Positions 1 through 64,000 of a DNA stretch of 64,000 bases are shown one piece after another. Under the pieces are notes generated by a model, which worked only from the letters and a program-made list of their open reading frames with translations, had not been told where the DNA came from and did not search any database. The translations under genes and the position numbers were made by a program. Origin of the DNA: Fasciolopsis buskii (lineage: Eukaryota; Platyhelminthes; Trematoda; Plagiorchiida; Fasciolidae). The stretch spans positions 1 to 64,000 of the forward strand of contig LUCM01005988.1 in NCBI GenBank assembly GCA_008360955.1. The letters run 5' to 3'. Position 1 is the stretch's first letter; every line of letters starts with the position of its first letter.

Positions 1-129
1 TAATGGCAGTTGCATTGGCGCAAATATGCATGGAGAATGGTTAATAAGTGCATGATTTTTTCATTTAATGAAACGAGATTTTGTACCGGCTCAGCTTCTT
101 TGTTTTCGTCTAAGTTAGTGGGAACGGAC
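1..129 (-). repeat. Partial copy of the Gypsy-associated LTR sequence, cut by the window edge
   Basis: Bases 1-129 match 16525-16653 almost base for base, with a few substitutions and one indel. Similarity stops abruptly after 129. The 16.5-kb copy lies in the LTR-like block directly downstream of a minus-strand Gypsy pol, so this is probably a second LTR fragment in the same orientation. Its other end lies outside the window. A 75-codon open frame crosses it but looks like chance. Confidence 0.7.
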
Positions 130-1659
130 CAGAGACAAGATCGACCCACCAGGCAAAAGAGAATCGGAACTGCAACTGAATGTTGTTCAACAGTCTCCAC
201 TCAAATTTGCAACAAGTTTCCAAATTTTCACTTATAATTCCGTCAAATTCTAAAGCCTCAAGAAGTAACAATTTCTAAAATGTTTCCGCAGGATTTGTGT
301 GAACTCCCTCCTGAACTTTCCTCTTTTCATTCGCTTTATACCTCGAAAATCAGCAAACCATGAAATTGGTTGCCCCTTCCTCCAGTCACTTTGATTCACT
401 AGCGGGATGCACGGTTATTCATAAATAAATGAAAAGAAATCACGTGAATCAGATAGCTATGTTTAAAAACAACTGAGGACAGTTTCATTGATCGAAAATA
501 ATCAGAAATTTACGCATCTTTGATTTATGGTTCACTTGGTACTCATGAAGTTAGTGACACGGCTTTCAGATTTGAACGCCGTGGTTTGAGTTTCGCTCAC
601 TGCAAGTCAGTTCCAAGTTCGAAAGCGTTAAATTGGCTGAGTACTTCACTTCTCGTGTAAAGAAATGCCTGGTTTTGTGAACTCATTATGGGAAGAAAGA
701 CGATATTATCACTATCAGTAATATTAATAATATTGCATTCACAAGTCTGCATGACATCATACCGATTTTTAGCAGTTATGTTCGCTCCGTGTTCTCCGAA
801 TCTGAATCCGTGCAGAAATAAGTGAGTAAAGTTTATTTTTTATAAACTTTTTGCTAATTGAAAAAGATCCTTTCTCATGCAGAGTATAATTTATATTCAG
901 CTACTTCCCATTAGCCTACACAAATAGTCTTTTCATATCCTTCCCATCCTAAGTCTTCTTACCCGTTCATCTTGTCAGTTTTTACCTACTCAGCTGTCCC
1001 GTTTTCGACGGCTTCTTCTATCGAATAGGTTCTCGCACTAATACTGCTGTCCAATATCTGTTTGTGATTCGATCACAAGCAAATTGGGAGAATCATCCGT
1101 CATATGCGGTTCATAGTCTGCTACGGTACAAAGGCCGCTGACCAATATAAACTCGAAGATGTTGCCGTTGGCATTCTTTCATCACAGGGTTTGGTACATG
1201 ATTGGAATTTTGTGGATAAGTAGTGTCCATAATTCCTCGCAAGTCAGATGAAAAGGCACGGTGCACTGTGCAACTCAACGAGTCGCCGTTTGAGAACTGA
1301 TAGTTCACAGTAAGTCATCACTTTACAGTTAAATAATGGATCACAGATACAATCTTCAAGAATCAGATTCCTTCGGTTTTGTATATTCATTTGGACAAAT
1401 GTATTTGCAGTTTGATCCATAACTCAGCTCTACATGAGATGGTCAGTTTTTGAGGCGTAAATCAGAATTACGGTTTTAATGCCGGAAGTAAACTCATCAG
1501 AATCAACTTTTGGGATGAGTCAACGCGTGTTGAGACGCAATTTGCCGATTCCGTGGCGAATTTACAGGTGGACTCAATATGGGGAACAAAAATCAGGCCT
1601 AATGACTACGCCTTATGCAGTATTTCCGCAATTTCTATTCGGAAAGATCAACTGAGAAG
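130..1659. other. No recognisable feature
   Basis: AT-rich sequence with stops in all frames. I see no recognisable protein motif, tRNA-like promoter or long tandem repeat here. Confidence 0.5.
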
Positions 1660-2050
1660 ATGCTTTTCTATCGTTCTGGATTACTGTAGTATTTGGGCTT
1701 GAAGTGAGTATACGGAAGTCGATCAGTTACAGTAACCAACGAATACAGATAAGGAGTAGGCCCTGAATTGGCTGCAGCTCTAGCTACGCAAACGATCACA
1801 ATGAGAAGAGCACAACGAAAAAACAGGTTCAGGCTTTATTTACACCTCATGAGTAGAATGTTACGAAATTCCCGATGTACCAATTTGTAGAATCCATTCC
1901 CCAACCTCCTTTGAGGAATGTTTGGATTTCACGACCGCTTGTCCTCACCGTTCCCACCGGTGGCCCGTCTACGCAGGCAAGCATGAAGCTGTACCGAGCT
2001 GCATCACGTGATTTGCACGTCAATTCACCACAGTCAATTTTCGATTGTCA
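1660..2050. repeat. Dispersed repeat R3, copy 1
   Basis: About 390 bp align by eye, in the same orientation, with 4990-5372. Shared blocks include a tract around 1690-1740, an AGAGC-GCACAAC block near 1815 and the 3' end with GCATCACGTGA then TTGCACG. Divergence is substantial (roughly a quarter to a third of positions), so these are old copies. The element type is unknown: no protein motif, A/B box or clear terminal repeat was found. A 66-codon open frame inside it is not conserved in copy 2. Confidence 0.6.
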
Positions 2051-4989
2051 GTTAATTCCTTACTCATCCCCTTAACTGTCAACCATAAGCTGTCTTCCAA
2101 AGGGTGCTGAAATAGGAAGAAGCAATGCTCACTGATCTTCTCAGATAGTTCTTTGCAGTAATATACAGTTTACTTCTATCCCACTGTGGCTTTAAATCGT
2201 CTCATAAGACCATGATATGATTGCGAAGAACGGCTAAAATGAATCTACTTCTATTCTCGGCAGGACTTTTTCTACCAGTTTACATGTCAGTATTCACGTC
2301 CGTTGAATTTGGCGATTATGTATCTCCCTGAATCGGTTGTCCTTTTTTAGCAAGATTAAATAGTAGTCATATAAGTCCTCATTGGAATCTGGCAGATAAT
2401 TCCGGGGATTATGTAATTATGACCAACCAGCTCGTCGGGATTTTTCCCCGAATTCCAATCTGATTTTGGAATTAAGAATTCGTCATTCTTTTCCCCTCCC
2501 TTAACTTTCTCTTTTAATAATTCCTTTTCGGACTTATCAAGAGCGACAGACGAATTGTTATCTACTCAGATCTACTGTAGTGTCCCTGACAGCTACGAAG
2601 CTTGAGTCCGTAATCGATTTATACCTCCTCGACCTTAACATACCCAAGAGCATGAACAGAATCGGCTTCACTATGATCAACTTCAAAAGATGCTAGATAG
2701 GTGAACGATGAAAACAAAGCTAGAGATACAGGCATCCGCGGTGGCTGATTATGTACATAATACGGTTCGATTCCTGTGTGGACTGTAGGTTTTCTCCGGA
2801 CAAAAATCACTGACAGGAAAAGAACTCTTTCGTGCAGTGCAGGTGTCGTGAAAATCGTGGACAATCAACCCGAACAGCAGAGTGGAAAGGCGTATCCAAC
2901 TCACTATCATTTACGCCGTGTGCCAATCTCTTATGTGATTCAATAGGACTACACTACTGGCGAACCCTGAAAAGTGATTTCTGTATCGTTTCCACATTTT
3001 TAACCCGTTACGTGAGCATTTGTGCTGAATACGTGATAATCTCGTAAAAATTTCACCACTCAGGTCGGGAACGCGTATCGTCAGTGGTTTATATCAAGAA
3101 CAGGAAAAAGTAATTCTGACCGTGTTTGATTGAACTACTCAAGTTTGAACGGCGGATGAAATTTGCTGGAAATCCTTTCCATCCCCGAAATACTGAGAAT
3201 TCATGCACATAAACCTAAGTGCTGGACTTTGCGTAAATTTTAGTTACCTCCACCACTTATCTTACAAGGGTTGTAACGGATTGACCTGTCGCGATACCGC
3301 CTGACCTTGACACTTCTTTCAGTGGCAACTGGTGACATCTGTGTGGAGTTTTTTTGGACTCTGATTGGCCACGTGCGAGGTTGGCTTCAATAACCTTTCG
3401 TACACTTAAGGTTGTAGTAGTACGGAAGATTTTGCATACATACTTATAATTTGGATTTTGAATCGAGTGATTCCGCGTTGTTTGATGGACAACTGGAACC
3501 AATCTGATGTTAACTTACAGTTAACTCAACGTGAACATGATGCTTAGCCAATGTTATTACTGAGTGTTTTTCACTGTCTGTTTTTCGTGACATCGCATTC
3601 GAAAGTCTGAATGTTCACTCGTTCTTCTGCATCTTGTTCTCCTCTAACTTCAACCGAGAAGGAAACGGAATTACGGCCAAATAGTTTTTATTCTGTCTGG
3701 AATACACCGAGAGAAGCATGCAGATACTAGTAACAAGAACATTAAAAAGTAGAGAGCAATTTGCTGTGACTCATTGTTCGTGTGAACCAAACAAGAGACA
3801 AATGGTACAGACAGACCCTGTCCCAGGCACAATAACGAAAATAAATTACAATAAAAATGTATCGACGAATAGTTCAAATTTGACATGTTGAACAATCTGA
3901 TCTAGACAAATTCGGACGAGAGTCTGTCAACACGCGGGACACGCGTAATGCAATTCAAAATCATTAAGCATCAGACATTAGATTTCCGTACGATAAACAA
4001 AAAAGAATAGCCGTAAATATCATGTGAATACAGCGCAAGTTGTTGCCTTAGCCGCTCTCTGATCTGGGGATTTAAAAACTTTTTATCCACGCGGTTAGGT
4101 AAACGAAAATGTGATAGATGTTAGGGATCGGCGAGTACGGGCAAAGATAAATGCAACAAATCAGCAACAGCCCACTTATGTTCAACGTCCGGTATGTGGT
4201 TCAAGTAATTAACATGCATGACACGGATCGTTAATGGAAACCAGCTTTTGATTGACTTGTGCGTGATCGAATCTGATCAGACCTGAACTAACATTTCGAA
4301 TGCCATGGTTTCGTCGATTATACAGACAACTTACTCATTTCCACGCAAAAGAAAAGAACAAGACCTAGCTGTTGTTCAGTTGCCATATGTATCATGAGGC
4401 TTCGAATTTTAATTCCAAACTCAGACGTCTTTCGTAACGAACGACGTATTACGGGCACATAATTTTATCATTAGAACGCTTTACATTGCCCACGTCGACT
4501 AATCATACAGTTGATGTCAGTATAGAACACTCGGATCATAAGGAATACAAAAAGATGAAGAGTTGATGTTAAACAAAACATTATTTCACTTCGATCAGCC
4601 GCTAATAACGGGCAAACAGCGTAAGAAGTTTGCAATCATTGAAAAGCTGATGAAATAAGATTTACGATATTCATGTCGAAATGCCACGATACTGATTTTC
4701 GAAGACGATCGACGAGGTTTGATAAAACAGACTGCCATGAAGATGATGAACTGTTGCCCAGGTGTCGTACATCCCGCGCTGACATCGGCAAGAAGCATTT
4801 ATGATAACAAAGTTTTAAGTCCATTTAAACTTCAGTGCCAAGTTAACTATATGAAAAAATTGTTGAGATCACCTTGGTCTTCTCATTGTTTTGTCAAGGA
4901 ATATAGACAAGTCGGACGTATTTCACTCGTCTGATCATTTCATTTCGAGAGGCAGGTAACTTGCTTTAATCCTGAACGATTCCAAAATC
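2051..4989. other. No gene; one weak tRNA-like B box
   Basis: A perfect pol III B-box consensus (GGTTCGATTCC) lies at 2764-2774 on the plus strand. Only a poor A-box candidate lies upstream near 2741, so this may be a decayed tRNA-derived SINE. The longest open frames (about 80 codons at 2619-2864 and 3257-3502, minus) show no recognisable motif and overlap non-coding-looking sequence. Confidence 0.4.
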
Positions 4990-5372
4990 AAGGTGCTTTT
5001 TACTGCGGATTAAGGGGCATTGTACCATTTGGACTTGAAATTAGTATTTGGATTTCGGTCAGTCACGGTAACGAAGGGATACGAATTTCCAGTGGCAATT
5101 AAACTAGCTCAGACCCAATCTCTGAGACTGAAGTCAACAGGAAGAGCGCAACAGAACGGAAATAAGTTCCAGTTGTAATTACAGCTCATTGGTTTATATA
5201 CAACGTTGGAAATATTCCGATTGATGGAATACGTACCGTCCAATCGCTTTCCAAATATGTTTAGATTTCACGACTGCTTGTTCCCATCGGTTGTTCGTCT
5301 ACTCAGACCAGTGTGAAGCGCTATCGAACTGCATCACGTGACTTGCACGAATACTCACCACGGGCATGTAAA
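4990..5372. repeat. Dispersed repeat R3, copy 2
   Basis: This is the partner of 1660-2050 in the same orientation. It keeps the same order of blocks, including GCATCACGTGACTTGCACG near the right end and the shared block ATTTCACGACxGCTTGT. Short similarities to the right-hand end of this family also occur near 6345-6400 and 38797-38865, suggesting truncated third and fourth copies. Confidence 0.6.
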
Positions 5373-7995
5373 ACTAGCGGGAGGGAAACATAAATAGCAG
5401 CTCTGTTCAACTACAGGCGAATCTGTTTTGGTTTTGGTGAGTGCCAGTAGAATGTCATTCTTTTGAGGTACATTATCACACATGCAAGATTAGAACCAGA
5501 ATATAACCGAAGATGATGAATTCGTAAATTGCGAGAATCAAACTTTGCCAGCCAGTGAATCTCAGTAGGAATGTCACCAGCATTTTTGTTATCAATGAAT
5601 TGCTAAAATGGGGAAAGAACTGTCCTGTCACTATTCCGACTGGCCAACACTTCTCAAACCAACAGGTAACGAGCTCCTGCTTCCACAGAACTAGGTGACG
5701 AAATCCACGTTCCTGAGTCCTCATGGGAAAACTAATGGAGCATTCCGTTAGACATTAGAATGCGCGAAACGAATAAAACTGTCGAAAAGAATCCCTAAAA
5801 ATATGAAGGTGCTAATGAGAGTGACTGTCAGTTTACTTGAAATACACTGGCGTATTAACGAATCTTCGTTACGGCACAGCTAAAAGACATGCATCGGATG
5901 ATCTTCACACGGCAGTCTGTTCTATAATCTGGGGTAAATGGAAAAGCTTGCGTTAGCATTCGGAATTATTACAGTGTGAATTATCGTTCTGGTTTGTGTC
6001 GAATCACACAAAACCGAATTCGCCGTAAGTGAAATAATAACAGAGATGTGCAACTATACTGATCAGGAACGAAATATTTTTGTGGCCAACAGGAGTTTTA
6101 TTTTGCCTCACGGATTCTGATTGCGATTGTGTACAATGCATTTTGCAGTCGAAAAACAAGATCACACTTGACCCATAGTGTTAGTGCAATAATATTACTG
6201 CTCATGATAGCCAATCACGATGTAATCGATCGCAATAACGTACAAAATTGATTAAGCAGCAAGCATTGGTCCAAAGGGAGGTGCGGAGTTTTCGTTTTTC
6301 ACGTTTGTCGATCATCATAATTCTGATTGGAGGGTTTTCGCTGCAGGCGGTATCGAACTTACTATGCACTGTTTCATGTGATCTGCACAAAAGCTGAGCA
6401 CATGTATCGCCGCGTCTGGCAGTTTTTCTTTTTACCTTGACAGACATCCTGTTTCGGTGCGACGGTGCGAAGACAAAATAAGAAAGTAAAACATTTGGAT
6501 CAATAAGCTTATTATTAATGGACATAACGAAAATGCTCCCTCGAAATGCACATCCAAAGGGCTTCCTTGCAGCTGATCCATGCGTTTAGGACTTCGCTAC
6601 CTAACAGGCTGACCTACACTGGTGTAGTCTATCTTCAGGATAAGTGGCTACCAAACGGTCTATTTTTTCTAATATTTAATTGAATTGCTTCTTCCGTAAT
6701 CTGGGAGAAAACGAATGTTTCCCTTGATTGCATATTCCGTGATTGGAGATCGATGCAAAATTGAAAGTAAAACAATGATAGTAACTTATTTGGACACCAG
6801 TAGTAGGAAAAATTGCCTCGGAAACTCACGACCAATTGTTTTACAATCCTAACTCTATTATCGAACAAGCATCTGTTACCAGTGAAATGTACTATTGAAC
6901 AGCTATTGTTGTTTCTTCTTTCGTGTAATTACTTGACCTACACGTGCAGGATGACTCACGGATGACTCAAAGATGGCTTAGACAACACACTACATTATAG
7001 GAGGCTAAGGTAAAATCGGTCGTGGTTTCTAGGATCATGACGAAACCAAATGGCTTAATCATCAAGGCTATAGCGAAACTACAATAAAGATCCAGACGGT
7101 CCTCTGCCGCGTGGCTAATATTAGAAGAGTCGTATTTTGGCCAACAGATAAAGGAATTTGATACTTGCAAACTGAATAATACCTTGCACGAATAAATCGA
7201 ACTTTGGTGAATTACGAAACCTGTGAACTTGGAAAAATGTCTATCTGCATGTTAACGGGAGAAAAAATTTATGCGGTCTCAAAAATTAGAATGGTCAAAA
7301 TGATTGTTCCACCGTTATGTGCTTTTTCAACTTGAAGTAAACTGCTTGAAAATCCCAACAAAGTGAACAATCTGGACGCAATGTAAACAGTTGCGCATGA
7401 CAAAGCAATTGCCGGATCTCATCTATATTGTTGCCTGATCTACGGTTGCCTGATTTAACCGTAAAATCGGTTCGAAGGAATTACGAAAATTCTACTTAAA
7501 GACGTACCTAGTTGTGTGTGTACTTCTTTGGATTACAAAATCTAATGTCATCACCTTGTCTGATTCCCACAACAAACGTCTTCTCGAAAGGCGGTTCCGG
7601 AAGCACGCATATTTTGTGGATTTTGCATAATACAGACATGATATTCTTCTGGGGACTGCGTGGACTTCCCCACTGCAGACCACTATCATAGGTACAGCTT
7701 GTTTTTCTATTTAGACCCGAGAGATGGTTTTTTCTCTGAAGACATGCTTAAATTACATTCCAAAGTAGCCTCGGATGGGTTGTGTCGGCTGCACACCCAG
7801 AAGAGTTGTTGTGATTGCTCGAGTGACTCACGTTGTTATGCGACATCTTCACCTCAATTTGAAACCTGATTTTGACTCACCATAATGAAAAAAATTAAAT
7901 AAAAACAAGAGACGACTATGCGAGCCACACCAACAGAAAATAAAGAAGACGAAGAGATTTTCACAATGGCAGGCTCCATCACTATAAAACACATT
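5373..7995. other. No supported gene
   Basis: Minus-strand 5411-5602 is an open frame of 63 codons that begins right after a good 3' splice-site-like tract (pyrimidines then TTTAG). It is reported only as a weak exon idea. A 107-codon minus open frame at 6202-6525 overlaps a short R3-like fragment and shows no known domain. Nothing else is recognisable. Confidence 0.35.
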
Positions 7996-8001
7996 TACCG
8001 G

Positions 8002-8110
8002 CGGTGTTCAGATGGTCAACATGACGGCTTTTCCAGGATTAGGTTGTAGGTTCAAATCCACCCATTGCCGCCCAACTTCTGTACTTGGAAACCCTCTGTC
8101 CGCCGGAGCT
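8002..8110 (+). repeat. tRNA-derived SINE-like remnant
   Basis: A perfect B box, GGTTCAAATCC, lies at 8049-8059. About 34 bases upstream is an A-box-like TGTTCAGATGG at 8005-8015. The spacing fits an internal RNA polymerase III promoter. The cloverleaf does not close well, so a functional tRNA gene is unlikely. It is not the same family as the hammerhead SINE at 12.7 kb. Confidence 0.45.
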
Positions 8111-8119
8111 AGATATTAT

Positions 8120-11100
8120 GCGCGGAAATAGCCGGTTCGTTTATGCCTCATAGCCTATGGTCTTCGATGCATACTGCGTAAATGAATGCTCCTTTTTATG
8201 TAACATGTGGCCCTTGGTACCACCTAAAAACGACTAAGGGTTCGTTAAATGTCATCGCCGTCAACCAATCAAAAAGTCTCTAGGCACTGAAATCGCAATG
8301 TAGCTGGTTTGTGAGAACCAGAGTCATTAAACGGTGATTCGTTTATGGAGCAAAAATCACTACGTATGACGAGTTAAAACTGCGGTCATCTTTTGCTTGT
8401 GATGGTTCATTGTTCTGATCAAGATCCATTACAGTTCATGTGATCGACGGCGGTGACATCTAATTGTGGTATTTCCAGACTTACCGGGGAGGTAGATGTT
8501 AAGAGAATTAAAAAACCATCAAGACTTTTGTATCTAAATTCAGATCTACAAGGCGAAGTTTCCATGCGAAAGTCTAATGATCTAACGAATGAGTTATTGC
8601 CATCACCATTTCATTACGCAAAAAGGTGAAGTGACGTCTCCTCTGTTTCGGTCATAAATCCTCTGTCGATTTGATTTCTGTCCCTGTCTCCAACCCTCCT
8701 TACTCTAGTGAGAAAAAGCCAAGCCGAACAGAAAAAAGGTTCGGTTATCCATCAAAATCGCCTGCAATGGTCCCTAATGATCAACATTCAGCGATCGGTC
8801 AGTTCGCTGATTTATTAGGCCCATCGTTTCTAACTGACCTCGTCAGTCGGTTCATTGGCTCACTCGATTCGTTGACATAACCAGCATGGTGTGGCGCAGT
8901 TGTGCTGATCGTTGATTAGAATAATGGATATGATTATTCATTTTTCGCTGCCCTTACAGCCACCGATACGATCATAGGTCTTGTGGATGACTTTTTATAC
9001 AAAAATGTGTAATTGGATATCCAGTTACTTGTTGCTGTCCTGTTTATCACAAATAATGATTGTTCTCTTTTTCGATGGGTTATCGATATGCATGCTTTTG
9101 TGTTTGTGGGCAGGGCGTATGAGTGATATCAATGTGTATGTGTTTGTTTGGGTGTGTGAGCACCGTGGAAAATTATATCTAGCTCTTTTAAATCCTTTAA
9201 AATGGACAGTTGTGTTAATTCAGTCTGTCTTTTAAGGTACTCCGTACAGTACTAATTTGTGGGCCCAGGAGAAACGAGGACCTCAACCAATCAGAAACAG
9301 TGTAAACATAGCCGCAACCAGCACTCGGCATGTGGCTTGTTAATCAGGTCACAACGTCATACATGTTTATAGTATTTCCGGGGAAGTGACTACTGTGGTG
9401 ATGTGAGTCCTCGTTTTATACTGAGTGAATGAGACAGCAAACGGTTTACACTATGATTTTGAAGCGTCCGCAAAGAAAGGGGTTATTGTGATGTGAATTT
9501 CAAACATTTATGCTTTACTTCATTGTCAAAACATAGAGAACTTGTGACCAAATCCAAATGGACCAATCAGATTCATCGATTTTATCATGAATGCTTTTCT
9601 TGATAAGCTTGACCAGAACAGTCCACGGCCACGAGTCAATCAATTCGTTCATCTGTTAGCACATAAAATAAAGCTTATATAAAATATCAGACGATCATAA
9701 GAAATCATTATGATATCTCTGATGGGATACACTTATCATTTTAGCAAAACCTGAGTTGAATATTGCTATTCCATTGGTTGTCAACTGTTAAGGGCGTTAT
9801 CGATAACGGTGAGTGCAAGCTTTCTTTTCTTGCTAAGATGCTGTTGGTTTACGAAAGGAAGTTCAAAGGAATTTCACCAAGTTCCATGCATTATCAACAG
9901 TCGCATAAGGTTCAGCGATGACTGAATGATGGCTAGTCAATGACAAGTAATTTGTTAAATCAACTGGTAGGAAACAACTTTGGTCATTTAAGAATTGAGG
10001 CTAACTAGCGAAAAGAGTCAATCAGGCAACGCTTCAGAGTAGTTTGCAAATATATTGAACCACTCAGAACTGCCGTTCGACCCCTAACTGAGATTTCGTT
10101 CTTGTGAACTTCAAATGTATCTCATCTTACGTGGGCACATTTGTGCCTAATTGCTCTACTATGTACCGATTGTTTGGACATAGCACTATACTTTACTAGA
10201 AAGAATACGCTTCCACATCTTGAAAAATGAAACACACTTTTAACAAAGTTCGACTATTTTCCTCGTAGATTTCAATAATTGGAACCTGCCTCGGAATTAT
10301 TGTTGAAAAAGGTATCGAGTAATCAGGAATGGGCAGGCGATTTCGGCATGGAGATAGACCCAAGTGACGATTTCATGCCCGCTATCGGACTAAATTTTGG
10401 GATTTCACAACAAAATCCGCTATTTTCGATTATTTACTTGTACTTATTTGGTCTGCTGCCTTCGTTCACCGTTACTTTCTGGTTGTAGCCGTTTCACTAA
10501 TGTACATGCAGTGGTAGCATGCAACTGGTCCATGCTTCATTTAGATTCAGAACACGAGTTACTCTACCCTTTTTAACTTACCCTTGATTCCAGACAGCCA
10601 AGTTTGCACCGCGAATGACTCGTGGTTTGTAAGTTTATTTCAGTTTTCCGGAACTGTAAACAAACCGCAGCCAAAGAAAATAGAACAACCACGTCATCGT
10701 TATAACATCGTCAGAAGTTAGAAAAAAAAAAACAGAAGCTTCATAAAACTGGCTCAAAGTACAGAAATATTTCTTCAGTTAGAAAGCTCACTGCGAACGT
10801 TAACACCATAATTTGGGCGAGATACGCTATTAAAGTGATCCTGAATGCGAGTATCCAGTCTGACTAACCGGCCTGCAGAGTGGGCTTACGAGTGTGACCC
10901 CATGTAGAATGGTCGGTATTTAACTAGTAGATGTTTTCGATAGAATTTAATTTGCGAATTTTAAATATGCTTTAGTGTGTTCGCCACGAAAGTTACTAAC
11001 AAGAACACAAGAGAATTTAGGAAACCTGGCTAACCATTTGTAGGCCACATCTACGCAGCCTAAAGCTAGCATTCACGAGACCCGGGAAAACCGTGGAAGA

Positions 11101-11950
11101 GTAGCAAACAAGGGAATGGGAGAAAGTATTGACGAACAAAACTGGATTTCACTGACTTATAAGAGCGAAACGAATGCAAATTCTTTAGTTGAAAGGAAGT
11201 AGTTTGCAGCTTTATGACAACAGCTTGGGTGTATAGGGACCAGTGGAGATTAATTACGAAAGCAACACGTAAGTTCTTCGCGATACTGGCTCTGTCTGTT
11301 TGCTTTAATTTATACGTCCTGAGACGAGAGTGGGAAACAACTTGGTGAAAATATCGGCTCAGTATATTTGTTGGAATTAAGGTTTGCACCTGATAATAAC
11401 GGATACGTGGTGATGTCAGAGATCTCAGTGTTGTTTGGTTTGAGTTTCTGACAGTTTGAAATGAAAATGTTAATGAAAATGTCAACGTTATTGGCGTACT
11501 AAAACAAGCAGACGGGAAGGGTCGCAAGCAAGCCAGTAGTGTAATGAGTAAAAGTGAAAAAACAACACCCTCTAAAACCCTGGAGCTTCTGAGTGTCGCT
11601 GTTCACTAACTTCCATCTTATCTGATACTCTGAGATCACTGGGTGAATTGGTCCCGGAGCCATTCAAGAACGAAAGAGGGACAATTAAGTAATTGCGATT
11701 TGCCCTGTAAAAGAGAGAACAGGTGGAAGAAGTCGAAGACTGATGAATAATCTAGAAAAGCGCAAAACATGTATTTCGCTCTGTCATTGAAAGAATTTCA
11801 GACGAAAAGAACTAAGGCAGAAACTGGATCTAGTGATTTCGCTTGTAGGCAGACTGATGGAAATTATCGAGGATAGTAAAAGAAAGTCCGAAGTCGTTCT
11901 AAAACTGACGGCTCCACAAATTAAAAACCAGCAGAAGTGACTTCGATTGT
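8120..11950. other. No supported gene; isolated exon-like and promoter-like pieces
   Basis: A 43-base segment at 10269-10311 is flanked by a 3' splice-site-like tract ending in TAG and a 5' splice-site-like GTATCG. It could be a micro-exon but has no corroboration. The 9.24-9.45 kb region has a CCAAT box (CAACCAATCAG, 9285-9295) followed by TTTATAG-like TATA motifs, as in LTR promoters. The 153-codon minus open frame at 11066-11527 has no recognisable domain. The GT-rich tract near 9080-9160 is a decayed simple repeat. Confidence 0.35.
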
Positions 11951-11960
11951 CCTGAAATAT

Positions 11961-11962
11961 AG

Positions 11963-11993
<31 letters not shown>

Positions 11994-12004
11994 GTATATA
12001 TATA
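11961..12004. repeat. (TA)n microsatellite
   Basis: An imperfect TA/TACA dinucleotide run. It coincides with the left end of the hammerhead-bearing element that starts at 11997. Confidence 0.95.
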
Positions 12005-12044
12005 GAAGCAGCAAGTAATATCTGGATGCCTAAACAAAATTTGC

Positions 12045-12101
12045 CCGGGAGCACACGACCGATTTCGCGGTTATTGTCGCTCGTCAGGTATGCGTACCCG
12101 G
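12045..12101 (-). ncRNA. Type I hammerhead ribozyme motif (family H2), core intact
   Basis: Read on the minus strand from 12101 to 12045: outer stem I CCGGG; a 3-nt internal loop; inner stem I GCATAC; core CTGACGA (12087-12081); stem II GCG, 8-nt loop, CGC; core GAA; short stem III ATCGGT; cleavage nucleotide C (12057) in a canonical GUC triplet; inner stem I GTGTGC (one G-T wobble); outer stem I CCCGG. All invariant core residues are present and the 10.1-11.1 pair is G-C. Stem III is minimal. The copy at 21.5 kb has the self-complementary ACCGGT there, which suggests that pairing between two RNA copies could form it, as described for dimeric hammerheads of newt and schistosome repeats. Predicted cleavage lies 3' of the base at 12057. 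Confidence 0.75.
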
Positions 12102-12145
12102 TGCGCTCTTGTCCAAACATCCACATACTTGTACACTCCGAATTG

Positions 12146-12266
12146 ATATTTCTCACCAGAATCAAATCTGTAGCATCAGGAGTGTGCGTGGAAGCTCTTC
12201 ATCGAAGAGTCCACAGAAGAACCACAACTGTGATTCGTTGATAATTCTTTGTCAGTTGGGCTGAGC
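12146..12266 (-). repeat. Left arm of a 121-bp inverted repeat
   Basis: The arm pairs with 12324-12444, also 121 nt, with only a few mismatches. A 57-bp spacer containing a TA/CG-rich tract separates them. The arm is the upstream part of the H2 element, so this is a head-to-head duplication of that part. A transcript through both arms would fold into a long hairpin. Confidence 0.9.
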
Positions 12267-12323
12267 TGCTTCTATATATACGTATACATATTCTAGAGCA
12301 TTCTGCCCTCGTTCCTAAGGTTG

Positions 12324-12444
12324 GCTCAGCCCAACTAACAAACAATTATCAACGAATCACAGTTGTGGTTCTTCTGTGGACTCTTCGATGAAGAGCTTCC
12401 ATGCACACTCCTGATGCTACAAATTCGATTCCGGTGAGAAATAT
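12324..12444 (+). repeat. Right arm of the inverted repeat; partial H2 element
   Basis: Reverse complement of 12146-12266. It covers the H2 upstream region but stops before the hammerhead and is fused through a short TA run to the minus-strand SINE that follows. Confidence 0.9.
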
Positions 12445-12622
12445 ATATATCATCGCTAAACTCACCATAAAGAAACCATGGAAGCACTGTACAGCTGTTT
12501 CATCCTTGTTAGGAATCATCAGCAGGGCATATCCACCGCGCCCGAACTGGGACGCGAACCCGGGACGAACGATTCTGAGTCGAGCGCCTTAGCCATTACG
12601 CCACCGGCAGGCTCTGAACAGT
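12445..12622 (-). mobile_element. tRNA-derived SINE with 3' hammerhead (family H1), minus copy
   Basis: On the minus strand, an A box TGGCGTAATGG (12603-12593) and a B box GGTTCGCGTCC (12559-12549) both fit the pol III consensus at tRNA-like spacing. The hammerhead motif follows (12528-12484), then a shared tail with CCATGG and TTATGGTGAG. Five further copies or fragments lie at 12689, 23473, 23786, 45631 and 45800. The tRNA-like part has a CTCAGAA loop where the anticodon loop would be, but arm pairing is imperfect, so it is a retroposon head and not a working tRNA gene. The downstream tail is truncated by the fused H2 arm. Confidence 0.8.
12484..12528 (-). ncRNA. Hammerhead ribozyme motif in the SINE (family H1), minus copy
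   Basis: Minus strand, 5' to 3': stem I GCCCTG, core CTGATGA, stem II TTCCT-AACA-AGGAT, core GAA, stem III ACAGCTGT, cleavage base A (12490), stem I CAGTGC. Stem II pairs well except for a U-U at 10.1/11.1, where active hammerheads normally have a purine-pyrimidine pair. Stem I has one mismatch compared with the 12.8-kb copy. Core residues are all present. Activity is plausible but may be weak. Confidence 0.7.
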
Positions 12623-12688
12623 AGCGAACAGCAACCGTGCAAATCAGTGACGAGTAGGTGCAACATCATGTGATGAAGTTCAACAAAC

Positions 12689-12915
12689 TATTCAGAGCCT
12701 TCCCGGTAGCGTAATGGCTAAGGCGTTCGCCTCAGAATCGTTCGTCCCGGATTCGCGCCCCAGTTCGGGCGCGGTGGATATGCACTGCTGATGATTACTA
12801 ACAAGGATGAAACAGCTGTACAGTGCTTCCATGGTTTCTTTATGGTGAGTTGACCGATGATATCACATGGTGAATTATTTCATGAAAACATTTAATCTCC
12901 TACTACTAAAATGTA
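12689..12915 (+). mobile_element. tRNA-derived SINE with 3' hammerhead (family H1), plus copy
   Basis: A box TAGCGTAATGG at 12707-12717, B box GGATTCGCGCC at 12749-12759 (one base off consensus) and hammerhead motif at 12782-12826. A tail to about 12915 is shared with the 23.8-kb copy, and a TA microsatellite follows. Transcription would be by RNA polymerase III from the internal promoter. It would depend on an external reverse transcriptase for movement; LINEs in this window are candidates only. The arrangement of pol III head plus hammerhead tail matches what is known for the schistosome Sm-alpha family; homology to Sm-alpha itself was not tested. Confidence 0.85.
12782..12826 (+). ncRNA. 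Type I hammerhead ribozyme motif in the SINE (family H1)
   Basis: Stem I GCACTG (12782-12787), core CTGATGA (12788-12794), stem II and loop (12795-12808), core GAA (12809-12811), stem III ACAGCTGT (12812-12819, self-complementary), cleavage base A (12820), stem I CAGTGC (12821-12826, perfect complement of the 5' strand). GGA upstream and TCC downstream could extend stem I beyond an internal loop. Stem II here has two non-Watson-Crick positions (U-U and A-G), so this copy may be less active than its ancestor. Predicted cleavage lies between 12820 and 12821. Confidence 0.75.
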
Positions 12916-12916
12916 T

Positions 12917-12917
12917 C

Positions 12918-12948
<31 letters not shown>

Positions 12949-12952
12949 CATA
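12917..12952. repeat. (TA)n microsatellite
   Basis: TA/TACA run immediately after the SINE tail. It may be the SINE's 3' simple-repeat end. Confidence 0.95.
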
Positions 12953-13546
12953 AAGGTAGGAGTAAAAAAACAGTGAAGGGAGAGGAAAGAAAAAGAAATT
13001 TCGTAGAGTTCACCAAATGTAGGTAAGATAATCCAATTTTTCTGACGTCATTCATTATCTGTAATGGTGGTGATTCCTCTATGGGTTTGATACTGACCGA
13101 CTTCCGAAACCGAAGAGGAGGGTTGACTTAGGGAATACCCCCAAAGCTTCGGCCACTTAGTCAACCACAAGGCATTTAGACGATTTGAAGGTCTCGTAAC
13201 CCACTGGGAACCGGTGACATAGGCACTTCGGGCGAGGCCAAACATTCTGGGTTCTTAGAAAATCCCTTGTCGATAGATGCTAGTGAGCATACAGCATTAT
13301 GCTTCGTCGGCCACCCGCCGTTGGTTTCGAATCAAGGTTTAGATATATCCCTAAGACTGAATGTTGGAGGTCAATCGTCTCGGAGGAATGTGCCCGGTAT
13401 TCGCTTTCACCCTCGCACTTTGCTGTAAACACCTCTTCTATGGGAAAGCAAACCGTAGGGCCTCCTCAGCAGGAGCTACTTGAGAGGCAGGTTATTTGGG
13501 AGCATTTCAGGATGCTTTCAGAGCTACATACCATCTAGAAGTCTGA

Positions 13547-13564
13547 AAACACACACACACACAC
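13547..13564. repeat. (AC)9 microsatellite
   Basis: A perfect AC run. Confidence 0.95.
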
Positions 13565-15310
13565 GAAACTATAATGGGAAACTTAGAGATACTTTTGATA
13601 GTGGCGCATGAGACAGTGATGCTGAACTATATTTAACAAGTGTAGGACTAAGACAATACGGACTGCCAGCGGCTGAGATCCTGAGATCCCGACTGTCTGC
13701 ACATTTCAGCAAAAGTCACGAGTCCAAATAAAGAAGGAATTATTGGGGAGTACGGAACCAATTTATAGATTTTTATTCCGATGGCAAATGGTGTGATGTA
13801 TCGTTCAACTGCTGAGTGTTTGTGGATGAGCTGGGAATAGATTTCTTCACCCTGTGTAGCATTTAATCTCACGCCATATACATTTGTGGTAACGCGTTCC
13901 TAAATACCGGCTAACGAAAACTGAGTCTACACTCTAGTGAATAGTAAAAGTCTCTTCGTTACAACATTTAAGCACGCTTCTTTTCCCGACAGAGACTAAG
14001 AAAGGGAGCTGATATTCTACCAGTTTGCACAGATCGAGTGATTTTTTGACAGGACTTTTCAAAAATAAGCTGTAAAAGGCCCAATAAAAATGTTGCATGA
14101 GTAACCTCAGGCTTAACAACAGGAAAGCAGTCTGTGACTACCTTAGTTGTTTACCTTGATAGAGAAGCGTTTGCTGAAGTAAGTTCAAGTTGACGAAACA
14201 TGATGTGTTTGGGGCCAGCCAAAGAAATACGTCTCGGATATAAGTAAATTTTAGGTCTGCTAGGAATCAAGTTAGTTGGTACCCAAAAAGTAAAATGTTT
14301 GGACGAAAACGTGATGGAATGGTTTGTGATGGACAGCAGTCTGCTGTAGGAGCTTGAACAATTTCTTTAAGACTGAGGTAAAGTAAGAGATTCGATTGGA
14401 TATGGTTCAAATAGCCGACAACTATATGCATGTTGTGTAAGAGGAATGAACTACTGCCTTATAATATGCAACGAAAAGTTGTGCATACATTGTTGACGCA
14501 AATAAAAGCAAAACTGGAAAGTTTAAGCCGACAGCTATTGTCAGGCAATACTTCGAATTTGTAAAATCACCAGAAATGTGCATAGTAAATAAAATCAGCT
14601 GCAAGTTTCTTTAGGCAATGTTACTTAATCTATCTAAAGCAGACAAAACGATTTTAATGAACAACTGAATCACTTATAGTATAGATGAATCATTTACCTT
14701 GGAAGCATAGGAAGCCTAAATTACAAGTCTATTCAGCTGGGGCGAGCAGAGCAACCCCTAAACGGGGTGACATTTTCATCCACTTCGCGCCTACGAAATT
14801 GACCTCCAACCACAGATGACTAAAGTTTGACTTGATAAGCTAGATAACCTTGTCAGGTGTGCTTTCCTTTCCACTTTAGGTAGTTGAAAATTTGGTGACT
14901 CAATGTCAAACACTTCATAGTTGTAATAATACTGACACTCGAGATGGCAGGATGCAGTCGAATTACTGATAGGTACTGGAATATCTCTAACCCGAAGTAA
15001 GAAACAAAAAAGTAGAAGAATAATCACGGAAGCTGTATATCACATTAGATTTTGCTTGCAACACTTCCACATGCCAATTAGACAAGGATATCACTGTTAG
15101 AATACTTTCAGGCCGATGAAAATTGCAGAATGTCACTATTTTCCTCATTTTTTAGCCTCCAGGACTCTGACTGCTCGACTGAAGCTAAAGGGAAAAGTGA
15201 AGCTGTGCCGAGGACTCAGGTGTTTTGCACGTAGATTCCTAACACTAAGAACTCTCCCAGGAAATCCTGAACAATTAACTTAGCTTGTCGGAACGATTTG
15301 TGAGCACGAA
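13565..15310. other. No recognisable feature
   Basis: AT-rich, stop-dense sequence. 15150-15310 may hold the badly decayed middle of the LINE that becomes readable at 15327, but I could not align it. Confidence 0.45.
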
Positions 15311-15314
15311 CTGA

Positions 15315-16165
15315 TAGGGCACATGAATGGATGGTAAAAATTCAAAACCGTTGATTGACAACTCAGGAGTGCTTCAGTATGCTGTTCTTTCACCGTATGT
15401 CTTCTACACTTACATCAGCTACTTATCAACTAACTCCGCCTGTCATCTGTTTAGGTATGTTGATGATGTTGCCCTCTCTCAAGCCGTTCCGAACAACCAT
15501 GATTTTCAGTTTTCCAACAACCTGTCTTCTGTTTGTGATTTATCCGCATGAGCTGATTTAAATCTCAGCACATTTGAATGTTTCGAGTGTCTGTTCTCTC
15601 TCCCATCCGAAACGTCTACCATCAACTCAGAAACAACTACCATTGTTGATTTCGAGTTAACATTGATAAAAATCTGAAGTGAATTTCTCGCGTTTCTACC
15701 TGTGTAAAAACTTCCACGGTTATCAGTTCAAGTCAGGAAGTTTCGACCATACAAGGTGGAACGAAGCACCATCTCCCGTTTTGTATGCAAATGTGCTTTT
15801 CCAATCCTTTTTTACTGTTCTCCTGTTATTTTTTCAGGTTTATGTAAAAAAGACTAAATTTCTTCACCGGGAACTATCCATTATTAGCCGTGTCCTTCAT
15901 ACCACCAATTGAATTGTCCCTTAATCTGTGTGATGAGCACTTATCAGCGTGTGGGAAATTTGCTCACGAAATTCTTCCAGGTCCCACACATCCTCTGCAC
16001 CACAATCTTTGGAAGTGCCGCTCTCATATTTCAACGCGATCCGCTTTCCATTCCATACCTTCTAGAATCAATATCTATAAGAACCCCACTGTCCCATATT
16101 TACCATGCAATTTGACAAACCGTGACCGTGTTTTGGCCGACTTTCTGAGCAACCTATCATAATGT
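15315..16165 (+). pseudogene. 3' half of a CR1/jockey-type LINE reverse transcriptase, decayed
   Basis: The frame opening at 15327 (74 codons) reads as the palm of a non-LTR reverse transcriptase: the turn SGVLQ-AVLSPYVF, then YVDD at 15456-15467 (the F/YxDD catalytic box), then VALSQAV. Downstream, in shifting frames, it reads FSLPSETS-type thumb sequence (near 15590-15660), a CSPVIF-like segment near 15800-15830, and a C-terminal stretch with HPLHH and IPSRINIYKN (15890-16162, stop at 16160-16162). Several frameshifts and stops separate these parts, so it is dead. The endonuclease and RT fingers are missing or unreadable upstream. Family placement rests on general CR1/jockey similarity of the QG-AVLSP and C-terminal motifs. 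Confidence 0.8.
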
Positions 16166-16744
16166 GCTCAGATCGTTCCTCGATGGGTCTTTTTCATTTT
16201 TACAAGGTGATGAGTGTAAATCTTCCTATTTTCATTTTTCACCCTCACGTTTTTTGACTGAAATGCGACGTTCTTTTTTGTACGCAGAAATTTATACAAT
16301 AAAATACCACATCATCACATTGGCTGTCAGCTTCCAGCTGACACATGGTTACAAGGGTTACAAGGCAAGAGTGCGAACATGCCAACGGAAAGGACCACAT
16401 CGTCGGTTGTGATAACCAATCAGGATGAGCGATCCGCATTAGACAACAAAGCGACAAGGACCAAATCAGGTGAAATGCATTGACCGAGATGGACCAATCA
16501 AAGTGCGACCCGAAAGACGATTAATAATGGCAGTTGCATTGGCGCAAATATGCATGGAGAATGGTTAATAAGTGCATGATTTTTTCATTTAATGAAACGA
16601 GATTTTGTACCGGCTCTGCTTGTTTGTTTTTCGTCTGAGTTAGTGGGGACGGATGACACGGATCTACAGGCAAGTTTGAATGACTGGAGAGCATACTTCG
16701 GAACAGTAACTAGCCCATACACAACAGTACTAAATTAGGCTTTG
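16166..16744 (-). mobile_element. LTR-like promoter block at the 3' end of the Gypsy element
   Basis: This block lies directly after the end of the minus-strand pol. It contains CCAAT boxes (for example ACCAATCAGG near 16418 and GACCAATCAA near 16493). On the minus strand a TATA-like TTTTATTGTATAAAT lies at about 16305-16291, the layout of an LTR U3-R region with transcription running left. 16525-16653 recurs at the window start. The exact LTR ends are not visible: the left part may instead be the 3' tail of the LINE that stops at 16162. No 5' LTR was found upstream of gag. Confidence 0.5.
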
Positions 16745-17720
16745 TGGCGAGTACCTTAGTTGATGTTCCCCTGAGCTGTTGCTTTCCGTTTCTCTATCGA
16801 CCAAATCTACGGTCGGTATATGTTTCAGCGAAAGATCACTGGTCGAGAGGTTGTTGGTGCACAGACTCACGTTTTCAAACATGTAAGTTCAACTACTGGC
16901 TAACCGCGAGCTACACGGAGCTCAGTATCACGAAAAAGAGAATAATTTCACTCCAGTCGAGTTATTTCAATTCGAACATGAATAGCTTGGCCCAGTTTTA
17001 TTTGCTCGTCCGTTTTTTGCCAAATATTCCAACACTGGTTTAGCCGGTTGCACTCTGTTGCGCCCTTTTGATCATGGGTGGTAGGCTGCTGAAGGAAGGT
17101 TTGGGTATCTTTTACTGTTGTTTTTGTTGGGACGAATCAACCAGAGCCTTTTAGTGTGAGGTTAATAGTTTTCAAACTAGAATGAATTGACGTTGACATC
17201 CAGTGCAGTCCAGCGAACCCCACAGTTAGGCCGGAAAAAATTGAAACTCGCCGTGGATAACAAGCATCTAAGGAATCCCTTTCCAGCCGAAGCTCTGCAT
17301 TTGCACTAAAGCCACAAATGAGCGAGCTACTCCGGGTACTTATCAGAAATACCCCGAGCATACCGCGATATGAATATGTCAACATTTATGGGTAATATTC
17401 TTTCGAGGATGGACCACAAAATTCTGCTTGGACATAGGTTTCCGGCCACAGATTTCAATTGTTGCTTCCGGAGTTGACCGTGTTCAAACTTGCATCACAA
17501 TTCTTGGCAGTTGCACCAATGTCAGTGTCTAACTATGAGCCGGATACACCTTTCCAGACACGGAATTTACTTTCTTCGATTCATAATGAACTGTGTGCAA
17601 TTCACTCAGAACTGTTTTGCGTGATGGATGTGGTATCATCAGTCGATCATCAGGGGACGCTGCCCCATCTTATTATATGCTGAATTATCCTCTTTGAGCA
17701 AAGAAGTGGATTATTTCCGC
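16745..17720 (-). pseudogene. Gypsy-type integrase region, decayed
   Basis: Read on the minus strand in shifting frames. Near 17655-17590 is a segment with MIPHPSRKTVLSELHTVHY, like the integrase zinc-binding N-terminal region (HHCC). Near 17440-17385 it reads HLDFAGP-like core-start sequence, then a GIP-MLV-type strand near 17275-17250, followed by a C-terminal part to about 16760. An 82-codon open frame (17137-17385) covers part of it in one of the frames. Stops and frameshifts are frequent and the catalytic acidic residues cannot be confirmed. The identification rests on order and position behind RNase H. Confidence 0.6.
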
Positions 17721-17929
17721 TTTCGCTTCACACTACCCTCCACTTTTAATGGCTAAGCTGGCTAGATAGTCGCAACGCTTGGTAAAATCTTACAAATCCT
17801 TCCTTAACTAGGAAGCAGCTAGCGAAATGAATGTGCATTGTCCCGCCTATGTAAGGAGTGAGTATCATGAGAAGAACTTGGCTTGCCGAGCTGTTGCATT
17901 AAGTCATAGTTGTATGATGAAAGTGCAAT

Positions 17930-18240
17930 ATTATATCTCGGAATCAAAAAGCCGTGGATTTAGCCACAGATTTGTCCGGGCTGAATAAGAACTGAATTGC
18001 TTGATAACCAGTGATAATTACGAACTACCGTTTATACATATATTTTGGAAGGCACCACATAGTCCAAAATAAGTCCAAAGCTTCTGTGTCTGGAAATATC
18101 CTGGTTCGACTGCACTGAATAGACAAGAGATACTAATGACTGGAGATCCCTCTTGTTTTAAAACTGCTCCAATACGTACGCCGGATGCATCGATGATCTG
18201 CTTAGTAGGTTTGAATGGTGCAAATGAAACAATTTTTCGA
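17930..18240 (-). pseudogene. Gypsy-type RNase H domain, partly readable
   Basis: The minus-strand frame from about 18240 to 18010 contains IIDASGVRIGAVLKQEGSPV, which is the RNase H1 start of Ty3/Gypsy pol (the catalytic Asp is present in DAS), then SAVEPGYFQTQK. After a frameshift it continues as EALDLFWTMWCLPKYMYKR and VIITGYQAIQFLFSP. The order and spacing fit the Gypsy RNase H. One frameshift near 18055 and stops make it non-functional. Confidence 0.85.
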
Positions 18241-18259
18241 CCAAGCTGCGTAAAATTCT

Positions 18260-18620
18260 TTTACACTTGTTAGTCCACCGACAATAGTCTCACGACTGAG
18301 CCAGAAACAGTGGTAGTGTTTTCGTTTTGAAATTTGGGTTGATTTGTGAATAGAATCGCAAGAACATGGACGAGCCTGACTTATTGATCACACCATTAGT
18401 AGTAGTGGTTCAAATTGCTCAGGATGACCATTTACCTAGATCTTGAAACCCAGAAACTCCAGTGCTGATTGGGTTAATGGAAATACTGCTCCGCAAACCG
18501 GCCAGGCACAAATTTCAATCGTTTACCATGCGCTCCCTTGCAGCCGTAGATTGACGGTAGACCGATAGTCGCTAGGAATGTAAGGTGTTTAATCTTCACT
18601 TTCATTGCCACACAATCGGA
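18260..18620 (-). pseudogene. Residual reverse transcriptase region, mostly deleted
   Basis: Only about 360 bp lie between the protease and RNase H signals, whereas a Gypsy reverse transcriptase needs well over 500 bp. A short LEFLGFKI-like piece near 18455-18430 resembles the end of the RT thumb. No YxDD box is visible. This suggests an internal deletion of the RT fingers and palm. Confidence 0.5.
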
Positions 18621-19030
18621 ATTACTGATGACGATGAATAGACAGGCGAAACAATTTTCTGCCACGCCTTCGTAGTTCTGGAACCTACATCGAATTCCAA
18701 TATCAAAAGCTCTTTAGCATTTCCGTTTTTGCTATTATACCACTGCGAAGTCAGTCCTTTGAATACTGATTGATGTCGCTTGAAGTTACCTAGAACACAT
18801 ATGGTGTCCAGGCCTAATATAAATGGATTTTCATTCAAGACCTGAAACTGAACAGACACATATTGGCTGTCCAACCGTACCAGATGGGTGACTTCGTCAA
18901 CCAGAGCGTTACTGTAGCGCGCACATTACGTGACTTGATGGGCATACGTGATCAGATCACGTCCAGGACGTCTTTTGGAATGATAGTTTCACAACTTCCG
19001 GGATCAACAATAAATTTATGTTGCAACCCC
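18620..19030 (-). pseudogene. Gypsy-type aspartic protease (retropepsin), altered active site
   Basis: Minus strand: KFIVDPGSCETIIPKDVLD (about 19017-18961), where retropepsins have DTG/DSG. Here it is DPGS (codons at 19005-18994), so the catalytic motif is changed. After a stop and frameshift it continues in the 90-codon frame at 18602-18874 with FQVLNENPFILGLDTI, the second beta strands and the ILG-D turn typical of these proteases. It follows the zinc knuckles and precedes RNase H, as in Ty3/Gypsy gag-pol. Confidence 0.8.
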
Positions 19031-19129
19031 TGTTGAAATCGAACAATTTTTTACGTAAACTGATTGGATTCAACCGACAATTTCAAGGACAAGGAACTAG
19101 TGTTTTCCGTCAAGATTTCATTATGCTCA

Positions 19130-19300
19130 CTCGTCATATTACATTTGGACTGACCACCTACCTTTCGATTATGACCGATCTTTGCTCTTGAATAGTAAAA
19201 TAACTTACGACGTTATGGAATCCATAAGTGTAGTGGAGATGGAACTCCCCGCTTTGGAAGCAGCAATTTAGTGGCTTATTCTCGCATCCTGGTATCTTCT
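19130..19300 (-). pseudogene. Gag nucleocapsid zinc knuckles, decayed
   Basis: Minus strand near 19265-19210 reads CFQSGEFHLHYTYGF, which keeps the CX2CX3HX4C spacing with two of the cysteines replaced. In another frame near 19195-19145, KIGHNRKVGGQSKC resembles a second CCHC knuckle. It lies between gag and protease as expected. Confidence 0.6.
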
Positions 19301-19479
19301 TGACAGCCGGTTTCGGAGTTAGCGCATGGCCATTGTTGGATAAACGAGGCTGACCTTCTAGAAGTGAACAACCGTACATTCGACAGTAGCCTCGGAGACG
19401 TGATCGGATGGCATACCAATTGAATGAGCCTCGGAAAACACGACGTCCTGTTTACAAGGTACCTTTTTTGCACTTTCGA

Positions 19480-19800
19480 ATAGTGGGCATCATCAATGAT
19501 TAATTCAAGTAACTACGTTTCCAATTGAACCCCCACGAGGTATCCACTTATCTCCAACTTTAGCATAAGGATGAATTCATAAAGATTCAGGTTCAAGCCT
19601 TGAACGAACGAATGGAACTAGGCATACTGGGTTGCTTGGAGACGTACTGAAACAAAGTGATTAAGCAACAGCTTCTTCAATTCATCCAACGCAACCGATA
19701 GAAGGATTCTGGGAATCGCCTGATTCTTCCTGAGAAAATGCGGTGAACTTCTACCGGAAGTCATAAAAAAACGCCATACGGTCCATCCTCCTCAATTCCT
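19480..19800 (-). pseudogene. Gypsy-type Gag (capsid) region, decayed
   Basis: Minus strand near 19690-19570 reads LDELKKLLLNHFVSVRLQAT, then GLNLNLYEFILMLK, resembling the capsid retrotransposon-gag segment that precedes the zinc knuckles. Stops and a frameshift interrupt it. The N-terminus of gag, primer-binding site and 5' LTR were not found. Confidence 0.55.
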
Positions 19801-21140
19801 TCTGAATATTGCTCTTTAATGAGAAATGCCGGATCCGGCCTTTAATCTCTGACCCACCGTAATGTAAGTCCATTCTACGATTTCACCCGTAATAACAATG
19901 ATGCTCGAAGCGTCCACATGAATTGTGATTAATCTCAATGATGCTCGGAGACTAGTAACTAGCACTTAATCGATTATCTCCGACCTTCAGGCTGCTTAAT
20001 TAAAATCAACAAGGAGACTCCGTTAAACGGAAACCATGTTAAAGTTTAGTTACAAGGCATTCGTACATATACCAAATAGGTGGGGGTACATTTTTAGAAA
20101 AATAATCAGTCAACAGCAAACACATTCTTCCTCGGTGATCATTCTTCAGGATTTTACTGATTTTCTCTTGGAATTTTGCGGTTTGATCATCCTCGACACA
20201 AAGGCAGGTTTTGATGTTGCCTAACAATCGATATGTCTTTTCACCGTCATCATTCTGGTCCAGGATAGGTGTCATTCTATATCTTTCGACCGAAAGAAAT
20301 GATTACTTCCTTTTCATCCGAGTTTATAGTGGTTATTGTTCTGTAACCCCGAACACGTCAGACTGTTTTGTGAGGAGCAACTTGCGACTGTGACTGCCTT
20401 TCGCTGAACTCGATGATGATTTGATTGCGTGTTCCAGAATTGTCAGTTTGAAAACAAAACAGAAGGAACATGTTTCTTCAAGTAGTATAGGACGGAGTTT
20501 TCTCGTACCGTCTTCCATCTTACTCAGACTTCGCGTTAAACATAGAGCGGTTTGCAACTGCAATGAACATTAATACGATAGAGAAACAATTTAAGTGCTG
20601 AACAAGTGACTATTTACAAATAACAAGAATGTAGGTTATCATTGTAGGGAATGATTGCGGCCTGCAGCAAACCCAGTCCAAAACCTTTTCACAGACTTTG
20701 GTGTGCTTATTGCGTACTTTGTCGATAAGTAAATAAGCTGCAATAAGAAAAACACGACTGATAGTAGCCAGCTTTCAGCAAAACAGAACAGAAACTCGTC
20801 AGACGCATTCTATTCACAATCTGGTCATACATTTTTCTACTACTATTTTGTTCTTTACGCAGCGCGTTACAAATGAATGAGAATGAACAAAATACAGCAA
20901 CGGACTAGGAAGTATCTATATCCGAATCACACATGTGATTGCTAGATTTATTTACGGTTAGCAACCTCGTTCGAGAGGCTACGGAGCTTCAAGTTGCCCA
21001 CAAGTGGGAATCCCATATTTCAGTGCAATCACACGAAATCGGTCGAGGCTACCACGGGGAGGCTCCGCATGAGTGACCGACTGTGGCCAAATCACGAGTA
21101 ATCTGGAAAATGCAAACGTCAACCCCACAGAACCTAAAAG
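19801..21140. other. No supported gene
   Basis: Two minus open frames (20039-20275, 78 codons; 20333-20563, 76 codons) have protein-like composition, with Lys/Glu-rich stretches, but no recognised domain. A short local duplication AATGATGCTCG occurs twice near 19896 and 19937. The region may hold the untranslatable 5' part of the Gypsy element. Confidence 0.35.
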
Positions 21141-21389
21141 TGCACATGGGAAACTGGAAATACCAAATCGCAATTCCATTCATCCCCTTGCCCATATGCC
21201 ACACAACAACTCCATAGCTGTACATTTTGCTCGTCGGTGGGCATAAAGGGCGGTGGACTGACAAGTGTATACTACGCCTTCTAGCATTCTCGGCCCACCT
21301 GCTGTGGTTGCCCAGTCAACTACTCGATTTATTGCAATTTCTGACACAAACAGGCTTGGTGAATCCTTCACTCAGCGGTCTGCTCTGGA
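21141..21389 (-). repeat. Inverted partner of a near-identical 250-bp repeat
   Basis: The reverse complement matches 24872-25120 with only a handful of differences across about 230 bp, so the duplication is much younger than the other repeats here. On the minus strand one frame reads MYSYGVVVWHMGKG, which superficially resembles protein kinase subdomain IX (DVYSYGVVLWE). No other kinase motif is in register, so no coding call is made. Confidence 0.85.
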
Positions 21390-21399
21390 GAGCGCTGTA

Positions 21400-21585
21400 A
21401 CGTCAAATTCAATTCGATTCTGGTCAGACATACCAGTTCGGAGTGTGCAAGTAAAAGGATGTTTGGACACGAGAGTACCAGGAAGGCATAACTGACGAGC
21501 GAAACCGGTCGTGTGCTCCCGGGGAAATTTTGTTCACTCATCCGGGTACTACATACGATTTATATATATATATATATATATATGC
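21400..21585 (+). mobile_element. H2 hammerhead-element copy, ribozyme broken
   Basis: This aligns with the minus strand of 12190-12000 and runs into a TA repeat at the same point. The core CTGACGA (21492-21498) is followed within two bases by GAAAC, so stem II has been lost by a deletion of about 12 nt. Stem III is ACCGGT (a perfect palindrome), the cleavage base is C and stem I GTGTGC is kept. The copy should not self-cleave. Confidence 0.7.
21560..21583. repeat. (TA)12 microsatellite
   Basis: A clean TA run at the end of the H2-related copy. Confidence 0.95.
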
Positions 21586-21589
21586 CTGC

Positions 21590-23470
21590 TTTCGCACAGG
21601 AAACTGGTTTGATGTGAAAAGTAAACAGGCAACGGAACACTAATTGATAATTAATTCCTTGCACTGCGACTATAGTCGAATGAAATAAGGCTTTTTATTG
21701 CAAATAAAGCGATTTCCCAAAATTAAATAACTTGTGATTATATGGAATATTCAAGTAATAACCCGTTTCTTGACATAGCACTATATTGTGTACGAGATTG
21801 CGAGAGAAAACCCAAATGGGTGGGAAAAGAGATTAGACGATTGTTCCACAACTCCTCAGTTCTCGGGCAAACAGAAGAGTGAAAGAGAAAGGTATGACAT
21901 GTTGGGATAAAAGACTAATGGTGGATGCCAGAAGCACGAAAACGGGATAGATGGACGAAATTCAGACGTATGGGGATTGACCACGCAAGCTCCGGAGGAC
22001 AAAATCCAAAGTAATGAATTTAGACAACGAAGCAATCAACTGATTACGAGCAAACGAATGCGGACTGAATATGAGCGACCGAACGGAAGGCACTACTATT
22101 ATCCTGATCTGGTACGGAATGAAAAGTGGACGAAGTCCTACCTCACGCGACTTCCGTAATCAGGGCCATAAAGCTGTCGTACCCAATTCATCCTTATGAT
22201 GCTAATTAAAATGTAAATAATACAAACAGCGCAGAGTGATTACAATGAAAGTATAACAGAACGGCGAGGGACGATCAGAACCGAATTTCTTTTCCTAAAT
22301 CCCTTGTTCTGATTGTCGTCCATGTTGCTGAGGGCAAATGGTTAATTTTTTCGCAATGAACTGAACTTGAAGAAGGCTGGAAGGAATATGTTGTAGAGTG
22401 CCAACAGGTAAGTATGACTGATTGGGGACACGTAATCTTGTGCTATTTTATTACGAATAAAACTGAGTTGTGCATCAGAATGAAATATGATATACAGCTC
22501 CGTTTGAACGAGTCACATGCAACGTGATGTTAAACTTGCAGAAAGCCATATGGATATCAACTGTGTAAATGTTTATGCTGGTTGTCATGTTTAAGCGGCT
22601 TTAACATCTTATACTGGCCAAGTTCTACCTTCGATAATCGTTATCCCGATGCATACCGCAACTTGCATTTGTTGAGCTAAAGGTCAAACATATCGAGTGT
22701 AGGCCACAGAGTCACTGATGACTTGTGCAAGAAATGCAAACCATCTACGGCAAGAACGTTTATCTTATTCACAAATGCTGGCACTATAATTCGAACCTCT
22801 CCTCATCTCTCACACACACTGTCTCTAAATATATATACACATATATATATAGATACATATATATAAGATTCTTACCTGGTAAAAGTTTCAATACCCTTCC
22901 TCCGTCGATAGCATATCGTTGTCTCAGCTCGTATAGTCAAAAGAGACGGGGTTGTTACCGAAGCTTCAACGACTGTGAATGGTTAACCTATTACAACTCT
23001 CCATGCCTTGCAGAAGTTTCTTTTATAATCCAGTCTACTACGATCTATGCGATTTATACTGCATATCGTTAGTGTTATTCCTTAAAACGATGCTATCAAA
23101 AACAGCGATGTTCTCCACTCTTTTGTTTCCAGTAGTTTACAGGAATTTGATCGTGCTGTGAGATGCGCAAACGGTTCCTTGAGAAACACTTGAAAATTGT
23201 CACTTCTTTGTGCTCACTCGATGGCTATTCATATAATGGGAATGATTATTTTGTTAGTACTTTGTTCATATCCATTACCACGTATGATGACTCGGACCAC
23301 AGTACCCGAAATCTGATACATTTCCAACCATTCGAGCATAGTCGAAAACTTGGGATAGCCGTGAAAACAGTTAACAATTTTCGGTCTGTCTTTTTTTTAA
23401 CCCGAAGTGTTTCTTTGCCTTGACGTTCCCTTGAGTGAAATAACTCGAGATGTGATATCAGCACTCAACT
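21590..23470. other. No supported gene; one strong splice-donor-like site and a TA microsatellite
   Basis: An ideal 5' splice-site sequence CAG-GTAAGT occurs at 22405-22413, preceded by a short open stretch (22363-22407) reading ELEEGWKEYVVECQQ; no matching acceptor or neighbouring exon was found. 22828-22865 is an imperfect TA/TACA repeat. The 115-codon frame at 22725-23072 runs through that repeat and is not considered coding. Confidence 0.35.
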
Positions 23471-23472
23471 TG

Positions 23473-23760
23473 CCATTAAGACACCGTGGAAGAATTGTCA
23501 AGCTGTTTCATCCTATTGCGAATGATATAATATTAACAACATTACAATCAAATTGTAAAACTTGTCTTGAGAAAGACTACCCACGGTAGTCGAAACATTT
23601 AACAACAGCGCTGTGGTATTAACATTAAATCATTTACAACAAAAACCAGCACAGCGCATCGGTTTTTCCATACACTTCCCACGTCATTTGGTCTTGCTGT
23701 TTTATGCTAGTTAAGAATTATCAGTAAGACATATCCATATTGCCTGATTGGTGAGCCTTC
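23473..23760 (-). mobile_element. H1 SINE, minus copy, interrupted and truncated
   Basis: 23473-23527 matches the tail and hammerhead 3' half of the SINE (AGCTGTTTCATCC is clear). Similarity then stops and resumes at about 23711-23760 (ATTATCAG, CATATCCAT) with the rest. About 180 bp of foreign sequence lies between, flanked by GAATGAT and GAATTAT, which may be a degenerate target duplication. The tRNA head is deleted and the hammerhead core is split, so the ribozyme is dead. Confidence 0.65.
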
Positions 23761-23785
23761 ATGTGGTGAAGTTCAGCAAAAAGTG

Positions 23786-23995
23786 AAGAGCCTTCCCGGT
23801 AGTGTGATGGTTAGGACGTTCGACTTACCATTGTTCGTCGCGGTTGTTCGCGTCCCAGTTCGGGACTCAGTGGATATGCACTGCTGATGATTCCTAACAG
23901 CGGTACAGTGTTTTCATGGTTTCTTAATGCTGAGATGGGCGTTCATATTACAAGATGAACTGTTTCCTGAACCATATAATCTCTGACTGCTAACT
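23786..23995 (+). mobile_element. H1 SINE, plus copy, ribozyme deleted
   Basis: A box TAGTGTGATGG at 23800-23810, a degenerate B box near 23843-23855, hammerhead 5' stem I GCACTG and core CTGATGA (23884-23890), then a deletion that removes the 3' half of stem II and the GAAA core before TACAGTG. The tail aligns with 12840-12912. The pol III head is largely retained, but the ribozyme cannot fold. Confidence 0.8.
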
Positions 23996-24136
23996 TTTTC
24001 TTTAAAACCAGTAATCTGAGCATTGTTGGTTTGTTGGTAGTCGTGAAATCCTACCATCCAGGTCACGGCGGATAAAAACAATTCGGTATTTGATCACCAA
24101 CTTTGGATTAGACATTGGCAAGGCTAGCCTTCGGGA

Positions 24137-24330
24137 AAAAGAAACAAGGTCCAAAATTGTGGGGCTCTGGTGTCGGCACTATGTGCCCCATAGGAATGGT
24201 TGGATATGAGAGAACCGGACAAGCGTACCTGAAGGGCAATAATAATGGTGAAACCAGTAGTGTGCTTCAGGGGGGAAATTTTTTGTCTATTCCTATCCAA
24301 AAAGTACTACGGACAACAATAACATGTGCA
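24137..24330 (+). mobile_element. H2 hammerhead-element copy, degenerate
   Basis: It aligns with H2 around the ribozyme: stem I GCGTAC, core CTGAAGG (the last A of the core is G), a stem II-like segment, GAA, stem III ACCAGT, cleavage base A, stem I GTGTGC. The core change should abolish activity. A 74-codon open frame overlapping it follows the RNA structure and is not evidence for a protein. Confidence 0.6.
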
Positions 24331-24871
24331 GTTTCATGACCGTTTGTATTTTGATTCCCAGTTCATTTTTACGGAGATATTCAATGTGAGGAACAAATCA
24401 GTCATTTTCACCAGGACAGTATATGTGGTGAATCAACCGTTCATTTCTGTTGTGTTTATTCAATGAACTGCTCTTCTCCTCTAAAGAGAAACCTAGGAGG
24501 AGCGCATTGGTCGGTCCCAGTTCGTTCTTGTTATAGAATTCCTTCATCCAAAGAGTGCACATATTTACATAACGAATAGATTCAACAGAGCTCGATGACG
24601 TTCACTGTATGGAACAATCGTCCATCTCATCCCAATATTCCTCATGGACATTGCCCTGAAAACCATGCAGACTTTAATGACTTGGACAACAGTCAGAATA
24701 CGGGAGACAGGATCCAGTTCTAATCACCTCGATCGGTTGAGATATTCTCACACTACAGTTAATCTCCACCGTTTGTGAAATTCATATTTTGATTAGCACC
24801 TTAAAGACGATTCAGGGTACGATAACCGAATAGTCATTGTTCATTCGAACGTGATCAGCAATTCGTGTTTC

Positions 24872-25120
24872 AGAGCAGGCAGTCCGCTGAATAAGGGATT
24901 CACCAAGCCTGTTTGTGTCAGAAATTGCAATAAATCGAGTAGTTGACTGGGCAACCACAGCAGGTGGGCCGAGAATGCTAGAAGGCGTAGTATACACTTG
25001 TCAGTCCACCGCCCTTTATGCCCAGCGACGAGCAAAATGTACAGCTATGGAGTTGTTGTGTGGCATATGGGCAAGGGGATGAATGGAATTGCGATTTGGT
25101 ATTTCCAGTTTCTCGTGTGT
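24872..25120 (+). repeat. Near-identical 250-bp repeat, plus copy
   Basis: Partner of 21141-21389, in opposite orientation, 3.5 kb away. The pair encloses two H2-related copies and the middle SINE pair. Confidence 0.85.
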
Positions 25121-25559
25121 AGTTTTTCGCTGTTTAAAGGCTGTCATTGTACTAAATTGATGGTGGGTGCAGATTGCCTACAAGTACCAATTCATGCGGT
25201 GCTCCGGTCTTGCTGGGCTACCTCCAAGTGACTGTGGGTTTAGAAGCGCCCAACTTGTGCCATTTGGATACGCTGCTCCTAGCACGGGTAGCCATAGGAC
25301 TGGAGCAAGCAATGCGAATTCGTTATTGAGCTAACGCCCTGTAAGTCTATCTGGACCGGATGCGACGGGAAATCGTCGCTCATGGTATCGCGTACTTTGA
25401 CTATTCCAATTCCAGGAAAGCTTTTCAAAATTTTCTTGAGACATACTACCGAAATCATAGGGATGCTTCAAAACCACCGCCTAATTCTAAGGCCTGATCT
25501 AGTCCAGTTTTGCCTACCTTGTAAAATCCTCCAAAACGTCAAACCATAGGCACTCATGA

Positions 25560-26615
25560 AGAAGGTTATGCGGTTTGTGAATTGCGAATTGTGATTTTCC
25601 TGCCGTCAGTGCTTGATGAATTCGTTAATGCAATGATTTAAAACTGTCATCATTAGTGAAGCCGTAATTGAAAATCACGATGATTGTCTTTATCGTACCA
25701 GCTGTTTCACCTGCCTATTTAAGTACTGTCAAGTTAGACGTCAGACACACCAGTTGATGAATGAAAATGAGGCTCATGCTACTGGTACAGATTAAGTGGT
25801 CAGGATCGTCAGATCGTTCCTGAATTCACGTTTCAGTCTCCTATGAGTATTCCATAGCGAAGGGTCCTCGACGCCTAAACCAACACTTAGGTGTGAAGGC
25901 TGGAAAGCGTCAGACACGGTTGGACGTCCGTGATGTAAAAGGGTTACATCACTTGGTGGTCAGATTTATGAAGGGAAACTTGTGGTAGAGTTTGTCTCAA
26001 CAAATTCATCCCCCCTCGTTTTAGTCCCGGTTCTCTCGATATTTGTGCTGTGCTCAATCGGTCACCGTCATGCCAATTCCAAGACAACATCATGGTCTGC
26101 ACCTCTGTCACTTCCAGTCAACTTCACCACTTAGCAGCCCTGAGTCGTTGCCCGAAGACCGTTTGCTTTGTGGCACTTTTCATAGGGCAATAAAAACGTA
26201 TACTGTCTGTTTCTGATAAGAACCAATAAGGACGGCCCCAAATTTCTACCTCTATGGTAAGTCTTGGATCATTACATATATAGCGCAAACAATAGCTCTC
26301 TGCTGTGCGTAAGCCCTGTGTTAACGGACGGATTGATGTTGGTAGGAACACGGGAAACCCTTGAGACTTATGTTGAACTTGTGTTACTATTGGAGCTGGA
26401 CGTCGATACCTCAGAAATACAACGGGGCTGGAAAACAATGCATCAGATACTAACAAGTTCAATTCAAGTGCTTGTTTAATCACATATTGAAAGCACGTGG
26501 TTGGCCGAATGACGACCAATCCAGACTGTACCGAATAATATCGGTGGTTCGCTATACGGTTAATGTAAAACGAGGGTTCCAGTGAAACAACCAATACAGA
26601 AACACCGTTGGACAA
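25560..26615 (-). mobile_element. Possible 3' end and LTR of another LTR retroelement (weak)
   Basis: On the minus strand a purine-rich tract AAAACGAGGGGGGATGA (about 26022-26006) is followed by TGTTGAGACAAAC starting at 26002, which looks like a polypurine tract next to an LTR beginning with TG. Further along lies a TATA-like TACTTAAATAGG near 25725. Upstream is the longest open frame of the window (26124-26615, 163 codons, minus), but I recognise no integrase or other domain in it. No matching 5' LTR was found. Confidence 0.25.
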
Positions 26616-29600
26616 ATATTTGCTTAATTGTCTCTGCTTTAGTCATGCACTTTATACTCTGTGTAAGGTGTTAGGCTGACCCATCCTTATGCGGAACTGA
26701 GAACAGCCTGCGCAGAGCTAGAAATGCGCCATAGAATGTGTTGCAGGATTCAAAGAACCCGAACGCTTCAATGGCGGATTTTTGTCTCCCTTTATGATTA
26801 ACCATGATGTGTAACTATGGCCTGAAAAAGAAATCCGGTCGGGTTTTGACATAGTTTTCGTACTAACATCAAGAACTAGCATGTTTCTTCAACGAAACTC
26901 ACAACGGATAGTCATTAAGGAGATAGTAATTAACCGTAAATCGATCAGGATAACCCGTTTCACTGGATTTGTTCTGATCCATTACGAATAAATTAAAAAA
27001 CGAGAGGAAACGGAATAAACGTAACTAATACGAACGAATCACGTTCTTCTCTTCTCCTTTCAATCAGACACACTGACTAGATATGAGATCTGCCGGAAAT
27101 TCGATTGGAATTTCATTGCACTTACGATGGGTAGTTATGCCAATTTCATTTTCCGCTTCAAATTAAGGGAGAAGGAAATAAGACTGCAATGTTTTCCTTT
27201 GGTTATTTAGTCATAACGCATGGTTTAGGCCTTCGCATATGAGTTTTTCAGCCTTCACTTCCAGTTCTCAGGTTCAGTAACGATCTTTCTACTTAGCACC
27301 ACAACAAAATAAAAGTTTAAGGTACTACACAGATTTCGGAAGGTCTATTTTCACGCGAACATTTTTGTAAGTCCGCTTTTGTGAGAGCACCTTCAATAAA
27401 TGCTAGATACTGGTAGTCATAACAGCTACAATCAAAAGGTTAACTGTTCCGAAATGCATTGTGACAAATAGTCCCAAGTAACTGATGCCGGTAGTTTTAA
27501 TTGTGATTACTTCATGCTTATTTAATAAATCATCTCAAAATTTCGATAAACAGTTCTTTACAATAAATCTGAATTTGTTAAAGGGCTTTTCTACAGAGTT
27601 GAAAAAGGTAGGTACCGTTCCGAACGTCCTGGTTTAAAACGAACCGCATTAGCTCACCAATCAATCGGTGCATTATTAAAAACAAGACGAATTCCTTCTT
27701 TGGTTGGCTTTTCCACAATTTAAAGGAACACCGTTCAAGAGAACTGTTGAAATTAGACCAAGCTAATTGGGGATGAGACTCTAGTGACCGATATGCAAAC
27801 CAACACGTTAACATCAGCTTCCATGCAAGAAGGGAGAGATCGAATGAAGGATTCGGCCACTTCGACCATTCTTATAAATATGAACACCAAATACTGAAAT
27901 TTGTTTCACCCATATACAATCACAATTTTCCCACTCCTTCCTTGGTAAACCTTTGGTGAAATCAGTTCGTTTGTCTTTTGCATCCGGTCAGTTCCATTCC
28001 GCTGGTCTCTTGGTCAATTTTCTTTCTCCCATAAGCATATGCATCTTACAAAAGGTCAACTGATTATGTACTGATTGCTATATCAGGTACTTTAAATCCC
28101 ATTTCCATTTTCAACTGAACTAAAGAGCTCTCAGGATTGTCATCCGATAGGGTGAGCAGAGTTTATTCATAGTCGTCATCAGATTTCCAAAGAACACTTT
28201 CGCGTTCCATTCGCCAAAGTCTCGGCATGTTTGGTCTTTATTCCAGGGAAGACGATTCGGACTGTCTGCACTCCGATCGCACTGAACAATACGCCATCTA
28301 TCTTCCACAGACCTTGTATGAATGGTTCGTCTTACCCCGTTTAAATCAGTCACTCAACCAAAGTTTTGGTATTCATTAAGTTCACCACAGTGAACGAACC
28401 TAGTTAGTGATCGATCGAGATGTCCTTTACCGATAAAGCAGCCCAAGTTGGTCGGTGACTTGTCGCCAGAAAGGAAAAGTTACGACTCATTGGCCACGTA
28501 ACGAATATAGGCGAACTTTGTTTTGATCTGTTCTTACGGTTGTATATATCCAATAATTGCTGGACCCAAGCTGTTGAAAAGATGAAACGTTACACCGGTA
28601 AACCACAGACTGTTTTAGGAGGTCCTAGAAGACAACATATATTTCGGGTATTTTACAACTACAGCAGTAGGTGGAGACTGAACAGACCATGGTGGGAGGC
28701 TAGAAACCCAAGCGTTATGTCTAAATAACTTCGGGAAACACTGTAGTCCGACTGCATAGAACGATCTGTAACAAGATTATTTCAATGAACATTTGAAGGG
28801 GCCATCACATTCCGGAAATCAGTTTCGTCCACCTGATGTAATAAGAAAATGACCTTTCTACAAATGGTTACTAGTCTAAAGACTGTTTCTCAATATGCTT
28901 CAACGACACAGACTGAAGGTCGCCTCATGGTGTATCTCGAGGCTGAAGCAAATGTAAATGTCTTCTGCCCACGGTATTTCTCACAAATGCTCCAGATTGA
29001 TAGTTTGCGCATGATGTGCATTTCACCTTTTGTGGTCTGCGAGAAAATGTGATTGGTTGAAGCTTGTGGGTGTCAGAAGATTCGTGCAAGAGGGGTTGAA
29101 AATATGAGGAGCTCATATCACCGATCATGTTCGACTATAGTTGAGCATTCCGGGATAATACGAGGAGTGCAAGATGGGAAATGTGGCCAGTCTGAGCTCA
29201 AGTCACTGAAACAGTTAGGTACAACTCCGCTAACGTCTGCGATAGCACTCCACTATTTTTTGCAATTCTCTAGAGTGAAAAACGAATATTCTGCTACGGT
29301 TGTTGCTGAAACCTTATTTCACTGTACCGCACGACTCCAGTGGTAGAGTATCTCGATAAGCGGAAGGTCGCTGATGTCGACTTTTGTATGCCCAGTGCGT
29401 GATTGGACTTTTCATTCATTATAATGTCTGGCTCCTCATACCAAATCAAAGCAAATGAAGAATAACAAAATATTGCAATACCTTGAGCCCACTCAAAGAT
29501 TTCGGGAATATCACTGCTGCGTAACAATAAGTTAAAGTTTAGTACGTAACCGCATTTGCACTTAGAGTTTATGTGGTGAACTCGGATCGATGTTTTATCT

Positions 29601-32600
29601 GCGGCTCGAATAAATTTTATTGTATGTGGGACGCTTCACGTTTTTCCCAATGCAGCTTCTGATTGACTCTTTTCCGGGGTTGCATATTGATGAGGAGTGT
29701 CCCGTGAATCACAAGCGACTTCACCGAATTCGCCTCGATTTGACAAAGCACCTGAAAAGAAATGAGGTTTGTGTGTCAAATTAGACTAAAACAACACTAG
29801 CGGTCAAATAACTGCAGTGTAGAGTCGACACAAATAATCTGGGCACAAATGCAAGAGAATTCACAATTTTTTGTGAAATTGCAATTTGGAACCACTTCCA
29901 TGTTTGTCACGAAAGCAGTTGTTCAATCCGTATTCCTTTTCCCGCTGAAGAACCGTTTTTGTAACACACACGAATCCACCATTTTCATCTGTGTACAGAT
30001 TTCTCGAACACGTTGCACAACTGCTTCATCGTGTTTAATTGACATGCCACTAGCGGAAAACATATGAGCTTTTTCCTCGAATGGATTTGAACCAAGGCGT
30101 AATCCAAATAGTATCTTTAACTTTAGCATTGCACACGTGATCTAATGCGGCTGGCTCCGTAATTCGCATGACTTATACTCACCTCGTTTGCAGCTACCGG
30201 TTCTTACAAAAGATTTCCTGCCTTTAACTATGATTCGACGCTTTCACTAGATAAACTCAACTTTTGACTCATTCTTTTCTGTTGCTGTGCGTCCCCCGGC
30301 TTCTTAGTGCTGTCTGATCAAAACGTTTTTTAATGGGTAAGTTTACCAATTGGTAGTTATTTTTCCTGATAATTACAGACAAATATTTCATTCTGAGCAA
30401 GCGTGCTTTTGATCATTACAAATGTATTTTTGTTTCCCATTAAATTTCTTGCACGATTGCTATTCAGCATACGTGCGCACGCGCAAATTGTTTAACAAGA
30501 TCGAATCGGTTCATTTCTGCCTTTAGACGATTACTACACATGCAATTTGACTTGAGTTCATCACAGATCTATAGATGGAACTTGTCTTGCTTTGTACCAC
30601 GGAGATCTCCGAATTTCAACTGATTCATTACAGTCGGTTTTTGTCCAAGCGAATCCTAACTGGGAGTACATCTATCGCAGATACCGTATCACAACTGCGG
30701 TAAGATTCAACTAGGTTCTGATTCTCCGGGTAGGCGAATACCATTGTTGTGATAAGATAAATGCAATTTTTATTGCTGGCAATCTATTCAAATGCAATTA
30801 AAGGATGCACATCAAACTTGTTTGCTTCGTAGACTAACAAGAGGAAAGCATAGTTCATGCAGCTAATATGTAGATTTAGAGCGCCACTAGGATACCTTGA
30901 GGTACCTAGTGAGAAACCCCTTTCTCAAATACCGAAATGCCTGGGACATCAATATTTTGCACATTGGAAACTGTTCCACGCCATCGATCTCTTTGGTTGG
31001 TAGACTAAATGTTGAACCCCAATTCGTCCTTCTTCTTTTGACGATGTAAGAGGTTCTTTATGCAAATAGTTATGCCCATAAAAATGCCTACTAACAACCT
31101 GCGTTGCTTCCACGTGTGATGAGAGATTTGGGATCAGGAATACAGGAAATGTGATAACCTGCGATTTTCAAACCGACCGAAAACATCCCACGCAGATTTC
31201 ACTTACTTCTTAAAACGTGTGGCCACTTAGTAAAGTACCGTGTATACTACCGAGATGCTTGTAAACCGGGCCCATAAACCTTATTTTTTCCTCCTACTCT
31301 CCCGATTAGATAAGCCGTGTAAGCCAACGACCAAATTCAATCAGCCGGTATTTTTGACTGTTCGTCAGTCGACCAATCACGTTCGCGTATGCCTAGGTCA
31401 CATGACGTAGACACTTTACAGCTTCCAATTTTTCAATAAACTGCTTTCTCAGAACGACGAGCTTTAGTCCGCGCTCAATATTCAAATCGGGAAAAATAGT
31501 GAATCACTAAATTGACGGGTTCAAGCCGAAATCGCTTTTCGTTTTAACGAAACAAACAAAGTGCATTTCGAAAATCTGTCTGAGAATAATTGAAACCCCC
31601 CCCCCGGCTAAAGTTAGAGGGGATCACGGGAGTCGGGGAACCCGAAATGCACTTCAAAATTCATTGTTTATGCAACTTTTCACTTCTGTCCATCTGAATC
31701 AAACGAGGACGGGATTAGATCGATGACTGGCTAATTTTATTCTTAAGTGCACCTACCGATCACGTGGTATTAAAACGTTCAACCTACAGGTAGATTTTTT
31801 GCAAGAAAATTATAAAAGAGATTAAAAGATTGATTCTGTTTTAGCAAACATTATCTTCTTCATGATAACTACGAAAATGTTGTTATTCAATGCATCACTT
31901 CCTTTTTACAGTAAGGTGCTTTCAAATCACCCTATTACAGTTTCAGTGTGAATCACGTGCGGTACATTTTGCCCGCACAAAATCAGTCGTATGTTTCGAC
32001 ATAGGGCCAAGGTCTATCGGTTGTGCACGATAGTATGAAACTAATCTGTCGCAGAAATCTATTCATTTTGATTATATTGAAAATCAGTGCTCGTTATTGT
32101 TCAGGTAGCTCATTTTCACGACTTTCTGATCAGTGAACTTGGTGTGTAAATCGCAGGAGTCTCATCGCCAGTGTAAGTAGCATTGTTAGTGCGTAGGCTT
32201 ATTAGAAAGCAATCATCTCTATTCATAGGGTTCTTTTCATTAGGCTGACGTTCCACCTCCTCGACGACCTGGACCCAAAGAATGGAAGATTTGTAACTTC
32301 CGGAATAAGGCTGACTTGTCTCTGTTCCGATTATTTACTGATTAATCACAAAACAACTAAGCAGTATTGGAATGACCAGGTGTTTCACCCATATCTGAGA
32401 GTGTCCAAGGGCAGGCGATATAGAGCAATCTACAGGTTGGATTGTTTTCAAAGATTTTTTCCATCCACAGAACCAGTGCGCGTATTTGTACCTGGAACGT
32501 CCAAAAACTGAGTAGCTGTTAGCAGAAAATTGCATGTTCACAATCACCTACTTTTTGAGACACTCCGCACGCACTCTCACTTTCTTTGCACACGAGAGAC

Positions 32601-34800
32601 GAAAAACACTGAAGATCATCCATTCCTGTTCACGCCGATGATCACGATCCAAGCCGAACGTGCCGGAGGGTTTGATCCCTCCTATTTCTTTTTCTCCAAC
32701 TAATCAACTCGAAAATATTTTACTAATGATTTTAGATACTTTAATACTGAATTTAAAGGTGATCAAATAAAGTACAGAATTTGTCAGTTTAGTTTGAGGT
32801 CGAAAAGCCAAACTCGGTTTAGGTCCGTATGTGGAATTCCTCGTCTGGAGGCCAACCTCGCTAAAGGCAAATCAATGTTCCCATTTTATCGACCCTTACG
32901 TTTTACTTGAATAAAATGGGACGTTGCTAATGCCTACTTCAAAAGTCGTATAACAATTAACGAAGCAAGAGCGTCGTTCATTCATAGCTAAGGTCGTTTC
33001 TCCCAAACCAACGATCTCAAAAGCAGCCGTCACCAATTGTGGTATTTTACTTTCAAATTCAAGAAGTGTAAATCTGACAGCATGAAATACTTGAAACCCA
33101 AAGACGCAAATCCTGGCATCGAAAAATCACAGCTACCCCTATTCCGGAAGTAGAATCGTACTGCTTTACCAGTCCACTGATGTAGACTTACCAAATTAAT
33201 GTTTGATTTTCACATTTTCACAAATCCGTTTCAATGGGACATCTCTTACAAGTTCCAGTCGACAAAACAAACACCAAATTCACCAAACGTTTTCCACACC
33301 ACTCAGTTCGTGCGAAGTGATCAATTGCTTAATCAGGATAATCGAACATATCATTCTCATACGCTCAAATGACTGGGGAATATTAACTCAACTGTTCACC
33401 AGGCAGTTCGGTCTTGGCGACGTATTCGGGGTGAGAACACAATTGATTCCACTGTTTGTTGCCAGCGAACTGCATCTTGCACATGTGTGTCCCTTCCCTA
33501 TTTGATTATATCGCAGTTTTGTTTCGCAAGAAAGCATTAAGGAAATCGATGTATTTGTCAGCAAGAATTGATAAACCCGCATTCGCAACTTCACAAGGCA
33601 ATTCGTTGTCCAAATTGAAGTCATCGGAGGGTTTTAAAACTGTGCACGTGTACCCGAGATTCCACTCATTTTTATTGTAAATCTTGTAAATTTCTTATAA
33701 ATTTGAAAGCTAACAAGATGCATACACCGTTTTTCGCCATGTGATTAGCTATTGGACCTAATCGAATGGTCAAGCAGGAATAGGTGCGGATGAAAAACTC
33801 GGCAGGAGCAGATTACAAATCCGCAGACAAGGCTGCAACACTTGTGCATTGAATGTCATCTGAGTGGAACGTTTTAGGCCAATCTGTTGAACTGACAGTG
33901 TTTGGAGACATTAACGAAATCCAGTTATGCCAGCTTGTGATCATCACTTAACAAGTTTAGGCCCCAAAAAGTCAGCAATTTCAAGAACAACCTTTCACCG
34001 GGACACTGATGTGAGATCTGAGACATGGACGATTATTCATTTAGTAGACCAAAATGAAAGTCGGTTTACTTAACAGAAGGGACCAAAACTCAAGCCTCAT
34101 TGGCATATGAACAATTAGATGATGAAGGATGGTTCAGTGAAGAAAGATCTAAGAGTTTTCCCGGTCAGTCAGGATAAGTGGCGAATAATGTGTGGTGAGC
34201 TAAGAATAGATCAGCAACACTTGCCATTTCACAATGTGCGCCGTTCACAATCTAGCATCGGGACTTCTGCAACTACAAGATTTCCCGCGTTATTTTGGAA
34301 TTACTTTGAAATTGTTCGGATTTATGCCAAAAATTTTCGGAATAGGCTGAGAACCTGTCCCTGTTCCACGAGACTTCTCAAGAATATATTTGTCCGAAGA
34401 TTGTAGAGCATTGCACAGATAACTGTGCTTACGCAAAAATGCGCTCATGCAGGATGAGCCGCTTTCCAGGCCTATGCGCACGAGATCCCAGTAAATCAGT
34501 TGACTGACGTTTTCAGATAGTCATAACATATTTCTGAATAATTTTGACATAGTTCCGAGATAATTTGGGGAATGATACAGAGAATTCGCAGAGAAATCGA
34601 ACCCCTTATGTTTGGCCGACTGCTAGTCATTTGACCTCTATTTCCCGAGCACGATTACCGTTATCAGGTGTCGTATACGAAGGTCCTGCATGAGATAGAT
34701 GGTTAATAACTTATCTTTAACTGAGACTAAGCAGTGTTTATAAACGTGTTCATTATTCACCAGTTCACATCCTTCGTCAGACTGCTCAGTGTGGTTTTCG
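26616..34800. other. No supported gene
   Basis: Stop-rich sequence. Short open frames at 28120-28353 (minus), 28849-29346 (plus) and 33203-33505 (plus) have no recognisable motif. 31596-31605 is a C10 run. 31365-31435 has a CCAAT box (GACCAATCACG), a TGACGT motif and AATAAA-like sequence, a promoter-like mix also expected in an LTR. 34310-34335 shares a short block with 63240-63265, possibly the far end of repeat R2. Confidence 0.35.
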
Positions 34801-34834
34801 TTTGTGAGATATTTTTCGTACCATGAAATCACTA

Positions 34835-35405
34835 ATCTTGGAGTGAGTCTGCAGCCTGGTGACACGTATGCAAGATTGCCTTGTTTCGGTCCAATGAGTC
34901 ATTCGACAGTGAGGCCAGGTCATGACCAGAAAACAGGACTGGTCGACAAACCCGTTTGGTCTCAGGTGAACGATGAACTGTCCATGGATCTGATCGAGTG
35001 CAAACCGGAAAGCAGGGTAGGAAACCAACCATTCGGAGTGATTCTGAAAAAGAAAGTGGCTTGATTTTCGTGGCATGTTTAGAGGCGCACGATAGCGCCA
35101 ATTGAAATGAAGACAACAGAAGAGAAAATGAGCCCAAGAGACATGAGACAGTCAGCCAGCACGTTTTAACCTGAAAAGATCTACTTAAATCGTTTGACCG
35201 TGACTGGTAAACGACTGTTGTGTTGACCGCCCAAAGGCCATTTCACTGTTCTTGCCTGATCAAGCATGGCGGGATCGATGCGAACGAGTAAAGCAGCTGG
35301 AGACAATGATAATCGGATTCTAAAACAGTAAGATATAAAAAATGTGGGGCACATTGGCCAACTATGCCTTGATTTTCCAACTTTGATCAAGATCATTCCG
35401 TCCAT
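34835..35405. repeat. Dispersed repeat R2, copy 1
   Basis: Aligns in the same orientation with about 63405-63990. Shared blocks: GCAAG..GCC..GTTTCGGT near 34870, a GGATCTGATCGA block near 34986, AGAGGCG-ACG followed by GAA-TGAAG near 35080-35110, and GAAGAGA-AATGAGC near 35120. One minus-strand reading frame (35181-35405) shares scattered residues with the frame at 63649-63984 (FRIRLS/FRIQLS, GGQ/GQQ), so the ancestor could have been coding on that strand. Element type unknown. Confidence 0.55.
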
Positions 35406-35409
35406 TGGA

Positions 35410-37470
35410 TTGGACGAGTTTAATCAGAGCCGATGAAGTTGGCTATGGAATTCCACAACACCTTACATTCGTGGATTGTGTCAAGAATCCCATCTCAGAC
35501 TTTCTTCATTCCTAATTGCTAAAATTCGTTGTCTTGTCCATAACAGTCTGTATACTGCCATAGTGGTTTGATTGTGTAAGCGTTGATGATGTCTGGTTCC
35601 TATTTGCGGCTCTTCGGACCAGGTTAGTTGATTTCTGGTCTTCAGCTTATTTCAGGTGAGCCAAGGAACCTCTGGAAGTTCCTTTTTCCAATGCAAACTA
35701 CAAGTTACAATACGATGCAGAGGTTAAAATTGCCATAGCATTTCAAAATCAGCACTAGTAAACTGGGTATGTTCGAATTTTCATCGTGTACTATACTGTA
35801 AGTTACAGTTTTATCATTTCGCTCTGTGATTTGACGAAGCACGTCCCCGTGATATGAGGACGGCAAATTAAGCACTCTATAAATATTAGCAAAAATGTGG
35901 TGAAATGTACCCAGTGTTTACGTCAGTAGAGTGATCAAGAATATTTTATCTAATTAGAATAATTTAGCAATGAAAAAAATCCAACAGTTCATTTGAACGC
36001 GTACGCACATTCGTGTTCCAAAAGAACTCGGGTAATTTTTTGTAAAATTCAAATATCCCTTTAAAAATCACCACAGTTCAGGACGCCGTTTGAAAAGCAT
36101 TCAATATCCGACCATATTTTGGCCTTCTGATTCGAATTTGAGCGTAAATCCACTTCTGTCTTACCTTAGTGAAGCAGTGCTGGCTAAATTGGTGATCTCT
36201 ATCTAGTTTCTTACGGAACCTCTCGAAATCCAATCGTAATTTCCGTGCACTAATCCTAATTTACATTATTATGTCACAATCAGCATGATACCGCAATGTG
36301 AGCATAACGCTTTTATGGGTTTCACATTGAAATAAAATAGCCCTGTTTGTCGGGTGAATCGATTTCATTGCTTTACAAATCTCGATGTGAAACATCTTTA
36401 TTGCTGATCTGCTTCGGTCAAATAAACATTTCTTTCTCTTCAGCAGTGTTGACTTTCCGCCTCAGACCTACGAATGCCGATCGACAATCACCGAGCGTAC
36501 CATCTGGTCGCGCAAATGGTCGTTTGCGCTTCATTCAACCTTTGTGTGCTCACCATCCCCTTTAGTCATCTGAATTTTAAGATAAATAATTCCTAACGGA
36601 GGCGCAGAAGCACAGGCTCACTCAAGTTGATCTAGGCGCGTTCACGTCATTGCTCGCGAGAAATGCCAGCTTCCTTTTCTGGTCTACTGTATGCTCTTGT
36701 TCCTAGTGAGCAGATTCACAGTTCGACGGTTGGTTACCTGATTCGCCTGAGCACGCAGCCCAGTTCTAGTACATTTTCTATTAGATTCAGACCGAGAACT
36801 TTCACCCGGGAGAGTCCTGATCAGGTAGAAGAAGAAAAGACTGTCCAATGCAAACGAGGTTCACTGGGTGCCAAAAAGTCGATTCCTCCGGAAGTGCAAC
36901 TGTCGTGTACGGGAACAGTGTTCTTCCGGAGGGGTAAAAATGTTCGGATCCGTAGTGTAGGAAAAAGAAAATAACCTCGTGACACGAAGCTCGGTATGCA
37001 TGAATGTCACCCTGGGCACACAAGCTATTGTTGCAGTGTGCCACAAGAAAATCTCGATGGTCTTCCGATAACCGTGGTTTATAAAGTTCAGTGCATTAAT
37101 CATATTACCCGGTCAAATGTGCCAATTGATTGTCTTTTATGAACCCTCTCATAAAGTGACAGCGACGCAGCAAAATAAAGTCACATCCAACAGACTGAGA
37201 AGCATTCTAGCCAGTCTCTTAACTGACCACTGATATGATAGACTTCATTTCACATTTTTAAAAAACGTTACCATTATAATGAAAAAAGGCTACCATGTAA
37301 ACTTCACACCAGGTCAACTTTTCAGATAAAAAAATTTTCAGGTAAAACATCCGTAGCTAAGTAACTTATCTGGGAATCGAAAGCAGTGTTCCCGGGAAAG
37401 TATTCACAGCTCATGACTACTTTTATTCAACATTCCACTCCGTTCACCATCACTCGTTTTGTAAAGTGCC
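35410..37470. other. No recognisable feature
   Basis: Open frames of up to 103 codons (36663-36974, plus) overlap open frames on the opposite strand and show no domain. I see nothing else. Confidence 0.4.
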
Positions 37471-37483
37471 AGTTTACCGTGGC

Positions 37484-37600
37484 CGATGGTGCTTAAGTGG
37501 TCAACGTCATGACATTTCAACCTGAAGGTCACAGGTTCGAATCCTCCAGCCTGGTAGCCGTAAGTTGGCAGCAGCACCCTTCCTGAAGATGGTGTGTATT
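37484..37600 (+). repeat. tRNA-derived SINE-like sequence
   Basis: A perfect B box GGTTCGAATCC (37534-37544) lies about 34 nt after an A-box-like TGGTGCTTAAGTGG (37487-37500), typical of tRNA-Leu/Ser-like heads. The stem ACCT-GA-AGGT lies in between. No acceptor-stem complement is obvious, so it is probably a SINE head and not a tRNA gene. The minus-strand open frame across it (37404-37772) is not considered real. Confidence 0.5.
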
Positions 37601-39130
37601 GTTGTATCATAAATGAATCATGCCAAAAATGATGATTTCGGGATGGTAATCTATTCGGTTTTGGCTTTTTGGGGGGAACAACAAAAATATTAGTAAATAC
37701 TGAACTCTTTGCTTGCTTTCCGAGGCTCGGTATGATAAACTGTTTGATTAGGCCAACCACAATTGCATGCATGTACTCCCCTAATGGGCAACGAAACAGG
37801 TAAAGTATTCAACAAAAGTTGTTGAACAATATTTCATAGATCTTGGACGCACCTCCATGATATTCACACATCTAACGAATCCCACAGAAAACAACCTGTC
37901 TCCGGGTGGGAACAGGGAATCTGGTCTTCAAATAAAAAATTCATAAGTGAATGAAAAATGGTGGATTGGTTTGGGAATGATAAAAAAAGTTTCACCTAAC
38001 CAGCGTGCACTTTGATTGTCGGGTCATGCAGCACCCATGTTACCCCGAAATTAAACATTTGGTTACGATAATTTGTCCGTGCAAAATTCCCCCGTGAAAG
38101 TTCACATGTTTAGGTATATTTTTGCTTGATACTGGGTTTTCGTGAGATTACATTAGTGATTGGCATATAAATAGCTATTGCAAAAATTATCAGTATTTTG
38201 CCGATGGCACGGATGGTATCTTCATGATTTTAGTGCAGGTTTATATTTGATATTCCCACAGAGATTTGCTCTCGTTCTGATCGGGAGTGGATAACGGTTA
38301 AGTGTAATTTCAAAAACTGCAGTTCGATAACAGTTCAACTAACAGCAAATGAAATTTACTCGACCGGAAACAAGAAGGCGTCCCACTACAGGTTATCGTA
38401 TGTAAACCAGATTCAGTTAATTCCAACTTCCCGTAGACAATAAGCAAGCACTGTAGTGTTTTACCATCTTTTGTTAACATTATTATTGTACCAGTTTTAG
38501 AGATAGCAAACGCGTATGAAGTGATTCGTTCCCAATTCCAAAATGGTGGTCTTTTCAACAGGGGTTTATTCGCTCAAACTCTCACAATGTGTTGGAATAA
38601 CTCTAACTACTGCCCAAGCAAATGACACCGAGAGGACCATAGGAACTGGAAATAGTGTTCAGGTTGACTTGCAAGTTATTTATTTATATTTTAATTTGGT
38701 AAAAATATTACTAGTGGAATCTAGTTGGCGATTGCTGGATGTTCGCTCTTCTGTATCCTGAGTCCATGATTTTAATTACCTAGTTTGTGGTTGCAGGCAA
38801 TACTGAAGATGTGTTCCATTGTGTCACGTGATTTATGCGTTGAATCACCAGGTTTTGTCTGCATTTCGACGCCGACTTTGTGGGCTGGCACCCAAGCGGT
38901 GACTGTCTGCTTGGTGGAGAATGCAATGACCCCTAAACTATTTTGGCCATCGAATGCAAATCATTTTCGGTTTCAACTAAACTCAATGTAATGGTAAACG
39001 TCAAACACTTTGGTTTCAATCACTCCCCCAATCTCGTGGATTAGTTATTAATGTCTGTAATTGATATAGCACAGTGATCCGCGCATCTCCTCAGCAAAAA
39101 GATATCGACGATATCGACTTGTGAGAGATA
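37601..39130. other. No recognisable gene
   Basis: A short R3-like fragment lies near 38797-38865 (GTCACGTGATTTATGCG, then AATCACCA). Nothing else is visible. Confidence 0.4.
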
Positions 39131-39133
39131 ACT

Positions 39134-39186
39134 ATATTATTATTATTATTGTTATTATTATTATTATTATTATCATTATTATAATT
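39134..39186. repeat. (ATT)n trinucleotide microsatellite
   Basis: A run of ATT/TTA units with single-base interruptions. Confidence 0.95.
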
Positions 39187-39589
39187 AACAGTAGGAGTTT
39201 TGTCGTTGTTCCTGTTCTTGTTCTAGCACTGTCGTCCAGACCGAACTGAAAGGCTAACGGAGAACCCACGACAGGTACATCACCACAAGCCCAAGGGAAT
39301 CTAGGTATGAAGAAAATTGGTCCAAAGGCATAAATTAACACAGATAACATACGTGATTTACTATGATTTACACTACTAAGCCTCAAACAACATGATCAAG
39401 TCAAGCCAGATGTTGTTTTTATGCGGCTCGATGTCAATGGATTTTCAGGCGGTAAAAAAGAAACGTGCAACGAACACAGGCATATATGGAGACATTTGGA
39501 TAAAATAAGAGGTTATGTAAAACCTTAATGAGGCAGAAAAAGAAAAATGCATTTAAAACTATGATTAGAAATGAGCTGTATGACAACTT

Positions 39590-40760
39590 TTGACGAATTC
39601 GCCTTTATTCAGCTTTGTCATAGACCAGGCGATGGAAGATGCCTGAGGAGGTTCCCAAGATGTAACGATCATACCGAGAAATGGAGAAAAGCTGTATCAC
39701 CTAGATAAAGCAGATGATATCGCATGCCACTTCTAGTATGCGGACGATGCACAACATGCACTAGACAAACTCTCGAGGTCTGTTGCGCCGTTTGGCATGT
39801 GCTTCGCACCTCCAAAGTATAAAGTGCTGTTGCAAGACCGGACGACAGTAGCCCCGAACTTGAAACCGGAGGTAGGGGAACTAACGATTGTGGAACGTTT
39901 CACTTAACTTGGTAGCTGTGGGTCGAACGATGGTAGCTCGACAGTAGAAGTAAGCAGGCACATATCCAAGGCTCGAGCTGCATGCGTTGGACTGAAGCGC
40001 TTGTAGCGTCGGCCTGATATTTCACTGAAGTTGAAAGGCCATGTGTATTGTGCCGCAATGCGCTCAGTTCTGCTGTACGGTTGCGAGACATGGAGCGTGC
40101 GTGTCGAAGGTGTTCGTCGCTTGGAGATTTTCGATCACCGATATCTACGTAGTAACGCCAGAATTCGATGGAGTGACCGGATGAGTAATGTAGAGGTTAG
40201 GAATCTAGTACTACGTGCCGGTTTTGAGATTATCTTATCTCAGTGTATGCAAATTAGTAGACTACGCTGGTTGGGTCATGTGTTGCGCATGGTGAACACT
40301 GGTCTATCACACCACGCCCCAATTTGAGGTTCCTTTCACAGAGTGGAAAAAATCATTTGTAGGTCAGCAGATGACGTGGTAATGTGGAGCGGGAAAATAA
40401 ACAACGAACTTAGATAAAGTAGGTGTTTTACGTCTTCGTGTTTGGGATCCGAAGAACAAGTCAACTGGCTGGCTGGAGACACTTAAGGATATGGCAGTGA
40501 ACCGTGAACAGTGGGGATCGTGTTGTCATTTTCCATCGAATCAGAATGATTGCGAGTTGCTTTTTACAGTTAGATTGTGTTTCGTGTGTTGGCTACTGCA
40601 TCACCGTTATCTTTTCCCGCTTTGTTTTCGTTTAAAATTTCTATCGCATCCAAAAGTGACCACAGAGTTACTCATATTAATGCTAATATTTTTTTGACAG
40701 AAGGTCTTCTGTCGAATCACGACGCGGATTATTGCCAGTGTTTCGTGCACCACTGTCCGG
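39590..40760 (+). pseudogene. 3' third of an RTE-type LINE: RT palm, thumb, C-terminal domain and 3' UTR
   Basis: Translating the plus strand with a few stops removed gives an RTE-clade pol. The YADD catalytic box lies at 39737-39748, followed by ALDKLSRSVAPFGMCFAPPK and KVLLQDRTT. After further motifs (RFT-LGSCGSNDG, ISKARAA) an intact 98-codon frame at 40031-40327 contains CAAMRSVLLYGCETW and LRWLGHVLRM, the hallmark of the RTE C-terminal domain. A last segment near 40430-40545 reads WLETLKDMAVNREQWGSCC. The 3' UTR to about 40760 is shared with the copies at 51.5-51.7 kb (minus) and 53.77-54.0 kb. Stops near 39732 and 39906 and frameshifts after 40327 show it is dead. The endonuclease half is absent. 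Confidence 0.9.
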
Positions 40761-40764
40761 ATAC

Positions 40765-43700
40765 TATTGAACAATGTTTATGCGTTTCACATGCCAACGA
40801 ATGAGGAGCATGGATTAATCGGGCAAGAAGACAGAAAAAATAAGGATCCTGCGCGACAGATGTAAGTGTTTTGCATCATATTTTGACCATCCGTTAACTT
40901 TTCTAGTGGACGGCATGTGGTATGTGGTGACCTGCCGAACACTTATAAAATGGACATTTTGGAAGGAAATTCCCCTCCAAGTTGTTTACTTTTGCACGAA
41001 TAAAGTGAAATATCCTCTCAAATGTACTAGAAAAGATAACACTACAGACAAGAAGACTTTTTCATTGTAGTGACAAGGATATTCCCCTCATCCTAAGAAA
41101 GCAGACAATATAAAAAAGGATAGTGTCTCAGAACCTCCCCCCTGTTTCATCATACCAGAATTTGGGCAACGTGTTTAACATGAATCGGATGAAAACAAAC
41201 TTGGGTGGATGGTATGCATCGTATGGCTGAGATATACCTCTGGTGGCTAAAACGGGATATTGGCCAGATTTCCAGCCTACTTATAGTAAGATAAGATCAA
41301 AGCGAACTCTTTATCATCTAGAAGAATCTTAAATTCCCGATAAAAAGGAACACAAATTCAGCGTTCCTTCTATCTTTACTCATTTGTCTACTGACGTTTG
41401 TTGAACGAGTTTCCGCACTGCTCGCGCAAAATCCTGCCGCAGGTGATACATGCAGCGCATATGCGAGTGTGAGAAGTAGTCCCTGCGCTCCCAAGGATTC
41501 CCGAATAACGATCAATATGGAGAATATACAGCATTTAGAGTGAAGCTATTCTAATGCCTTCCAAAATCCAACCAGAATCAAGATAAATTAATCCTGAGAA
41601 CAAAGAAATGAGGTCGGTCATCGACCACGAAATTATGAATGTGTCCACGTGCATATGCCCGCATCTTCGTGCCCTCATGTGTCTATTGGCCAATGTTGGT
41701 CAAAGGAGTTATAAGCTTGGGTGAAAGAATCTTAGGCTCCAGTGAACATCCAAAACTTCCTAACACATTTACTGAATGATACTGTCATTTATCATAAGCG
41801 TCTCATGTAAACAATATTTGGCTTCTAATGATTTACAGCATTCGATAAGTTACAGTTAATTGCAGAGCATGAATTCGAGACATTGTATTGTATTGTGTGT
41901 GAAATGGTCGCAAGATTACTTACTAGTATTTGGAATATTTTCAAAGTATGACGAGGACATACAGAATCCCAAGACCCAAAGTCAAACATGGTTATCTTTA
42001 TGGCCCTATCATTAGTTGCTGTGATAAACGGGAAAGAAAAAATCAGCAAAAGTGGTGGAGAATAATTATACGGTCACATCGAGTAAGTGAGTTCCGTCCA
42101 GATTCTTCACTAGTCTAAAACATACTTGTCACTTTGCTCAGAAAAAAAACACATCTAACTTACATACTTTTCACTAGCACTTTCACCAATCCACCTTCTG
42201 TTATGTCGTTGAGATCTCAGTTGAGTGACCGCAGTGTGAATGCTTCAGGGACCCGGTAAGGCAATAATCACAAAAATGAATCGTGTTTCAAGGAATTTCG
42301 TCTATTCATCGATTTACCATAAATTGAGTAAGCGCACATTTGTATTTGTATTCGAGATATAGAAATTCGTACGTAGGCTTTCGGTCAAAACAATTCGGGC
42401 TCACTAAACTTCTTGAAATTCACATAGGTAGCCATACCCCATTTCCAGGTTTATTTTAGACAGCCTTCTCTGTCCCTTCCATGGCAGACAAATCGATTTG
42501 AAGGAACATGATTCATCCTTGAGATCAATTAACAGTGGTTCTTGGTAGTACAAGACGTAAATTACCTAATTCTTTCAACTGGATTACGTAAGATAATTCC
42601 TTGATTGTCCTAAACAGAAGGCGGACGTTGTCAATTAGGAGGGTGGGTAAAGTCCTCTTGTTAACGGCTGTACTACCAGGACCGGCTTCTCAATCGGCAC
42701 ATATGTGCTTCCCACGTTTGCGGTATTTAAAGGGCACACCGGCTCATGTTGAGCAAAACAGGCCGGTGGGGTTCTCAAATTTCAACTGTTCCATTCGCAG
42801 CACAAATTGTCAAGTACATCTGTTGAAATTACGCGTATTCTGGTAGTATGATCAGTTAGTTCCATAACCCAGAGAAGATGGGAATTTTCAACGCAAACGT
42901 TCAAGCAGTTCAAGCAGTGCACTCTCTTCGTGTTTGTTGTTGTCAACACTGATAAAAGCATCTACTTCCCGTTTCTCAGATATCTTTGAACCGGCTACTT
43001 CATAAATGAGCGACCCGTTTATTGTGAATGACAACCAGACATTATAATGTCGCATTATCGCCTTTGAGAATCATCTGTTACCTTTTTTCCCATGGGAACA
43101 TAATGAAAATCTTATATTGCAACAAGATAGCACGCTGATACACACGTTACAACTTTTCAAATCGTGGTTGATTTTGACCATAATATTGGTCTGTTCAATA
43201 TCCTCAAGTGAAATCCTCCGGGGATCCACGGGGCATTCTCAAGAGAAATATGCTCGGAAATGGGAGAGGCATTTCCCTACGGAAATCTGCTAACAGCTGT
43301 TCTTCACGAACCGTGCTTAAAAAATGACAGCGGATTTTCACGATGGAATAGCTTCGCCCAGGACGGGTGACCAGTGATTGTTTAAAGGCTCGGTTGTACA
43401 GGACTGGACAGAAACTGTTGACGACGGATCGTTCAGATCGCTTGTGAAAACCGTGTTAGGTAGGTGCGTTTCGCCTTTAGACCAAAGTGACAGGTATGTC
43501 TTTCCCCAGACTAGTGAAGAATCTTGATGGAACTCACTTGAGGTAATCTTACATTTATTTTCCGTTGTTTCTGTATAGTGATAAGAATACAGTTCATTGT
43601 GTTACGCTTTGTGACTTATTCAGTTATGATCAAAAGTTTGCGCTAGTACAGCCAAAACGCCGACACCATCGTCCTTAGTCCTGCGGGAGCGTAATGGAAA

Positions 43701-45625
43701 CCACCGATATCCGTCTCGCTTGATATCTACATGCTTGAGACCAGTAGTGGAAACGCAGCGGGCTTTGATTCCCCCCTGCCCATATGAGAGGGCGATGACA
43801 GCACCCCACCACCACCCCCATCGTGGTAGGAACACGACACCTCTGTCCTGCGGCGAACCGTCTGGGGCGATCTTCAACCCGGGACTGACACAGACAAGAT
43901 GCGTCGAGAAACGGCGGCCACACGCAATATGTCCTTCGTGTGTATGTCCTCTCTGTTATGTCGTCCTTCAATAGGCCAATCAAGTTGCAGCTTCGTCACT
44001 CCGTTACCTAGGCCAGTTGTTGACTTTTTGACCAATCGGTGTTGGCTAACCGCAATGTCCAACCAAATGGGTACGAGAAGATCGATAGTATGGCCACGTG
44101 CTGTTGCCGTTGCCAGATTTGGCAGTCGAGCAAGCTTACCCAGGATCTGTGTTGAGGTGAGTTAGTCTGTGGTTGTTCCTGCTGTTCTTATCAGATTTGC
44201 CATTGCGATTAGACAGTTATTTGATCTTAATGTGTTGGCCACCTACCTGACAAAACTTCCATGAACGTGATTGTAACTAATCCCTGTCTGTTTCCCATCC
44301 CTGCATTTTCCATTACTTACTGTACCGAATGTTTTCTAGTGTGTTTGTTAATACAATGATTGTTTGAGTCAATTTCACCCTTTAGTGAGAGGTATCGCAT
44401 AATCATTATTTCGCATTTTGCTCGTTCGTGATGCGATGCTCGTACCATGATCCGTAGGACTATCACTGATGTTGCTCTAATATGGTTATTCTGTTCGGTT
44501 GTCCAATGTACTGGGAGCCCTGTTCAACTAAGTGCTTCTCCAAAATCCGATTCACACGCTTCTGTATTTTCGTTCTAATTTAGTACTAGTATATTAGGTT
44601 TTTACGGCTGTGGGTTTTTAAGTCAACCTGTAACTCCATTTCCGGCAAAAATGTCCCGTTCCCGACTGTTCACCTGACTAATTGGCTAGAAGTCGAAGGT
44701 CGAAAACTCCCTGTGGTTGGCCTTCACGGTTTATTATTTCAGCTCCGGTAAGTGATGTCTGAATCAAGCATACTTGATGTGTGTTGGGGAACAGGATTTT
44801 AAAGCAATGTAAAGTACCCAAACAACGAAAATCTATGGGTTTGCCGGAAAAGCTTTACCTCTTTGGTGTGTAGTTTCAGATGTCTGGCGCGGGGTTGAGA
44901 TGGTAGCGGTCGCATACGGGAGGGGTGTATTCGTCATCGGTTTCAAATCATTTATTTTTCTGATGTCAATGGGGTTGTTCACGAATGTTCAGTTCCTTTA
45001 AAATCGGAGATTGCTCTGCAATTGCTGTGCCACTTAATTCGTTCTGAAGTACCGTTTGTCTGCGATTTTGCAATTTTTTATGATTTACCCGTCACATGAG
45101 TGTGGCAGAAAGACAAACTCGAGGGGAGGGAGGACTTCGAACTTTGGCCGTGGAACTTGAAGTAGCATAGAACCACATAAGATCCCCAAATGTCCTATGG
45201 TTACAAATACGGCAATAGCAACTTTGCATTTCCTACCGAGTGACAGACGGTCGTTCGTCATGAATCGCGTCTTCGTGCAAGTAGCGGGTTGCTTCCTGTT
45301 CGACAAGCTGGCGTCGTTCGTGTCCTCATCTTACCGACAGTCATTGTTGTAACACAGAACAAGCTAAAAATCCGTGATCCCCGAACAGTTAATGGGGTCG
45401 AATTTAGATGCAATGAGCCTATGGGTTTTATGCGGTTAGACAATCGTGGGTCCTTTAAGGTGGACTGTCTAAAGCAACTTAGCAGTGAACAGTATTCAGT
45501 TTTGTCGAACAACGCGCCCTTTAATTTTTCCCATGGGAAAGCAGCTGCTTCCGTGGAGCCTTTGGACTGGAATCTCATCAGTAATAGTGGATCTACTATA
45601 ATTTTCAAGGGATTCAACATCAACA
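40765..45625. other. No supported gene; CCAAT-rich block and tRNA-like remnant
   Basis: 43780-44060 is relatively GC-rich, with overlapping open frames on both strands (up to 102 codons) and two CCAAT boxes (near 43975 and 44032), more like an LTR or 5' UTR than a gene. 44886-44950 has tRNA-like features with a GGTTTCAAATC B box (44939-44949). 45258-45638 has open frames of 120-126 codons on both strands; the plus-strand one ends inside a SINE fragment, so I do not call it. Confidence 0.35.
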
Positions 45626-45630
45626 CCCAG

Positions 45631-45757
45631 CTCACCATTAAAAAACTGTGATTGCAGGTGTTTCACCCAGTTTGTTACGAATCGTCAACAGTGCATATCC
45701 ATCGTGCCCGAACAAGTTTGTCCGTGGCCTTACCTATTAAGCCACTGTAATAGGTTC
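45631..45757 (-). mobile_element. H1 SINE, minus copy, degenerate
   Basis: It aligns with the reverse complement of the SINE: CTCACCAT tail, TGTTTCACCC, CGTCAACAGTGCATATCC and CGTGCCCGAAC. The core reads TTGACGA in place of CTGATGA, so the ribozyme is mutated. The B-box region is shortened. An A-box remnant (CTATTAAGCCACTG) lies near 45727-45740. Confidence 0.7.
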
Positions 45758-45799
45758 TCAATGGTTTATCGATTATCAACGCGGTCGTTCATTCGGAGG

Positions 45800-45930
45800 T
45801 CGCCTCCAAACACAGACGATTTGGATATTCCCCGCTGATGGTTCCCGACGGGGATAAAACAGCTGTACGATGCTTCCATGGTTTCCTACCGGTGGGTTTG
45901 TCATTGGTGCAGCATGATGAAGCCTTTGCG
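45800..45930 (+). mobile_element. H1 SINE, plus copy, tRNA head missing
   Basis: It aligns from GGATAT through the hammerhead region to the tail (CAGCTGTACGATGCTTCC, then CCATGGTTTCC). The core is CTGATGG and AAAAC, so two core positions are changed. Stem II CCC-GAC-GGG is well paired. The ribozyme is probably inactive. Confidence 0.7.
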
Positions 45931-45934
45931 AATA

Positions 45935-48900
45935 GTCAGTCAAGAACAGAAACCACGTTTTACACCCTTAGTGATTTTCCCTTTTCACCTCGATTATAGT
46001 ACCTGGTAAACGACAAGCTCATACCAGCGTTCTGCGTGGTCGTTCGCTTTGTTGAGTAACACTTGGCTAAACAAAATCGTAGTAAAATGCATTCAGTTGT
46101 AGTTACAAACGTACCAACAGTGGTCTCATCAACAGTTCGCTCCACCACCACTAGTAGATTGTGCTGGGCCACTGTGACCTATGACTTTCCAACGGATCAA
46201 TGTTTTGGGTGCGTCAATCTGTTGGTGTCTGAAGAATCGTCCTGTGAACAAACCGTGTTATTGGTTTTAACCTTTCCAACGGTCATGTAACTTAGTGTGT
46301 GATGGGGGCACTTTGTCGTGGCGCAAAACTGCGGTCAAAAGCGGTCTCTGATGACTATTCCATTCCGGACTTTGTTTACATCGTTTTCACGCCCATGTAA
46401 AGTGAGCATTCACATAGAATTCGGTTGGAATATCCAAAGCTTCCCAGATTACGAAGCCGTGGAATTTTACACCAGGAAGTCCTGCCATCAGATTGCCTAA
46501 TCTGGTAATGACGAAGGAGGTCGAACGAGTAAAACGATCATCAGTAGGACGTCTGCATCTTCGCGCATTTTTGACCGGTGGTACTAGAGTTCGAATTGTA
46601 AAAGTATCATTAACATCCCGGTCTTTGCTTGTGACCATTTGTTTGTTCATTCACTTTTTCGGTATTGTCTTTTATTCCGCTGTCGAATAGAAGGCGCTGG
46701 TGGGTAGTGAACGAGCTTGGAACACATCGGTGCAAGGTAAGTAGATGGATGGAAACCACTTACAGCCCATCTCAGCCTTCTTCACGAATTGTTGCACAAC
46801 TGTTTCATAGTGTTCTGAGATAGCACGAGACATCAGATGTTATAAAGAAAGGGAAATCCACGTCCATTTCGTGCATTCAAAAAGTCTACCATTTACCTGA
46901 TGAGTGGAAGGTCATCGGTTGGATTCCGATGCATACTGTCTATTTTCGGATACGAGAAATGGGTTTTATTTTCTTTATGTGCAGTACAGAAAATGGAACA
47001 GAAGACTGAGAGAACCCAGCCTCTGGATAGCCTGCAAACCAAAAGTTTCCGCTTCCACTCATTCACCTCTAGCTGCATTTCTGTCTGTGTCTAGGTCGAT
47101 GTGTATACTCCCCATTCGTTTATTACTAGCAACCCGAATGAAGAACGGACGAATGGTGTTTTCACAGTTGCATTATGAAGCACGTTGTGAGATTCCTATT
47201 AGATTCGTGAATGACTACCACTTTTTATGAATAAAATAGGCTATAATTAGAGGCCCCTCAGTGTTTCCGTCTTGATCCTTTTGAGTCCTTTTCAATACAT
47301 CATCACTATTAATGCGATCGTACGCGTGTGTGCACGACGGTTTTCTAGGGTCCAGTTCAGTTTCAAACTGATTAGCCGGTTTTAAAAATTCAAATATTAG
47401 TTTTGCATTATTATAGTGTGAAGTGCGATTCTCTGATTGTGATTACGACGTACTGATCCAGACGGAACCGTAAACCACTTGACTCTGATTGGCATACTCA
47501 CCCGTTTGAGCGTGTTGTAGTTGGTGAGATGTAAACATGTTTCGCGGAGTTACCGAGCGCTTGCGATACTGTCGTTCAATTTGACAAATCCTGGACGGTT
47601 TCGTCAAGTTTGGTTGTCGTATGAATTAATGTCCTCTGCTCTGATTGAAAAACAAATAATGGTATCTATGATGGTGAACAGGAATTTTAAGCGAATACCA
47701 AATTAATCTTATCGTTTTGAGGTTAGGTTTTTTATTCACCCATTCTAAGTGCTCATGCATCCAAACGAATTTTCTCTTCGAGGTGATGGTGCGAAGCGGA
47801 GCCTAATAGGAGGAAATTGTCTTATCTATTGTCCTTGCAAGCCATGACTCATTTACTTTATAAAATGATAAAAATGGAGTTTAAAAACATTCAAAAAGTG
47901 TTTCTTATCCTACCAAAAATTTCATTTCCACGTTACTGTTGTCAGGATTTGGATGCCACATTGTCTAGCTCTAAGCTTGTGTAGTATGCACAATGTATAA
48001 TTTATATACATGGGTACATTATTTTAATTCTGTTCGTATGCTGTTCATGGATCTAAGCATATTCTCCACAGTGTTTGTGTTGTCCTGCGGCTTAGGTTCT
48101 AGACGACGAGACGAGGTATCATGCACATGTGAGTTGTCAAATTACTAAAATACTGACGCGATTGAAGTGAAGGTTTCGTCCTCGCATTTCATTGACCGCT
48201 GATGGACACTGGTGACACCCAGTGATCCCTTCAAATGTATCTTTTGGATTATGAAACTAAGTGAATAGCAAAACCATAGAACGTTGGATCGTTTTCGTTC
48301 TCACATCGGTTGCTAGACCGTTACTCTGGCATTCGGAATCTCGGTGTTGTGGTTGTCAGTTTGTGCAAGTGCTGTGGGGCTTACTTCGCATGCAACACCT
48401 ATCCTCGACGCATGCAATGAACAATTCTATTTTATATGAATTGTAAACAGCATAAATTCACTAAGTCTCAATTGTTTTTGTTGGTCTGATGTTCACACTG
48501 TGTTCAGTTCACATGTGGCTTTTTTCTTCTATTCTTGGCTGCTACTGGTTTCTGTCCTCGTTGTCTATCGTTTTAACTGAAGGTAAGAAAATGGACATTG
48601 TATGGGTAATGTTTTAAACGGACGCAGTACAGTATGCTGCATATCAGTGATGGAAAAATATATTGTCGTGCCCATCAAGTTTATTGTAGTGCTTATTCCA
48701 CTCGCGCCTAACTCGATATGCATGCATGCAATTTGGGTGCTCCTCGTTTAGTGCCGTGGCATTGCAGATTTTTCTTCTCACTGGTCACTAGTTGCTCGGA
48801 CAATGGTTTTGCTTCATTCGGAATTACTGTATCACATTACAGAGCTGTTTACCGGTGAACAAGTTATGTGAAGATTTGTGGACCGTTACCAATGTTTAAC

Positions 48901-49865
48901 GTGTCTGATGGTATGTTGAAGAAATTCTGGCGGTCATTTTCTTGGCCTGATTTTTTTTCACCGGTTGTCGCCGGGGCGGGAGAACGTTCAGAGTACTGTA
49001 CATTCCGTCAGTGCTCAACTGTTTTATTCCGCCGAATGAGTCAGTCTGCCCTCTGTGCCTGGGGTTGGTAGCGTTAATTCCATCGATGTTTGTTCTGATG
49101 ACGCAGATTAGCCAAATCCGATGCTGTTCGGGCGGGGTCGCCCTCTCCGTGGGCTGACTCAGCACACCGGTTTTTGTGCAAAGGAGAACACGCGCGCAGT
49201 ATTTTATGTGCGCATATGTCCACGGGAGCGCGTGCGGATGGCGTGTGATACAACGGATGTTTGCTCTACCCGACCAGTTGTGTGGCATCTAACTGCGTCC
49301 TGCAGCAAATGATTTGTTCAGACTCATCGTGACTGGACTTGATCTCTAGTTGCCGAACTTTTCAGCAGGATAATTTCTAGATTTTAGAGTATCCAAATTA
49401 TGTGAGGAAATCCTTCTGTATTTTCCTTCCAACCACCACACCATAAGAACGTCTGTGAATAGTGAACCTGGAAATCCGGCTGAACCGTTTACCGTAAATA
49501 TTCAGCACTAACTTAGGTGAGTGACATCGTCGCTGTTTACCATTTCATTAGTCGAGCATTCTACCTTCAACTGATCCCGTTTGTTCGACCTTTCTATCAG
49601 TTGGCTTACAATGGATAATCCCGGCAACTTTTCGAGTCTTCCTAAGATGGTCAGAATCACTCTGCCTATTGCATCAAACCGGTTCGGGGACGGGGAGGGG
49701 TTGATGATAAGTCTACTTCAACTCAGTTCCCACTCTGTCCAACTTTCGTCTTCTATTTCTGTTCGTCTCCTTTTGTTCGCTCTGGCTCCCCATAAGACCC
49801 CACTGATAACATACCTGATACTCTCAACGATTCATTGTCAAATACTGTCTCAAAACTGTCTACTG
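45935..49865. other. No supported gene
   Basis: Open frames up to 130 codons (48896-49288, minus) overlap frames on the other strand. The 49.10-49.30 kb part is CpG-rich. No motif was recognised. Confidence 0.4.
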
Positions 49866-49867
49866 TC

Positions 49868-49917
49868 TTTTCAGTCTGCAGACTGAAAATGAGAGCTATC
49901 ATGAGAGCTCTCATTTT
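49868..49917. repeat. Two overlapping perfect inverted repeats
   Basis: 49868-49889 is a perfect 22-nt palindrome centred on CTGCAG. It shares four A bases with a second perfect 12-bp inverted repeat, AAAATGAGAGCT (49886-49897) with AGCTCTCATTTT (49906-49917), separated by an 8-nt loop. It lies about 80 bp upstream of the RTE endonuclease homology. Function unknown. Confidence 0.85.
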
Positions 49918-49969
49918 CTCAGGCCTCATCAGTCTCTGAATCTCAACTCCTCATCCAAACCAGTCAACA

Positions 49970-51480
49970 GGTGTGTTAAGCGCTCACAAGGGCCCCATTG
50001 GCGATTGATCTCTGCTTCCTCAGCGAAACATGAATTCAGGATTTGAGTAATGCAATTCAACTAACTGGGTCTAATATCTCGTTAAGATATTTTCTTCGCA
50101 CCTCAAGACACGAAGGAGCTCGAGCGGCGTAGGGTTAGTCCCGACTAACGAGGTTGGAGTGGCCTTTTCAGACTGGATCGCGCTTAACGGTCGTTTATGT
50201 GCCGTAAGACGTCAAGGATAATTTGGATCTCGAGAGAATCAGTGTTGAACGCAGCCTATTTATCTTCTCGGCATGTGCACTAATAGACTGCAGTTCCGAT
50301 ATGCACTCATCACTTTAATTCTCAGGATCAAAAGTTCCGACATTGTATTGCTAGATGGGAATTTTAGTCGACAAGTTGGAAAACTGAGTGCATCAGAAGC
50401 TTCTTTAGGTGGACGTTGCGCCTTGCCTGCTCAGCCTACGGATAACGTGGATAGACTTCTCCAGTTTTGTGTGGATAATAGGTTATTTCTGTCTACTACG
50501 AATTTCCGACAGTTGGCGTCGCACAGCGACATGGCGCTGTAATTCCACAGGTAGTATGAGCCAGATCGACCGTTGGGATGGTTTCTTTCAAAGCTAGATC
50601 ATGCTGGTCTGCGTACATAGAATCGGATTGTGCGCTAGTTCTAATTCAATTTTCACTGCTGCCCAGCGGTCATCGACGCACCCGCAAATCTGATTAGTCG
50701 TAAAACGGCTCCTTGATTCGGCTATTCTCACCAATTATGAACAGAAGCAATCGGACAATCTGACTCAAACGAAAGGAAATGTAGCTAAATATTAGAGGAT
50801 GTTATGCAGCCGATGCACTTGTCAGCAGGGTTCACCTGCGCTCCTAGATCAAATGGCCGTCAAAGACACTAGATTTCCCAAGAGTCACTGAGTCTAGTGA
50901 TGCGAAAACGCCAGCTCTCGAATCGTAAGAGGATGAATACTATGCGATGGGATCTACAACAAGAATGAACGATAAGGTTTGAGAAGGACTATAAAGGCTA
51001 GTGGGTCAATATAGCCCAAGAAACTGAAGCAGCAGCTGCTCCGATTAACAATTAAAGACTTTAAGCTTATACAAGAAACCGGCTGGCGGCAAACTTTGGT
51101 TAGCGAAACTTTATGCGGTAGAGATGGGGAGTCTATTCGTGCCAGACAACAAGTGCCCCATCGTTGGGCTGGACGGTTGGTCTAGTTACTATGACGTCAA
51201 CATCTATGATTTACTGGAAAGTATAACTAGACTCCCCGAAGGAATTTAAATTGCAGTCGAACATCCAATTGTTGAAGCGAAAAAAACGACTGGTTCCGAC
51301 GAACCCCGAACCTTCGGTTCTCTTCGGACTATACGGAGATGCCTTGATAAAATCTTACCTTCTTACCCCATGACCTATGGGCCAAGGAGTGTACTTCGTT
51401 GCTACTGGGTGGGTGGTTATTGATTACATCCATTTTCAACAAAGGTAAACGCGGTAATCGTACTAATCATTGAGGAATCA
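49970..51480 (+). pseudogene. RTE-type LINE, 5' portion: endonuclease and RT N-terminus
   Basis: From about 49999 the plus strand reads as an APE-type endonuclease: LAIDLCFLSET, later CALIDCSSDM (near 50276) and, in the 89-codon frame 50273-50542, LLDGNFSRQVGKLSASEA. This corresponds to the GDFN catalytic box, with N in place of the Asp. TTNFR and the frame-shifted continuation follow to about 50650. 51018-51140 gives FKLIQETGWRQ and SETLCGRDGESI. 51430-51477 gives a segment like the start of RT fingers (NKGKRGNRTNH then GI). Numerous stops show it is dead. The frame breaks exactly at the insertion that begins at 51481 and resumes at 52557. Confidence 0.85.
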
Positions 51481-52566
51481 TCATTATTGTTCAGCGTTAA
51501 ACAGCAAAGCGAGCCTCACTGACCGCTGCCTTTTCCCCACAGTTACATGTTTCAACGAAAAGAGCGAATATACAAACGGAACGCGGAGTGGATCTATATG
51601 GGCGGGAAAAGATAAGAGTGATGCAGTAGCCAACACATGAAACAATCTAACTGAAAAAGCAATTCGCAATCATTCTGATTCGATGGAAAACGACAACACG
51701 ATCCCCACCATTCACGGTTCACTCTCATATCCTCCTATCTGTTACCGAATAGCGAATATTTGGTCTGTCCAGTCTCAACCTTGTTGAAATCCGGCCGGCT
51801 GTCCGCGAATGTTACTCTCGCAAACTAATGCCAAACGACGCAGCATTATCGAAGCTAACACCTTAGTAACTATCGGAATTAAAGTAATCCCACAATGATT
51901 GCTACAGTCACTGGGTTCCCTTCTTGAAAATGGGTACAATCAATCACGCCCCACGATAAGGGATATTTTCATCCTTCCGGATAACGCGAAGTATACGGGT
52001 AAGTGCTTTTATCAAACATTATTGGTGGGCAGAGAGGACAAAGAGACTTGTTTGGGTACATAAGAGACAGTTTGAATAAAAGAGGGAACTCTGATCAGTA
52101 GGATGCTTATCACTACCAACCCCGCTCGATGCAATGGTCAGCGCGGTCCCGATTATCCTGCTGCGATGACCGATGCAGTATGGAATTACTTGGGGACGTG
52201 TAACTCATGGGATTGCAAGATGGCTACTGTTACGGGGTCCAGACACAAAACAGCGCTATTAAAGTTCTCAACCAAAGCCTTTGGTTCTGACAAGAACCTG
52301 ACCGCAAGACAGCGAGATGTATATGAGTGGAAGCCCATCTACTTGGATCAATTATTATTTCACTAGTTTTTCCGACTGGGGTGCGAACTCAGATCAACCG
52401 CCAACTGGGAGGACCAGGAGACTACTTCGTCAGGCTTCTACCCGTTGACCTTGCAGGCATGATTTGATCTTCGGCTTGAGATAAGCCATCCTGCCTAACT
52501 CGTTGGGTCATGGAGGCATGCAAGCTGTCACACCACGTCAAGACGCAGTCTCGTTATGAGGAATCA
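51471..52566. mobile_element. 1.08-kb insertion in the RTE LINE, with 10-bp target-site duplication
   Basis: TGAGGAATCA occurs at 51471-51480 and again at 52557-52566, bracketing 51481-52556. Translation of the host RTE breaks at GI before the insert and picks up at GISLIPIVTKL after it, so removing the insert restores homology. The left half of the insert is a minus-strand RTE 3' end. The right part (about 52000-52556) is unidentified and carries an 87-codon plus open frame (52103-52366) with no known domain. Confidence 0.75.
51481..51990 (-). pseudogene. Minus-strand RTE LINE copy with internal deletion
   Basis: Minus strand near 51900-51740 reads an RTE fingers segment (CGITLIPIVTKVLAS, then QPAGFQQG and TDQIFAIR). 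It jumps within a few bases to the extreme C-terminus and 3' UTR near 51725-51500, which match 40497-40600 (GTGAACCGTGAA then GGGGATCGTGTTGTC). The whole palm, including YADD, is therefore missing. The left end at 51481 is the element's 3' end, AACAATAATGATGA-like, as in RTE elements with short simple-repeat tails. Confidence 0.8.
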
Positions 52567-54000
52567 GTTTAATTCCGATAGTTACCAAGCTTTCAACTTC
52601 TATGGTACTGCGAACAGCATGTCGGACTTCACCCAGGTCGAGTTTGCGTTGACCATATTTTCACCATTCTTGAAACGCTAGACAGATTTGGAAAAGTTGT
52701 CGCTCAATTCGACACACGTTTGCACTTGCAGCGATACAAAACTGAACGACAAAATATCCAACTTGATGCTCGAAGGTGGGGGGCCAGTGATTATAAACCG
52801 TTTTACTTACTTCAGCGGCTGCTTGACTAAAGATGGTTGCACGGCTTTATAAGTGAGTATGTACATTTAAGGCTCGAACGCCGTGCTCTGGTCTGGAACA
52901 CTTTGGGTATAGACTTGATATTTTGCTAAAGTCAGAAGATCGTGCGTACTGTGCCGCAGTCAGTTCAGGACACGGCGTTGCGAATCGAAAGCTACAAGGT
53001 ACCGAATGCTGAAGACTGCTGAAGCAATCACTTTTCGTTTCCTGGAGCTTGAGCTGTGTGCACAAAAGACGTTGGTGCAAAGTTTGACGACGCGACTCAC
53101 GACCACTTTATCGACCCAGGTCACCGGATGTAACGCGATAACACTCACCACCTTCCTCCCCTCTGAATCGACTAATCGATTGGTTGACCGACCCACCGCA
53201 AAACAAAGCGACTGAATGCGAACTATCTGTCTCCGCTAACCCCCATTTGTCAGATAAATATGATTGTAACGGGTCCAGGATAAGTCATCGAAAACATGTT
53301 CGCCAACACTACGTGTTTTAATCTGAATCATGGATATATTCGATACTTTGCGGAAGCGTCCAATGTTGTATGATTGCGAACGCGAAGTTTTCACGCCGAA
53401 AGTTGATCGTCACTCAGAGGCTTTTGATCATTGATATTTGCGCAGTATCGCAGAGATTAGATCCCAATCGACTGTCGGGTACCGGTTTAGAGAACACTAG
53501 CAGAGCATATCAAGCTGGGTAGATTTAGTTGGCGGGATCATGTGTTGGTTATGGCGAACGCCGATCTACCATACCGTGCCCTGTTTTGCGTTCCGCCCAC
53601 AGAGTGGAAATCAACAGATGATGTGGCAGCGTGGGATGAGAAAATGCACAGCAAACTTAGGGTAGGTGCTTCATTTCTTCGTGACTGGGGTTCAAAAGAT
53701 CCGTCAACCAAGTAGCTAGAGACCTTGAAGGATATGACAGCGTCCCGCGAATAGTGGATATTTCGTCATCATTTTCCATTAAATGAGTATGATTGAAGAG
53801 ATGTGCGTTTCTGTAGTTGGATTGTGCATTTCGTGTGTTGGCTAGTGCGACATTATTCCCTTCCCACCTATGTTCCCTTTACATATTCACTTTTTTCTTT
53901 TGCGACGTTTAACCCGATCAGAAAAGTAGATGTCATTGGGGCTTACCCTGCTATTTAAGGCTCAGCGATTATGGCGACGTGACTGTCCAGTGCTTCTAAT
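52557..54000 (+). pseudogene. RTE-type LINE, 3' portion: RT to C-terminus and 3' UTR
   Basis: Continuation of 49970-51480. Readable pieces in order: GISLIPIVTKL (52558 on), a VDHIF segment, FTYFSGCLTKDGCTAL (about 52800-52848), LEHFGYRLDILLKSED and YCAAVSS (about 52897-52966). After a second insertion come CEREVFTPKVDRHSEAFDH (from 53376), RDHVLVMANADLPYRALF and LETLKDM (to about 53740). The 3' UTR to about 54000 resembles 40560-40760. The YADD box is not readable and the region between 52680 and 52800 is shortened. More diverged than the 40-kb copy. Confidence 0.8.
52992..53371. other. Probable second insertion (about 380 bp) in the RTE LINE
   Basis: The RTE reading YGCE-like (TTGCGAATCGAAAG, 52978-52991) recurs as ATTGCGAACGCGAAG (53373-53387) before homology continues, leaving about 380 bp without RTE similarity. 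The repeated edges may be a diverged target duplication. The insert has open frames of up to 78 codons on both strands but no motif I recognise. Confidence 0.5.
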
Positions 54001-54004
54001 GGGA

Positions 54005-55505
54005 TTTTCACTGCATACGTAGATATATTAAATCGTTTTCTCCCTCAAATTGGCCATTTATTTGGCTTGATCGGAGCATCAGTTTAGTTGGTGTGATCTG
54101 GCCCTGAACCCAGCTTTTACGGGACTACATGCGGATCGCCAGGAATGATCAGCGATTACCCATTCTGTATTTGAGTCCATCTAAATGTTACTGTGGATGA
54201 AAAGTCGACTAGTTGTGTTGTTTTCCGTTGATTGTTTTATTCTGCCACTGTTTTTCAGTCTTTTATTTTGAGATTTTCACTTTAAAATAGAATTGTTCAA
54301 TTACATCAGATACACAATGATGGAACTTCATTGCCTGTAGAAATTTCACCCACACTACTCTCAGGAGTTCGTCATCTTATGGACTATCGATTTGTATTGA
54401 TTACATCTGTATTCGTAACATATCTTAGGCTCAAACTGCTTTCTACTCGTTCACCTGCGTATCGCAATTCCATTTTGCTTCATTTTACTCCGCATAACCA
54501 GATAACTAGTTTCCTGCTCACACAGTAGTGTGAACTTTTTTGCAAGTTACTTGGTGTTATAATTTCTCTTCAAATAGAATAACAAGTGAAATTTCACTCG
54601 TTTGGGTGGATTAGTCCGCATGACTCGACTTTGGTCGTCCATCAAGTCGGTTCGATCGCTCAGAGGAGCTAATCGAATACAAATACACAATAGAATAATG
54701 CATTAACCAGGCGCAGATGCGACAGTCTTTAAGTAGAACAAGATCTTAAATTTCCAGTTGTTAACATTTTCAGTTCCTTTCTGGTCTTCAAACCGTACCG
54801 GTTTTCGCATGTTCGGCTCGGAGAAAACAGCCGGAAACCTTCGACTCTGCCTGCCTGGTGTTCATGCTGTGGCAGGCTCTAGGCCGCCATCCTGATTTTG
54901 TTTGCGCAGTTTTTGGAAGCTGTTGGATACGCCTCCTACCATCACTTTTGAATTCTGAATGCAGCCGCGTGTGAAGGGGTGCTGGCTCAGTGAATGTTGC
55001 ACATTGTTGCTACGATTCGGATAAGTAATGTTTGGGAATCACTGCTCTAAGGAGAGTTGCATTTGTCCATCTATCTGGATCTAAAATGTACACAAATACA
55101 ATTAGCTTTATGTACGGTACCAGCCCAGTATATGTAGAGAACAGCGTGTCACGTAAACAATCAATATAATGGTCCACAGCCTTCTCACTATATTCATCGA
55201 TTCTGGAAAATGATGTTTTGTTTTTGATACGTCTTGAGGACTCATCCTTTCAAGATCTAGTAAATTGCGCGGACGAGAGGGAGAGAATTCTGACCGATAA
55301 AGCACCACATCACCCATATCAGGATGATGCTGTCTATAATTTGCATTCGCATTAGCATTAGGGGAATCATAATGCGTTCATACATGTCTGGTTGGATACA
55401 GCGTCACCATTTATGCAACAACAATTTTTCCGGCTATGAATCAGGTTGCATCAATTGGACCATGTAGGATGTTTTGCCTCATAGCTTTGCTCGTGTGCCG
55501 AATAG
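54005..55505. other. No recognisable feature
   Basis: Nothing beyond short, unremarkable open frames. Confidence 0.4.
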
Positions 55506-55682
55506 GTTGTGCCGTTGGGACTTCCGACTGTTTATGTACACATCGACTCGGAGCCGGTGTACTTTTTAATAAAAAGAGGTAAACATCCATCTTCGGTTTG
55601 TTGTACCATTTGTTTTATTTCGTTTATCAGTCGCTCATCGGACACCAACTCCATTCCCGTGAACAGCCTTTTTCGTGTATCG
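55506..55682 (+). CDS. Candidate internal exon of an unknown gene
   Basis: A 177-base segment, open in one frame for 59 codons, is preceded by a pyrimidine-containing tract ending in AG (55504-55505) and followed by a strong 5' splice site, GTGAGTTAG (55683 on). Its peptide begins VVPLGLPTVYVHIDSEPVYF and ends SIPVNSLFRVS. Inside it are a second donor-like GTAAAC (55579) and a good acceptor, TTTATCAG (55623-55630), so it could instead be two small exons of 73 and 52 nt around a 52-bp intron, which also keeps an open frame. No domain is recognised and no neighbouring exon was found. This is a suggestion from splice signals only. Confidence 0.25.
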
Positions 55683-55689
55683 GTGAGTT

Positions 55690-58600
55690 AGTTTTTACTA
55701 CGCGTGTTCCCAAAAGTATATCATAGTGGACCAAAATACCAGTATTGTTCATCCAGTTCGGTTGTTACAACCTGGGACTAATGTGTACCCTATGGTAGAA
55801 TGCAATGTTAATGAAAAATAGCGGGTAAAAATAGTAATATGTAAAAAGGATTATGCAGACGAGTAACTTTTCGCAAATACAAGCAGTTCTCTAACTGTGA
55901 TGGTGTTCTTTCATCTGGCAAAACATAGGTACACATGTGTCTTACTTTCGGGAGACTGCTCGCGGTGCCACGTTGTTGTCTGCACAAATATGGCACCAAC
56001 ACACAGCAGTACACGGCAGCAGTGGACACAAGTCGGGCTAGGCATCAGTGCGCTTCACACGAAGTAAGGAGATTCTTGGACCCTAGCCTTTATATCATGA
56101 ACTTGGTACATAAGTGCAGTGTTTGGGGCCTCCTTACTAGCCACTAAGGTCTACTACGTAGAGAAAGGGAAAGGTATTGAGCCGTCAGTACCCTTATATT
56201 TGTAGTGGACAGGTATGACAAGGAGCCTGACGAAATCGAGTCGTTATTTACCACTGAAAGATACCCGTTTGATGTACGCAGACCCAATGACCTAGCAGAT
56301 GACTGACCCGCACGTACGTGCTTGAGTCTTCAAGATTCGTAGCCTGCCACAAAGGAGAGTGTGCTTTAGGGGAACCCCTGACAGAGTAATGGCACAGACA
56401 TGAAATAGAAAATCCCAAAGGCTAACCCACTCCTTATCGAAGATTCTTTTTAGAAGTCCTTCACGGACGACTCCAGTGAGTATTGAATTCTGTCGCTTTT
56501 TGGTTTGACTGCTAACTTTAAAGAATAAGGAACGCGACCAATCAGGAAACTGGGGGTTGTGTAGTTGTAGCGGAAATGATTCGTGCTAGCGATAATCGAA
56601 ATCAAACCAACCTCAAGGTATGTCCAAAGGTAGGCGCCCTCACATCAGACCATTACCCGATTTGGTGTCCTTTTTTAGCAGAAGCTGATGAATGGCAAGT
56701 ATTTACAACAAAAAAATCCAACTAAAATTTAGGTAATTTGTCAAGTACTTCGCCGTAATTGAATCAGCACGCAAGACTGGTCAAGTGGTCACGTAGCTCA
56801 ACGGTTTTATCACTTCGAATGCAACCTTACAAACCGATCATCATCGGTTAATGTGTTGATGGACGGTTACCCGCTGTTAACGGCTTACCACACCTGACCT
56901 GTGAGGATCTCATGTGTGGCTCTTTTGCACTTCAAATTCAAAAGTTTAAATGTCAGATATCCTTATTGTGAGCTTTTTCGCCAATTCAGAAGTACCTGGG
57001 ATTACAAAATGAACGACGAAAATTCGCTGGCTGTTGTGTGACAAGTAAACATTCGATCGATCGACGCTCCGAGTATGGGGAGGGAAATACATTCTGGACA
57101 GATGATAATCGAGTATATCAGACGTTTATCGGGAGTTCAACACATATCATTGTCGATCACTTTGGTGATAGATGGTAATTTGCTGTCGTTCAGTTTATCA
57201 CTATATCTGGTCAACCTAGACTTTGCGTTATATTGCGCCAATAAGTTTCAAGGTCAGCGTTACCAATTCCTGTCTTCAGTACGATGGATCTTAGAGGCCA
57301 TGGGATAACTCCCATTTCGCAGTACTCAGTATTCTTGTCTGTAACGTGACGCTCTGTGGTTTGATGGTGCAGATTCGCCATCATTCTTCATTTAAGTGAA
57401 ACACTCCAGTGGGTTAAATAACACGTATTTGGCATTGCCAAATCGGACACGCCTGTTATGTGGTCAGCTAAGTTCGTCTTTCATTCCGAAGATGTTTTAT
57501 TGTTTTCCTCTCTGATAGGATGTAAGTGGTTCGGAGCTTATATGCTTAATTGGTTTTACGTGTCTAAATGTTTTTTGAGAAATAAACCAAAACTCATATC
57601 AGATCATTCACCGTCCCTCACCTGATTTGGTTTTTGTCTGAACCATTAATTGCCCCAGTTTTCGTTGAAGCGAAATGGCTGTTTTTCTTTCTTTGTAAGA
57701 TTTACACTTCCTGGTAGGTTTCCCTTCACCAATCGGTCAGAATCGATCATCTGCAACAATAGACTTTTTGGATGTTACTGTGAGTCACCCAGTAACTTTC
57801 TTTTTTCCCATTTAAATAGTTTTTCCTTCCTGTCACGTGTTGTGTCTGGCTTGTTCAACAGTTCGACCAAATGTAATTCTTTTCCTTTCGAATAAATGGG
57901 TTGTTGATGACGAGATTTTGAATCACGCAAGTTCCACTTAATGCATGTTTACAGCCCGTCGTTCACCAACCATCATGTTCCCCGTGTACCAGCGGCGTTT
58001 TTCTTTATTCCCAATTCACAGTTAGTGTCTGTCTTCATGGCTCTCACAGCGGGGGTGCGTGCACGCGTAGGAAACGATCGTGTGAAAATTTTGTCGAGAA
58101 ATAGAAAGTTTGCAGATAAAAGTTTAACGATTCCCTTGTTGGCATGCTGGCATGTTGGCATCTCGCATATTTGGGTTCAATAAAACGGGTTCTACTCTGC
58201 TATAGTTGGGACCCTACCCTTGAGTGTATTACCTGCAAGGGTTCTATCGATTCTGTGGCTGACCTATGCTTCGAGAGCCACTCTTATACGTACGTATGTC
58301 GAGTAATTAATGCTGAGATATGACCGATCGGTAGATCTGAATGAAAATCAGCCAGTTTCACTTTCAGTCATTGATGGAAAAAAGTGTATTGTCGGGATGA
58401 TTTTGACGAAATTCGTATAAACCACTGAAGTGAACAACGTGTGGCCACGGGATGGACATCTTGGACTTCTTTCTGAATTTCTGTTCACCCTCCTCTTCGA
58501 ATGTCTGCGTTCGGTCGAATCATTTCCTACTGAAAACGGTCGCAATTGACTTATTCAGCAATGAATAAAACAAAATGAGGTGTTTACCTTACCTTGGTCA

Positions 58601-59630
58601 GTAGGATGTGGACCCAAATGACTTCTGTTTAAGCCTTTCACGTTTAAGTTTATGGTATGGTTTATATTCGCTCAGTGAATACTCAGACGGGCGCGCCATG
58701 ATCCTAGCTGATAATTCTCTTTCTCCTTCTCTGTGTGTTCGTTAGTATACCACCCAAGCACTCGTAAAGATTCGAAAAAAATGCCCGAGAAAAAGTATGG
58801 TTACTGAGCTATTGGATCATACCAGTGAGATGTTGTGAAGTCCAGCCAACTATTGTGGTTCATCGGAAAAGTCCGCAGTTCGAGCCACGGGATTTTCCTG
58901 CCTTTAGCATCCTTTGGATACCAATTCGTAGCTTCTTGCCATTGTTCAGCAGCAGTAAGTTCAGAAGTCGCTACCGGCTATGGGAAATTTTGCTCCGACC
59001 TAATGCACACCGGATTTCTCCTTGGAAGTTGCCGAGTGAGCGATCGAAATCCCTCCACGTCAAGTCGTATTTTCCACTTAGTGTTCCTACTTTAATTGCT
59101 TTTGTCATCATAAAGTAATGCGTTACTATTTTGAGTGTTGCAATGAAATAAAACATGCAAATTTGTCGTCAGTCGATTCGATTAGTTTCCAAAACCCGTA
59201 CGCTCCAGTTTTGTTTCTGATCGTCCGAATTCCTCTCTATTCCCAACGCCAAAGCTTCGGTATCTCAGTGCAGTGATCAGTGATAAACATTTACCGAATG
59301 AGACAATTTTTCAGCCGATGAACTCATGAGCACGAAACGTTGCGCACATCGAGTTAACGCATGTGTGCTAACCTTCCAATTTTGAGCATTCATGACCCAA
59401 GTTGAACGAAGTGCAGTTCCCCGCTGGAATTATACTTGTTGACGAAATTAACACTAGAATGACAAGGCACATTTTCGGGTCATGCAATCCTCATGCAATT
59501 TGGCAGTTTAAGTTATGCATTGTCCAAAGGCAATTCTTCAGTTTTAACCCGGTCGTAATTGCTAAGAATGTGGGGTCTCTAGTGCAAGGCCAGTGTCTAC
59601 TAACCGACAATCGAGGGTTACTGAGCGGTG
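55690..59630. other. No supported gene
   Basis: Open frames up to 97 codons (58825-59118) without motifs. A CCAAT box (GACCAATCAGG) lies near 56550. A tRNA-like fragment with a weak B box is possible near 58830-58905. Confidence 0.35.
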
Positions 59631-59639
59631 GCTAGGGAC

Positions 59640-59760
59640 CGCTAATCGCGGAAAAATCCGTTGGAACGCACGTACGACGCCGATTCATGCTTGGGTTCGC
59701 GTCCCGCCATGGTTGCACCTGCTAACAGTTATAGATTAATTCGCCGAGTGCTAAGATCTG
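59640..59760 (+). repeat. tRNA-like promoter remnant
   Basis: B box GGTTCGCGTCC at 59694-59704 is identical to the B box of the H1 SINE minus copy at 12.55 kb. A TGGCTAGGG element upstream is a poor A box. No hammerhead follows. Confidence 0.35.
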
Positions 59761-62700
59761 TCGAATCGCGCCACCTAAATATCTGCTGCTAAGGCGAGTT
59801 CAAAGCTGGTAATAGTGCTTTCATGTTCCTGTGATAATAAGAAGCCCAGTTCGTTATTGGGAGTAGGCTACTAATCACCAGTTCGAAAACAGGATAGGAT
59901 GATCATTACACGAAACTATCTTCGATAGACTTACGTCCTACCGGACAACAACTGAACACTACTTTCTCATTGAAGTTTATTTTTAATAGCTTAGTTTGAT
60001 AATAAGGGATTATGAGCCACAATCGAACTACGACGTCTAATTTCCTTTCGTATCTTTGTGTGGATCTTTCTTGTGAACTCTGGTTGTCCCATGAGAATCG
60101 AGTACGCAAACCTTAGCCAATGAACTTTGCAGAATGGAACATGCTAAACTTCCAGATTCTCGTTCGCAAAGCCTATCCACTAGATTTCCGGAAACATTAG
60201 GTGACCTGACTAAATGCCATGGTCTGCGGAAGAAAAGTATTTGTAGCCCCATTCGCGTGGTTTTCAAACATGAATCTATTTTCGTTTTTTCTCCATACCT
60301 GAATTTTTCCGATTGTTGAACCTACAATGTCCTGTTGCAACGACTAGAATGAGCATACAACATTATGGGGTTACTGGCTGTAAGGATCGAGTTGAACTAA
60401 ACTCCCATCGAATAACCTGACCAGTTCATTGTTTAAAGTTTTGTTTATGATTTATCACTCGATCTGTTGGTGGTGTTCTCCATTAGTCATCAGTAGTAAC
60501 AGATGCTTTTGAGGCTTTTAGTAATGAAAAGTGCGAGAGTATTTTCCACTGCCAACAAAAGTTTTTTCTCCTGGTACATTTCTTCTCCCCAAACCCCCTC
60601 TTTCTACCCGAATATAACATCAAAATAAAGGGGAGTTCTGTCTTCCTTTGACACTAGGGAAATTGTCTCCGGCTGTCGCAACAGAGCGTGCCTTTTCTGT
60701 CTTTCCGACTCCCAGTGGGAAGCTGTTTTTTTCCTCGAGATTAGTTGTTGCTTTGTAGAATGGTTTTAACGCTGCGTGAATCGTGATAGGTCCATGAAAC
60801 CTACAAGTGTCTTATCAGATCTTCACATAACGTAGACGGTGCATCGGTTGTGGTCACACGGTGCAGTTAGTTGGGTCAATTATCTATTGACGTGTGTAAA
60901 ATCACTCCTACTTAGAAAAAGTCAGCAATGGACGTTTACCGGTAACTCCTAGCAAGCGAAATACAAAACTATACAATGATTCCCTGGATTTTCACATGCA
61001 GATTGTCTCACATCTATACTACGACTCAGGGCGATCAGGATATTCTCACTTAAAATAACATTACGAAAGCGTCCCGCTTCGTGCCAATGGGAAGTTAGAT
61101 TATGAAAAGTGCTGAGTTCAAGTGTTTTGAACCAGGGAGCCAAGGTGCTAATTATAAAGTGAACGAGAAATAGTAATCAGTCCCTTTTCAGCACCTAGTC
61201 ATTGTTCACGTAACCACCTGTTATCAGGCGTTGATTCGTTATGGCGGTAACAGTTTAAGTTCACTGTTGTGATTTTGAGGACTCAAAGTGTCTCGGTATG
61301 ACCGGGGATGGGTATCTTAGACTCCTAGGTGGCTACTCGCCCTGAACACATCTCTAAATGGTCCCAGCTAACCGTTCGTCGCAAACAGCGGAAGCCAATT
61401 CCTGACGCTCTACTGGGTTGACTGATCTTTGGTAGTCAGTCTAGGGGAAATGGCAAAACTCTGATTCGAAACCAATCACGGACGGCGTACGAAGCATACG
61501 GCAATATGCTCATCAGCATCTGTAACGAAAAGGTGTACTGAGCGCCTCGAATGTTTGATCTCATTTGAGGAATATATGAACTAAGTAATCAGCCACTGTT
61601 CCCCAAGGGGTTACGTGACCCTTATATCGTGCTACTGCTATATATATATATGCATTGTGAGAAAGGATTCTTTTGAAATGCTTTGTTGCCATTCTCTTCA
61701 TGGTCTCTGTTCTTAATAAGGTGAGAATTACCTTCAATTTGGCTTAAACGATTTCAAGGTATTATGTTACCTAAAATGTTATACACTGCTGTCACACCGC
61801 AGGAAGCCGAATGAGCACGTTGATTTATTTGCTTCACGGTATTACTGAATGTCATGACCTCAGGATTCTTATCTGCCCAGTTTCAGTCCTCATTGCTGCC
61901 GCTCAACAGAGCGTCTACCTGTTTGCTCTCGGCAAGATATGCTTGTGCATTAACTGACGGATCGCATTACATTTGCTTTAGGAGCCATTCACAGGTTGAC
62001 TTCGACCAAGAACATATTGCGTTCATCGTCTGATCTTGTGGGTTATATCGTACCTCCCATGCTATCTAACAAAGGTCTCGTCCAGCTTGGTATCCCTACA
62101 ACCCAGGTGCATTGTCTTCGTTTATCTGCACAACTTTTTGGACCACTGGAAACTCGACTAGACTACATTTTGCGTCGAACAAACAGTCACTGGGTTTTGT
62201 TGTGGACGCTGTCGCGTGTTCGCGCTCACACACGCCTCGAACAAACGAAACCGACCCCGGTTACACTCAACTGAAACAACGAAAATGGACGGCAACATTT
62301 ATTTGGGCTACGGGGGACTTTTGCACGTGTTTAAGAATTGTTTCAGTGACCCTATCACGAACGGATTATTTCGGTCTCTTTTCGCGGAAAGACGTGTGTG
62401 ACACGGTGTGGTTTTTGTGATGCTTCAAGTAACACCATATACGAGAGGAAAGGCGGACAGCGAAGAACATTGGCGTTGTTCTGGCTACGAACGCCTGATA
62501 ACTATCGCTGTGTGTGTTCGTGTACGTCTATCTGATAGGGTGCTCCCATGACCCAAGCGCCCGTGATAGTGGTTCCGCTATGATATACTAGCAGTGGATG
62601 TAGCAAATCAAATCAGCAGGCAACATAATTTATCTGCAAGCCAATTGACCAATAGACACTGAATATGGTAACGCGTGATCTGATATGGATTTCACTCGGT

Positions 62701-62985
62701 CGTTCATCCAGAGCAAGGAAGGTGAAGGCCGGGACACGCTTCTAGTGAATGTGACCGGTGGTGCTCCAACAACATGCACCGTGGGGTTTAGACCGTAAGT
62801 GTATCGGGTTTCATTCATGCTGTCGTCATCCGCTTCCTAATTCGGCACCCTGTGATCGACGGAGGCCCTCTTGTTGAAGTGCTAACTTCGGCGGCGCGCA
62901 CACGGAAATCGGAGCGATATGCGGATTACCATGGTCATTGGGCAAACATGACACGTAGTATCGTGGTGCATTCCATATTCTGACC
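59761..62985. other. No supported gene
   Basis: A TA run lies at 61638-61651. The overlapping frames at 61996-62420 (92 and 102 codons, plus) show no recognised domain. Confidence 0.4.
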
Positions 62986-62990
62986 GGTGT

Positions 62991-63046
62991 TGGTCGTGTG
63001 GACTTGGCGTTTGACATCTCAAAGTTCGCAAGTCCGAATACCGACT
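62991..63046 (+). repeat. tRNA-like SINE head remnant (weak)
   Basis: A-box-like TGGTCGTGTGG (62991-63001), a TTTGA-CATC-TCAAA hairpin at the anticodon-arm position and a B-box-like AGTCCGAATACC (63031-63042). The spacing fits, but the acceptor stem is not evident. Confidence 0.3.
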
Positions 63047-63404
63047 CCGCTACCTACTTTGGCTGCAAATAGCATTTCGATGTTGCCTGATCGGCTGTAA
63101 CATCTGACCTGGTGGTTCTGCGCCACCACAAACTTCGGACCCAGCTGTGAATCTGTAAGTTTTCGGACTAGCCCTTTGCTCTTCGTGCGTCTAATATAGG
63201 GATGCTGATTTACTATGGGGCACTATACCATTTTTCACACTACATTGGAATTGTGTCAAAATTTTTCGGAAATTCGCAAAAGTAGGCTTATCTTTTACGA
63301 AATCTTGCAAACGTGCATGCTCACAAATAGCCGATTACCGCACAGAAACTCAGTGAACTGTCCAGTTGGTGTGTGCGGTCCTGACCATAGGGATGAGACA
63401 CGTC

Positions 63405-63990
63405 GCGTTTCCTGTAAGTTGAGGCTACAAGGAGATGTCAAAGTGCAAGGCCTCGTTGTTTCGGTTTGATCAGTCGCGCGATGATGAGGCTTCATTTTGT
63501 TCGGGAAACAGGGATGCTGACAAGCCTCTTTAGATTCAAATGAATGACACATGAGGCAGGGATCTGATCGATCCCAAGCCAGAAACCAAGAAGAATCAAT
63601 CTTTCGCCTAAATTCTGGAGCTAAGAAATTGTTCTGATTTTCTTACGTTCAGAGGCGGACGGGGGTGGCTTTCGAAGTGAAGGCCAAAGAAGAGACAATG
63701 AGCTCGAGGAAACCCATGAAAACTGTTTGATTATAACAAATAAAGGGAAAGCCCTGTTGACCAGAGATACCGTTTGGTCGTTCTCGCTTAATTAAACGGG
63801 GCGAGACTAAACTAGAATCAAGGCGATCGACTGAAGGCGTTGGAGATAGCAACCGTGATAACTGGATCCGAAACCACTTCCGATCTGCGTAGATATGAAA
63901 TAATTCACAAACACTGGGACGGCACAAACACCCGGTGAAGTATACGATGGCTCGAAGTGCTATTGATAAACTATATTTTACCATTCTGTT
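63405..63990. repeat. Dispersed repeat R2, copy 2
   Basis: Partner of 34835-35405, same orientation; see that entry for shared blocks. It contains the 111-codon minus open frame 63649-63984, whose counterpart in copy 1 is partly alignable. It runs to near the window end. Confidence 0.55.
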
Positions 63991-64000
63991 GTATTTGACG

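Follow-up and report, generated by a model that had tools for sequence, protein, structure and literature searches.

A tandem fluke repeat with a hammerhead-like motif, likely inserted by a Penelope-like enzyme

Introduction

What kind of mobile sequence joins a tRNA-like stretch to a hammerhead-like motif in a fluke genome, and which enzyme inserts it? The question is raised by a 64,000-nt stretch of Fasciolopsis buskii DNA (contig LUCM01005988.1, positions 1 to 64,000; hereafter the window), in which a preliminary description had placed a tRNA-derived SINE with a hammerhead ribozyme as its 3′ part at 12,689–12,915. Hammerhead repeats of flukes (Sm-alpha and Sj-alpha), animal retrozymes, and the combination of a tRNA-like stretch with a hammerhead in Sm-alpha are already known. 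As the machinery that moves animal retrozymes, Penelope elements have so far only been suspected. The authors who described the retrozymes regarded Penelope as a strong candidate, since the two coexist, share type I hammerheads and are both arranged in tandem (PMC7229834); in the accessible part of that paper the proposal is based on these three general likenesses and not on insertion anatomy. Retrozyme repeats are further described, in the accessible text of PMC7761336, as having no conserved motif that reveals the partner. Here we analyze the locus and its relatives across the genome. With a probability of about 0.64, we consider the window feature to be one insertion of a ~395-nt repeat, produced in trans by a Penelope-like reverse transcriptase from multimeric or circular RNA.

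Results

A hammerhead-like motif and a tRNA-like stretch in the window

The window holds two copies of the motif on opposite strands, and box-like motifs accompany the plus copy.

12,782–12,826, plus strand: family-1 hammerhead-like motif (Hammerhead_HH9, 19.7 bits, cut-off 52, E 0.086)
12,484–12,528, minus strand: hammerhead-like motif of the inverted arm, with one stem I mismatch (Hammerhead_1, 24.8 bits, cut-off 34, E 0.0028)
12,707–12,717, plus strand: A-box-like TAGCGTAATGG, within the tRNA-like stretch (unit 1–90)
12,749–12,759, plus strand: B-box-like GGATTCGCGCC

In the plus copy, a CTGATGA core (12,788–12,794) and GAA (12,809–12,811) are followed by the self-complementary stem III ACAGCTGT (12,812–12,819), which lies between GAA and the predicted cut after 12,820 (GUA). 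Stem I is fully paired, with 12,782–12,787 matching 12,821–12,826 in 6/6 pairs. The motif read in the preliminary description is thus real, and its self-complementary stem III, pol III-like boxes and likeness to Sm-alpha all stand. The Rfam comparison bore out that description only in part: at gathering thresholds there was no match across the window, and a permissive scan of 1.5 kb, from which the above scores are taken, placed the hammerhead clan among the best matches, yet under the curated cut-offs. Both family-1 copies of the window failed a strict hammerhead descriptor, owing to mismatches in stem II (plus copy) and in stem I (minus copy); its single match in the window was the neighboring motif of a second family (12,087, minus strand), and 60 dinucleotide shuffles gave none.

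The A-box and B-box calls for TAGCGTAATGG and GGATTCGCGCC follow the box consensus as generally given. The Rfam tRNA model scored 18.2 bits on the inverted window copy and at best 25.3 bits in L012, the sole tRNA match in 20 loci scanned (cut-off 29), and ARAGORN found no tRNA in the window or in the family-1 consensus. At one locus (L044, 574–1000), a GTTCGC-type simple repeat next to the B-box-like motif extends the unit, and the heads are 425 nt apart.

The motif lies inside a tandem unit with two preferred end sites

We searched the genome (703,196,239 bases, 6974 contigs) with two queries, which gave 887 and 3753 family-1 candidates at first look, the best 40 being scored for each. The first set comprises 38 loci fetched from the best-scored 40 of the 887 candidates, reduced to 37 by dropping the duplicate L037. 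This locus and L036 (contig C5626) have their flanks in common and lie ~9 kb from each other in opposite orientation, representing either a large inverted duplication or an assembly error. The recurrence of the family in the genome led us to reject a chance origin of the motif.

The repeat unit is ~395 nt long (392–400) and occurs in tandem: three heads are spaced 395 and 400 nt apart in L010, L092 contains about four turns, and direct pieces of at least 395 nt are present in 12/37 loci. We numbered the unit with the head as 1, which puts the predicted cut after 132. The copies are circular permutations of this unit, and the head starts just 2/41 direct pieces, both at arm junctions; a third start at unit 1–2 continues the L010 tandem. 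The other direct pieces start at scattered points, so that the head-first order of the preliminary description was not confirmed, and a SINE anchored at its head was rejected on these start points. The tRNA-like stretch and the hammerhead-like motif both sit inside the tandem unit instead of forming the two parts of a SINE, and the insertion runs from 12,447 to 12,918 in place of the boundaries first proposed.

The ends of the pieces were tallied for pieces of >80% identity (67 ends, window regions included, L037 dropped). Site A (unit 190–210, median 200), 68 nt past the predicted cut, accounts for 31/67 ends, and site B (unit 211–240, median 226), 94 nt past it, for 24/67, in a sample whose query (unit 1–172) leaves aside starts from unit 3 to about 165, cut-site stops included. 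The two sites are 26 nt apart, and the remaining 12 ends lie outside both. The fetched copies run unbroken across the predicted cut; hence they did not derive from a linear, singly cut unit, and a template in the form of a circle, multimer or uncut transcript is compatible. Turn-to-turn identity failed to separate a circular from a multimeric template. The unit has no TTTT, as is also the case in 578/1000 shuffles. Older pieces of the family are scattered elsewhere in the window.

23,436–23,514, minus strand, and 23,759–23,993, plus strand (ribozyme core partly deleted): old family-1 pieces, 81% and 77% identical to the unit
45,619–45,713, minus strand, and 45,785–45,921, plus strand: old family-1 pieces, 73% and 67% identical

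Conservation of the ribozyme motif

We compared the motif in 54 copies with >85% identity to the reference unit (L037 dropped). The core and stem I are both intact in 28/54 copies, and ACAGCTGT is retained in 52/54. A U·U at 10.1/11.1, a pair that carries weight for hammerhead activity, is present in 53/54. The preliminary description had cited this U·U and a weakened stem II as reasons to question the activity of the window copy; the U·U is indeed there, as a family trait and not as decay, and it is the extra A·G mismatch in stem II that is nearly copy-specific (the window plus copy and L009 only, among 62 aligned rows). Among 20 of the 38 fetched loci scanned with Rfam (E≤1), 14 gave 18 hammerhead matches and six gave none; all scores were below cut-off, the best being 30.8 bits for HH9 and, against a gathering threshold of 34, 26.7 for Hammerhead_1.

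No other part of the unit is as uniform as the motif (0.973 versus 0.935–0.953 elsewhere), in a sample gathered with a query that covered it. Across 39 HHRs, 91.9% of the cells pair, and changes on both sides occur in 4/15 pairs against a shuffle mean of 1.2 (7/500 shuffles reach 4), a value that 3/6 slid controls equal or exceed. In diverged family-1 copies, the changes are scattered, and the minimum-energy fold of the consensus differs from a hammerhead. Judged from sequence, the signs of activity of the family-1 ribozyme point both ways: the U·U, the core and stem I intact together in only 28/54, the low scores and the other fold count against it, and the uniform motif and the kept ACAGCTGT count for it. 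An 8-bp stem III could form between two motifs of the same RNA, as has been reported for newt and Penelope motifs (PMC6155905, PMC7761336).

A second hammerhead family adjoins the insertion

Next to family 1, the window contains a second family with a 317-bp unit, which appears to be the better ribozyme candidate.

11,984–12,266, minus strand: family-2 inverted arm, 93% identical to the unit
12,266–12,444, plus strand: family-2 direct arm, 92% identical; family 1 sits at its AT-rich end
12,034–12,105, minus strand: family-2 hammerhead motif (HH9, 29.3 bits, cut-off 52, E 7e-05), the strict descriptor match

This motif has the best hammerhead score of the window in the permissive scan, with G-C at 10.1/11.1, a GUC cut site and, in intact units, ACCGGU. 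Our family-2 sample was the best 40 of 1241 first-look candidates. All four complete units of a perfect tandem (L052, 1226–2494) are identical. Copies of this family stop near unit 255 or within a TA-rich stretch that lies roughly 50–70 nt downstream of the predicted cut, and inverted arms accompany some of them (window/L049, L059, L067, L073); in L050, apparently two insertions meet within one TA run. The sequence TACTACT is common to both families and was rejected as a shared signal, as its distances from the cut differ. Two family-2 pieces with the same limits lie 1126 nt apart on the minus strand of L074 (4186–4549 and 5312–5675) with other sequence between them, reflecting capture or local duplication. 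In ten 10-kb stretches around family-2 copies, we recognized no Penelope ORF, with Pfam applied to two ORFs of at least 130 aa; these were a Pao peptidase and a weak LINE reverse transcriptase. A Pao-type retrotransposon peptidase ORF is located near the family-2 tandem of L069 (7745–8797, plus strand).

Many family-1 insertions have two arms, mostly with opposite end sites where both are classed

The pair at 12,447–12,918 is one two-armed family-1 insertion.

12,447–12,622, minus strand: family-1 inverted arm, from unit 175 back through 1 to 394 (BLAST on the 395-nt unit, 94%)
12,622–12,918, plus strand: family-1 direct arm, from unit 326 through 395/1 to 230, overlapping the inverted arm by 1 nt

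The inverted repeat covers 161 nt (12,447–12,607) and is 94% complementary to the plus copy. The (TA)n target of the insertion masks any duplication, and the inverted end at unit 175 belongs to neither site class.

Such an inverted arm, adjoining directly upstream, is found in 21/37 loci and in two window regions (24 junctions), and its outer end is at A or B in 15/24. The arms overlap by 2–4 nt at 13/24 junctions. Target duplications span 8–14 nt; those of at least 9 nt occur in 15/37 loci, compared with 3.1% of 1332 mismatched pairs. In 11/15 loci the duplication is located past the direct arm, and inverted unit sequence falls within the enclosed interval in 10 of them, all except L034, where no inverted arm was detected inside the duplication. 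The duplication lies at the direct arm in L015, L020 and L025 and between the arms in L016.

A second set of 10 places, seven of them picked for a listed inverted match, gave four insertions with both ends classed (L079, L081, L089, L092) and two with one end unclassed (L093, L094); L090 and L091 are cut by the stretch, and L085 and L086 have no readable inverted arm. Duplications enclosing both arms are again seen in L079, L089, L092 and L094. With classes drawn after the first set had been seen, the outer ends are opposite, one A and one B, in 16/18 classed insertions (12/14 in the first set, 4/4 in the second; Fisher p 0.008). The two agreeing cases are L027 (AA) and L038 (BB). One outer end is unclassed at 10/24 first-set junctions, and some are clearly elsewhere (unit 26, 102, 175). 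The two arms of an insertion are generally no more alike than random copies and stand out in L013, L021, L029 and L040 only; one template for both arms therefore fails as a general rule.

The insertion anatomy matches that of Penelope elements

Penelope insertions are reported to consist of partial tandem pLTRs with an adjacent inverted pLTR inside one 8–10-bp duplication, with an optional 31-bp tail that ends one inverted pLTR, and pLTRs have been reported to carry a host gene in trans (PMC3846280). Family 1 has the same anatomy: a partial tandem, an inverted arm, one duplication round both and a one-sided tail. Because its tandem and back-to-back copies match this reported pattern, family 1 is likely moved by a Penelope enzyme; the analysis suggests a retrozyme-like repeat, for which cleavage is predicted and RNA circles may form.

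The purified Penelope enzyme of the anole cut and extended both strands, starting at two adjacent internal positions, which explain the 30–40-bp tail; the main start is 111–118 nt into the ORF, and the ribozyme cut is at 26 (PMC11167929). By subtraction of these figures, the start-to-cut distance is roughly 85–92 nt, against 68 and 94 nt in family 1. The anole ribozyme works only with protein and is dispensable for insertion in vitro (PMC11167929).

A GIY-YIG search of the genome gave two weak fragments (L047, 1501–1623; L048, 1501–1611), which we read from their sequence as Penelope type; one database relative is 52% identical over 86%. Family-2-like pieces (71–72%) lie about 0.5 kb downstream of the L047 fragment and may be an independent insertion. 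On viral contigs, there were no pattern matches and no relative of the Penelope fragment. The window itself contains a LINE-type reverse transcriptase fragment (40,007–40,324, plus strand) with 51 relatives at E≤0.001, the named ones being from flukes (Schistosoma species, Dicrocoelium, Trichobilharzia) at 52–58% identity, the best named at 58%. A U6 snRNA-like sequence at 62,879–62,982 (plus strand; 31.2 bits, cut-off 44) is probably a pseudogene.

From these observations, the following route can be proposed. Tandem copies would give rise to RNA, perhaps through pol III acting on the internal boxes. Hammerheads that pair as dimers through ACAGCUGU, or that are assisted by protein, would cleave this RNA, which might then be closed into circles. 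A Penelope enzyme would open an AT-rich target, where each strand would prime at an internal RNA site, one at A and one at B. Synthesis of both cDNAs would proceed back across the ribozyme, in some cases for more than one turn, and the two would be joined via a few nucleotides of microhomology.

Discussion

Family 1 resembles metazoan non-LTR retrozymes in its non-coding tandem unit within 150–450 bp with a type I hammerhead, its target duplications of >4 bp (at least 9 nt in 15/37 loci) and its G+C content below 50% (46.9% in the consensus); it differs in having a tRNA-like stretch and a weak 10.1/11.1 pair, and its inverted arms and one-sided tail are without counterpart in the accessible retrozyme descriptions (PMC7229834, PMC7761336). 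With Sm-alpha and Sj-alpha, it shares the fluke host, the tRNA-like stretch with a type I hammerhead and a high copy number. Compared by description, its unit of ~395 nt (W36.2_W001 of the Sm-alpha family has 335 bp) has the head inside and not at the 5′ end, and whereas Sm-alpha is described as tRNA-Gln-derived with a fast, proven ribozyme, the family-1 ribozyme is predicted (PMC2770079, PMC8490949, PMC6155905). The core, the three stems and the order of parts are those of Rfam Hammerhead_1 (RF00163) and Hammerhead_HH9 (RF02275), although family 1 scores below the curated cut-offs of both. The partial tandem, the inverted arm, the 8–14-nt duplication, the one-sided tail of ~30 bp and the hammerhead upstream of internal starts are Penelope features (PMC3846280, PMC11167929), yet a 392–400-nt unit is too short for an RT/GIY-YIG ORF; family-1 insertions thus resemble those of Penelope, yet the repeat is not a Penelope element.

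Several observations weigh against the Penelope explanation. The partner is seen as two weak GIY-YIG fragments only, and the ribozyme shows the U·U in nearly all copies, an intact core and stem I in about half, and Rfam scores below cut-off. Ten of 24 junctions have an unclassed end, L027 and L038 have matching ends, and the classes were set after the first set. The two arms of an insertion are generally no more alike than random copies, the turns do not tell a circle from a multimer, and the query spans the cut site and thus selects against copies that stop there. L016 has its duplication between the arms, and L034 lacks an enclosed inverted arm.

Could a conventional Sm-alpha-type SINE with a tRNA head, mobilized by a LINE, account for the same structures, with the inverted pieces arising by twin priming or as neighboring insertions? 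The A- and B-box-like motifs at normal spacing, the 25.3-bit tRNA score of L012 (cut-off 29), the LINE fragments in the genome, the four of 15 loci with the duplication directly at the direct arm, and the description of schistosome Sm-alpha as a SINE that derives from tRNA-Gln and carries a hammerhead (PMC2770079) are all in its favor. We consider it unlikely, however, in view of the 2/41 direct pieces that start at the head, the extension of pieces up to more than one unit upstream of it, and the 10 loci in which duplications enclose both arms. In LINE twin priming, the inverted segment derives from a more 5′ portion of the RNA, whereas the inverted arms here mostly start at end sites of the element itself (A or B in 15/24).

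We give slightly less credence still to a retrozyme or satellite spread through circles by another reverse transcriptase, such as an RTE LINE, or by tandem expansion of DNA, with inverted arms made by repair. The identical family-2 units of L052 could reflect unequal exchange, LINE fragments are present, and no Penelope ORF was recognized in the ten 10-kb stretches around family-2 copies with Pfam on two ORFs; on the other side stand single dispersed insertions with target duplications and a pair of fixed start sites, a different one being used on each side. It is very improbable that the two-armed structures stem from misassembly or chance proximity: L036 and L037 duplicate each other on one contig with the same flanks, N runs adjoin L032 and L086, and L016 and the family-2 pair L050 resemble separate insertions, but the structures recur at many loci across separate contigs, where the junctions differ and locus-specific duplications surround both arms.

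Insertion by a Penelope-like enzyme thus remains our preferred reading. Two points are new: a fluke family whose tandem unit contains both a tRNA-like stretch and a hammerhead-like motif, and an insertion anatomy with two arms, two sites and one tail, which links this family to Penelope machinery; in searches of open-licence PMC papers, we found no earlier report of such anatomy for retrozymes. A wider proposal, which we hold tentatively and at somewhat less than even odds, is that animal retrozymes, including “ribozyme SINEs” of the Sm-alpha type, parasitize Penelope. The signal read would be a hammerhead followed by paired internal starts, both strands would be used at once, with cDNAs from A and B, and the one-sided tail would be the footprint of the double start. 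Insertion anatomy would supply the mark of the partner that retrozyme repeats otherwise lack, and the question is testable with the existing purified Penelope enzyme.
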